From Methylococcales bacterium (GTDB lineage Bacteria; Pseudomonadota; Gammaproteobacteria; Methylococcales; Methylomonadaceae), in the NCBI GenBank assembly GCA_003584895.1, contig QVQF01000080.1, positions 1 through 44,694 of the forward strand: 44,694 nt of DNA. The letters run 5' to 3'. A program made the translations under genes and the position numbers. Under the pieces are notes generated by a model that saw nothing but the letters and a program-made list of their open reading frames with translations, was not told where the DNA came from and did not search any database. The stretch's first letter is position 1. Each line of letters starts with the position of its first letter. Of this stretch, positions 1 to 44,694 are shown in pieces.

Positions 1-288
1 GATATGCGTATCAAATTTAATTTGGATAAGGTGCTCTACAATGAGTTTACCGTGGTCATTGTTTTAAATGTAGGTGGTCAGGACACAGGTATGGTCGTAG
101 ATGGGGTGTCAGATGTTATCGCACTTACACCTGAAATGATCCATGCCGCTCCAGCATTTGGTTCAACATCAGCAACTCGCTACATCACGGGACTGGGTAC
201 GGTAGATGGGCGCATGATTATTTTGGTCGATATCGAAAAGCTAATGTCGTCAAATGAAATGGAAATGATTGCTAGCGCCGTTTCCTGA
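1..288 (+). CDS. cheW: CheW coupling protein, C-terminal part (cut by window edge)
   Basis: CheW is the cytoplasmic adaptor that links chemoreceptors to the CheA kinase. The reading frame is open from the first base, so the N-terminus lies outside the window. The visible part starts with DMRIKFNL, which corresponds to the conserved PVIDLR-type segment in the middle of CheW. It continues with [11 protein letters not shown], an [20 protein letters not shown] segment and a short polar tail, all typical of the second half of the CheW SH3-like fold. It lies 58 bp before the chemoreceptor gene on the same strand, so the two are probably cotranscribed. Family assignment is firm; which CheW paralogue this is cannot be told from the fragment. 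Confidence 0.9.
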
Positions 289-346
289 TATTTATATACA
301 AAAGTTCATTAGTTTTTTACATTCTAGTAAAACAAGGGGAATACAC

Positions 347-3046
347 ATGGCACTTTTTGGAAATAAAGCAGTGCAGTCTCGTATAGACGAGGCCGTAAAA
401 ATTATTGATAAAATGACTGAGAGTGATTTTATCGGTCATATTGAAACATCAGGTACTGATATTGTCGTCCCTCTTATGAGGGCATTGAAAAATACTCAAA
501 CTACGTTTATTAAGAAATCAGAAGAAGCTGGTCGCGACAAGGAGTCTAATGCTGAGTTAAAGGCGTTACTGGATTTAACCACGAAATATTTGGGCCGTAT
601 TGCACAGGGCGATATTCCAGAAAAGATCGACGCTGATTATAAAAGTGAATACAGTTCCTTTAAAAACAATATGAACGCAACTATAGACTCGTTGATAGCT
701 GCTAAGGTTAACTCCGATTTTAATCAACGTGCAAAATCAGCCCTAGATAATGTAAGTACTGGTGTGATGATTGCGGATAATGATCGCAATATTATCTATG
801 TCAATACTTCCGTTAAAAAACTACTTAAAGAAGCAGAAGTCGATATCCGCAAGCAGCTGCCTAACTTTAACGCTGAGCGACTGATAGGTGTGAATATCGA
901 CAGTTTTCATAAAAACCCAACCCACCAAGCACAAATGCTCGCTCAGTTAAATGCTACTTATGTTGCCAAAATAAACATTGGTAACTGTATTTTACAAGTA
1001 ACCGCTAACCCCGTAATCGGTAATAAGGGAGAACGTCTGGGTGCGGTGGCCGAATGGGTTGATTTGACTGAACAACTTGCAACTACTGAACATCAACAAA
1101 AGCTGGCTGCTGAAAATACACGTATTCGTAATGCGCTGGATAATGTGACCACTAACGTTATGATCGCGGATAACGATCGTAATATTATTTACATGAATAA
1201 ATCGGTCACAGCGATGTTGACGAATGCGGAAGCCGATGTCCGCAAGGTACTGCCTAATTTCAGTGTCTCTACCATATTAGGCTCAAATATGGATCAATTC
1301 CATAAAAATCCTGCACATCAACGTGGTTTATTAGCAGCATTTACCAGTACTCATCGCGCAGAAATACAAGTGGGTGTACGTACTTTCACATTAGTAGCTA
1401 ATCCAATTCTGACTGAGAAAAATGAACGGGTAGGCTCGGTTGTTGAATGGCGCGATCGTACCGATGAAGTTATTGCTGAGAAGGATATTAATGCAATGGT
1501 TGAGGCAGCAGTTGTGGGGGAGTTATCAACACGCATCTCGCTGACAGGTAAAGTAGGCTTTAATCATGATTTGGCATCGAACATTAATAATATGCTCGAT
1601 GCTATTACTAGACCGCTGAACATTGTTGCGGGACATCTCGAACATATTGCTATTGGTGACATACCTCCTAGAATTGTTGAAGAGTTTAAAGGCGAATTTG
1701 CGGCTCTTAGAAAAAACATGAATGCGACTACGGGCACTCTGTCTGGATTTATTGACAGCGTTCATTACGTGACGGGGGAACATGAAAAAGGTGATATCGA
1801 TATTTTAATCGATGAATCACGCTTTGATGGCTCCTATAAAATCATGGCTAAAGCAGTAAACGATATGGTTAATGGACATATCAATGACGAAAAGAAAGCC
1901 TTGGCTTGTATTAAGGAATTTGGTGAAGGCAACTTCAATGCCCCTCTGGAAAGATTTCCAGGCAAAAAGGTATTCATTAATGAAACTATAGAACAAGTTC
2001 GTGCTAATTTAAAAGCCGTCATGGCGGATACGTCAATGTTGTCTGGAGCAGCTTTAGAAGGACGTATACAGGTTCGCGCTGATGCTAGTAAACATTATGG
2101 CGATTTCCGTCATATTGTAGAGGGTATCAATGCAACACTAGAAACAATCGTAACGCCTATTATCATAGTTAATTCTGCTATTGATTCTATCAATACTGCT
2201 GCACGAGAAATTTCTGCTGGTAACGCAGACTTATCTCACCGTACTGAACAACAGGCAGCTAGCTTAGAAGAAACTGCAGCTAGCATGGAAGAATTAGCAT
2301 CTACCGTGAAACAAAATGCCGATAATGCAAGGCAGGCAAAACAGATGGCTGTAACCGCCTCTGATGTGGCAGTTAAGGGCGGCAATATGGTGCAACAAGT
2401 CGTCGTCACCATGTCAGCTATTAATGAAAGCGCACGTAAAATTGTTGATATTATTAGTGTGATAGATGGTATTGCCTTACAGACTAATATTTTGGCACTT
2501 AATGCTGCAGTAGAAGCCGCTAGAGCAGGTGAGCAGGGTCGAGGTTTTGCCGTGGTAGCCAGCGAAGTCCGTAATTTGGCGCAACGTTCAGCGGCGGCGG
2601 CAAAAGAAATTAAAGCCCTGATCGGTGACTCCGTGGAGAAGGTCGAAGATGGCAGCAAGCTAGTAGGTGAAGCTGGAAAAACCATGGATGAGATCGTCTC
2701 CTCAGTGAAGCGCGTAACAGATATTATGACAGAGATTGCTGCCGCATCGATTGAGCAAAGCTCTGGTATCGGGCAAGTTAATCAAGCCGTGACACAAATG
2801 GATGATGTGACTCAGCAAAATGCTGCCTTGGTTGAACAGGCAGCTGCAGCCGCTGAATCTTTAGAGGAACAAGCGGCTACTTTGTCAGAGACCATGTCAC
2901 AATTCCGTATAGATTCTATAGGCGGACGCTCTTCAGCATCACCTCGAAAAGCCAGCCATCAAGTCACACATAAACCAGCACCAAGATTGCCATCTAAGGT
3001 TTCAAAACAAAATAACCAAAGTGACGACGAGTGGACTGAGTTTTAA
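347..3046 (+). CDS. Soluble methyl-accepting chemotaxis protein with two PAS domains and a C-terminal CheR-tethering pentapeptide
   Basis: An 899-residue cytoplasmic chemoreceptor with no signal peptide or membrane segment. A first HAMP-like segment lies near residues 83-118. Two near-duplicate PAS domains follow at about 131-245 and 260-375, sharing [11 protein letters not shown] and FHKNPxHQ. More HAMP-like segments ([10 protein letters not shown]) lie at about 428-605. The methyl-accepting coiled-coil hairpin follows, with the conserved tip at about 705-745 ([20 protein letters not shown]). After a flexible linker the protein ends in EWTEF, which fits the xWxxF pentapeptide that tethers CheR. 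The ATG at 347 is chosen over an upstream in-frame start at 269 inside cheW because AAGGGGA precedes it and MALFGNK suits this family. The ligand is unknown; PAS domains suggest an internal redox, oxygen or metabolite signal. cheR and cheD follow directly. Confidence 0.93.
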
Positions 3047-3096
3047 AGCACACTTAATATATTTACTCCGACTTTTCAGGCTAACATCACCAGTTA

Positions 3097-3126
3097 AATC
3101 GGCTTATTTATCTAAACAAGCCGATT
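3097..3126 (+). terminator. Stem-loop between mcp and cheR
   Basis: A perfect 9-bp inverted repeat (AATCGGCTT and AAGCCGATT) with a 12-nt loop, 51 nt after the chemoreceptor stop codon. No T-run follows immediately; a short T-run appears only about 14 nt later. It could attenuate transcription or protect mRNA ends rather than stop transcription fully. Being a terminator is an inference from position and symmetry. Confidence 0.35.
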
Positions 3127-3164
3127 GCAGTGTAGCGTCTTTTTAACCGAGAAATAATGTTTAC

Positions 3165-4013
3165 ATGAGCAGAGATCCAGATCAAAAAGAGTTTTTATTT
3201 ACTCAAGCTGAATTTGAGCATATTCGTACCCTGTTGTATCAACATAGTGGTATTAAGCTCAATGATAGTAAAAAAGACATGGTGTATAGTCGGTTAGGGC
3301 GTCGACTGCGAGCTACCGGCATGAAATCATTTCAAGAGTATTTGGAATTGGTCGAACAAGATGAAGGAGATGAGTGGGAAGCGTTTATTAATTCTCTAAC
3401 CACTAATCTCACTGCATTTTTTCGTGAACCACATCATTTTCCTTTACTCAAAGAACATGTATTAAGTTTGCGGAAAAAGCCCTTGCGTTTATGGTGTTCA
3501 GCCGCGTCTACGGGTGAGGAGCCTTATACTATGGCTATGACTATGATCGATGCTTTTGGTAGTTACAAACCACCTATCGAGATCATTGCCACTGACATTG
3601 ATACTAATGTATTGACTAAGGCTAGAGCAGGAATTTATTCATTAGAACGTGTAGAAAAGCTGCCACCGGAAACCTTAAAACGTTTTTTTTTAAAGGGTAC
3701 GGGTAAAAACAATGGTTTTGTTCAAGTACGTAAAGAATTACGTGACCTTATTAGTTTTCGCACCCTTAACCTACTAGATGAACAATGGCCTATCAACGGA
3801 ACATTTGATGTTATTTTTTGCCGTAATGTTATGATTTACTTTGATAAGGAAACTCAGTATAAAATTTTAAAGCGTTTCGCCCCAATGTTAGAGTCCCATG
3901 GATTATTGTTCGCAGGTCATTCAGAAAGCTTACATCACGCAGCAGATTTTTTTAAGTTACGGGGTAATACCATATACGAGCTCGCACAATCCGAACGAAA
4001 TTCTCGACTTTGA
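3165..4013 (+). CDS. cheR: Chemoreceptor glutamate methyltransferase CheR
   Basis: A 282-residue protein that methylates glutamates on chemoreceptors using S-adenosylmethionine, for adaptation. The N-terminal helical domain is followed by the SAM-binding segment LWCSAASTGEEPYTMAM and the conserved FDVIFCRNVMIYFD and LLFAGHSES motifs. The beta-subdomain reads GTGKNNGFVQVRKEL, which aligns without a gap to the enteric CheR beta-subdomain, the form that binds receptor pentapeptides. This agrees with the EWTEF tail on the neighbouring receptor. It lies 118 bp after mcp and 18 bp before cheD. Length is normal for the family. Confidence 0.96.
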   Translation: MSRDPDQKEFLFTQAEFEHIRTLLYQHSGIKLNDSKKDMVYSRLGRRLRATGMKSFQEYLELVEQDEGDEWEAFINSLTTNLTAFFREPHHFPLLKEHVLSLRKKPLRLWCSAASTGEEPYTMAMTMIDAFGSYKPPIEIIATDIDTNVLTKARAGIYSLERVEKLPPETLKRFFLKGTGKNNGFVQVRKELRDLISFRTLNLLDEQWPINGTFDVIFCRNVMIYFDKETQYKILKRFAPMLESHGLLFAGHSESLHHAADFFKLRGNTIYELAQSERNSRL

Positions 4014-4031
4014 ATGAGCATGAGCTGATTG

Positions 4032-4631
4032 ATGCCTTCTTTGAACGATGATTTACTAGCACCAAATCTTTACTTTGATAGCCATTTTAATATTGATGCC
4101 GTAAAGATATTACCTGGCGAATATTACGCTACGGCACGTCCGATGCTGATAGTCACGGTGCTTGGATCTTGTGTAGCGGCTTGTATAAGAGATCGTGTCA
4201 GTGGTATCGGTGGCATGAATCATTTTATGTTGCCAGAGACTAGTGACCTTGATGAGTCTCTTAATAACTCAGGATGTTTTGGCGTCTATGCGATGGAAAT
4301 TCTCATTAACAAGCTTCTAGAAATGGGTGCCTTACAAGAAAATCTTGAGGCTAAAATTTTCGGCGGTTCTAATCTACTTAAAAGCTTTACAGTCGATAAT
4401 GTTGGCGCTCGTAACACACACTTCGTACGTAATTATCTCAAACAAAGAAAAATTCCCATTTTAGCCGAGGATTTACTAGATACATATCCACGAAAAATAT
4501 ATTTTTTCCCCGATCAAAATAAAGTCATGGTTAAAAAACTAATGAGGCTTCATAACACCACCATCATAAGACGTGAACAAGAGCACAATAAACGTTTGTG
4601 TAATGAGACTCACCCAGATAGCCATTTTTGA
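4032..4631 (+). CDS. cheD: Chemoreceptor glutamine deamidase CheD
   Basis: CheD deamidates specific receptor glutamines and can also demethylate or interact with CheC-type phosphatases. The sequence has the catalytic cysteine in VLGSCVAAC (Cys47), the catalytic histidine in GGMNHFMLP (His64) and the KIFGGSNL segment. It is 199 residues with a lysine- and arginine-rich C-terminal tail. An in-frame TTG sits one codon upstream at 4029, but the ATG at 4032 is the more likely start. It follows cheR by 18 bp. In the comparable Pseudomonas Che2 cluster cheB comes next; here a FliT-like gene does. Confidence 0.93.
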   Translation: MPSLNDDLLAPNLYFDSHFNIDAVKILPGEYYATARPMLIVTVLGSCVAACIRDRVSGIGGMNHFMLPETSDLDESLNNSGCFGVYAMEILINKLLEMGALQENLEAKIFGGSNLLKSFTVDNVGARNTHFVRNYLKQRKIPILAEDLLDTYPRKIYFFPDQNKVMVKKLMRLHNTTIIRREQEHNKRLCNETHPDSHF

Positions 4632-4707
4632 TGACCATAAGTTCCAGATATTGAAAATCGACCTAACATCATTATTCTTTCTTTAACCTAGTTAGTTAAT
4701 TTTTTAC

Positions 4708-5013
4708 ATGCCAGATATAACTATTAATCTCCAACAGATAATCTTACTTAGTCAGTCTATGCTAAAAAAAGCAAAGAATGAGTCTTGGAATGATGTTTTT
4801 GTTTTGGAAAAAGACCGGCGTAAGCTAATCAATATTTTTCTTTCAACCGTTGTTAAACCAGAGCATGAGCAAAAAGTCGCCGAGGGCATTGAATCAGTGA
4901 TAGCAATAGATAAAGAAATTATGACATTAGGACAATTAAAAAAGCTTGATCTTACACAAATACTACAAACAATGGGGCAAGGGAAAAAAGCAGTTAAAGC
5001 CTATACATCATAA
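4708..5013 (+). CDS. FliT-like flagellar chaperone or regulator
   Basis: A 101-residue, highly charged, probably all-helical soluble protein. The N-terminal pattern, with a hydrophobic helix (ILLSQSMLKKAKN), a tryptophan (SWNDVF) and LEKDRRKLI, matches the FliT family, which are small export chaperones for the filament cap protein FliD or regulators of flagellar expression. It lies 76 bp after cheD on the same strand and converges on the PLP-enzyme gene. FliT normally sits beside fliD and fliS, so this placement is unusual. Assignment rests on sequence pattern and context, not on a search. Confidence 0.6.
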   Translation: MPDITINLQQIILLSQSMLKKAKNESWNDVFVLEKDRRKLINIFLSTVVKPEHEQKVAEGIESVIAIDKEIMTLGQLKKLDLTQILQTMGQGKKAVKAYTS

Positions 5014-5016
5014 GTT

Positions 5017-5039
5017 ATAATTTTTTACTTTAAAATTAT
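5017..5039. terminator. A+T-only stem-loop between convergent genes
   Basis: ATAATTTT and AAAATTAT form an 8-bp inverted repeat with a 7-nt loop. T-rich stretches lie on both strands, and the repeat sits exactly where the fliT-like gene and the minus-strand PLP-enzyme gene converge, overlapping the stop codon of the latter. A weak bidirectional terminator is plausible, but the stem has no G-C pairs. Confidence 0.3.
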
Positions 5040-6514
5040 GCTTTGAGCATAGGTAATAACTGAATTAGTAAGGCTATTTTATCCAAAACCGATAATGCAC
5101 CATCAATTATCGACTGGTCGTTATTTTCTTCTAAGGCTGCTTCTACAATTAGCCTAGAACTGATACATAAACGCAAAGCACTAATTTTTACACCATTACG
5201 TTTTCCACATGCAACCGGCTGCCCTGTTTGACAGCGTAAACTTGCAATAGCCGCATGATGATCTTGTAAACTGAAGCACTCATTGTTGATAGAAACGGCG
5301 AGTTGCTTATAAATAATCAAGGTTTCTTCGGCAGTTAATGGAGTTCTATCGATATCAGCATGATAAAGCAAGAATGGAAAAATAGTCTGAAGTTGATCCC
5401 AACTATGCTCCACCATCATTGGACTACGATCTATTTTTGGTACAGGTAATGGCTCAAAAGAAGCATCTTGTTGTAATCGTTGACGTATAGCTGAAGTAAA
5501 GTCTTGAATAAAAGTAATAATGTATTTTTGAGGTATAGAACGAAACAATTTAAGTTCTTGTAAAGCGACTTCCCAGCGTAATAATAAACCAAAGTTAGCT
5601 GTTTGAGATGAGTTATTGTTTAAAGTTTTGTTGGCAACTTCTAACTCCCTGCTCAATGCTGATTTAAAGAGTATAGCTCCAGAAAAAGAGGGGCCTGTTA
5701 AAAACTTTGATCCCGTTAACGCAATCATAAAACCACAATCAAGATAAGCACGTAATGTTAGCGGCGCTACACGAAATTGACAAGCATCAATGAGCACATC
5801 AATTTTATCTTTATATCGCTGGTGCAAATCTAAAACGCAACTAAGACTCGGTGTAATCAATCCAGTCTTTGATTGATCTGTTACTATGAGCAATACCCGT
5901 CGATTTGTAACAATGGCTTCAGTGACCAAAGTTTCAACGTCTTCATCAATAGTTGTTATTGATCTAAGCTCACCATCCTCTAAACGAACCTTCACAGACA
6001 TTACATCGTTTAGCTCACAATGGTTACCATTACTCAATGCCGCACTGACGCCTTTTCCAGTTTCGTTGGCTTCGATCATGATTATTCGTGGTGCTAAATT
6101 GTTTTCACGCCCTGCATAATGGGAAACTAGGCTATGAATATCAGTGCCTGAAGCTGAAAATATCACGCCAGTTGTTTCTGGAAGATCACATAGCTGTATG
6201 AGCTCTTCACTAATACGCTTTATTTCATAGCTATAGATTATTGATGCAGATTCTGTTTTAAGAGCTGTTACTAATCGTTGTCGTAACTGGTCTGCATAGT
6301 GATAACCTTGAGTAGAAATAATAGAGGCTGTAGATGACCCATAAGCTAACATATCAGGATCAGGAAAAGGTCTACAACCATATTGATTAATGCCACTGAT
6401 AGCCTCTAAAGCAATACGCGCGTCTCCTCCTGTTGTTAAACATTGAGCAGTATCAGATAGCATTTCTTCTGGAATATAAGTCATGCCTTCAGGATGAGAG
6501 TAGTTGGTTTTCAT
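5036..6514 (-). CDS. PLP-dependent enzyme of fold type I, class V aminotransferase-like, function unknown
   Basis: A 492-residue protein with the marks of a fold type I pyridoxal-phosphate enzyme: a glycine/serine phosphate-binding segment FSASGTD (about 119-125), the cofactor-nitrogen aspartate in LIDACQ (Asp243) and the probable Schiff-base lysine in TGSKFLTGPSFSGA (Lys270). The DACQ and SK pairing resembles the DxAQ and SxHK motifs of class V enzymes such as kynureninase or cysteine desulfurase, but the N- and C-terminal regions are not ones I recognise. The reaction cannot be named. It is the last gene of a three-gene cassette, starting 2 bp after the ATP-grasp gene ends, so translation is probably coupled. 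No signal peptide or membrane segment is seen. Confidence 0.7.
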   Translation of the reverse strand: MKTNYSHPEGMTYIPEEMLSDTAQCLTTGGDARIALEAISGINQYGCRPFPDPDMLAYGSSTASIISTQGYHYADQLRQRLVTALKTESASIIYSYEIKRISEELIQLCDLPETTGVIFSASGTDIHSLVSHYAGRENNLAPRIIMIEANETGKGVSAALSNGNHCELNDVMSVKVRLEDGELRSITTIDEDVETLVTEAIVTNRRVLLIVTDQSKTGLITPSLSCVLDLHQRYKDKIDVLIDACQFRVAPLTLRAYLDCGFMIALTGSKFLTGPSFSGAILFKSALSRELEVANKTLNNNSSQTANFGLLLRWEVALQELKLFRSIPQKYIITFIQDFTSAIRQRLQQDASFEPLPVPKIDRSPMMVEHSWDQLQTIFPFLLYHADIDRTPLTAEETLIIYKQLAVSINNECFSLQDHHAAIASLRCQTGQPVACGKRNGVKISALRLCISSRLIVEAALEENNDQSIIDGALSVLDKIALLIQLLPMLKA

Positions 6515-6516
6515 AA

Positions 6517-7740
6517 TTAATGAGTTATAGCGTTAAGCAGCATATGTCGAAAAGATTTAAATACTTTAAGCATTTGTGTTTGCTTATAAGGAAATAGTTC
6601 GACAGAATCAAGGGCATGTACAATCATACAACTATCTACTTCAAAAATAAGTAACTGACCATCAGATGTTTCGCCGCAATCTATACCTAAATAATCCAAC
6701 CCAATACGTTTATTAATATCCGAAAAAGCATGCGCATGTCGAAGTGCAAAATTATTGTCGAAAGCCGCCATAACGGCAGCCTCCTCCGCACGCTTTTCGG
6801 CACTTTCGGCCATACCTGCATTAAGGTAATGAATCATCCAATGTTCAGAGATAGCTAAATGACAAAGAAATGGCTGCCCGTCTATTAATACAATACGATA
6901 TTTTCTAAATAGGCCGTCTTGCCCTCGATAATCAATAAACCGTGAAATATAGAACTCACCATTTGTATGCTCTTGTAAATAATATTGCAGGGCGATAGCA
7001 TCGTCTATTTTATCAAGACCATGTCCAGCATGAGAATCAACGGGACGCACAATAATAGGATAATTATCGTCAACAAGAACATGCTCAAGTGCTAACTCTT
7101 GATTAGCTATTTTTTCTAAGTGTTGCCTATCTAAACGCACAGTGCTGGGCATACTGACACCAGGAATATCTTGTAGACATTCGCAGGCTTGATTACGCGA
7201 TAATAGAGCGATGCGGTCTGGCATATTGAGTATTGGCTTAGGCCAATTGATAATGGCGGCAGTAATAGCTTTCAATAATGACATATTCTGCTCAGACTGA
7301 GCAATTGCCACAAATAACACATCATGTTCAGGAAGTTCCCCGGGCGCTGGCAAGGCCCTATCTTCTGTTACATAAACTAGATGCAATAAAACATCTGAAT
7401 CTTCTAAGAGAAATTCTAATGGCGTATTTGCCATGAAATCGCCTGCGCTTAGAATGGCACACACGCGAAGAGAGATTGATGTACTGACTGTAGGTTGAGT
7501 ATAAACTTGTTGGCAGGCTATTGCTTCGGATTGGGTATGAAGAGCTAGATCACGGTTACCTCGTAATAGCAAAACCATAGCCAAATCCATTAAGGAATTA
7601 GCGCTAGCATCAGTTTCTACATTCTCTATTAATTGTGCGCCTAAGGGCGCTAGATCTAATCCAGAAAAAGCCATGCGCATAAGTTTAGCAAGACCAATTA
7701 ACGGCGCTTTTTTTGCTTTGACAGAGGCTATCTCACTCAT
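6517..7740 (-). CDS. ATP-grasp ligase with helical N-terminal region, function unknown
   Basis: A 407-residue protein. The first 80 or so residues contain a TPR-like helical pair (LMDLAMVLLLRGNRDLALHT). A central region follows (HDVLFVAIAQSE, PILNMPDRIALLSRN), and the C-terminal half is an ATP-grasp fold of the RimK/glutathione-synthetase type, with YPIIVRPVDSHAGHGL for nucleotide binding, FRKYRIVLIDGQPFLCHLA, and the metal-binding end LDYLGIDCG and LLIFEVD. ATP-grasp enzymes join a carboxylate to an amine or thiol through an acyl phosphate. Substrates are unknown, but a decarboxylase next door could supply an amine. The start codon overlaps the stop of the upstream decarboxylase gene (ATGAGTGA), indicating translational coupling. 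I recall this family as widespread but uncharacterised in proteobacteria. Confidence 0.72.
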   Translation of the reverse strand: MSEIASVKAKKAPLIGLAKLMRMAFSGLDLAPLGAQLIENVETDASANSLMDLAMVLLLRGNRDLALHTQSEAIACQQVYTQPTVSTSISLRVCAILSAGDFMANTPLEFLLEDSDVLLHLVYVTEDRALPAPGELPEHDVLFVAIAQSEQNMSLLKAITAAIINWPKPILNMPDRIALLSRNQACECLQDIPGVSMPSTVRLDRQHLEKIANQELALEHVLVDDNYPIIVRPVDSHAGHGLDKIDDAIALQYYLQEHTNGEFYISRFIDYRGQDGLFRKYRIVLIDGQPFLCHLAISEHWMIHYLNAGMAESAEKRAEEAAVMAAFDNNFALRHAHAFSDINKRIGLDYLGIDCGETSDGQLLIFEVDSCMIVHALDSVELFPYKQTQMLKVFKSFRHMLLNAITH

Positions 7741-9208
7741 TTTTTTCCTGTGACAATGATGACTTTAAAGTGTTTTCTATGACTTCTCCGAAGGCTAATG
7801 TCGCTTCAATTAAAGCATCAATATCACTGATCGTAATCCGATGATTAACAATAGCTGCACGAATAGCCAGTTGACCATGCAGAGTGGTTGTCGAGGGCGC
7901 AACAATACCGGATTCTTGCAAAGCAATGACAATTTCTGCATTAATAAAATTAGGACTTAAACATCGATAACGAAAGCAAACTATATTGAGCTCAACAGGC
8001 GCTAAAAGTTCTAATTGTGGATTAAGTTCTATGCGTTGTTTTAAGTATTGGGCTAGAGCACAGGTATTTGAGATAACCTGCCCCAACTTTTCAGGGCCAT
8101 AGACTTTTATAGTAAACCACGTTTTAAGCGCCCTAAAGCCTCGTGATAGCTCAGGCCCTAAATCGCATGGCCACGGAGAACCTGCAGATAGCCCTCGCGT
8201 TTCTCGGCTTAAATACGCAGCTGGCGTAGAAAACGTATCTAGCTGTTGCTCGCCGTTTCTGACTAGAATAAATCCTGCATCATAAGGAACCTGCCCCCAT
8301 TTATGAAAATCGAAAGCGATAGAATCGGCACGTTCTATGCCTTGCAAACGCGGTGCAAGATCGGGTGCTAATATGGCCAAGGCACCGTAAGCACCATCAA
8401 CGTGAAACCAGAGATTCTCAAGTTGAGCAAGGTCTGCAATTGCGGGTAAAGGGTCAATAGCGCCCACATCAACCGTGCCTACAGTTGCCGCAATAAAGAA
8501 AGGTGTAAGTCCAGATTTTTTATCAGCACCAATAGATTTAGCTAAAGCAGCGACATCCATTTGGTAGTTTTCATTAATTGGAATCATACGCAAAGCATTA
8601 CTGCCAATACCCGCTATATCCATAGCCTGGGCAATACTGATATGAGCACTTTCCGAGGTATAAGCAACCAATTGTAGACCTGAATTAACTAAGCCTTCTT
8701 TTCGAATAGATTTTTCTAAGCAAGCAGTACGAGCAATCAGCACGCTAATTAGATTAGCCATAGAGGTGCCGGTCACAAATAGACCATTGGCTGTTTCTGG
8801 AAAAGAAAATAGCGATTTAATCCATTGCAGCAATTGTTTTTCAAGCTCAATAGGTGCTTGATCACGACCACCTACATTTGCATTCAAACCAGCAGCTAAC
8901 ATGTCTGCCAGCATTCCAACTGGTGTTCCACCGCCATGAACCCAGCCCATAAAACCTGGATGGGTATTCCCTACCGCATAAGGCAATATGGTTTTCATGA
9001 AAGTAGCATGTACCTCACCAAGATTACTAGGATCATTGGACAAGGGCTGTTGAAAAATCTCTCGCTGTTCGGATGATAAGCCTTGCCAAACGGGTTGCTC
9101 TCGTAATTGCTCAAGGTAATTAAACATATCATCTAGCATGTCGTGGCCTTGCTTACGAAAACTAGGCCAGTCGTCTGGATCTAATGTATTTTCAGATGTT
9201 TTAAGCAT
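7733..9208 (-). CDS. Group II PLP-dependent decarboxylase (aromatic amino acid decarboxylase family)
   Basis: A 491-residue cytoplasmic enzyme of the family containing aromatic-L-amino-acid, histidine and glutamate decarboxylases. Visible hallmarks are HPGFMGWVHGGG near the N-terminus, FVTGTSMANLISV for the PLP phosphate, a ring-stacking histidine in SAHIS (His189), the aspartate in FHVDGAYG (Asp271) and the Schiff-base lysine in FDFHKWGQVPYDAG (Lys303). Length is normal. The substrate cannot be read from sequence. It is the first gene of the three-gene cassette and starts 99 bp downstream of flgL in the same direction, so it may be read from the flg operon or from its own promoter in that gap. 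The gap contains a 12-bp palindrome (CTAAAATTTTAG, 9240-9251) but no clear sigma-54 site. Confidence 0.88.
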   Translation of the reverse strand: MLKTSENTLDPDDWPSFRKQGHDMLDDMFNYLEQLREQPVWQGLSSEQREIFQQPLSNDPSNLGEVHATFMKTILPYAVGNTHPGFMGWVHGGGTPVGMLADMLAAGLNANVGGRDQAPIELEKQLLQWIKSLFSFPETANGLFVTGTSMANLISVLIARTACLEKSIRKEGLVNSGLQLVAYTSESAHISIAQAMDIAGIGSNALRMIPINENYQMDVAALAKSIGADKKSGLTPFFIAATVGTVDVGAIDPLPAIADLAQLENLWFHVDGAYGALAILAPDLAPRLQGIERADSIAFDFHKWGQVPYDAGFILVRNGEQQLDTFSTPAAYLSRETRGLSAGSPWPCDLGPELSRGFRALKTWFTIKVYGPEKLGQVISNTCALAQYLKQRIELNPQLELLAPVELNIVCFRYRCLSPNFINAEIVIALQESGIVAPSTTTLHGQLAIRAAIVNHRITISDIDALIEATLAFGEVIENTLKSSLSQEKNE

Positions 9209-9307
9209 AGATTAACAGCATGTTTTTATCCAATTGAAGCTAAAATTTTAGTCCAAGCACATTATCATCTAAATAGCGTCTACCTCATCCTTTAATTGTG
9301 GTTCTCA

Positions 9308-10546
9308 TCAATTTATGTAATTAAATAAGGATAATTTATTTACTTGAGAATAGGCTTGTTGTGACGCTTGTAAGGCTACTGATTGAAGATTTAAGCTACT
9401 AATAGCTGCAGCTTCATCAACATTTTGTACTGATGATAAGGCTGTTTGCATATTGATTACAGCACCTGAGTTAATAGTGCTTTGCATCGTCAATGTATTT
9501 AATCGTCCACCAACGACCGCATTGATGGACAATATTTGGTTAGCTCCCTTAGTAATATCGCCTAAAGAAGCTTGTAGCAGGCTGGTGCTCGTTGTTGTAG
9601 CGACTGTTAAACCGGTGTTTGTTGTATCACCAGCTATAGCAATATCCGCTCCAGTCTTATTAGATAGCGTTATAGCCCCTGTAATAGGGTCTGAAATCGC
9701 AGTTACGCCAGTGCTGCCAGTTAATAAGTTAATGGCGGTAGCGACACTAGTGCCTTGAGTGACAGCATTAGCAATAGGCGGTATTGAAGCTAATTGTGAA
9801 GCAGGAGCTGCCATTGCAGGGATGGTAACCCCATTAATAGTAAAAGCATTGGTAGCCCCCAATACAGTTTGCGCGCTACCCTTAACAGGATTAGTGGTTA
9901 GAGTCGTAACAAATTGATTAATCGCTTCAAAAATATTATTAACCGATCCGGCTGTAGGCACTGTCGCAGGCGCAGGCCCAGTCGGTGCCCCGAAAACGCT
10001 ATTACCAGGATCGCCATCAGCAACTGAGGTATTGGTACCCACCTGAATGGTGCGCTGAGCTGAATTACCCGAGTAATCATAAGCACCTGGATTACTTGGA
10101 TCTTGGCTAAACGGCGGCGTGGTGCTTTTTGTTCCAGAAAATAAATATTCACCATTGACGTTTTGGGTATTGGCTACGCTGACCAATTGTTGATTCAATG
10201 ATTGTATTTGAGCAGCAATAGAGGCTTTATCATCTGCATTATTAGTGCCATTCATACCTTGAACACATAAGGCATTAATTTGATTTAATAAACCGCTGGC
10301 ACTTTGCAAACTCGAATTTTCCATAGACAGGCGTTGCGTAGCAGCATCATTATTCGTTTGATATTGTTGCGTCTGGCTAATGCTCTGCGTTAAATTATTA
10401 ATATTAACGGTAGCAGCGGGTCCATCAGAAGGCTGTAAGGTTTTTATACCTGTAGAGACTTCGGTCTGAGTTTGTTGTAACTCTGACTCCTGACTAATAA
10501 TGGAACTAACCGCGGTTTGTTGACCCCATGACGATGAAATTCTCAT
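9308..10546 (-). CDS. flgL: Hook-filament junction protein FlgL
   Basis: FlgL (HAP3) is the second junction protein between hook and filament. The N-terminus (MRISSSWGQQTAVSSIISQESELQQTQ, shown here only in part by its role) has the flagellin-like heptad pattern, with ISTG-type STGIKTLQPSDGPAA and NGEYLFSGTK. The C-terminal helix ends in ALQASQQAYSQVNKLSLFNYI. At 412 residues it is longer than the enteric protein. The extra length includes a flagellin IN-motif-like domain at about residues 233-315 (AFTINGVTI, ITLSNKTGADIAIAGDTTNTGL). It follows flgK by 7 bp and is the last recognised structural gene of the flg operon. Confidence 0.93.
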   Translation of the reverse strand: MRISSSWGQQTAVSSIISQESELQQTQTEVSTGIKTLQPSDGPAATVNINNLTQSISQTQQYQTNNDAATQRLSMENSSLQSASGLLNQINALCVQGMNGTNNADDKASIAAQIQSLNQQLVSVANTQNVNGEYLFSGTKSTTPPFSQDPSNPGAYDYSGNSAQRTIQVGTNTSVADGDPGNSVFGAPTGPAPATVPTAGSVNNIFEAINQFVTTLTTNPVKGSAQTVLGATNAFTINGVTIPAMAAPASQLASIPPIANAVTQGTSVATAINLLTGSTGVTAISDPITGAITLSNKTGADIAIAGDTTNTGLTVATTTSTSLLQASLGDITKGANQILSINAVVGGRLNTLTMQSTINSGAVINMQTALSSVQNVDEAAAISSLNLQSVALQASQQAYSQVNKLSLFNYIN

Positions 10547-10553
10547 AATACCC

Positions 10554-12521
10554 CTACTGGAGGGCTCCTATCAAAGTAGTAAATAAGGATTGAGCAACAG
10601 AAATTGCTTTAGAAGAAGCCTGATAAGCTTGTTGGTATTTAATTAAGTTAGCCGCTTCTTCATCTAAGTTAACGCCAGATAAATTTTGTTGGGTAGCGGT
10701 GGCTTGAGCTAATGCCGCTTGTTGAGCGGTACTATTAAGGCTTGCTGATTGAGTTACGTTACCCACATTAGTGATTAATTGGGTATAGGCACCATTAAAT
10801 GATACGGTACCGCCTAGTAAGGCTGGATTATTGCCCAACTTAGCCATGGCTAATGCATTACTGTTATCACCTAAGTTGACGGTTAATGCTGGAGAAATAC
10901 CTAATACAAAGCCTCCTACTGCTGAAAATAAAGTACCCGCTAATGGAGTAGTACCTGTCGATAAACCGGTATCGCTTATATCACCAGTGATAGTGATAGG
11001 GTTTATAGATGAACTGGTGTTGGTTATCGTTACAGAACCTCCAATTCCGGAAGCAATGATAGTAGCCGGACTTGTAATTCCTGCAGACGTAAGATTATAG
11101 GCCGTTATAGCAGTATTAATAGCGGCGGCTACAGCCGTAGCTTGTGTTGCTGAGCTTGTTCCGCCGGTAACAGCACCGATATTAACACCGTTAATCTGGA
11201 ATACATTGGCGGCTTTACTATAGCCATTCGTTGCCGCAGCAGCAACCAGCGTAGGATCAGTCATCACCGTACTCATATTTTGAGCGGCATTAAAAGTAGG
11301 TCTAATAAGATAGCTATCACCACCACCTATAGCACTCACATTAATATCGAAGCCTGGACCTGTTATGACACCAGCATTAGCCGTTGGGTGAGTGACTACC
11401 CCATTGCTTAATTGAGTTAAGGTGTAAGTACCAGCGTTGTTACTTAACTGATAATCGCTGGATTGTAATTGCCCTACATTAGTAGGATCATAATTCGTAG
11501 TAATACTGCCGGTATTAGTGGTATCAGCAATGACGGTAGGTGAACCTAAATTAAACATGGCCGTTCCCGCATTGCCATTTAGATCATAGCCAGCCGCTTG
11601 TTGAGTATTCATTTGCTGAGCAAAGCCGACAGCAACCAGTCCTAATTGTTGTTGAGAGGTATTAAGTACTTGGGTCTGAAAATTAAGTGTACCGGCTAAT
11701 GTGCCACCCGTAATTTGTTGACTGATATCCTGTCCATTTAGCAGCACTGTGCTATTAGACGGGTTGGTGCTAGCAGCGCCTACCGATAACTGAGCAACAT
11801 TGCTACCCGACACCAAGGTTTGTCCACTACCTATCATTACATTGATAGAGCCATTGGCCTGTGTGATAGTAGAAACATTAGCTTGCTGTGCAATTTTCGC
11901 CACCAACGCATCGCGTTGATCCAATAAGGTATTAGGAGCTTGTCCATTCGTTGAACTATTAGTTGCTGCAACTATTTGGGTATTTAGGGCAGCAATACTG
12001 GTGGCGTAAGCGTTTATATTACTGACACTGGCTAGTACTTGACCATTAGTTTGGGTATTTAAGGTAGTAAGTTGACTCGATAGCGAGTTAATTTGTTGAG
12101 TTACAGATCCCGCAGCTGACAGTAGTGCCTGTCTTGCAGATAATGATGTAGGGTCATTAGCAACACCTGTCGTTGCTGAAGAAAAATTACTAAGTACACC
12201 TGACAAACCAGTCGTATTGTCAGACAACGTCTGATCTACTCCGAACGCTAGTGTAGATAAAGTATTAGCTTGCGCATAAGCAGAAGTCGTAGACGTTACT
12301 TGTTGGGTTGCGAACTGATTATAACTACGAGTAACCGTGGCAGTGTTTACCCCTTGACCTACGTAGCCGCCATTACTGGCTATGGCCGGAGCTGTGCTCA
12401 GGTTAACGCTTTCAGTGTTATAACCTACGGTATTGGCATTGGCAATATTATTACTAGTGGCATTTAAGGCACTTTGAGCCGCCATCAGGCCAGATAATGA
12501 GGTTCCTATTAAACTACTCAT
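10554..12521 (-). CDS. flgK: Hook-filament junction protein FlgK
   Basis: FlgK (HAP1) is the first junction protein. The start has the rod/hook-family signature (SALNATSNNIANANTVGYNT), and the C-terminal helix (VNLDEEAANLIKYQQAYQASSKAI) is the usual FlgK ending. DPTSLSARQALLS and LLDQRDALVAKIAQQANV are also typical. It is 655 residues, about a hundred more than the enteric protein. Part of the surplus is a flagellin IN-motif-like domain at about 438-522 (FQINGVNIGAVTGGTSSATQ), matching one in FlgL. It lies 57 bp after flgJ and 7 bp before flgL. Confidence 0.95.
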   Translation of the reverse strand: MSSLIGTSLSGLMAAQSALNATSNNIANANTVGYNTESVNLSTAPAIASNGGYVGQGVNTATVTRSYNQFATQQVTSTTSAYAQANTLSTLAFGVDQTLSDNTTGLSGVLSNFSSATTGVANDPTSLSARQALLSAAGSVTQQINSLSSQLTTLNTQTNGQVLASVSNINAYATSIAALNTQIVAATNSSTNGQAPNTLLDQRDALVAKIAQQANVSTITQANGSINVMIGSGQTLVSGSNVAQLSVGAASTNPSNSTVLLNGQDISQQITGGTLAGTLNFQTQVLNTSQQQLGLVAVGFAQQMNTQQAAGYDLNGNAGTAMFNLGSPTVIADTTNTGSITTNYDPTNVGQLQSSDYQLSNNAGTYTLTQLSNGVVTHPTANAGVITGPGFDINVSAIGGGDSYLIRPTFNAAQNMSTVMTDPTLVAAAATNGYSKAANVFQINGVNIGAVTGGTSSATQATAVAAAINTAITAYNLTSAGITSPATIIASGIGGSVTITNTSSSINPITITGDISDTGLSTGTTPLAGTLFSAVGGFVLGISPALTVNLGDNSNALAMAKLGNNPALLGGTVSFNGAYTQLITNVGNVTQSASLNSTAQQAALAQATATQQNLSGVNLDEEAANLIKYQQAYQASSKAISVAQSLFTTLIGALQ

Positions 12522-12578
12522 GGCAAGTCCTATATTCAGTTATGAATGCAATAAAGCAAGTCATTTTAAGGTCACGCA

Positions 12579-13616
12579 TTAGTGTAGTGCCACTATGCTG
12601 TTTGGATCAAAGCCTGCCAAATTATTACGATAAATAGCCATAATTTTATTGGCATAATTAGGATCAGTTGCATAACCTGCTTGTTGTAATTCTTGTAAGT
12701 AGCGCTCACCATTATTTACCTGTTTTAAGGCATCGCCATAACGTGGATTGGTTTTTATAAAATCGACATAATCAGCAAAACTTTCTTTAAATGAGCTGTA
12801 CGCTCTAAATCCTGAGTTTACTTTTTTGGCGATACCTTGATCAAATTCCAAAGCAGATACTTGCGCCTGTTTGCCAGTCCATGATTTATCAGCTTTAATG
12901 TTAAATAAATTAAAACTAGTGCTTCCGTTACTATTTTTTATTAATGAACGTCCCCAACCAGTCTCTAAAGCGGCTTGAGCTAAGATAACTTTAGGATCAA
13001 TACCCAATTCTTTGGCCGCTTGTGTAGCATGAGGCAGTAACTGGCGGATAAAATCATCTGTTGATGAGGATTTAGTATTATTATTCTTAAAGGGAATTTC
13101 CGTCATATCAGACAACGGCTCACTATCATTAATATAGCTATTAATAATAGTTTGACTGCCTTCAGTATCGGTATTAATCCAACTATCTATTTTATTGCTC
13201 TGTAGTTTAGCCGTATTACCGGCAATACCAGAGGAGCTTGCTATAGCTGATGCAGAGCCTCCTAGGGCCTGATTATTGGCAGGTCTATTAAAAGACCCTT
13301 CGGCATTTTGCGCTGCGCTCTTAGGACTTAGTTGTTTAACAATTAAATCGGCAAGACCTACGCCAGGATCTCCTGATAAATGTACCGCTAATTGCTGATC
13401 ATACATTTCGTTATAAGAGTCACTCTCTTGACTGTCTAAGAGACCCTCTGATAATTTACCCGCACGCATACTCTTTAGAATATTATTTAAAAAAAGTGCT
13501 TCAAACTGTTTGGCGACGGCTTTTAATGCTTCAGGAGAATCTTTCTTAGCTTCTGCTTTTAAGCCAGCTAAAGCATTAAAGTCGGTGTAAACATCGGCGG
13601 CCTGTACGTTTGACAT
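12579..13616 (-). CDS. flgJ: Rod assembly protein and peptidoglycan hydrolase FlgJ
   Basis: A two-domain FlgJ of 345 residues. The N-terminal rod-scaffold domain (about 1-100) contains EALFLNNILKSMRAG and the SGDPGVGLADLIV segment. A polar linker of about 85 residues, rich in Ser, Asn and Thr, follows. The C-terminal glucosaminidase domain (about 186-345) has the putative catalytic glutamate in QAALETGWG (Glu218), FNLFNIKA, and YATDPNYANKIMAIY. It opens the peptidoglycan so that the rod can pass. It lies 3 bp after flgI in the operon. Confidence 0.95.
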   Translation of the reverse strand: MSNVQAADVYTDFNALAGLKAEAKKDSPEALKAVAKQFEALFLNNILKSMRAGKLSEGLLDSQESDSYNEMYDQQLAVHLSGDPGVGLADLIVKQLSPKSAAQNAEGSFNRPANNQALGGSASAIASSSGIAGNTAKLQSNKIDSWINTDTEGSQTIINSYINDSEPLSDMTEIPFKNNNTKSSSTDDFIRQLLPHATQAAKELGIDPKVILAQAALETGWGRSLIKNSNGSTSFNLFNIKADKSWTGKQAQVSALEFDQGIAKKVNSGFRAYSSFKESFADYVDFIKTNPRYGDALKQVNNGERYLQELQQAGYATDPNYANKIMAIYRNNLAGFDPNSIVALH

Positions 13617-13619
13617 GAC

Positions 13620-14723
13620 TTAGATCACCATTAATTCGGCACGTAACGCGCCTGCTGATTTTAGTGCTTCAAGAATCGCCACTAAATCACTAGGCGATGC
13701 TCCTACATTATTAACCGCTTGAACAATTTCATCCAAAGAAACTCCAGGGTTAAAAACAAACATACGATTTTTTTCTTCGCTAACTTGTACATTAGATTTA
13801 TTGGTAACCGCTGTTGAACCATTAGATAAAGCACCAGGCTGACTGACTTGTTTATTTTCACTAATAGCCACGGTTAGGCTGCCATGAGATACCGCTGCAG
13901 GTTGAACTCTCACTTTGCCATTAATGACGACGGTACCGGTGCGTGAGTTAACAATAATCCGTGCTGGCGCATCATCGGGAGCAACCACAATATTTTCGAC
14001 GATGGAAACAAACGATACTTTTTGTCCAGCATCAATCGGCGATCTAACGCTCACCGAAGTTGCGTCAATAGGCTTTGCTGTATCAGCACCTAGAAAATTA
14101 TTAATCGCCTCGGCCATACGATTAGCGGTAGTGAAATCGGAGGTATTTAAATTTAACGTTAAAGAACTACCTTTAGAAAAAGGCGTGCTCACAGTACGTT
14201 CTACGGTGGCACCATTAGGAATCCGACCTACACTAGGGTTATTCACAGTAATATTAGAACCATCTTTACCTGAGGCACTCAAACCATTCACAATTAAGCT
14301 ACCTTGAGCTACGGCATACACCTGTCCATCAGCACCTTTTAAAGGACTCATTAGCAAGGTTCCACCTCTTAAGCTTTTAGCATCACCGATAGAAGAAACT
14401 GTGACATCAATCGCTTGACCAGGCTTTGCAAAAGCAGGTAGATCGGCTTGAATAGCAACAGCCGCGATATTTTTAGCATTAGGATTTTGTCCGGGCGGTA
14501 AAGTCAAACCAAAACGACCGATCATACTGCGTAAGGTTTGTCCGGTAAATGCGGTTTTATCACCGGTCATGACCAGTCCTACGACTAAACCATAACCGAC
14601 TAATTGGTTAGGCCGAACCCCTTCAATAGAAGCAATATCTTTAATGCGCTCAGCATAAGCAGCAGTATTAAAAAACAGGGTACTCATAAAGAGTAGTGCT
14701 AAATAGTTACGATTTGAGTTCAC
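13620..14723 (-). CDS. flgI: Flagellar P-ring protein FlgI
   Basis: FlgI forms the periplasmic P ring, a bushing in the peptidoglycan layer. The 367-residue precursor has a Sec signal peptide ending near TAAYA (residues 20-24). The conserved start of the mature protein follows ([20 protein letters not shown]). Typical segments are [40 protein letters not shown] and the C-terminal [24 protein letters not shown]. It lies between flgH (15 bp) and flgJ (3 bp). Confidence 0.97.
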
Positions 14724-14738
14724 GATAAATTCCTAGAG

Positions 14739-15413
14739 TTAAAAGGGGATCCAAGCACTATTCAAAATTCTTGATAACCAACCCATTTTACTGGCATCGG
14801 CCATAGAGCCATTACCCGTATACATAATAGTAGCGTCCGCCACTTTATCTGAAGACACGGTATTAGAAGGATCTATATCGATAGGTCTAACTATGCCAGA
14901 TAAGCGCACATATTCATCACCTTGGTTTAAAGTGACGCGTTTTTCACCACGCACTTTTAAATCACCATTAGGGAGTAATTCAATGACGGTAACAGAAATA
15001 TTACCTGTCAAACTATTACTTTGATCAGCTTTACCAGTCCCCGTAAATTTATTATCTGAAGCCACGGTGGTTTTAAGATCACTGCCTGTCATCGTTGATA
15101 CAGCCATACCGTATAATGAAGGGGCAGTAAATGACATGGAGTTTTGCTTTTCTTGACTAAGGTCTGCTGCTTTATTAGCTTGGGTGGCTTCATTAAAAAT
15201 AATGCTCAGTACGTCACCGACCCGCCTAGCTTTATTATCTTCAAATAAACGCATATCGTAACCCGCTTGATAGATAGAGCCGCTATTTTGTACCGGCGGG
15301 ATTAAGCTCGCAGGCTGTACCGGCGCAAAGTCTGGGTCTTTAGTGGGTATTGGCGTGCAAGCAACCATCATTAAAACTATTATGCCAACAAAGCTGAATT
15401 TAGGCGTCATCAT
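14739..15413 (-). CDS. flgH: Flagellar L-ring lipoprotein FlgH
   Basis: FlgH forms the outer-membrane L ring. The 224-residue precursor starts with a hydrophobic signal ending in a lipobox-like MVAC, so Cys19 would be lipidated; the residue at -3 is Met rather than Leu. Conserved segments are SIYQAGYDMRLFEDNKARRVGDVLSIIFNE, NGDLKVRGEK and VRLSGIVRPIDID, followed by the typical C-terminal glycine- and tryptophan-containing end (MGWLSRILNSAWIPF). It lies 10 bp after flgG and 15 bp before flgI. Two adjacent ATG codons make the exact start ambiguous by one codon. Confidence 0.96.
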   Translation of the reverse strand: MMTPKFSFVGIIVLMMVACTPIPTKDPDFAPVQPASLIPPVQNSGSIYQAGYDMRLFEDNKARRVGDVLSIIFNEATQANKAADLSQEKQNSMSFTAPSLYGMAVSTMTGSDLKTTVASDNKFTGTGKADQSNSLTGNISVTVIELLPNGDLKVRGEKRVTLNQGDEYVRLSGIVRPIDIDPSNTVSSDKVADATIMYTGNGSMADASKMGWLSRILNSAWIPF

Positions 15414-15423
15414 TACGTCATCC

Positions 15424-16212
15424 TCAGAGGTTTTGAGTGACGAATGACAGCATTTGATCGGCAGTCGAAATAGCTTTTGAATTCATTTCATAAGCACGTT
15501 GTGCTTCAATCATATTCACTAACTCTTCCACCACATTGACGTTAGAAGTTTCTAATGAGCCTTGGGTTAAGGTACCAAATTCAGCCTGACCTGCAACCCC
15601 TATTATGGGTGCGCCACTAGAGCCTGTAGCCTTGAACAGATTGTCGCCTACAGCCTGTAAGCCAGTAGGATTAATAAAGTCAGCTAGTTCAATTTGTCCT
15701 AAGGTGGTGGGGGTCGGCGTACCTGGCATTTGCGCCGATACCGTACCATCGGTACCGATAGTCACGCTCAAAGCTCCTGGCGGTATGGTAATAGCTGGCG
15801 ATACCGTTAAGCCACTAGAAGTAACTAATTGCCCAGTTGAATCTAAGGTTAATGAACCATCTCGGGTATAACTGATATCTCCATTAGGCATATTGATTTG
15901 TAAAAAGCCACGACCATTAATAGCGACATCCATGGTGTTACCCGTTTGCTGAACATTACCTTGAGAAAAGACTTTCTCAGTAGAAACTGTTCTAACCCCG
16001 GTTCCAACGGCCGTTCCGGTCGGCGACTGGGTGTTTTGGGTGTTCTGTCCGCCCACTTGGCGAATATTTTGATACATTAAATCATCAAACATAGCTCGGT
16101 CTTTTTTAAAGCCCGTGGTATTAACGTTGGCCAAGTTATTAGCAATAACGGCCATACGTGTTTGTTGAGCGTCTAGTCCGGTTTTGGCAACCCATAATGC
16201 GCGTTCTGTCAT
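15424..16212 (-). CDS. flgG: Distal rod protein FlgG
   Basis: FlgG makes the distal rod. At 262 residues the length is standard. The N-terminal helix has WVAKTGLDAQQTRMAVIANN and NLANVNTTGFKKDRA, the middle has VFSQGNVQQTGNTMDVAINGRGF, and the C-terminus has LETSNVNVVEELVNMIEAQRAYEMNSKAI, all typical. It is separated from flgF by 61 bp, which hold a short repeat (GCCT-TTCC-AGGC) without an obvious function, and from flgH by 10 bp. Confidence 0.97.
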   Translation of the reverse strand: MTERALWVAKTGLDAQQTRMAVIANNLANVNTTGFKKDRAMFDDLMYQNIRQVGGQNTQNTQSPTGTAVGTGVRTVSTEKVFSQGNVQQTGNTMDVAINGRGFLQINMPNGDISYTRDGSLTLDSTGQLVTSSGLTVSPAITIPPGALSVTIGTDGTVSAQMPGTPTPTTLGQIELADFINPTGLQAVGDNLFKATGSSGAPIIGVAGQAEFGTLTQGSLETSNVNVVEELVNMIEAQRAYEMNSKAISTADQMLSFVTQNL

Positions 16213-16273
16213 GATAAACTCCTCAGTGTCAACTTTTTGCCTTTCCAGGCCTCATTGATATTAAACGCAAAAC

Positions 16274-17017
16274 TTATGCCAGTTGCATCAATTTTGAGCT
16301 AGCTGCTGAATTATCGCTGACAGTCTTCATCACTTTAGATTGCAATTCAAAATTTCTGGCTAGATCAATCATTTCTGTCATTGCTGAAAAACCCTTAACG
16401 TTACTACCCTCTAAAACACCATGAGCCAAATTAACGTCAGCACTGGCAGTTAGTGGCTGATCATTTTTAGGGTGTAACAAACCGTCACCCAATTTTTGCA
16501 TATCGGCCATATCTGGATTAACCAATTTAATTCTATCTAAAACTTGTAAAGTGGTTGAGTTACCAGAGCCTAAAGGAATAATAGTAATAGTGCCATCACT
16601 ACCAATCGTTAAACTTTCTGAAGGTGGGACAGTAATAGGTCCAGCTTGCCCTATGACTTGCAAGCCCGTTCCAGTTTGCAACAAGCCTTCTGGGGTAATA
16701 CGCAAATCGCCGGCTCGCGTATAGGCTTCTTTACCATCTTCTCCCTGTACAGCAATTAAACCTTTGCCATCAATGGCGACATCTAAATTACGCCCTGTAG
16801 TTTGAGTAGTGCCCGTTGAAAAATCCGTACCTGGCTTTTCAGTCATGGCATAAACACGAGTAGGAAGCCCTGCCCCCGTTACAGGCCTATTACGAAACCA
16901 CTCCAAATCAGATTTGAAACCAGTGGTTTGCATATTCGCCAAATTATTGGCATTTGAGTTTTGTGCCAACAACGATTGTTTGGCACCACTCATAGCAATA
17001 TATAGGGCTCTATCCAT
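16274..17017 (-). CDS. flgF: Proximal rod protein FlgF
   Basis: A 247-residue rod protein of the FlgF type. The start MDRALYIAMSGAKQSLLAQN with NANNLANMQTTGFKSDLEWFR is diagnostic, and GRNLDVAIDGKGLIAVQ and VLEGSNVKGFSAMTEMIDLARNFELQSKVM follow the family pattern. It lies between flgE (29 bp) and flgG (61 bp). Its role as a rod subunit is inferred from family membership. Confidence 0.96.
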   Translation of the reverse strand: MDRALYIAMSGAKQSLLAQNSNANNLANMQTTGFKSDLEWFRNRPVTGAGLPTRVYAMTEKPGTDFSTGTTQTTGRNLDVAIDGKGLIAVQGEDGKEAYTRAGDLRITPEGLLQTGTGLQVIGQAGPITVPPSESLTIGSDGTITIIPLGSGNSTTLQVLDRIKLVNPDMADMQKLGDGLLHPKNDQPLTASADVNLAHGVLEGSNVKGFSAMTEMIDLARNFELQSKVMKTVSDNSAASSKLMQLA

Positions 17018-17046
17018 AACGGCTCTCCTACTCTAGTAGTAACTAA

Positions 17047-18810
17047 TTAACGGAACGCGTTCATAATCGTTTCAACCATTTTGTTTTCCGCTGAAATTGA
17101 TTGTGAATTGGCCTGATAAGCTTGCTGAGCAGTAATTAGATCAACCAATTGTTCAGATAAATTAACATTAGATTGCTCTACAGCTCCCGACTGAATAGTG
17201 CCAAACTGACCGCTGCCAGCTGCACCTGGTATTGGCGCACCTGAAGCCGAGCTTTGCCCCCAATTACTGCCGCCTAATTGAGATAAACCTTGTGGATTAT
17301 TAAAAGTCGCTAAAGCTACTTGCCCTAATGCCGTTGAACTACCGTTACTATAATTAGCAGAGATAACACCCTTACTATCCACAGAAACACCCGTTAAAGT
17401 ACCCGCCACCGTGCCATTTTGTGATGATGAACTTACATTAAAAGCAGAGGCTATTTGCGTAGTGCCGGCAAAATTCATAGTCGCAGAAATAGGTGTCGCT
17501 GAACCCGTAGGTGTCCACGATACTGTTGCCGTCGGCGGAGAGGTGAGCTGGCCAGTTGAATTAAATGTTTGCATAACGCCTGCGGTATATGCAAAAGTTG
17601 GAGCCGCAGCGGTTAGCGCCGTGTTATAGGCAGTTGCTGCGGCACTTGCAGTCGCAGCGGCAGTTGCAGCTGCGGTCGCAGCAGTCGAAGCGGTAGTTGC
17701 GGTCACTGCATTAGTAACCAACGCCGCAGCAGCTGCATAAGCGGCTGCTGAACTCGCCGCTGTTGCTGCGGTAGTTTGGGCCAAAGCCGCAGCAGTTACC
17801 AGAGCCGCTGGAGTTGTGGTCGATGCGACAACCTTAGCTGCCGAGGCAGCGGCAGCAGCAGTCGATGCTTGCGCAGTTAAGGACTGATTAAGAGCTGTGG
17901 TAGCAAGGGCTGGTGTATATGCTATAGCTGCAGTTGCCGCAGCAGATGAATTTGTAGTATCAGTAGCCGCTGTAGCTGTATTCGTGACTAGTGGAGTTGA
18001 AAAAAGTGTAGGATTATTTTGTGGTATACCACCAGCAGTTATTCCTGAATTGGCTGAAGCACTTGTTAATGCCTGAGGCGCTGCGGGATTATCGGTCATG
18101 AAATTATAAGTCGCCCAATCAGTTTGATTTGCAGTGGTGGGATCCGCTCCTTGAGCTACATAATAGGTCGTCATATTATGTGCTTGACCTAATGAATCAT
18201 AAATAGTGGTTGATGTTTCTGAGGTATAACTAGATGGATCTAATGGATTAAAGGGAACAGTCGTAGGTGGCGGACTACTGGCATTTAAATTCACACTAAG
18301 ACCCACAGTGGTAGTCGCTTTAGGCAAGCCAGTTCCGCTAGGTACTGATAAAGTTGACATGGCTCCAGTACTAAACCCTGCCGCAGCTGAGGTAGGATCA
18401 TTAGGCTTATAAGCCATTAGGGCCTGACCTTGTGTATTAGTAATCATGCCTGTGCTATTGACTTGAAAAGAACCTGCACGACTATAAACAACGCTACTGG
18501 GTTGTGCTGGATTCGGCGCTAAGGTAAAAAAACTATTACCATTAATAGCCATATCCAAATTATTACCCGTTGTTTGTGCCGAACCTTGAGTAAACTGCTG
18601 GGTATCTTGTACTACTGACACACCATTGCCTGGTTGAATCGTACCACCGGTATTGGCATTAGCACCTTGAAAATTATTCGAATAAACATCAGCAAACTGA
18701 GCTACGGATTCTTTAAAGCCAGTAGTATTGGCATTGGCAATATTATTACTAATGACTGAAATATCATTGGCGGCGGCATTTAAGCCACTGATAGCAGATG
18801 AAAAACTCAT
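17047..18810 (-). CDS. flgE: Flagellar hook protein FlgE with a long Ala/Thr-rich insert
   Basis: FlgE polymerises into the hook. The N-terminus (FSSAISGLNAAANDISVISN, NANTTGFKES, GNNLDMAINGNSFF) and the C-terminus (AVEQSNVNLSEQLVDLITAQ followed by QAYQANSQSISAENKMV) are standard. The protein is 587 residues against about 400 in enteric bacteria. Most of the excess is a low-complexity Ala/Thr/Ser stretch at about residues 275-405, with long runs built from Ala-Ala-Thr and Ala-Ala-Ala steps. It falls in the variable surface-domain region and may form a helical or repetitive surface extension. It lies 18 bp after flgD and 29 bp before flgF. Confidence 0.95.
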   Translation of the reverse strand: MSFSSAISGLNAAANDISVISNNIANANTTGFKESVAQFADVYSNNFQGANANTGGTIQPGNGVSVVQDTQQFTQGSAQTTGNNLDMAINGNSFFTLAPNPAQPSSVVYSRAGSFQVNSTGMITNTQGQALMAYKPNDPTSAAAGFSTGAMSTLSVPSGTGLPKATTTVGLSVNLNASSPPPTTVPFNPLDPSSYTSETSTTIYDSLGQAHNMTTYYVAQGADPTTANQTDWATYNFMTDNPAAPQALTSASANSGITAGGIPQNNPTLFSTPLVTNTATAATDTTNSSAAATAAIAYTPALATTALNQSLTAQASTAAAAASAAKVVASTTTPAALVTAAALAQTTAATAASSAAAYAAAAALVTNAVTATTASTAATAAATAAATASAAATAYNTALTAAAPTFAYTAGVMQTFNSTGQLTSPPTATVSWTPTGSATPISATMNFAGTTQIASAFNVSSSSQNGTVAGTLTGVSVDSKGVISANYSNGSSTALGQVALATFNNPQGLSQLGGSNWGQSSASGAPIPGAAGSGQFGTIQSGAVEQSNVNLSEQLVDLITAQQAYQANSQSISAENKMVETIMNAFR

Positions 18811-18828
18811 GTTAATACTCCTAAAAAA

Positions 18829-19518
18829 TTATAAAATTTGGGTAACTTGACTTAAATTAACGGAGCCTAAGCCACCGGCCAAATTAACTTGTACGCCTTG
18901 TGCGCCCATAGAGACACTACTGACTTGCGATTGAATATTGGTGGTTAATGCCGTGGGGGTTCCGTTAACCATGGACTGTACTTGGACTTGATAAATACCA
19001 GGGGTAGCCGGCGTACCATCACTATTAGTTCCGTTCCAAGAAAAAGGCACCGCGCCAGCCGCTTGACTACCTAAATCCATTTTGCTGATCACAGTGCCAT
19101 TGCTGGGGTTAATAATCTGTACGGACACATCGGATGAAGCAGTAGTCAGGGCTGCACTGCCATTAATACTACCGCCGGCTGCCAGCGCACCTTGATTAGA
19201 AGCTGTAGAAACGGATTTCCCTATTAGACTAGTCGCCTGTAAAGTCTGGTTAGACCCCATAGACGTTGAGAAATTATTAAACGACGTTTGTAAGCCTTGA
19301 ATACCATTCACGGTGCCAAATTGAGCCATTTGTCCGAGAAAGTCACCATTGGTCATCGGTGCAGTAGGATCTTGATGAGTCATTTGTGCCGTCATTAGCT
19401 TTAAAAAATCGGCCTGTCCTAATGAGGGCATGGCTGCAGGAGCTGGTGTAGCACCAGCACCTGCAGTGCTAGGGGTATTGCTGGTATTAAGATAACTGTA
19501 CGGATTGACTGTTGACAT
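18829..19518 (-). CDS. flgD: Hook assembly scaffold protein FlgD
   Basis: FlgD caps the growing hook and is lost once the hook is finished. The 229-residue sequence has the conserved N-terminal LGQADFLKLMTAQMTHQDPT with PMTNGDFLGQMAQFGTVNGI, then the FlgD Ig-like and tudor-like region (VPFSWNGTNSDGTPATPGIY). The proline/alanine-rich N-terminal 30 residues are variable. It lies 2 bp after flgC and 18 bp before flgE. Confidence 0.96.
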   Translation of the reverse strand: MSTVNPYSYLNTSNTPSTAGAGATPAPAAMPSLGQADFLKLMTAQMTHQDPTAPMTNGDFLGQMAQFGTVNGIQGLQTSFNNFSTSMGSNQTLQATSLIGKSVSTASNQGALAAGGSINGSAALTTASSDVSVQIINPSNGTVISKMDLGSQAAGAVPFSWNGTNSDGTPATPGIYQVQVQSMVNGTPTALTTNIQSQVSSVSMGAQGVQVNLAGGLGSVNLSQVTQIL

Positions 19519-19520
19519 AA

Positions 19521-19937
19521 TTATTGTCCCATTTTTAAAGTTTGTAACATCAGTTGTTTGGCCGTATTGAGTACTTCGACATTATTTTGATATGAGCGTG
19601 AGGCTGACATCATATTGGCCATTTCTTCTACAGTATTAACATTCGATTTATAGATATACCCAGTGGCATCGGCCATAGGATGGTTAGGGTTGTACTCCAT
19701 AACAGGTGGCGCTTGATTTTCAACGATACCCAGCACATTAACTTTACTGGCCGCATTCTGCTGATTTAAAGCACCTTGTAATTCAGCAGCAAACACCGGC
19801 TGCCTAGATTTATAAACCGTATCGGCACTACTAGCGACGCTGTTGGCATTAGAAATATTACTGGCCACCAAATTAAGCCGTAAAGATTGTGCGTTCATGC
19901 CGCTACCGGCAATATCAAATACACTAAATGCAGACAT
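19521..19937 (-). CDS. flgC: Proximal rod protein FlgC
   Basis: A 138-residue rod protein. FDIAGSGMNAQSLRLNLVAS with NISNANSV at the N-terminus, and the C-terminal VNTVEEMANMMSASRSYQNN with VEVLNTAKQLMLQTLKMG, are characteristic of FlgC. It starts 1 bp after the flgB stop codon and is followed by flgD after 2 bp, so this is a tightly coupled operon head. Confidence 0.97.
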   Translation of the reverse strand: MSAFSVFDIAGSGMNAQSLRLNLVASNISNANSVASSADTVYKSRQPVFAAELQGALNQQNAASKVNVLGIVENQAPPVMEYNPNHPMADATGYIYKSNVNTVEEMANMMSASRSYQNNVEVLNTAKQLMLQTLKMGQ

Positions 19938-19938
19938 T

Positions 19939-20328
19939 TTATTGACCTCTCAGGGCTGTCATTAAATCGGAGAAACTACCATTGATGAACCTCAAGCTCG
20001 CTTGATATTGCACGGCATTTTCAGCATATCTTGCTTGTTCTGAATGTTCTTCAACCGTATTGCCATCCAATGAAACTTGGGTTGGATTGCGAAACATCAC
20101 ACGGGCATCTAATTCTGGTTGAGGCGCAAAATGGCCCGCTTGAGTGCGCTCTATACCTGGAGCACCAGGCATGCTTTGTTTTAATAGCGATTTAAAATCC
20201 ATATCCCTAGCTTTATAGTTAGGTGTATCCGCATTAGCTAGGTTCGCAGCAATCAAGGTGCTGCGTTTTTCGCGCAGAGCCAAAGCTTGTGGATGTATGC
20301 CTAGTGCTTTATCAAAATTAATGGCCAT
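19939..20328 (-). CDS. flgB: Proximal rod protein FlgB
   Basis: A 129-residue rod protein and the first gene of the flgBCDEFGHIJKL operon. It has KALGIHPQALALREKRSTLI with AANLANADTPNYKARDMDF, the FlgB version of the rod signature, and ends with AENAVQYQASLRFINGSFSDLM. A GAGG ribosome-binding site precedes the ATG. A sigma-54-type promoter lies about 34 bp upstream of the start codon. Confidence 0.97.
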   Translation of the reverse strand: MAINFDKALGIHPQALALREKRSTLIAANLANADTPNYKARDMDFKSLLKQSMPGAPGIERTQAGHFAPQPELDARVMFRNPTQVSLDGNTVEEHSEQARYAENAVQYQASLRFINGSFSDLMTALRGQ

Positions 20329-20361
20329 GATGCTACCTCGTGTGTTTTTTTAAATACATAA

Positions 20362-20377
20362 AGCACAATCAATGCCA
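20362..20377 (-). promoter_or_regulatory. Sigma-54-type promoter of the flgB operon
   Basis: On the minus strand the sequence TGGCATTGATTGTGCT keeps the invariant GG-N10-GC spacing of the -24/-12 element. It departs from the TGGCAC-N5-TTGCW consensus at only two informative places. The expected transcript start is near 20351, leaving a leader of about 23 nt with a ribosome-binding site before flgB. FleQ-type activators work with sigma-54, which fits the operator-like repeats about 75-125 bp further upstream. Confidence 0.8.
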
Positions 20378-20452
20378 TAAATTATTTTTGCTTGTATTTA
20401 CTGAGGCTCAACTAAAAAAAACAGACATGGCATATTGAAAAAATAGATTACG

Positions 20453-20485
20453 CGTCAATAAAATGGCTGTTTATTGACGTCAATA
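20453..20485. promoter_or_regulatory. FleQ-box-like repeat cluster between flgB and flgA
   Basis: Three copies of GTCAATA lie within 33 bp: forward at 20454, inverted ending at 20478, and forward at 20479. The first reads GTCAATAAAATGGC and agrees with the Pseudomonas FleQ consensus GTCaNTAAAtTGAC, as I recall it, at all but two positions. CGTCAATAAA and TTTATTGACG form a perfect 10-bp inverted repeat with a 7-nt spacer, and TATTGACGTCAATA is a perfect 14-bp palindrome. The cluster sits between two divergent sigma-54-type promoters, where an enhancer-binding activator would act. FleQ is encoded in the same window. Binding is inferred. Confidence 0.6.
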
Positions 20486-20576
20486 TCAGTCTTAATTAGT
20501 GATAATGTTTTTGATTGTTCTTGAAAACAAAGGTGTCTTAATAGCTTTTTTGGCCAATAAACTATTAACCAAAAAC

Positions 20577-20592
20577 TGGCATCAATCCTGCT
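20577..20592 (+). promoter_or_regulatory. Sigma-54-type promoter of flgA
   Basis: TGGCATCAATCCTGCT has the GG-N10-GC spacing of sigma-54 promoters, with TGGCA intact at -24 and CTGCT at -12. The expected start is near 20603, about 22 nt before the flgA ATG and just upstream of the AGGA ribosome-binding site. It faces away from the flgB promoter and shares the FleQ-box-like cluster between them. Confidence 0.78.
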
Positions 20593-20624
20593 TAAGTTTA
20601 TTAAGTCAATAATAGGAACTTACT

Positions 20625-21317
20625 ATGATTAAAAATACACTACCGCTGATAGCACTGTCGTTAACCTTGGTTACGCCCTGCTATGCAGAACAAAACAGCC
20701 AGTCACACGACTCTATTTACGAACTGGTTAAACAAACACTTATTAAAAACATAAAAGCCGATGATTACGAGATTAATGTCTTACCCTTAGATAACTTACT
20801 AAGATTACCTGAATGCGCTCAACCACTAACAGCGGCCATGACTAGCGATGTAATTAACCCCGGCAGAACCACTGTCGGGGTACGCTGCGACAAAGGTGCA
20901 AAATGGTCTATCTTTACTTCCGCAATAGTTAAGATTTTTGATCAGGTCTTTATTTTGACTCAGCCTATACAGCTGGGTGAAATGCTTAGCCCCCAACATT
21001 TAACTTTAGAAAAAAGAGACGTCTCTAATCTCAGAGGCGATTTTGTGACCCGTATTGAACAACTAGAAAATAAAAAATCTACGCGCTATTTACCAAAAGG
21101 CTCGATTATTAGCTTGAAGTATTTTGTAGAACCCTTTCTAGTTAAACGAGGAGAGCGAGTGACTATTAGTGCTATAAAATCAACGTTTAATATCGATATG
21201 AAAGGTATTGCCATGACCGATGGCATCAAGGATCAACGCATTAGCGTTAAAAATGAATCATCAGGACGTATGATTAACGCCACGGTGATTGAAGCGGGAC
21301 GAGTATCGGTTCAGTAA
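20625..21317 (+). CDS. flgA: P-ring assembly chaperone FlgA
   Basis: A 230-residue periplasmic chaperone for P-ring assembly. It has a Sec signal peptide ending near TPCYA (residues 17-21). A N-terminal region with a conserved cysteine pattern follows, then the SAF-like domain: IQLGEMLSPQHLTLEKRDVS, RYLPKGSIISLKYFVEPFLVKRG and the C-terminal RISVKNESSGRMINATVIEAG. It is transcribed divergently from flgB and is a single-gene unit here; no flgM or flgN lies beside it, unlike in many relatives. Confidence 0.94.
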   Translation: MIKNTLPLIALSLTLVTPCYAEQNSQSHDSIYELVKQTLIKNIKADDYEINVLPLDNLLRLPECAQPLTAAMTSDVINPGRTTVGVRCDKGAKWSIFTSAIVKIFDQVFILTQPIQLGEMLSPQHLTLEKRDVSNLRGDFVTRIEQLENKKSTRYLPKGSIISLKYFVEPFLVKRGERVTISAIKSTFNIDMKGIAMTDGIKDQRISVKNESSGRMINATVIEAGRVSVQ

Positions 21318-21570
21318 GAACTGCCCTGCCCTTGGCTTAAGACTGATCACCCATCATCAGTAGGCGCTAGAGTTGCAGTTTTAAGCTTATTGATTGCTAA
21401 GATAGCATCTGAAAATCGTTAATCAATTCAGCAAAGATTTAATAATTGGGACCAAAGAAAACCTGGAATTATTTAGGTATCCAAAACTAACTCATCATAT
21501 TTATCGGCTAGACTCTCTATACCTACAAATGATGTCATTAAAACAATTACTGGCCGGTAAGTTTGGAATA

Positions 21571-22014
21571 CTACAAAAGACGCGATACTAAGCGAGACGA
21601 GTGTTCATCTTGAGCTAATTGCTCTTGCTTATACTCTGACTTTAACTCTTCAGATAATGCAGAATCACAGACTTTTTGTAGGCTTTGTGTACGATGATGC
21701 AGGTCTTGCCAGAGCGCTCTTTTCATTAATACCTCAGCTTGATATTCAACCAATGTCATTTCTTGTTCGACTATGGCTTTATCTAGCTTATCCATAAAGG
21801 CTCTAAATTCCAGTAAATTACTAATACTGCTACCACCAGCGCCTAGCTGATTAAATCTATTTCGGTATTCTTGACGATAAGTTATTAAACCATCGACTTG
21901 AGCTTGCATCGTCATTAACTTACGTTGCGCAGCTCCCAGCACCTCCAAAGCCTTTTTTTCTTGCATCTCTTTAATATCAACTATAGCTTTGATGCGCTGT
22001 GATTTTTTTTTCAT
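21571..22014 (-). CDS. fliJ: Flagellar export protein FliJ
   Basis: FliJ is the coiled-coil stalk of the export ATPase. The 147-residue sequence is almost entirely helical and charged, with two long heptad-like segments (about 1-60 and 75-135) linked by a GAGGSS turn, as in the FliJ hairpin. It lies 4 bp after fliI and is the last gene of fliEFGHIJ. The 253 bp between fliJ and the convergent flgA hold no clear gene or terminator. Confidence 0.88.
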   Translation of the reverse strand: MKKKSQRIKAIVDIKEMQEKKALEVLGAAQRKLMTMQAQVDGLITYRQEYRNRFNQLGAGGSSISNLLEFRAFMDKLDKAIVEQEMTLVEYQAEVLMKRALWQDLHHRTQSLQKVCDSALSEELKSEYKQEQLAQDEHSSRLVSRLL

Positions 22015-22018
22015 ATAT

Positions 22019-23362
22019 TTAACCTAGCAACAATTCTAACTCTTGCAAGCTACGAGCCATATCGACTTGCTCATTCATATCTTGCTGTAAAAAATTAACA
22101 ATATCAGCATTTTTTTTAATGGCCTCATCAATTCTAGGATCTGATCCAGGTTGATAAGCCCCGACACTGATTAAATCTTTATTTTGTTGATACAGTGAAT
22201 ACAAACGTCTGACCTCTCTGGCCATTTGCAAATGTTTAGCATCAGCGATATCGGGCATTACCCGACTCACGGAGGCTTCAATATCGATGGCGGGGAAATG
22301 GCCAGCTTCTGCAAGACTCCTAGATAAGACGATATGTCCATCTAAAACACCTCTAGCCGCATCGGCTATAGGATCATTATTATCATCACCTTCGGCTAAT
22401 ACGGTATAGAACGCGGTGATTGAGCCTCCATCTTGATTGGCGTTACCGGCACGCTCTACTAAATGAGGTAGCTTTGCAAATACCGAAGGTGGATAACCCT
22501 TAGTTGCAGGAGGCTCGTTAATAGCCAAGGCAATTTCTCGATGAGCTTGTGCAAATCGAGTTAATGAGTCCATCAATAACAATACATCACGACCTTGATC
22601 GCGAAAATATTCAGCAATACTGGTTGCTAATAATGCGCCATGTACGCGCATCAAGGGTGGACAATCAGCCGGAGTGGCGACCACTACCGCTCGCTTAAGG
22701 CCTTCTTCACCAAGTATTTTTTGTACAAATTCGTTAACTTCTCGGCCTCGTTCACCAATTAAGCCCACGACAACGATGTCAGCATTAGTGAATTTAGTCA
22801 TCATGCCTAAAAGAATACTCTTACCTACACCGGTACCAGCAAACAAGCCTATACGTTGCCCACGCCCTACCGAAAGAATGGAATTAATAGCCCTAACACC
22901 CACATCTAAAGGTTCGCGTATGGGTTTTCTCGACAAAGGATTAATAGGTTCGCCATTAAGCGAAATTTGCGCATCTATTTTAAGCGGACCTTTATCATCT
23001 AAAGGATTACCAGCGCCATCAACGACGCGGCCCAACAAGCCATAGCCTACCCTAGCTAAGCTAGCTTTACCCAAAGGAATAACACGACAATCAGGCTCTA
23101 ATCCATGCAGCTCACCCGTTGGCATCAAAAACAAACGATCCCCAGAAAAGCCAACGACTTCTGCTTCAATAGTTTTTCCAGCTTTAGTCTCCACCCGACA
23201 GCGTGAACCTATAGCGGCTCTACAGCCTACCGCTTCTAAGGTCAAACCAACCATTCGAAACAGCTTACCCTCAACAGTTAAAGCGGGGACTTGCGTTAAT
23301 CTTTGTGCATAAGGCTTTAGTTGCTGCAACCAAAGTGCTGATCTATCTATAGGCGGAATCAT
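22019..23362 (-). CDS. fliI: Flagellum-specific export ATPase FliI
   Basis: A 447-residue ATPase related to F1-ATPase beta, which energises flagellar export. Walker A is GTGVGKS (about 176-182), Walker B lies in VLLLMDSLTRFA, and the family segments PPATKGYPPSVFAKLPHLVE, GSITAFYTVL and DGHIVLSR are intact. The start overlaps the fliH stop by 4 bp (ATGA), and fliJ follows after 4 bp, so FliH, FliI and FliJ are translationally coupled as expected for a complex. Confidence 0.98.
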   Translation of the reverse strand: MIPPIDRSALWLQQLKPYAQRLTQVPALTVEGKLFRMVGLTLEAVGCRAAIGSRCRVETKAGKTIEAEVVGFSGDRLFLMPTGELHGLEPDCRVIPLGKASLARVGYGLLGRVVDGAGNPLDDKGPLKIDAQISLNGEPINPLSRKPIREPLDVGVRAINSILSVGRGQRIGLFAGTGVGKSILLGMMTKFTNADIVVVGLIGERGREVNEFVQKILGEEGLKRAVVVATPADCPPLMRVHGALLATSIAEYFRDQGRDVLLLMDSLTRFAQAHREIALAINEPPATKGYPPSVFAKLPHLVERAGNANQDGGSITAFYTVLAEGDDNNDPIADAARGVLDGHIVLSRSLAEAGHFPAIDIEASVSRVMPDIADAKHLQMAREVRRLYSLYQQNKDLISVGAYQPGSDPRIDEAIKKNADIVNFLQQDMNEQVDMARSLQELELLLG

Positions 23363-24351
23363 GAATCATTTTCCTGCTCTTGTTCGCCACCCAATAATGT
23401 GGCTATAACAACTGATAATCTTTTTTCTACAGTCGCGTCAATATGTGAAATATCCGTATCGACCGCACATCCTCCTTTTGTAATTAAAAGATCCTCAACG
23501 ACTATCCAAGCAGATGAGACTTCATCTAACTCGAAGGCAGAACGCACCAATTCAACATCTTCAGGGTGTAAATGTATACTGATTTTTTGTGCTGATATGG
23601 GTAGCGACTTTATAGCCGTTTTAACGACTTTTAGAATTATTTCAGGATCTAATTTAATTTCACGGTAGATAACTTGAGTAGCTATGGCCAAAGCAATATT
23701 GATTAATTCTTTTTCAACTTCAGCATCTAAATTTTTAAAAGGCTCGCTTAACGATTCAAGTATAAGATTAAAATCTGACGCTTTTTCTTGCAAAATATGT
23801 AAATTTTCCTCATAACCTTGCAATGATCCTTTAGCCAATCCATCCTTAAAGCCTTCATCAAATCCATCCGCAAGCCCTTGATTATGCCCTACGCTATAGC
23901 CCTCTTTTTTACCTTGTAAAAAAGACTCGTCATAAGCTTGTTTTTGCATAAGCTCAATGTCGTCAACCGTTAAAACAGACAAAGGTGCTGGTTTAAAAAT
24001 ATTAGAGGATGCTTTATTTCCAGAGGAAACATCTGGCATACGCCACAGGCTTAATGATTCTAGCTCAGCATCTGAAAACTCTGATGTCTTAGCGGAAGTT
24101 TCAGATATAGATTCAAAAACATGGGTGATAGCATTATTTTCAGTGGGCATATCCGACACACGCTCCACACCCAATGAATCCAATTTAGCGTCTAAAAATC
24201 TTGAAGATTTAGAGGTGGCCGTTGATACAGGTTCAAAAATATCAGCCGTTTTTATATTCCCAGATGGCACATCTGGCATGCGCCATACACTTAATGACTC
24301 CAATTCGGCGTCTGAAAACTCTGGCATTTTAGATGAGGTCATCGGTACCAT
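23359..24351 (-). CDS. fliH: Export ATPase regulator FliH with three N-terminal 40-residue repeats
   Basis: FliH holds FliI at the export gate and C ring. The C-terminal half is typical: a glycine-rich GxxxG run (about 140-175), a coiled region and the V-type stator-like domain ending in IDATVEKRLSVVIATLLGG. The N-terminus is unusual: three 40-residue tandem units each contain a DAxLxSL segment, and the first and third carry LWRMPDV or VWRMPDV. These correspond to the tryptophan-containing docking peptide of other FliH proteins. The second unit lacks the tryptophan. The gene overlaps fliG. Starts are possible at GTG 24357 and ATG 24351 or 24342; I list 24351. Confidence 0.9.
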   Translation of the reverse strand: MVPMTSSKMPEFSDAELESLSVWRMPDVPSGNIKTADIFEPVSTATSKSSRFLDAKLDSLGVERVSDMPTENNAITHVFESISETSAKTSEFSDAELESLSLWRMPDVSSGNKASSNIFKPAPLSVLTVDDIELMQKQAYDESFLQGKKEGYSVGHNQGLADGFDEGFKDGLAKGSLQGYEENLHILQEKASDFNLILESLSEPFKNLDAEVEKELINIALAIATQVIYREIKLDPEIILKVVKTAIKSLPISAQKISIHLHPEDVELVRSAFELDEVSSAWIVVEDLLITKGGCAVDTDISHIDATVEKRLSVVIATLLGGEQEQENDS

Positions 24352-25330
24352 CACCACCCAATTGAATAGTTCCTGTGTCTACCAAGCCTTTGACTATACT
24401 TAATATTTCTTTTTGTGCTAATTCCACTTCACTTAATTTAGCGGGTGGTGAAGCCTCCAAATCATCTTTCAATATGTCAGCAGCTCGTTTAGACATATTG
24501 CTATATATTTTTTCTTTAAGACTGTCAGTAGCACCTCTTAATGCTAATAACAACTGACCCGTTTGAACTTCACGTAATACAGTTTGCATGGCACTTGCAC
24601 TCATAGAGGCCAGATCTTCAAACACAAACATTTTATCCTGAATCTTTAGAGCTAACTCAGCATCATTTTCAGAAACCTTGGCCAAAACAAAACTACTGGC
24701 TACACCATCCATAAAGTTTAATATATTGGCAGCCACATCAACGCCACCGAGTACCGTTGCCTTCACAGTTTCACTACCGCTTAATTGTTTTTCCATGATT
24801 TCATCTAATTCACGTAAAGCAGAAGGCTGTACACCTTGCATAGTCGCAATTCTAATCAACAAATCTGAACGTATATTTTCAGGCAACTTAGCCATAACTT
24901 CCGAGGCTTTGTCGCTACCCAAGAGTGATAAAATAATAGCGCCAATCTGAGGATGTTCAAGTCGAACTAAGTCTGCAACCGATAAAGTATCCATCCACTT
25001 AAGTTGCTCAATACCTTTACCGCCACTACTAACAAAGATTCGTTCAATAATGCCAGTGGCTTTTTCCTCACCCAACGCTTGAACTAACATTTTACGTATA
25101 TAGCCATCAGATTCTATACCCAATGAAGATAAGTTTTTTATAGCAACGATAATTTCTTCGAGCACATCATCAACCATGATCGGTGAAATATCAGCCAACC
25201 GCGCCATCGCGAAACCAATCACTTGTACATCCTTGGGTTCTATATGCTTTAAAACAGCAGCAGCTCTTTCTTCACCTAATGAAAACAACAGTAAAGCCGC
25301 GCGCTCTGCTTTGGTTAATTCTCTAGCCAT
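24329..25330 (-). CDS. fliG: Flagellar motor switch protein FliG
   Basis: FliG is the rotor protein that contacts the stator and sets rotation direction. The 333-residue sequence has the N-terminal FliF-binding domain (LTKAERAALLLFSLGEERAAAVL), the EHPQ motif in the middle domain (VRLEHPQIGAIIL), the GG linker region (LGGVDVAANILNFMD) and the C-terminal torque helix with alternating charges (DSLKEKIYSNMSKRAADILKDDLE). It starts 2 bp after fliF ends. Confidence 0.98.
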   Translation of the reverse strand: MARELTKAERAALLLFSLGEERAAAVLKHIEPKDVQVIGFAMARLADISPIMVDDVLEEIIVAIKNLSSLGIESDGYIRKMLVQALGEEKATGIIERIFVSSGGKGIEQLKWMDTLSVADLVRLEHPQIGAIILSLLGSDKASEVMAKLPENIRSDLLIRIATMQGVQPSALRELDEIMEKQLSGSETVKATVLGGVDVAANILNFMDGVASSFVLAKVSENDAELALKIQDKMFVFEDLASMSASAMQTVLREVQTGQLLLALRGATDSLKEKIYSNMSKRAADILKDDLEASPPAKLSEVELAQKEILSIVKGLVDTGTIQLGGDGTDDLI

Positions 25331-25332
25331 GA

Positions 25333-27111
25333 TTATCTAACCCATCTCTTAATAACTTGAGCGACTAATTTCGGATCGTTATCAACAACCCGCTGCAAAT
25401 ATTCTAAACGTGCCTCATAGCTATGAGGCACATCAATTAATAATAAATCATCCATATGTATAGGTAACGCTTCCGAACCTTGTCGTGCCAAACCAGGCAC
25501 AGGCGTAGCCTCTGGAAGAGACAACGGATCGTGACCATTAACATGCCCACCAGAAGCAATCATTGCTTGCTGCTCCTTTAATGATTGAACTTCTTTCTCG
25601 ACTATGGTCGAGCCTGCGAGACTGCGCATTACCGGACGAAGCACAAAAAAGATAAGCAGGATGACAGCTAATCCAGCACCGACTTGCTTTATTACATCAA
25701 AGAACCAGCCTTGTTTCCACATAGGGACTTCAGGTAAGGCTTCTAATGCGTCAGGTATTTTAAACGCAACATTATTGACCGTCACTTGATCACCTCTAGT
25801 ACTATCAAAACCTACCGCCTGCTTTACCAAATCACTAAAGCGATTAATGTCTTCTGGCGTATAAGGCTTCGGTATTACTTTGCCATCCTCTTGTATTGTG
25901 TGTTGATCATCAACCACAACAGCAACTGATAATCTTCGTAATACGCCAGTCGCCAGTCGCGTACGAGTGATGGTTTTATCGAGCTCAAAGTTTCGCGTAG
26001 CGTTTTTTGAACTTGAACCTGTATCTCCCGTACTTGCTGTATTAGAAGTACTTGGGGTATTTGCAGTGTTTGCTGTGTTTGCTGTAGCTGATGGATCAGG
26101 AGCAGCTCCTGCGGGTGTCGGTTGATTTGATAATGCTCCAGGAACTCCTTGAATAGCAGCAGAGGCGTTTTTTTCTTCCGAAGTTTGCTCACTTCTTAAA
26201 ACCGATGATTGTGGATTAAACATTTCTTGAGTTTTATCTGTTTCGGTGAAGTCCACATCAGCTGAAACTTGTACGCGCATACCATCACCCACCAAAGGTG
26301 ACAAAATATTGCCAATACGCTCCATCAAATGTTCCTCAACATTCTTTTTGTACTCAAATTGTTTTGAGGTCAAATAACTAGTCGATGAAGAATCATTGCT
26401 ATTTAACAACCGGCCTTTTTGATCAACAACAGTAACTTGCTCGGCCTCTAGTTGAGGAACACTGGAAGCGACTAAATGAATAATTGATTCAATCTGACCT
26501 TTATCTAACGTGCGCCCTTGGTACAAACCAACAATAACAGAGGCGCTGGGTTTTTTTCGATCACGCACAAATACAGATTGGGCAGGAATCGCTAATAACA
26601 CTCTAGCCGTCTTTACATTTTGTATTGACATAATAGTTTGGGCAATCTCGCCTTCCAGTGCTCTTTGGAAACGGACCATTTCGACACTTTTGCTAGAACC
26701 GAAACCAGGATCCTTATCCAGTAATTCATAACCTAAACTATTGCTTTTTGGCAACCCTAGACCTGCCAACTTAAGCTTTACTTCATTAACTTGATCAGTG
26801 GGGACCATGATAGCCCCAGAACCCGATTCAACTTTATACTTAACACCCTGAGTATTAAGGGCTGCAATAACTTCAGAGACATCATTTTCACCAATTTCTG
26901 AAAATAATCGCCCATACGACGGAACTTGTGACCACAGAACAATAGCAATACCAATCGCAACACTAAGAGCCAAGCCCAACATTAAGCCAAGTTGACGTCC
27001 CATTGTTAACTCAGATAATCCTTTCATAGCAGGATGTACGTCACTCGTTGCTACTAAAGCCTGTTGTATGCCTGTTGTCGGCACTAAATTATTGCTATTT
27101 TGTTCGCTCAT
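25333..27111 (-). CDS. fliF: MS-ring protein FliF
   Basis: FliF forms the membrane MS ring on which the basal body is built. The 592-residue protein has two membrane segments: LMLGLALSVAIGIAIVLWS near the N-terminus and GLAVILLIFFVLRPV near residue 490. Ring-building motifs between them include GAIMVPTDQVNEVKLKLAGLGLP. The C-terminal end ARLEYLQRVVDNDPKLVAQV with KRWV is the FliG-binding tail. A low-complexity Ala-Asn-Thr stretch with TANTANTANT lies in the periplasmic linker. The gene follows fliE by 83 bp. Confidence 0.97.
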   Translation of the reverse strand: MSEQNSNNLVPTTGIQQALVATSDVHPAMKGLSELTMGRQLGLMLGLALSVAIGIAIVLWSQVPSYGRLFSEIGENDVSEVIAALNTQGVKYKVESGSGAIMVPTDQVNEVKLKLAGLGLPKSNSLGYELLDKDPGFGSSKSVEMVRFQRALEGEIAQTIMSIQNVKTARVLLAIPAQSVFVRDRKKPSASVIVGLYQGRTLDKGQIESIIHLVASSVPQLEAEQVTVVDQKGRLLNSNDSSSTSYLTSKQFEYKKNVEEHLMERIGNILSPLVGDGMRVQVSADVDFTETDKTQEMFNPQSSVLRSEQTSEEKNASAAIQGVPGALSNQPTPAGAAPDPSATANTANTANTPSTSNTASTGDTGSSSKNATRNFELDKTITRTRLATGVLRRLSVAVVVDDQHTIQEDGKVIPKPYTPEDINRFSDLVKQAVGFDSTRGDQVTVNNVAFKIPDALEALPEVPMWKQGWFFDVIKQVGAGLAVILLIFFVLRPVMRSLAGSTIVEKEVQSLKEQQAMIASGGHVNGHDPLSLPEATPVPGLARQGSEALPIHMDDLLLIDVPHSYEARLEYLQRVVDNDPKLVAQVIKRWVR

Positions 27112-27194
27112 TTTTAATCACAATGTTTAGGGTCTATCCTTCGGTTAATGCTCTCTATAACCTAATCTATAACTCTAAAGAGTTATGTATTTGG

Positions 27195-27506
27195 CTACAT
27201 GGGCATGTTCATAACATCTTTATAAGCTTCAACTAATTTATTTCTAACCTGTAACGTTGCCTGAAAAGAAACACTGGCTTTTTGTTGAGCTACCATAACA
27301 TCCGTCAAACTAACATTGGATGCTCCGGTTTCAAAGGCTACCGCCATTTTTCCGGCTTGCTGCTCAGTACTGTTAACAGCCGCTATAGACTGTTGTAATA
27401 AGGCAGAGAAATCTGAATTACCAGTAGGTACCTGTGCAGGGCCACTGGCTTGTAACGACATTGCTCGCATCTGCGCTAGCACTTGATTTACATTCATATC
27501 ACTCAT
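27195..27506 (-). CDS. fliE: Hook-basal body junction protein FliE
   Basis: FliE is the small protein that joins the MS ring to the rod. At 103 residues the length is standard. DFSALLQQSIAAVNSTEQQAGKMAVAFETG and the C-terminal SLTDVMVAQQKASVSFQATL with RNKLVEAYKDVMNM are characteristic. It is the first gene of fliEFGHIJ and lies behind a sigma-54-type promoter. Confidence 0.96.
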   Translation of the reverse strand: MSDMNVNQVLAQMRAMSLQASGPAQVPTGNSDFSALLQQSIAAVNSTEQQAGKMAVAFETGASNVSLTDVMVAQQKASVSFQATLQVRNKLVEAYKDVMNMPM

Positions 27507-27544
27507 AAGGATTCCTTGATTTATCTAAACTTTCCATAACTAAA

Positions 27545-27560
27545 AGCATTATTTATGCCA
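27545..27560 (-). promoter_or_regulatory. Sigma-54-type promoter of fliE
   Basis: The minus strand reads TGGCATAAATAATGCT, with GG-N10-GC spacing, TGGCA at -24 and ATGCT at -12. The expected transcript start is near 27534, giving a leader of about 27 nt to the fliE ATG. A FleQ-box-like 14-mer lies 90 bp upstream (27650). Confidence 0.8.
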
Positions 27561-27649
27561 TGTCATGGTATTGCTAAATAAAATCCTCTATGACCATTAT
27601 TTAAGCGCCCTCAACGCCTATTTAGTGTTTTTGCAGAGAAATGACTACC

Positions 27650-27663
27650 GTCAAAAAAATGAC
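27650..27663. promoter_or_regulatory. FleQ-box-like site upstream of fliE
   Basis: GTCAAAAAAATGAC keeps both GTCA and TGAC arms and departs from the FleQ consensus GTCaNTAAAtTGAC at two central positions. It lies about 115 bp upstream of the predicted fliE transcript start, a normal distance for a sigma-54 activator. It is a pattern match only. Confidence 0.55.
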
Positions 27664-27797
27664 TTCCCCAATCATTTATTATTAAGACCTTTTAGCTTAA
27701 TTTTAAAATACTCTGTGTATTTAAGTATTAAGACGATGGGTACCATTAGGCAGCGCCTAGTTACATTAACGAGAACATCTTAGATTTATATGAGGCG

Positions 27798-27831
27798 GTT
27801 CTAATTCAAGCTAAATAACTTGAATTAGAAC
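27798..27831. repeat. Perfect 13-bp inverted repeat in the fleQ-fliE gap
   Basis: GTTCTAATTCAAG and CTTGAATTAGAAC are exact inverses around an 8-nt loop (CTAAATAA). No T-run follows on either strand, so a standard terminator is unlikely. It lies in the 508-bp gap between fleQ and fliE, which otherwise holds only the fliE promoter, a FleQ-like site and a stem-loop after fleQ. The rest of the gap is A+T-rich without a credible gene. It could be a protein-binding palindrome, an mRNA structure or a relic of an element. Confidence 0.6.
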
Positions 27832-27981
27832 TAGTGATGAATATATTTTGAAAATTAAATATTTTTACTTTGATTTTTATTCTTGCATCAGAGTCATTCT
27901 TAGTAGGATGTCCTGTGCCTATACCTTATATTGGATTAGCACTAGAAGCTAATTGAGGATGCGCTTGTTGGGACTGACGTC

Positions 27982-28002
27982 AGCCTAATCAAGGATTAGG
28001 CT
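27982..28002 (-). terminator. Stem-loop just after fleQ
   Basis: AGCCTAATC and GATTAGGCT form a perfect 9-bp stem with a 3-nt loop, 12 nt after the fleQ stop codon on the minus strand. No U-run follows; the next bases form another palindrome, CTGACGTCAG (27974-27983), which overlaps the stem by two bases. It is probably the end structure of the fleQ transcript, either a Rho-dependent end or an mRNA stabiliser. Confidence 0.45.
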
Positions 28003-28014
28003 TCGTTAAATACT

Positions 28015-29544
28015 TTATTTTTGATAGTCTATTTTACGTAACTTCTCAACTAATGTAGTACGCCGCATATTCAAGCGCTTTGCAGCATGAGCGACAACAC
28101 CATTACATTCTTGCAAGGCTTGACGAATTAAATCGCCTTCCATCACTGTTAAGTACTCCTTTAAATCCATGCCCTGTTCAGGTAGCTGAGCTAAACCATT
28201 AGATGCTGGCTGCATAACGTCATTAATCAGCCATTCATTAGATACATCATCACTATCAATATCAAAAGCTTCAATATCTATGCCTAAATCATCGGGCAGC
28301 TTATAGTCTTTAAATTTTTCAGGTAAATTTATTACGTCAACATAACCATTAGGGTAGAGTATGCTCATCCTTTCAATTAAATTAGCCAATTCCCTAACAT
28401 TACCCGGCCAATCATGTTGCATCAGAACAGCTAATGACGCTTTAGTAAACTTTACACCACAGCGATTATTTGCCTCCAAACAAGCCGTAATTTCATGAAT
28501 TAGTATAGGTATATCTTCCGTTCTATCTCTTAAAGGCGGTACTTCAATAGGAAACACATTCAGTCGATAAAACAAATCTTCTCTAAATCTACTTTCATTA
28601 ATCTCTTCTGCTAGATGTCTGTGTGTTGCGGCAATAATGCGCACATCACAATAAATCGTTTTATTGCTGCCCACGCGCTCAAAAGTACGCTCTTGCAAAA
28701 CACGCAATAACTTAACTTGCATGGCCATCGGCATATCACCTATTTCATCCAGAAAAAGAGTCCCCCCTTCTGCCATCTCAAAACGTCCTTGTCTAGCACT
28801 TAATGCTCCAGTAAAAGCACCTTTTTCATGACCAAATAATTCACTTTCTAACAACTCACTTGGAATAGCGCCGCAATTAATAGGTACAAACAATTTTGAT
28901 TGCCGTAAAGAAGCATCATGTAATGCTTTTGCAATAAGTTCTTTGCCTGTTCCTGATTCACCTAAAATTAAAACAGTCGCATCTGATTCAGCAACCTGAA
29001 CAATGGATTTACGAATATCAACAATAAGTTGACTATTGCCTTTTAAGCGATCAAGTGCATAAAAGCGGCGATCATAACCGCGACGATCTAAAGGGCTACG
29101 TTGAACAGAGGGTTGTTGACTCGTATTTTTACGTTCTTTATTAACAGAACTTATATTAGCTACTATCTGCTTTAAATCTGGATAAATAAAAGGCCACTCT
29201 AGCACTTGAAAGTTATCATTATGTAAGGCTGGCGTGGCTTTTATCTCATTGCTGATGAATTGAGACTTCGTATTTTTATCATTGAACTTGTTGGCAACAA
29301 AGATAACTGAGATGCTGTCTGCATTATCAACAATATCGCCAACAATCTTTGTTTGTTGATTAAGATCATGTCCTAAAAAAACGCCGAAAAACTGCTCTAA
29401 TTTTCCGACTAAATTCATATAGTTTGATGAATCTGCCGTTTCTACCCGATACTCCATAAATCCAAGAATAGCTTCAAGCTGTAAAGATCTTGTTTTGTTA
29501 TCATCAACGATTAAGACACACGGCAATGCCATATTTTTACTCAT
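28015..29544 (-). CDS. fleQ: FleQ/FlrA-type sigma-54-dependent flagellar master regulator
   Basis: A 509-residue activator with a divergent receiver-like N-terminal FleQ domain (about 1-130; it retains VDD but not a full phosphorylation site). The AAA+ domain has Walker A GESGTGKE (about 195-202), the sigma-54 contact loop GAFTGA (242-247) and Walker B GTLFLDEIGD (261-270). It ends in a Fis-type helix-turn-helix (AHAAKRLNMRRTTLVEKLRK) closely matching FleQ. It would activate the sigma-54 flagellar promoters seen here. Positions used by Pseudomonas FleQ to bind c-di-GMP look changed: LFRSLVG aligns with ALDRLKG (163-169), and the post-Walker A arginine is Lys206. It lies just before fliE, without fleS or fleR between. 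Confidence 0.92.
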   Translation of the reverse strand: MSKNMALPCVLIVDDNKTRSLQLEAILGFMEYRVETADSSNYMNLVGKLEQFFGVFLGHDLNQQTKIVGDIVDNADSISVIFVANKFNDKNTKSQFISNEIKATPALHNDNFQVLEWPFIYPDLKQIVANISSVNKERKNTSQQPSVQRSPLDRRGYDRRFYALDRLKGNSQLIVDIRKSIVQVAESDATVLILGESGTGKELIAKALHDASLRQSKLFVPINCGAIPSELLESELFGHEKGAFTGALSARQGRFEMAEGGTLFLDEIGDMPMAMQVKLLRVLQERTFERVGSNKTIYCDVRIIAATHRHLAEEINESRFREDLFYRLNVFPIEVPPLRDRTEDIPILIHEITACLEANNRCGVKFTKASLAVLMQHDWPGNVRELANLIERMSILYPNGYVDVINLPEKFKDYKLPDDLGIDIEAFDIDSDDVSNEWLINDVMQPASNGLAQLPEQGMDLKEYLTVMEGDLIRQALQECNGVVAHAAKRLNMRRTTLVEKLRKIDYQK

Positions 29545-29726
29545 TACTTAAAATATTAGTTAGATCAATCTGACAACTGATTTATTGGTTTATAGTGAAT
29601 ACGTACTTTAAAAATACTGAACTTTTCTAAAAGCCCTTATTTTCTTATCAAATAACATAGAGTTTCATCAATAAAAGTTTGTAGCATAAACTAACAGGCA
29701 TTGTAAGCCCGCACCTACCCTGACAG

Positions 29727-29740
29727 GTAGTTAAATTGAC
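29727..29740. promoter_or_regulatory. FleQ-box-like site upstream of fleQ
   Basis: GTAGTTAAATTGAC matches the FleQ consensus GTCaNTAAAtTGAC at all but two positions of the left arm. It lies about 180 bp upstream of the fleQ start codon, in the 262-bp gap between fliK and fleQ. Autoregulation of fleQ is the simplest reading. No clear -10/-35 or sigma-54 promoter for fleQ was found in this gap. Confidence 0.45.
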
Positions 29741-29806
29741 TACTAATTGATCAAGTTCTTAATTTAGAGCGCTTTTGACAATAGGTAACTACCTTAGCAT
29801 TTAACA

Positions 29807-31234
29807 CTATGCATAGATACTTAACAAACCTTTATTAACAACAACATTACTAGATGCAGCTTGTTCGCTAAGATCAGTAGCGACACCCTCTATTCCATGC
29901 TCTTGATTTTCCGGTGTCTTTGCAAAAGATTGATAAGGTGATTGTGACTGACCTTGATCTGACGTAGCGCCTTGTGAAACAGTAATATTAGTTAAATTAA
30001 GTTGCTGAGTACCTAACATTTCACGCAACTTAGGAATAGATGCCTCAAGAGCCTCTTTAACCTCAGTATGTTGTGCGGTAAATTGAACAGATGCCTGATC
30101 TTGAGTCAGATCAATGCGAACGGATATAGGTCCAAGATGTTCGGGATTTATTCTAATCTCTGCTGTAGAGAGCTCTTTGTTATTCATCCATACAATTTGG
30201 TTACCTAAATCTTTGCTCCAATCAGGATGTGTTAACGGTTTCGTAAGCACTGGGCTATCTATTCTGTTAGTGATAACGGCCTGTTGCGTCCCTGCTATAT
30301 CTGTAGAAACAGCAGGCGCAATTTGACCAGAATCTGAAGTTGATAGTAGATCTTTAACAGCCAGCGCTTTTTCAGAGCTTAATAGATTTTCAAAGGATGG
30401 TAAATTAGATGTCTGTCCATTCTGAGCTGGCTGATTAGTAGCCGTTTCTTTTTGCAGAGCATCACTAGCAACAACTAGATCACTTGTAGTTATGGACACC
30501 CCTTTATTTTGCGCATCCGTTAAAGTTGTTGTTAGTGTTTTATCAGGCTGGACATTAGTAGCTGCTTGAGTATTGATTGCCATAGCGGCACTCATGTTTT
30601 GTGCGAGAATCGTGGTATCAGGTGTAATATCCGATGTAATTGATTTTGCCGCATCTTTTAACGTCGCTGATGCAGCTGCTTTATCCGGCAGTGTATTAGC
30701 CGTCGATTGACTATTTATTGCCATAGCTGCACTCATATTTTGTGCAATAGTCATCGCATCAGGCATAACATTCTGTGCAGCAGACTTAAGCTTATCAGTT
30801 AATGTAGGGACTATATTTTGTAAGGTGCTCTTAGCTTCAGATGCGATACTGACTACCTTTGATTTTTGCTCATCCGTTAATGCCTGTAGTTTAGATTGAA
30901 GATCAGCAGCCTTATCATCGACAACGGGAGTATTTTGTTTATAAGCAGCCGACAAATCCTTAAATAATCCTTTAACAGAATTCTCTTCACCACTTTTACT
31001 TTGCAACACACTCCCCGTATCTTGCTCTTTATTATTGGGTTTAGATGATGAGGTACTTGTTGCTTGTTCTGTTGAGTTTGTTTCTGTATTGGCCTTCTTT
31101 AACAAGCCCACTTGACCTGTTAATGTATTAGAGAATGATTCATGAGTCGCTCCATTCTCAGATAAAGGCACTTGCCCACCTGGAACAAGGTTATTGGCAG
31201 ACGAAGAAGATAAATTTACACCTTCAATATTCAT
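29807..31234 (-). CDS. fliK: Flagellar hook-length control protein FliK
   Basis: FliK measures hook length and switches export from hook to filament substrates. The C-terminal domain is clear: TAEIRINPEHLGPISVRIDL, QDQASVQFTAQHTEVKEALE and IPKLREMLGTQQLNLTNITV. The N-terminal 320 residues are low-complexity Ser/Thr/Ala/Gln-rich, as usual for the ruler part, and contain a near-duplicate block (about 157-195 and 204-241) sharing AQNMSAAMAIN. At 475 residues it is longer than the enteric protein, which may relate to hook length. It is divergent from fliM and upstream of fleQ; normally it precedes fliL and fliM on the same strand. Confidence 0.92.
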   Translation of the reverse strand: MNIEGVNLSSSSANNLVPGGQVPLSENGATHESFSNTLTGQVGLLKKANTETNSTEQATSTSSSKPNNKEQDTGSVLQSKSGEENSVKGLFKDLSAAYKQNTPVVDDKAADLQSKLQALTDEQKSKVVSIASEAKSTLQNIVPTLTDKLKSAAQNVMPDAMTIAQNMSAAMAINSQSTANTLPDKAAASATLKDAAKSITSDITPDTTILAQNMSAAMAINTQAATNVQPDKTLTTTLTDAQNKGVSITTSDLVVASDALQKETATNQPAQNGQTSNLPSFENLLSSEKALAVKDLLSTSDSGQIAPAVSTDIAGTQQAVITNRIDSPVLTKPLTHPDWSKDLGNQIVWMNNKELSTAEIRINPEHLGPISVRIDLTQDQASVQFTAQHTEVKEALEASIPKLREMLGTQQLNLTNITVSQGATSDQGQSQSPYQSFAKTPENQEHGIEGVATDLSEQAASSNVVVNKGLLSIYA

Positions 31235-31502
31235 AATTAACTCTCTTTTCTGGCTGACTTAAGGTATATATTGTTCTTAACCTAAAAGGTACTACTAATC
31301 ATTCGAATAATTATCGTTTTATATTAAATATATAGTCCAGTCAATATTTTTAGTGAAACATTGATATAACTCTTGTTATCCTAGTACAACATATTTGATC
31401 TTCCTTATGAGTTATCAATTAATGAGGAAAGAAACAAAAACTCGGTTTTAAGCTACCGGATTAAATAGCTATTTTTTTACTTTATTTGTAACACAATAAT
31501 AT

Positions 31503-32486
31503 ATGAGTGACTTACTTTTACAGGAAGAAATTGACGCTCTGCTAAGAGGTGTCGATGATGGTGACTTTGAAATGGGAATCGATGACTTCCATGACAAAGG
31601 TATGGCCAAGGATTACGATTTTAGTAGTCAAGACAGAATTGTTCGTAGGCGCGTCCCAACATTAGAGATGATTAATGAACGCTTCTCTAAATATTTACGT
31701 GCGTCCTTATTTAAGTTTCTACATCGTTCGCCAGAAATATTTTTATCAGGCATTCAAATCAAGAAGTTCTCTGAATACATAGATGGTCTAAGAATACCGA
31801 CCAATTTAAATATTATTCGCTTTTCTCCATTAAGAGGCCGAGCTTTAATAGTCATAGAGCCTAATTTGATTTTTACTACCGTCGATAATTTTTTTGGTGG
31901 TGGAGGCCAATCTTATAACAGTAACCCCGAAGCAAGAGAGTTTACACTCACTGAAATGCGTGTTATTCAAATCCTTCTCGATATACTTTTTAGTAATCTT
32001 AAAGAAGCTTGGGAACCTATTATGGAACTCAACTTTGAACACCTGAGTTCAGAAATAAATCCAAACTTTGCCAGTATTGCCGGAGCCGAAGAAATTGTCA
32101 TGATATCTTCAGTTAATATTTTATTAGAAGGTGGCTCAGGCAACATCGACATTGTCATGCCCTACTCCATGGTTGAACCTATCAGAGCCTTATTAGATAC
32201 TATAGGTGATGATAGTCATGAACTTGACATCCAATGGAGACAGGCATTACGAAATGAGATTTTAGGAGCAGAAGTCGGCGTAAACAGCATTCTTCTGGAA
32301 AAAACGCTATCCATAAAAGAAGTGTTGCGACTAAAAGTAGGCGATGTAATACCCGTTGAACTACCAAAAACAGTGCAGCTTAAAGTAGAAGGAATTCCTG
32401 TTTTTTCAGGCAAAGCCTGCTCATCTGAAGGTTATTATGCCGTACAGATTATTGAACAGTTAAAACAGAACCAGATAAAATCATAA
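31503..32486 (+). CDS. fliM: Flagellar motor switch protein FliM
   Basis: FliM forms the C-ring wall and binds phosphorylated CheY. The N-terminal LLQEEIDALLRGV is the FliM/CheY-binding peptide form (LSQxEIDALL). RRRVPTLEMINERFSKYLRASLF, the VDNFFGGGG motif and the C-terminal SPOA domain (LSIKEVLRLKVGDVIPVELP) are present. Length is standard at 327. It heads a long plus-strand operon. The 268-bp gap to the divergent fliK shows no sigma-54 site and no fliL. Confidence 0.97.
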   Translation: MSDLLLQEEIDALLRGVDDGDFEMGIDDFHDKGMAKDYDFSSQDRIVRRRVPTLEMINERFSKYLRASLFKFLHRSPEIFLSGIQIKKFSEYIDGLRIPTNLNIIRFSPLRGRALIVIEPNLIFTTVDNFFGGGGQSYNSNPEAREFTLTEMRVIQILLDILFSNLKEAWEPIMELNFEHLSSEINPNFASIAGAEEIVMISSVNILLEGGSGNIDIVMPYSMVEPIRALLDTIGDDSHELDIQWRQALRNEILGAEVGVNSILLEKTLSIKEVLRLKVGDVIPVELPKTVQLKVEGIPVFSGKACSSEGYYAVQIIEQLKQNQIKS

Positions 32487-32529
32487 CAACAGATTATGAT
32501 TTAACGATAACGATAAGTAGGATTAAAAA

Positions 32530-32898
32530 ATGAGTGAAGAACCTATTGTAAATGTTGACGAAATTAAAGCGACCGCCTTTGAAGAAGTTGATACTGCTAC
32601 TGAACAAACAACACCTTCATCAGAACCATCAAATGATGAACTTAACTTAGATGTTATCTTAGATGTCCCTGTGACACTTTCTATGGAAATTGGTCGCACA
32701 CAAATTAATATCAGAAACCTTTTACAATTAAATCAAGGGTCCGTTGTTGAACTTGACCGTTTTGCTGGAGAACCTTTAGATATTTTAGTCAATGGCACCC
32801 TGATCGCCCATGGCGAAGTCGTTGTTATAAACGACAAATTTGGCATTCGTATCACTGATGTTATCAGCCTATCTGAACGTGTTAAAAGACTTGCCTAA
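32530..32898 (+). CDS. fliN: Flagellar motor switch protein FliN
   Basis: A 122-residue C-ring base protein. After an acidic variable N-terminus, the SPOA domain reads LDVILDVPVTLSMEIGRTQI, NLLQLNQGSVVELDRFAGEP, VNGTLIAHGEVVVINDKFGI and RITDVIS, as expected. It lies 43 bp after fliM, and its stop overlaps the fliO start (TAATG). Confidence 0.97.
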   Translation: MSEEPIVNVDEIKATAFEEVDTATEQTTPSSEPSNDELNLDVILDVPVTLSMEIGRTQINIRNLLQLNQGSVVELDRFAGEPLDILVNGTLIAHGEVVVINDKFGIRITDVISLSERVKRLA

Positions 32899-33365
32899 TG
32901 CGAACTCACATAAAACAGCGCTGGCTTAGTATTGTATTTTTATGCCTATTGTTTAACATTGAAATCTCTACAGCCGATGTTCAAAAACAAACAGCAAAAA
33001 CCATTACATCTGGCGATGTTAGCACCTGGGCTATGGCCTTACTCATAGTCTTAAGTATTTTTTTTGCATGTATTTGGGCGTTACGAAAACTAAACGCCTC
33101 GACTGCAAATAGCACAGAAAAAATGCATGTTGTTGGAGGTATCCCCCTAGGATTACGTGAAAAAGTGATATTACTACAAGTCGGTAAGAAACAACTTGTT
33201 CTTGGCATAACACCAGGTCGCATTGAAACTTTACACGTTTTAGAAGGCGATGATTGTCTTAGTAAAGAACCAACAATGACAGCAGTAACAACCAACGGCT
33301 TTGCGCAAAAATTACTACAGGCAATAAGCGCTAGGCCTGAATATAATAAAAATGAGCCATCCTGA
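32898..33365 (+). CDS. fliO: Flagellar export protein FliO
   Basis: A 155-residue membrane protein that helps assemble the FliP ring. It has a leader-like hydrophobic N-terminus, a single membrane segment ([20 protein letters not shown] at about 44-63) and the cytoplasmic segment [20 protein letters not shown] with [12 protein letters not shown], which is the conserved FliO core. It overlaps fliN by 1 bp and fliP by 1 bp (TGATG). Confidence 0.92.
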
Positions 33366-34123
33366 TGCGAAATCGACTGTTATTTCCGCTAGTTATTATT
33401 ACCCTTGCCTTATTCTTTTTTGAAATACCCGCATATGCATCTGCAGGCATTGATGCAGTCACGGTAACAACCAACAAACAAGGGGCACAAACCTATAGTG
33501 TTACCTTACAGATACTAGGCCTGATGACTCTATTGACGGTGCTACCAGCACTATTACTGACCATGACCTCCTTTACCCGCATCATGATCGTATTAAGTTT
33601 ACTTAGACAAGCACTAGGAACCGGCCAAGCGCCTAGCAACCAAGTACTATTAGGCTTGTCGCTATTTTTAACCATATTCATCATGACACCTGTATTTGAG
33701 AAAGTTAATACCGAAGCGATTCAACCCTATATGGAAGAGAAAATTGATGCGACTACCGCATTAACTAAGGCTTCAGAACCTTTTCGTGAGTTTATGCAAA
33801 AACAAACACGCGAATCTGACTTACAACTCTTCATCAGAATCTCAGGAAATCCAGACTTACAATCTGCCGAGGACGTCCCCTTTTCTTTACTATTATCAGC
33901 TTATGTCACTAGTGAATTAAAAACAGCTTTTCAAATAGGCTTCTTAATTTTCTTGCCATTTATGATTATCGACCTTGTTGTTGCCAGTGTACTCATGTCC
34001 ATGGGGATGATGATGTTATCTCCGATGATAATATCGCTCCCTTTTAAAATAATGCTTTTTGTTTTAGCTGATGGTTGGTCTTTAATTATGGAAATGTTAG
34101 CAGCAAGTTTTTATGTTAGTTAA
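33365..34123 (+). CDS. fliP: Export gate protein FliP
   Basis: A core subunit of the export gate pore, 252 residues with a cleavable signal peptide (ending near AYASA) and four membrane segments. Diagnostic sequences are [20 protein letters not shown] with [35 protein letters not shown] and the C-terminal [20 protein letters not shown]. It sits in the invariant fliO-P-Q-R order. Confidence 0.98.
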
Positions 34124-34138
34124 AGAGGTGTCAAAATT

Positions 34139-34408
34139 ATGACTCCAGAGACCATTTACAAGGTAAGTCAAGATGCAATGATTATTGCCATCAAGCTGAC
34201 AGCCCCAATATTACTACCTTCCTTAGCAATAGGCCTAATTATTGCTATGTTTCAAGCAGCGACACAGATTAATGAATCAACGCTGACATTTGTGCCTAAA
34301 TTGATTGTTATCGGACTCGTTCTATTAATTATGGGACCCTGGATGTTGCAATTATTTCTCGATTACTTTCAGACCTTAATAAAAGATATTCCGACATTAA
34401 TTGGTTAA
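34139..34408 (+). CDS. fliQ: Export gate protein FliQ
   Basis: An 89-residue protein with two membrane segments. MTPETIYKVSQDAMIIAIKL and GLIIAMFQAATQINESTLTF with VPKLIV are diagnostic for FliQ. It lies 15 bp after fliP and 3 bp before fliR. Confidence 0.97.
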   Translation: MTPETIYKVSQDAMIIAIKLTAPILLPSLAIGLIIAMFQAATQINESTLTFVPKLIVIGLVLLIMGPWMLQLFLDYFQTLIKDIPTLIG

Positions 34409-34411
34409 TCT

Positions 34412-35185
34412 GTGAATTTTACTGAATCTCAAATACTTGGATATGTTTCATCATTTATTTGGCCGTTACTACGCATCAGTGCAATGTTTGTTGCTATGCC
34501 ACTTTTTAGCATTCAAGCAGTACCCGCTAGAATTAGACTACTGCTTTCTTTAGCAATAACGTTTGCGATTATGCCGGTGTTACCGCCTTTTCAAGCGATT
34601 GAAGTGTTTAGTTATGAAGGCATGATAGTCAGCGTTGCACAAATTTTTATAGGCTTATCAATAGGCTTTATTGTGCAAATGGTTTTTTCTATCGTTCTTT
34701 TTGCAGGTGAAAGTATTGCCGCAAGTATGGGACTTGGGTTTGCAGCGATGGTTGACCCACAAAGTGGCCAGCAAGCACCCGTGATTGGGCAACTTTATAC
34801 CATAACAAGCACTTTACTTTTTCTCAGCTTAAATGGCCACTTACTATTGATACAAATGTTAATGGACAGTTTCACCAGCTTACCCATTGGTATAAGCGGA
34901 CTCGTCAAAACGGATATTTGGACCATTATTACCTGGAGTGGACGCATGTTTTCTGGCGGATTATTGCTAGCAATGCCAATTATTATTAGCCTACTACTGG
35001 TTAACATTAGTTTTGGCGTTGCAGCTAGGGCAGCACCACAGTTGAATATTTTTTCTGTGGGTTTCCCTATCACTTTAATACTAGGCATGATATTGATTTG
35101 GCTGACACTACCTGATGCATTAAATCAATTTACTGGAATATTAACAGGCTCTTATGACTTGATAGGGCAATTATTAAGGCTATAG
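34412..35185 (+). CDS. fliR: Export gate protein FliR
   Basis: A 257-residue integral membrane protein with about six hydrophobic segments, completing the FliPQR gate. RISAMFVAMPLF, RIRLLLSLAITFAIMP, SIAASMGLGFAAMVDPQSGQ and RAAPQLNIFSVGFPITLILG are typical. The start is GTG at 34412, 3 bp after fliQ. The 66 bp to flhB contain no clear promoter. Confidence 0.96.
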   Translation: MNFTESQILGYVSSFIWPLLRISAMFVAMPLFSIQAVPARIRLLLSLAITFAIMPVLPPFQAIEVFSYEGMIVSVAQIFIGLSIGFIVQMVFSIVLFAGESIAASMGLGFAAMVDPQSGQQAPVIGQLYTITSTLLFLSLNGHLLLIQMLMDSFTSLPIGISGLVKTDIWTIITWSGRMFSGGLLLAMPIIISLLLVNISFGVAARAAPQLNIFSVGFPITLILGMILIWLTLPDALNQFTGILTGSYDLIGQLLRL

Positions 35186-35251
35186 AAATAGCCTATGTTT
35201 TTTATAACTCGCTTCAGGCATTTATTTACGCTAACCATCATCCACTAAAAT

Positions 35252-36385
35252 ATGTCTGAAGATTCCGATCAAGAAAAAACCGAAGAACCGACCAGTAAGC
35301 GTCTCGACGACGCCCAAAAAAAAGGTCAAATTGCTAGATCTAGGGAATTAAACACCTTTGTCATGCTCATCACCAGCGCCACCCTATTTCTTATGATGGG
35401 CAGCCAGATAGGTCATGGCTTAATAACCATGATGCGAAGCCAGTTCCAACTCAGCCGAGCCATACTTTTTGATGCTCACAGTCCCATCGTTTATTTTAAG
35501 CAAGTGTTGGTTGATGGAGTAATGCTCATCATGCCCTTTATGAGCATAATGGTTGTCGCAGCAATCGCCGCCCCATTAGCGCTAGGTGGATGGATATTTA
35601 GCCTAGAATCATTAGCACCTCAATTAGACAGACTCGATCCTATTAAAGGCATTCCAAGATTATTTGCTGTTCGTGGTTTGATTGAAATGATCAAAGCACT
35701 ACTCAAATTCTTACTCGTTTTCTCTGTAGCCTTTGTCTTATGCAAAAACATACTTAGAGAACTCATTGGCCTTGGTGCCGAACCTTTAGAACAATCTATT
35801 CATCATGGACTTTCACTAATTAGCATGAGCTTTATGGTACTCAGCGTGTCATTAATTATCGTGGTGATGTTTGATGTGCCCTATCAACTATGGGATCACA
35901 GTAAAAAATTAAAAATGACTTTGCAAGAAATAAAAGACGAAATGAAGGAGTCAGAAGGTCGTCCTGAAGTAAAAGCACATCAACGCAGAGTCCGCATGGA
36001 AATGGCACAAAACCAAATGATGACCCAAGTACCGAAAGCTGATGTGATTGTTACTAACCCAACTCACTACGCGATAGCTCTGAAATACGATCAAGACTCC
36101 AATAGCGCCCCCAGAATCATTGCCAAAGGTGTTGATTTAATGGCCGCTCAAATTCGCTTACTAGCGACTAACGCTAACGTACCCTTAGTCGCATCACCAC
36201 CATTGGCTAGAGCCTTATATTATTCTACGGACATAGATAGAGAAATCCCCAAAGAACTATTCTTAGCAGTCGCCCAAGTGCTGGCCTATATTTATCAATT
36301 AAAGATTGCCCAAGAAAACCATTGGGAAGAACCATTACCACCGGAAAACATTAAAATTCCAGATGACTTTAAACAGAGTAGATAA
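35252..36385 (+). CDS. flhB: Export substrate-switch protein FlhB
   Basis: FlhB has an N-terminal membrane domain with four segments and a C-terminal cytoplasmic domain that cleaves itself at NPTH to change export specificity. Here NPTH is at residues 269-272, the same numbering as in enteric bacteria. EKTEEPTSKRLDDAQKKGQI and ARSRE at the start and MTLQEIKDEMKESEGRPEVK in the linker are conserved. It is 377 residues and ends 2 bp before flhA. Confidence 0.98.
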   Translation: MSEDSDQEKTEEPTSKRLDDAQKKGQIARSRELNTFVMLITSATLFLMMGSQIGHGLITMMRSQFQLSRAILFDAHSPIVYFKQVLVDGVMLIMPFMSIMVVAAIAAPLALGGWIFSLESLAPQLDRLDPIKGIPRLFAVRGLIEMIKALLKFLLVFSVAFVLCKNILRELIGLGAEPLEQSIHHGLSLISMSFMVLSVSLIIVVMFDVPYQLWDHSKKLKMTLQEIKDEMKESEGRPEVKAHQRRVRMEMAQNQMMTQVPKADVIVTNPTHYAIALKYDQDSNSAPRIIAKGVDLMAAQIRLLATNANVPLVASPPLARALYYSTDIDREIPKELFLAVAQVLAYIYQLKIAQENHWEEPLPPENIKIPDDFKQSR

Positions 36386-36387
36386 TC

Positions 36388-38481
36388 ATGTTTTATAGCA
36401 AAGCAATCGCAGCATTAAAGCTGCTTGGCAAAGCCGAGTTAGGCGCGCCATTAGTTATCGTTATGATTTTGGCAATGCTCATGTTGCCTTTGCCGGTATT
36501 TTTACTGGATCTATTATTTACGTTTAATATCGCCTTTTCATTAATCATTTTACTTGTGGTTGTTTATACCCTCAAACCACTTGAATTCGCTGCTTTCCCT
36601 ACCGTCATACTATTGGCAACCTTATTACGTTTAGCATTGAACGTCGCATCAACACGCGTTGTATTATTAAATGGCCATAATGGTGGCGATGCTGCAGGTA
36701 AAGTTATCGAGGCTTTTGGTGTCTTTGTCATCGGAGGTAACTTTGCCGTCGGCTTAGTTGTTTTTACTATTCTGGTCATCATTAACTTCATGGTAGTTAC
36801 CAAAGGTGCAGGTCGAGTAGCTGAAGTCGGAGCACGATTTACCTTAGATGCCATGCCCGGCAAACAAATGGCCATCGATGCCGATTTAAATGCCGGCTTA
36901 ATTACCCAAGATGAAGCACGATCAAGACGAGCGGAAGTAGCAACCGAAGCTGATTTTTATGGTTCTATGGATGGTGCTAGTAAATTTGTTCGAGGCGACG
37001 CCATCGCCGGTATTATTATTTTATTCGTAAATATGATTGGTGGCTTAGCCATCGGCATAGGTCAACACAACATGGGCTTTGCCGATGCCGGTAAAGTTTA
37101 TGTACTATTAAGCATTGGCGACGGCTTAGTTGCACAAATTCCCTCATTATTATTATCAACCGCTTCAGCCCTAGTCGTCACCAAAGTGGGTAGTAGCGGT
37201 CAAAATATTGGCCAACAAGTCAGCACTCAATTATTTGACAACCCTAAAGCGCTAATGATTACCGCTGCTGTTATCGGTGCACTAGGCATTATTCCTGGCA
37301 TGCCTAACATGGTATTTATATTACTATCATCAGCATTAGCAGGATCAGCCTATTTTATTGATAAGCGACATAAAACAGCCAAACTGGTCGATACCAATGC
37401 ACCCTTAGCTTTAGAGCAGGCCACTCCAGAAATTAAGGAGCTAGGCTGGGATGATGTGATGCCTGTTGATATTATTGGCCTAGAAATAGGTTATCGATTA
37501 ATCCCCTTAGTCGACAAAAACCAAGGCGGGCAATTAATGTCCCGTATTAAAGGTGTGCGAAAGAAATTATCCCAAGAGCTGGGGTTTTTAATTCCATCCG
37601 TACATATTCGCGACAATCTCGATTTAAACCCAACAGCGTATAGGCTTTCACTGATGGGTGTTACCGTAGGTGAATCTGAAATCATGCCTGAAATGGAAAT
37701 GGCCATTAATCCAGGTCGTGTGTTCGGAACACTTCAAGGCAAAGAATGTAAAGACCCCGCTTTCGGACTAGATGCCGTATGGATAGATCCCAATCAAAAA
37801 GATCACGCCCAAACCCTAGGCTATACCGTTGTTGATCCAGGTACCGTCATAGCGACACATTTAAGTCAAATCTTACAATCTCATGCCCATGAATTATTTG
37901 GCTATGAAGACACTCAAAAAATACTCGAGAACCTAGCTAAATCGGCGCCTAAATTAGTCGAAGATTTAGTACCAAAAACAATCCCACTAGGCCTAGTAGT
38001 CAAAGTTCTACAAAACTTATTACAAGAACGCGTCCCTATTAGAGATATGCGCACTATTGCCGAAACTTTGGCGGAGTATGGCGTCAAGAGTCAAGATCCT
38101 GACATCTTAACCTCTGCAGTACGCGCGTCACTAGGAAGATTAATTATCCATGAAATCAGTGGCATACAAAATGAATTACCTGTTATCACATTAGATTACG
38201 AGTTGGAACAGTTATTGCATAAGTCTTTACAGACAGCGGGAGAGAATGGCGCTGGCATTGAACCAGGACTTGCAGAACAAATGCATACATCATTGCAAGA
38301 AAGTACGCAAAAGATGGAAATGGAAGGACAAACACCCGTGTTACTGGTGTCTTCTTATATTCGCCCTTGGTTAGCCAGATTTGTACGTCATTCAATCCCT
38401 GCATTACATGTCCTGGCATACAATGAAATACCTTCAGATCGTCAGATCAAAGTGGTTTCAACAGTCGGACGCCGTACATAA
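36388..38481 (+). CDS. flhA: Export gate protein FlhA
   Basis: A 697-residue protein with about eight membrane segments in the first half and a cytoplasmic ring domain that docks chaperone-substrate complexes. The conserved FHIPEP-type region reads RFTLDAMPGKQMAIDADLNA with GLI, and GDAIAGIIILFVNMIGGLAI is intact. The cytoplasmic part has LSQILQSHAHELFGYEDTQK and DMRTIAETLAEYG. It starts 2 bp after flhB and is followed by flhF after 16 bp. Confidence 0.98.
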   Translation: MFYSKAIAALKLLGKAELGAPLVIVMILAMLMLPLPVFLLDLLFTFNIAFSLIILLVVVYTLKPLEFAAFPTVILLATLLRLALNVASTRVVLLNGHNGGDAAGKVIEAFGVFVIGGNFAVGLVVFTILVIINFMVVTKGAGRVAEVGARFTLDAMPGKQMAIDADLNAGLITQDEARSRRAEVATEADFYGSMDGASKFVRGDAIAGIIILFVNMIGGLAIGIGQHNMGFADAGKVYVLLSIGDGLVAQIPSLLLSTASALVVTKVGSSGQNIGQQVSTQLFDNPKALMITAAVIGALGIIPGMPNMVFILLSSALAGSAYFIDKRHKTAKLVDTNAPLALEQATPEIKELGWDDVMPVDIIGLEIGYRLIPLVDKNQGGQLMSRIKGVRKKLSQELGFLIPSVHIRDNLDLNPTAYRLSLMGVTVGESEIMPEMEMAINPGRVFGTLQGKECKDPAFGLDAVWIDPNQKDHAQTLGYTVVDPGTVIATHLSQILQSHAHELFGYEDTQKILENLAKSAPKLVEDLVPKTIPLGLVVKVLQNLLQERVPIRDMRTIAETLAEYGVKSQDPDILTSAVRASLGRLIIHEISGIQNELPVITLDYELEQLLHKSLQTAGENGAGIEPGLAEQMHTSLQESTQKMEMEGQTPVLLVSSYIRPWLARFVRHSIPALHVLAYNEIPSDRQIKVVSTVGRRT

Positions 38482-38497
38482 TAGATGAGGTGGCACA

Positions 38498-39898
38498 ATG
38501 AAAATTAAACGTTTTTTTGCAGCGGATATACGCCAAGCAATGCGTATGGTCAAAGAAGAATTAGGCGCAGATGCCGTTATTATGTCTAACAAGACTGTTG
38601 ATGGCGGTATCGAGATTGTTGCTGCACAGGACTTTGATGAGCAAGCCATCCATACTAAATTAGAAGAACAAACTACCGATAAAAAACAATCTACAGCAAG
38701 TAAAGCTAAGAAAATTATTCTGCCTAATTTCGACGCTGCCAAAAAACGCCTGCAACTTCTAGAAAATGAAAGAAAACAAAAAATAGCTGCCGCTAACGCC
38801 CCTGAAAAACCTATGCGCAGAAATATTGATCAATATGTTGGCTATGCCGAAAAAATACAAGTACGTGAAAAACTAACAACAACGATTACACCTGCTAAAA
38901 CCTCTAATGCTGTCGTTAAAGAAACACCTTTAAATGTAACCAACTTAACTGAAAAACAAACCAGCTTATCCGACAAACTGCTTTTGGATATGAGCCAAGA
39001 ACTAAAATATCTTAGAACAACCATGGATACTAAGCTGGCTAATATTAGTAGAACTCATACTTCAAATGTAACGCCTATAAGAAGTGAGCTGCTACTCCGC
39101 TTGATGGACATGAGTATTTCAAAAAAACTCAGCACCATGGTTGCCAATCATTTCATTAACCATAGTGATATTGAAGCGGCTTTGATAAAAGCACAAGAAA
39201 TGTTAATAAAAGTACTTCCTATAGCCACCGATAATTTATTAGAAAATGGCGGCATTATTGCTTTAGTAGGTCCTACTGGCGTCGGAAAAACAACCACTAT
39301 TGCTAAGCTAGCGGCGAACTTTATTTTAAAACACGGCGCCAACCAGGTCGCCTTAATAACTACTGACAATTATCGTATCGGTGCTCATGAGCAAATTAAT
39401 ACTTATGGGCGCATTCTTAATATTCCCGTTCGAGTGGCCTCCAATGCACAAGAATTACGTCACCTGATTAACAGCTTTGCTGATAAACGTCTGATTCTTA
39501 TTGATACCGCAGGAATGAGCCAACGGGATATGAAACTAGTTGAACAAATCAATACCCTACAACAAAACGGCTTATCTATCAGCTTTTATTTAATCATGTC
39601 GGCATCAACAGAATACAAAGCCATGAACGCAATTATTAAAGCTTTTACCATATTTGAACCACAAGCTAGTATCTTGACTAAACTTGATGAGGCCGTTTCA
39701 ATTGGTGCGGCTATTTCCTCTATTATAGAAAACAACCTACCGTTATCTTTTATTACTGATGGCCAACAGGTCCCCGAAGATATACACATTCCTAATGCCC
39801 AGACCTTAATTGAATATTGCGCCAGCGAATTATTAGTTGAAGATGACGTAAATGAATACGAGAACTTTGACTTCAGCATGACACAAGCTTATGCATAA
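38498..39898 (+). CDS. flhF: Flagellar placement GTPase FlhF
   Basis: An SRP-type GTPase that places the flagellum, usually at the cell pole. The basic N-terminal region begins with KIKRFFAADIRQAMRMVKEE and LGADAVIMS, the usual FlhF start. A variable charged linker and the N/G domain follow: P-loop GPTGVGKTT (about 258-266), TTDNYRIGAHEQINTYG, LILIDTAGMSQRD and ILTKLDEAVSIGA. It is 466 residues. Its stop codon overlaps the flhG start by 8 bp, coupling the two number and position regulators. Confidence 0.97.
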   Translation: MKIKRFFAADIRQAMRMVKEELGADAVIMSNKTVDGGIEIVAAQDFDEQAIHTKLEEQTTDKKQSTASKAKKIILPNFDAAKKRLQLLENERKQKIAAANAPEKPMRRNIDQYVGYAEKIQVREKLTTTITPAKTSNAVVKETPLNVTNLTEKQTSLSDKLLLDMSQELKYLRTTMDTKLANISRTHTSNVTPIRSELLLRLMDMSISKKLSTMVANHFINHSDIEAALIKAQEMLIKVLPIATDNLLENGGIIALVGPTGVGKTTTIAKLAANFILKHGANQVALITTDNYRIGAHEQINTYGRILNIPVRVASNAQELRHLINSFADKRLILIDTAGMSQRDMKLVEQINTLQQNGLSISFYLIMSASTEYKAMNAIIKAFTIFEPQASILTKLDEAVSIGAAISSIIENNLPLSFITDGQQVPEDIHIPNAQTLIEYCASELLVEDDVNEYENFDFSMTQAYA

Positions 39899-40763
39899 GC
39901 TACCTAACCCAGCAGACGGAATGAATCCCATGAACAACACAAACCCCGTTCGAGTTATCGCAGTAGCCAGTGGAAAAGGCGGCGTTGGTAAAACCAACTT
40001 ATCCGTTAACTTAGGAATCTCTTTGGCTCAAATGGGTAGAAAAGTGGTACTACTCGATGCAGATATGGGGCTGGCGAATGTTGATATCTTATTAGGCATG
40101 TATCCGCAGTTTAATCTTTCCCATGTGTTATCGGGCGACAAAACCCTAAATGAGATCATGCTCAATGGACCTGATGGTTTAAGGGTCATTCCTGGAGCTT
40201 CAGGCATCCAAAAAATGTCTGAACTTTCAACCTTAGAACAAACTGCCGTGGTACACGCATTTAGCACGCTTGACCAAGACTTAGATGTACTTATTGTAGA
40301 CACCGCTGCTGGCATATCTGCGGGTGTCATTAATTTTGTTAGAGCTTGCCAAGAAGTTATTGTTGTTGTCTGTGATGAGCCTACCTCTCTAACAGACGCC
40401 TATGCTTTTATTAAACTGCTTAACCGAGATTACGGCTTAACTAATTTTCACATCATAACCAATATGGTTAAAACGATTGAACAAGGTGAAGCTTTATTTA
40501 GAAAACTATCCAAAGTAACCGACCATTATCTTGAGGTTACTTTACGCTTCTTAGGACCAGTACTTTTCGATGAAAACCTACGAAGATCTGTTCAAAAACA
40601 AACCCCGTTAGTCATTTCATATCCAGTTAGCAAAGCCTCACTAGCCATAAGATTGATTGCAAAAAAGATCGACGCTTGGCCGATTAATTTTCACTCAGGC
40701 AGTTATATTGAATTCTTTATTGAACGCATGATTCAATATGATTCACAAGTGGGTGCGTCATGA
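39891..40763 (+). CDS. flhG: Flagellar number regulator FlhG (FleN)
   Basis: A MinD-like ATPase that limits flagellar number, in Pseudomonas by restraining FleQ. The deviant Walker A KGGVGKTN, VVLLDADMGLANVDILLG, LIVDTAAGIS and the C-terminal membrane-targeting-like region are present. At 290 residues the length is standard. The first ATG (39891) overlaps flhF; a second Met twelve codons in is also possible. Its stop overlaps fliA by 4 bp. Confidence 0.96.
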   Translation: MHKLPNPADGMNPMNNTNPVRVIAVASGKGGVGKTNLSVNLGISLAQMGRKVVLLDADMGLANVDILLGMYPQFNLSHVLSGDKTLNEIMLNGPDGLRVIPGASGIQKMSELSTLEQTAVVHAFSTLDQDLDVLIVDTAAGISAGVINFVRACQEVIVVVCDEPTSLTDAYAFIKLLNRDYGLTNFHIITNMVKTIEQGEALFRKLSKVTDHYLEVTLRFLGPVLFDENLRRSVQKQTPLVISYPVSKASLAIRLIAKKIDAWPINFHSGSYIEFFIERMIQYDSQVGAS

Positions 40764-41491
40764 GCGCCGTCGCTGTATATAGGTCAGTCAAGGCAAGCAA
40801 TCCTAATGACCAGATCATGCAGCATGCTCCTTTAGTTAAGCGTATCGCCTACCATTTATTAAATAAGCTACCGGACTCTGTTCAGGTCGACGATTTAATT
40901 CAAGCAGGCATGTTAGGCTTATTAGAGGCCATTAAGCACTATGATGCCAGCCAAGGAGCAAGCTTTGATACTTACGCTAGTATTCGTGTCCGTGGGGCTA
41001 TGCTAGACGAAGTACGACGCAATGATTGGACACCTCGTTCGGTACATAAAAAATCAAGAATGGTAAGCAACGCTATACGTTTTCTTGAAAATAAAACAGG
41101 CAACGAAGCCAAAGATATCGAGATAGCCGAGTATTTAGACATAGATATCGAAGAGTATCATCATATACTCCAAGATTCCGTCAATTGTCGTTTATTTAGT
41201 ATCGATGAATTAACAAATACCGACGATCATTTCAGCGATCCGTCTATGAGTAGCCAAGAACAACCACTAAACGATTTAACGCGTAACGGTTTTCAGCAAG
41301 CGCTAACTATCGCCATTGCGCAACTTCCAGAACGTGAGCAATTAGTAATATCACTTTATTATGATGAAGAGCTCAATTTACGAGAAATCGGTGAAGTTTT
41401 AAATATTAGTGAATCCAGAGTCAGTCAAATCAGCAGCCAAGCCGTACTAAGGTTACGATCAAGATTGTCCGAATGGATAAACGATCATTAA
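40760..41491 (+). CDS. fliA: Flagellar sigma factor FliA (sigma-28)
   Basis: A 243-residue sigma factor for late flagellar and chemotaxis genes. Region 2 reads LVKRIAYHLLNKLPDSVQVD with DLIQAGMLGLLEAIKHYD and FDTYASIRVRGAMLDEVRRN with DWTPRS. Region 4 reads LPEREQLVISLYYDEELNLR and EIGEVLNISESRVSQISSQA. It starts inside the end of flhG (ATGA). No cheY, cheZ, cheA or cheB follows, unlike the usual polar-flagellum order. Confidence 0.98.
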   Translation: MSAVAVYRSVKASNPNDQIMQHAPLVKRIAYHLLNKLPDSVQVDDLIQAGMLGLLEAIKHYDASQGASFDTYASIRVRGAMLDEVRRNDWTPRSVHKKSRMVSNAIRFLENKTGNEAKDIEIAEYLDIDIEEYHHILQDSVNCRLFSIDELTNTDDHFSDPSMSSQEQPLNDLTRNGFQQALTIAIAQLPEREQLVISLYYDEELNLREIGEVLNISESRVSQISSQAVLRLRSRLSEWINDH

Positions 41492-41561
41492 GCTGACAAG
41501 CCCATAAAAACCTTTTCTATTTCGACAGCAAAACCAATAACATGATGGCGGCAGATAACTA

Positions 41562-42320
41562 ATGGACATTTTAAGCATCATAGGCTTTCTAGTCAGTATA
41601 GGTGCACTTTTACTCGGCAACTTACTAGAAGGTGGAGTAATAAGCTCGCTGATTAATGGCCCTGCGATCATCATCGTTTTTGGGGGCACGTTAGGTGCAA
41701 CGCTGTTACAGTTTCCACCCGCTATATTCATTAGAAGTGTTGAAATGTTTTTATGGGTTTTTAAACCCACAAAAATAGACCTAGAAACACAAATAGACCA
41801 AATAGTTAAATGGAGTAACATTTCTCGTAAAAGAGGCCTATTAGTTCTTGAAAACTCTATCGATCAAGACTTGGATCCTTTTATACAAAAAAGCTTACAA
41901 CTATTAGTCGATGGTAATGAACCAGATGTTATCGTAGATATATTAGAGCTAGAAATAAGCGTAAAAGAAAGCAGAGACTATCAAGCAGCCAGACTTTACG
42001 AAGCGATGGGCGGCTATGCACCGACTGTCGGCATTATAGGCGCGGTTATGGGCTTAATCCATGTCATGGGAAACCTAGGTGAGCCCGCCCTTTTAGGTAA
42101 AGGCATTGCCACTGCTTTTGTAGCAACCATTTACGGAGTTGCCTCAGCCAATTTAATCTTTTTACCGATAGCCAACAAATTAAAATCTCATATCTATTTC
42201 GAAAACCAAGCCAGAGAAATGATCGCGATAGGCATTGCAGCCATTGCCAACAACGAAAATCCTGTCAATATAAAACTGAAATTAGATGGTTATTTACATC
42301 CAAAAACCAGGATTAAGTAA
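41562..42320 (+). CDS. Stator protein of the MotA/PomA/MotC type
   Basis: A 252-residue inner-membrane stator subunit with four membrane segments, two near the N-terminus and two at about 150-205. The cytoplasmic loop has SRKRGLLVLE (Arg91 and Glu97 match the charged pair that contacts FliG), and the pore-side proline is in YAPTVGIIGAVMGLI (Pro154). Its position after fliA, followed by the MotB-type gene, resembles Pseudomonas motCD. The ion used cannot be decided by eye. The two stator genes overlap by 1 bp (TAATG). A GCAGATAA just before the start is too close to be a FliA promoter. Confidence 0.93.
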   Translation: MDILSIIGFLVSIGALLLGNLLEGGVISSLINGPAIIIVFGGTLGATLLQFPPAIFIRSVEMFLWVFKPTKIDLETQIDQIVKWSNISRKRGLLVLENSIDQDLDPFIQKSLQLLVDGNEPDVIVDILELEISVKESRDYQAARLYEAMGGYAPTVGIIGAVMGLIHVMGNLGEPALLGKGIATAFVATIYGVASANLIFLPIANKLKSHIYFENQAREMIAIGIAAIANNENPVNIKLKLDGYLHPKTRIK

Positions 42321-43270
42321 TGGCAAGGCTTACACGATCACGAAAAAGAAAAGTCACAGAGGATGTCAATAACCATGACCGCTGGATGGTATCTTATGCC
42401 GATTTCATCACCTTATTATTTGCATTTTTTGTGGTCATGTATTCAATATCTTCAGTCAATGAAGGTAAATACAAAACCTTAACCAGCTCCTTAGGTGATG
42501 CCTTTTTAAGCGAAAAAAAACCAAACAAATCGATGGTTAATAATTCTATTGAAAAACCTTTCCTTGAAAGCCAAGAAAACTTAACCGCTGCTTCAGACGT
42601 AATTTCTAAACCCATTCCACTGGATAATCCTACGGTAGTTTTTGATCCTATTACTAATCCTGTTGACCCTCAGAGCACCGAAGACTTAGATCAACGTCGA
42701 GAACTCAGTGAAGGTATTTTAAAAGAACGAAGACAACTCAAAAAAGTATCAGAACAATTAGAAAAAGCTTTAGGAACCTTTATTGATGACAAACTCATTT
42801 CAGTTAAGCGCAATGATTATTGGGTCACTATAGAAATGAATAGTGAGTTATTATTTTTAAGCGGCGAAGCCATCTTATCTAAAAAAGCACAACCCGCACT
42901 CAAGAAAATAGCTGAAGTCATTAATCCATTACCTAATGTCATTAATGTCGAAGGCCACACTGACAATATACCTATAGGCACCACACAGTTCCCCTCAAAT
43001 TGGGATTTATCATCAGCAAGAGCTACCTCTGTCGTGCAAGAATTTGTTACCGAAGGCATTAATCCAACCCGTTTATCAGCCATAGGTTACGGTGAGTTTC
43101 ATCCTATAGATGACAATAAAACAGATGCAGGTCGTTTTAAAAATAGACGGGTCATATTAGTACTCATGTCACAAGCGTTTGCTCGTTATGGCGCTAATGA
43201 CGAAGAACGAGCTAAATTATTAAACTTAGTACCTAGCGCTCTTAATAATGAAGATAGTCATCCTAACTAA
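42320..43270 (+). CDS. Stator protein of the MotB/MotD type
   Basis: A 316-residue stator subunit with one N-terminal membrane segment carrying the ion-binding aspartate (WMVSYADFITLLFAFFVVMY, Asp28). A periplasmic linker follows, then a C-terminal OmpA-like peptidoglycan-binding domain (INVEGHTDNIPIG, WDLSSARATSVV, LSAIGYGEFHPI, RFKNRRVILVL). It is translated with the MotA-type gene. A strongly polar linker of about 100 residues would contain the plug helix. Confidence 0.94.
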   Translation: MARLTRSRKRKVTEDVNNHDRWMVSYADFITLLFAFFVVMYSISSVNEGKYKTLTSSLGDAFLSEKKPNKSMVNNSIEKPFLESQENLTAASDVISKPIPLDNPTVVFDPITNPVDPQSTEDLDQRRELSEGILKERRQLKKVSEQLEKALGTFIDDKLISVKRNDYWVTIEMNSELLFLSGEAILSKKAQPALKKIAEVINPLPNVINVEGHTDNIPIGTTQFPSNWDLSSARATSVVQEFVTEGINPTRLSAIGYGEFHPIDDNKTDAGRFKNRRVILVLMSQAFARYGANDEERAKLLNLVPSALNNEDSHPN

Positions 43271-43274
43271 AACT

Positions 43275-43445
43275 ATGACAGCAAATATGTTAGAAATAGC
43301 CCCTTTATCACCTATCTACCCTATTAAAATACTGGGTAAAGTGACTAAAGACACGCGTCTATTAGAACTACGTTTACGTAAAAAAAAACCAGCCTTAGAA
43401 ACATCTAAGACCCTGCCGGCTGAACATATTGACGAGCTAGTTTAA
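43275..43445 (+). CDS. Small basic protein of unknown function
   Basis: A 56-residue frame starting with ATG 4 bp after the stator gene stop and ending in a TAATG overlap with the DUF2802 gene, so it fits snugly into the operon. A longer in-frame start at 43248 lies inside the stator gene and is less likely. The sequence has a hydrophobic proline-containing N-terminal half (LEIAPLSPIYPIKILG), then a basic stretch (LRLRKKKP) and an acidic end. No membrane segment and no family recognised. Confidence 0.6.
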   Translation: MTANMLEIAPLSPIYPIKILGKVTKDTRLLELRLRKKKPALETSKTLPAEHIDELV

Positions 43446-43879
43446 TGATTAATCTTATTCCCATCGATATTCTGATGATTGTCATGGCTGTTTTCGTTGC
43501 AGCTAATACTATCGCATTAATAGTCTTAGTACGCTCGCATCTTAAACTTAAATTCAACTATCAAGTCCTCACCGAATTTATGCAGAACCATAATAATGAC
43601 ATTACCGAGCTATATACTTTTGCACAAAGTGTCGATGATTATAAAAACGTCACTGATCAACAAATGAACCGTTTATACAAAAAAATAACAGAAGCCAAAT
43701 CAATATCTAACGTTAATAACCAAGTCAACATTCCGTTAAATGAATCCTCTAATCATCCTTATAACTTGGTTATACAACAGGTACGTAGCGGCGCTAGCGT
43801 TAATGATTTAATGCAAAATTCTGGCCTAAGTCAAGACGAAGCCGCCTTACTCGTTCGCCTACATGGTACTAAAAAATAA
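43445..43879 (+). CDS. DUF2802 family membrane-anchored protein
   Basis: A 144-residue protein with one N-terminal membrane segment (IDILMIVMAVFVAANTIALI), a charged helical middle and the DUF2802 C-terminal motif (YNLVIQQVRSGASVNDLMQN, SGLSQDEAALLVRLHG), which looks like a small helix-turn-helix-type fold. Genes of this family commonly end stator and chemotaxis operons in gammaproteobacteria. Its role is unknown. Confidence 0.8.
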   Translation: MINLIPIDILMIVMAVFVAANTIALIVLVRSHLKLKFNYQVLTEFMQNHNNDITELYTFAQSVDDYKNVTDQQMNRLYKKITEAKSISNVNNQVNIPLNESSNHPYNLVIQQVRSGASVNDLMQNSGLSQDEAALLVRLHGTKK

Positions 43880-43958
43880 AATAAAGCCACCCATTAATAT
43901 GGGCATATAATAGCCAACAAATATAGTCTTCAACCATTAAAAATATTTGGAGTTTTTT

Positions 43959-44408
43959 ATGAGTTTAAGCATCTCGTCCATGGCAGTATCGGCTCTTAAC
44001 GCCAATACCTGGCAACAAAAACAACAAGCCTTAAATAATCTGACTGTAGCCTTAAACGCCGGTAATTTACCCAGCGCACAACAAGCATTTGCAGCACTAA
44101 CAAAAAGTTCACCCAGCACCAATAGCGTCGCTAACCCAAGTACGACAACAGATACTAATATCACCCAAACCACGACATCAGCCTCAATTGGTAGTCCTAT
44201 GGACGCCTTAAGTGCTGCCTTAGCATCCGGCAATATACAAGCCGCTCAGCAAGCCTTTGCCGCCCTACCCGCCAATGCTATACAACAAACCAATAGCGCA
44301 CAAGCAACTGCTTATAGCGCCAAAAATACCTCCACTACCGCGCAACAACCACAACTACCGCTTGCAGCCTATGGTTCAATTGGAACTAACATTAATACTG
44401 TGGCGTAA
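43959..44408 (+). CDS. Small protein with two LxxALxxGNxxxAQQAFAAL repeats, function unknown
   Basis: A 149-residue protein starting at ATG 43959 with a TTGGAG ribosome-binding site 6 nt upstream. Two similar helical repeats lie at about 24-47 and 83-103 (ALNAGNLPSAQQAFAAL and ALASGNIQAAQQAFAAL), joined by Ser/Thr-rich linkers. There is no signal peptide. I recall such repeats in uncharacterised proteobacterial proteins but no assigned role. It lies 79 bp after the DUF2802 gene on the same strand. Upstream, TATAAT (43906-43911) and a weak FliA-like arrangement are visible, neither convincing. Confidence 0.7.
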   Translation: MSLSISSMAVSALNANTWQQKQQALNNLTVALNAGNLPSAQQAFAALTKSSPSTNSVANPSTTTDTNITQTTTSASIGSPMDALSAALASGNIQAAQQAFAALPANAIQQTNSAQATAYSAKNTSTTAQQPQLPLAAYGSIGTNINTVA

Positions 44409-44417
44409 AACCAAAAC

Positions 44418-44525
44418 TTAACTGGCGTCCCAGTCATCACGCATAGAGGCAATACGCTGGATGATTTCGCGTTTATTTCTCCAGCGGTGCTCGAGAATCA
44501 CTGTATTTCGCTTACTTCCAGAACT
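44418..44525 (-). pseudogene. 3' fragment of an unknown gene, cut by an IS-like end
   Basis: On the minus strand an open frame of about 35 codons ends at TAA (44418-44420) and reads GSKRNTVILEHRWRNKREII with QRIASMRDDWDAS before the stop. It loses its upstream part where an IS256-type terminal repeat begins, near 44526. The composition looks like real protein, but the family is not recognised. It may equally be a chance open frame. Confidence 0.3.
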
Positions 44526-44694
44526 GAGGGTGTCCCATATTTTGTGTAAATGAGGTTAATTACTGCTGAGGCATTCTGCCTTCTAACTGAATAGTAAACT
44601 CTGAGATCTCCCCTATGATGACCTCTGCTTTTTAAATTACGAAGCTATTTGAACAAATAAGGCACTGCCCATGACAAATGCAACATCAATATTG
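44526..44694 (+). mobile_element. Probable left end of an IS256-type insertion sequence (cut by window edge)
   Basis: At 44526-44551 a segment with GTCC, six bases and then TTGTGTAAA matches the layout of the IS256-family terminal inverted repeat as I recall it. About 120 bp inside, an ATG at 44671 preceded by AAGG opens a frame running off the window (MTNATSIL), which could be the transposase start. The other end, the target duplication and the transposase body are outside the window. Confidence 0.4.

Follow-up and report, generated by a model that had tools for sequence, protein, structure and literature searches.

What do three tightly packed metabolic genes do between two flagellar genes? 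The question is raised by a contig of a Methylococcales bacterium (QVQF01000080.1, assembly GCA_003584895.1), of which the stretch analysed here, called the window, covers 44,694 nucleotides. The cassette lies on the minus strand and encodes DEC (7733..9208, 491 residues), a group II PLP decarboxylase family protein that comes first in the unit; ATPG (6517..7740, 407 residues), an ATP-grasp ligase; and PLP5 (5036..6514, 492 residues), an unclassified fold-type-I PLP enzyme. The open reading frames (ORFs) of the window confirm all three genes as real and intact, and they bear out the tight packing, with an 8-bp overlap and a 2-bp gap, described in an earlier note made from the sequence. Outside the cassette, the flagellar chaperone gene fliT (4708..5013, plus strand; PF05400, 46 bits) converges with PLP5; on the other flank, a flagellin-type gene (ORF 9308..10546, minus strand; Flagellin_N match at G000:C7:10127-10525), named flgL from its place and size, is the immediate upstream neighbour of DEC on the same strand. 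Judging from the window's ORFs, the cassette includes no gene for a glycosyltransferase, and no transporter belongs to the unit. A PADLOC search of the cassette for defence-system families gave no match at E 0.001, and a defence role was set aside. In the open literature, to which the search was confined, leaving subscription papers outside its scope, the titles and abstract openings among the matches listed describe no such cassette.

The assignment of DEC to the group II PLP decarboxylases is sound: it scores 234.6 bits against PF00282, far above the curated cut-off of 27, and its closest solved sequence is the tryptophan decarboxylase of R. gnavus. Enzymes of this family convert an amino acid into an amine and CO2. 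H189, D271 and K303, which we take to be the PLP-binding His, Asp and Lys, are invariant in 32 of 32 sequences. Every NCBIfam match of DEC falls short of the model's cut-off, the highest score being that of RhbB (190.2 bits, cut-off 900), and DEC likewise stays below the curated NCBIfam cut-offs of the named decarboxylase equivalogs (DABA, PanP, MfnA, TyrDC, HDC, GAD). The absence of the loop Tyr from DEC was considered as a mark of a different reaction and dropped, since four further decarboxylases of solved structure in that comparison lack the residue as well.

ATPG has the ATP-grasp fold, as had been proposed. Residues 17 to 76 form four helices, and residues 91 to 407 form a RimK/LysX-like ATP-grasp domain, whose closest folds are RimK and LysX/ArgX. 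D354, E367 and S236/G239 are kept in 54 of 54 sequences, and the third metal-ligand position is Asp in 49 of 54; presumably D354, E367 and this third position serve as acidic metal ligands and S236/G239 belong to the glycine-rich loop. In RimK, the third metal position is Asn. RimK and LysX/ArgX extend protein C-termini, whereas ATPG differs from these ligases in its additional N-terminal helices and its gene partners, and it reaches only 21.4 bits against the RimK family model TIGR00768 (curated cut-off 143.4). Among Pfam profiles, ATP-grasp_4/PF13535 is unmatched by ATPG.

The third protein had been described as a class-V-like PLP enzyme; the fold-type-I PLP fold stands, and a PF00266 match does not, PLP5 having no Pfam family at E 0.01 and no NCBIfam match. 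It carries the motifs Asp243-Ala-Cys-Gln246 and Ser269-Lys270. Relatives of PLP5 occur in 34 plasmid records, all of them rhizobial. In two of the three places inspected (a Sinorhizobium plasmid and a Rhizobium plasmid), the PLP5 homologue directly follows nonribosomal peptide synthetase (NRPS) genes with thioesterase domains at their ends; the third (L100) does not directly follow NRPS genes. These relatives beside NRPS genes point to small-molecule chemistry.

We collected 76 loci with ATPG relatives in one scan of genome contigs, a set that favours close relatives because the scan searched with short peptide motifs taken from the window's own protein. DEC and PLP5, counted above 200 and 80 bits, respectively, are both present in 51 of them, with L095 included on partial ATPG and PLP5 matches; 5 loci have DEC only, 3 have PLP5 only and 17 have neither, and in L040, L053, L074, L075 and L087 the contig stops where the absent gene would stand. 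All 51 trios keep the order DEC-ATPG-PLP5 on one strand. Two members share one in-frame ORF in five loci, DEC with ATPG in L031, L066, L077 and L079 and ATPG with PLP5 in L068. The reordered arrangement ATPG-PLP5-DEC is found on a Rhizobium tumorigenes plasmid and also on a plasmid of R. rhododendri, where PLP5 is highly diverged (27 to 28% identity). Across 50 loci, the tree distances of the three proteins are highly correlated (0.90 to 0.92) while each tree comparison shows 3 to 8 supported splits in conflict, indicating that inheritance of the trio is mostly, not wholly, joint. The dN/dS values of 0.08 to 0.23 were obtained against L020, L022 and L023. The nearest relatives are methanotroph-lineage bins (Methylococcaceae, Crenothrix), and hosts of the cassette include methanotroph, Gallionella-type, Burkholderiales and rhizobial genomes; Methylobacter tundripaludum SV96 carries the trio (L035). 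ATPG is also found in 7 plasmid records.

The constant member of the cassette is ATPG. We searched a class sample of 369 genomes with an ATPG profile at E 1e-20 and a DEC profile at E 1e-100. ATPG matches were found in 15 genomes: ten score at least 378 bits, and five score 86 to 185 bits along a portion of the ATP-grasp domain and are treated as other families. DEC matches were found in 17, of which eight reach at least about 785 bits (rounded) and nine score 340 to 644 bits, the bit-score lines for strong matches being set after the score gaps were seen. Each of the eight strong DEC genes has ATPG within 90 bp, and in G215 and G326 DEC is directly upstream of it; the genomes of the nine weaker DEC relatives are without strong ATPG. 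PLP5 occurs in 2 of the 369 genomes, with the trio present in both. In the remaining two of the ten strong-ATPG genomes, G309 and G067, the neighbour of ATPG is instead a serC paralogue. Such a gene, encoding a phosphoserine aminotransferase paralogue (PRK12462; NF009112), replaces DEC and PLP5 next to ATPG in seven loci overall (L081, L084, L086, L089, L099, L108 and L110), and it is carried by 4 of the 17 loci in the 76-locus set that have neither DEC nor PLP5. Two of three tested paralogues pass the NF009112 (phosphoserine transaminase) cut-off; PRK12462 is a class-V aminotransferase of known type and is absent from the window. DEC and the serC paralogue take each other's place beside one ligase, which suggests that each of them provides the amino partner. 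A link to the serine pathway through a neighbouring serA gene was dropped, as serA is found only in R. jaguaris and R. tropici gave no such match next to ATPG.

The three genes thus form one conserved enzymatic unit. That they serve one pathway, as the earlier note had proposed, is well supported by the co-linearity of 51 of the 76 loci, the fused ORFs, the reordered trios, the correlated trees and the tie of one DEC subfamily to ATPG in the class sample. The unlinking of the families, which was named there as evidence against the proposal, is seen in part: in the nine weaker DEC relatives, in the 17 ATPG loci that have neither partner and in the plasmid PLP5 genes beside NRPS genes.

The flagellar location, which the earlier note had recognized, proved to be more than the backdrop for which it was taken, since its recurrence had been missed. 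Genes of a strict flagellar list, which omits generic families (FliI, FlhF, FleN, FliA, FlhB, Mot and others), flank 29 of the 76 ATPG loci; among 39 control stretches from ATPG-bearing genomes, hand-picked, of lower mean length than the cassette loci and searched with a different database-size setting, a single one carries such a gene (ycgR), giving a Fisher p of about 1e-5 on related genomes that are not independent samples. By reading of the flanks, there are about ten different flagellar neighbourhoods, including flgL/fliT, flgB, flgN/flgA, fliE, fliJ/fliT, fliS-fliC, GGDEF-fliC, flaG-flgL and ycgR-fliK. In L111, 120 bp separate ATPG from a flagellin ORF downstream of it, and the cassettes of L104, L105 and L108 are close to fliC. 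The flanks of the other 47 loci are without a strict flagellar gene, many of these contigs being short.

Flagellar linkage is thus frequent, and nearly all ATPG-bearing genomes have flagellin-type genes. Of 50 such genomes, 48 have a Flagellin_N match and two have none; several of the matches are weak, and because Flagellin_N also matches FlgL, some genomes may be counted through FlgL alone. The 50 genomes represent chosen loci of the 76, of which 45 have DEC and 41 the trio (the five without DEC being L027, L052, L081, L084 and L086). In the class sample, Flagellin_N occurs in 10 of 10 strong-ATPG genomes compared with 200 of 369 overall (p = 0.002); it occurs in 2 of the 5 genomes with weaker ATPG-like matches, so that all together give 12 of 15 (p = 0.034). 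The association also holds within the window's genus, in which 6 of 7 genomes with ATPG and 5 of 28 without it have Flagellin_N (p = 0.002), and across the relatives as a whole (7 of 8 versus 22 of 53, p = 0.018). In the single genus exception (G025), fliT adjoins the cassette (L021).

Since the trio travels together and often lies among flagellar genes, a putative role in making a chemical group and attaching it to the flagellum suggests itself. Judging from gene content and location, the cassette may produce an amine or an unusual amino acid, which an amide bond would then link to a part of the flagellum or to its glycan; this is the best single reading, taken tentatively and at somewhat less than an even chance. 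The amine or amino acid would come from DEC, along with PLP5 in loci that have it, or from the serC paralogue. ATPG would activate a carboxylate with ATP and then form the amide bond to the amine, and its N-terminal helices may bind partner enzymes or the protein substrate. The product would decorate flagellin or a different protein of the filament or hook, either directly or via a glycan, and the decoration may tune swimming or the surface chemistry of the filament. A broader version, which we regard as possible and rather doubtful, is a modular flagellar modification of Proteobacteria in which a RimK-like ATP-grasp core would be combined with swappable amine suppliers, either a PLP decarboxylase with or without PLP5 or a dedicated phosphoserine aminotransferase, to give lineage-specific amide decorations.

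Two flagellin-modification systems provide precedents for an ATP-grasp enzyme in such a role. The sfmABCDE operon of Shewanella oneidensis resembles the cassette in a predicted ATP-grasp carboxylate-amine ligase (SfmE, SO_3265), whose deletion shifts the flagellin mass (PMC3765264); it has its own NeuB-like, TPP-enzyme, reductase and methyltransferase genes and a predicted FliA site before the operon, and neither a decarboxylase nor PLP5 is described among its genes (PMC3765264). In the type B modification of Clostridioides difficile, the flagellin glycan bears a terminal cap with taurine, alanine and glycine among its constituents, and this cap depends on the ATP-grasp gene CDR20291_0245 (PMC5207246, PMC5207245); the glycosyltransferases and the ornithine-cyclodeaminase-like protein of that system have no counterpart in the cassette. 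SfmE is assigned to ATP-grasp_4 and CDR20291_0245 to PF13535, neither of which ATPG matches, so the two systems stand here as analogies rather than as homologues. Generally, ATP-grasp enzymes join a carboxylate and an amine via an acyl phosphate (PMC8141765).

The reading that comes next to flagellar modification, and that we consider a possibility worth keeping on the weaker side, is that the cassette makes a small free metabolite, such as a signal, chelator or protectant, which would be released and leave the flagellum unmodified, its location serving motile cells or regulatory convenience. The PLP5 homologues behind thioesterase-ended NRPS genes, the 47 loci without a strict flagellar gene and the lack of a glycosyltransferase gene in the cassette are in keeping with it, as are the promoters: sites for sigma-28 (FliA) are not enriched upstream of the cassette (1 of 70 regions at a score of at least 9, with 0.9 expected), and the same scan works on flagellins, where 12 of 13 upstream rows reach 9 (two rows repeating the same locus), leaving sigma-28 control of the cassette unsupported. 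The promoter result, the 47 loci and the PLP5 relatives near NRPS genes also weigh against a modification of the flagellum. However, the many different flagellar neighbourhoods and the co-occurrence with flagellin-type genes in 48 of 50 genomes exceed what convenience predicts, and no transporter belongs to the unit in the window. For sigma-54, 9 of 70 regions reach a score of 9 with 3.8 expected, and known flagellar operons do little better (7 of 41 rows). The flagellar linkage could also be incidental, with a horizontally moving metabolic operon landing in flagellar clusters and being retained in motile bacteria. The plasmid copies of ATPG, its patchy distribution and the same 47 loci fit such a history, which we nevertheless judge improbable, as flagellar flanks are found in 29 of 76 loci versus 1 of 39 control stretches and ATPG follows flagellin-type genes even within a genus (6 of 7 versus 5 of 28).

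Two more specific proposals fare considerably worse. ATPG might act like RimK and add amino acids to the C terminus of flagellin, with the PLP enzymes supplying the amino acid. The nearest folds of ATPG accord with this; on the other hand, 14 of 17 complete flagellin rows (one locus appearing twice) end in an ordinary ...LLR and none has an acidic tail, and ATPG stays below the RimK family cut-off, so this tailing, rejected on the ordinary C-termini, is very unlikely. MfnD, as an ATP-grasp enzyme, is the ligase to which ATPG would correspond in a methanofuran- or methylofuran-type pathway, in which DEC would be an MfnA-like tyrosine decarboxylase, ATPG an MfnD-like tyramine-glutamate ligase and PLP5 an MfnC-like aminotransferase. 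That pathway likewise combines a PLP decarboxylase, a ligase and a transaminase, and bacteria do have a methylofuran that contains tyramine, for which genes of the PF00282 family have been proposed (PMC8141765); the methanotroph lineage of the closest relatives would suit it as well. The hosts, however, do not track the H4MPT pathway: its enzyme Mch is found in only 18 of the 50 ATPG-bearing genomes, compared with flagellin-type genes in 48, and this disfavours a methylofuran role. In addition, DEC scores 98.7 bits against the MfnA model, whose cut-off is 299.4, and we regard this proposal as the least likely of all, with hardly any chance of being correct. A nonulosonic-acid glycan on flagellin was rejected as a target in the window's genome, which has no match to PF01973 (MptE-like/Maf) or PF03102 (NeuB), so that no such glycan was found for the cassette to decorate.

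If the cassette does modify the flagellum, its chemistry would extend flagellar decoration beyond the usual sugar and methyl types. It would also explain an operon that stands unannotated in methanotroph, Gallionella-type, Burkholderiales and rhizobial genomes, and it would give PLP5 its first biological context.

At two loci, L056 and L057, a nucleotidyltransferase/HepT-like pair of the toxin-antitoxin type lies between DEC, the group II PLP decarboxylase family gene, and ATPG, the ATP-grasp ligase gene (L056:7136-7946 and L057:5728-6541), and an L-PSP family gene occupies the position of PLP5, the unclassified fold-type-I PLP enzyme gene. The L057 proteins were tested themselves, and the L056 identities were assigned through shared clusters. 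Homologues of PLP5 (approximately 38 to 39% identity) are also located on conjugative rhizobial plasmids (L096:6968-8503 and L097:6971-8467), each directly after a giant NRPS gene with a thioesterase domain at its end.

Only ATPG was detected at L027:5401-7481, the site at which the cassette follows the cytochrome c assembly gene in other Methylobacter relatives; neither DEC nor PLP5 was matched in the L027 stretch examined. Both genes were likewise not found at the ATPG locus L052, and Flagellin_N, the domain used as a sign of flagellin-type genes, had no match in that genome, a metagenome bin whose record title, Klebsiella pneumoniae, may be wrong. Distant ATPG homologues with 27% identity are present at L018:865-2577, encoding a TPR-ATP-grasp protein and followed by a CRP-family regulator gene, and at L019:1453-3186; both genomes also contain a high-scoring ATPG.

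Directly downstream of the lone ATPG of L111 lies a very long flagellin open reading frame (1391 aa; L111:9999-14174); flagellins of >900 aa are found in L031 and L043 as well. On a Cupriavidus plasmid, an ATPG copy split across two annotated hypothetical genes (L120:5971-7220) is situated near an annotated flgB gene and near glycosyltransferase genes.
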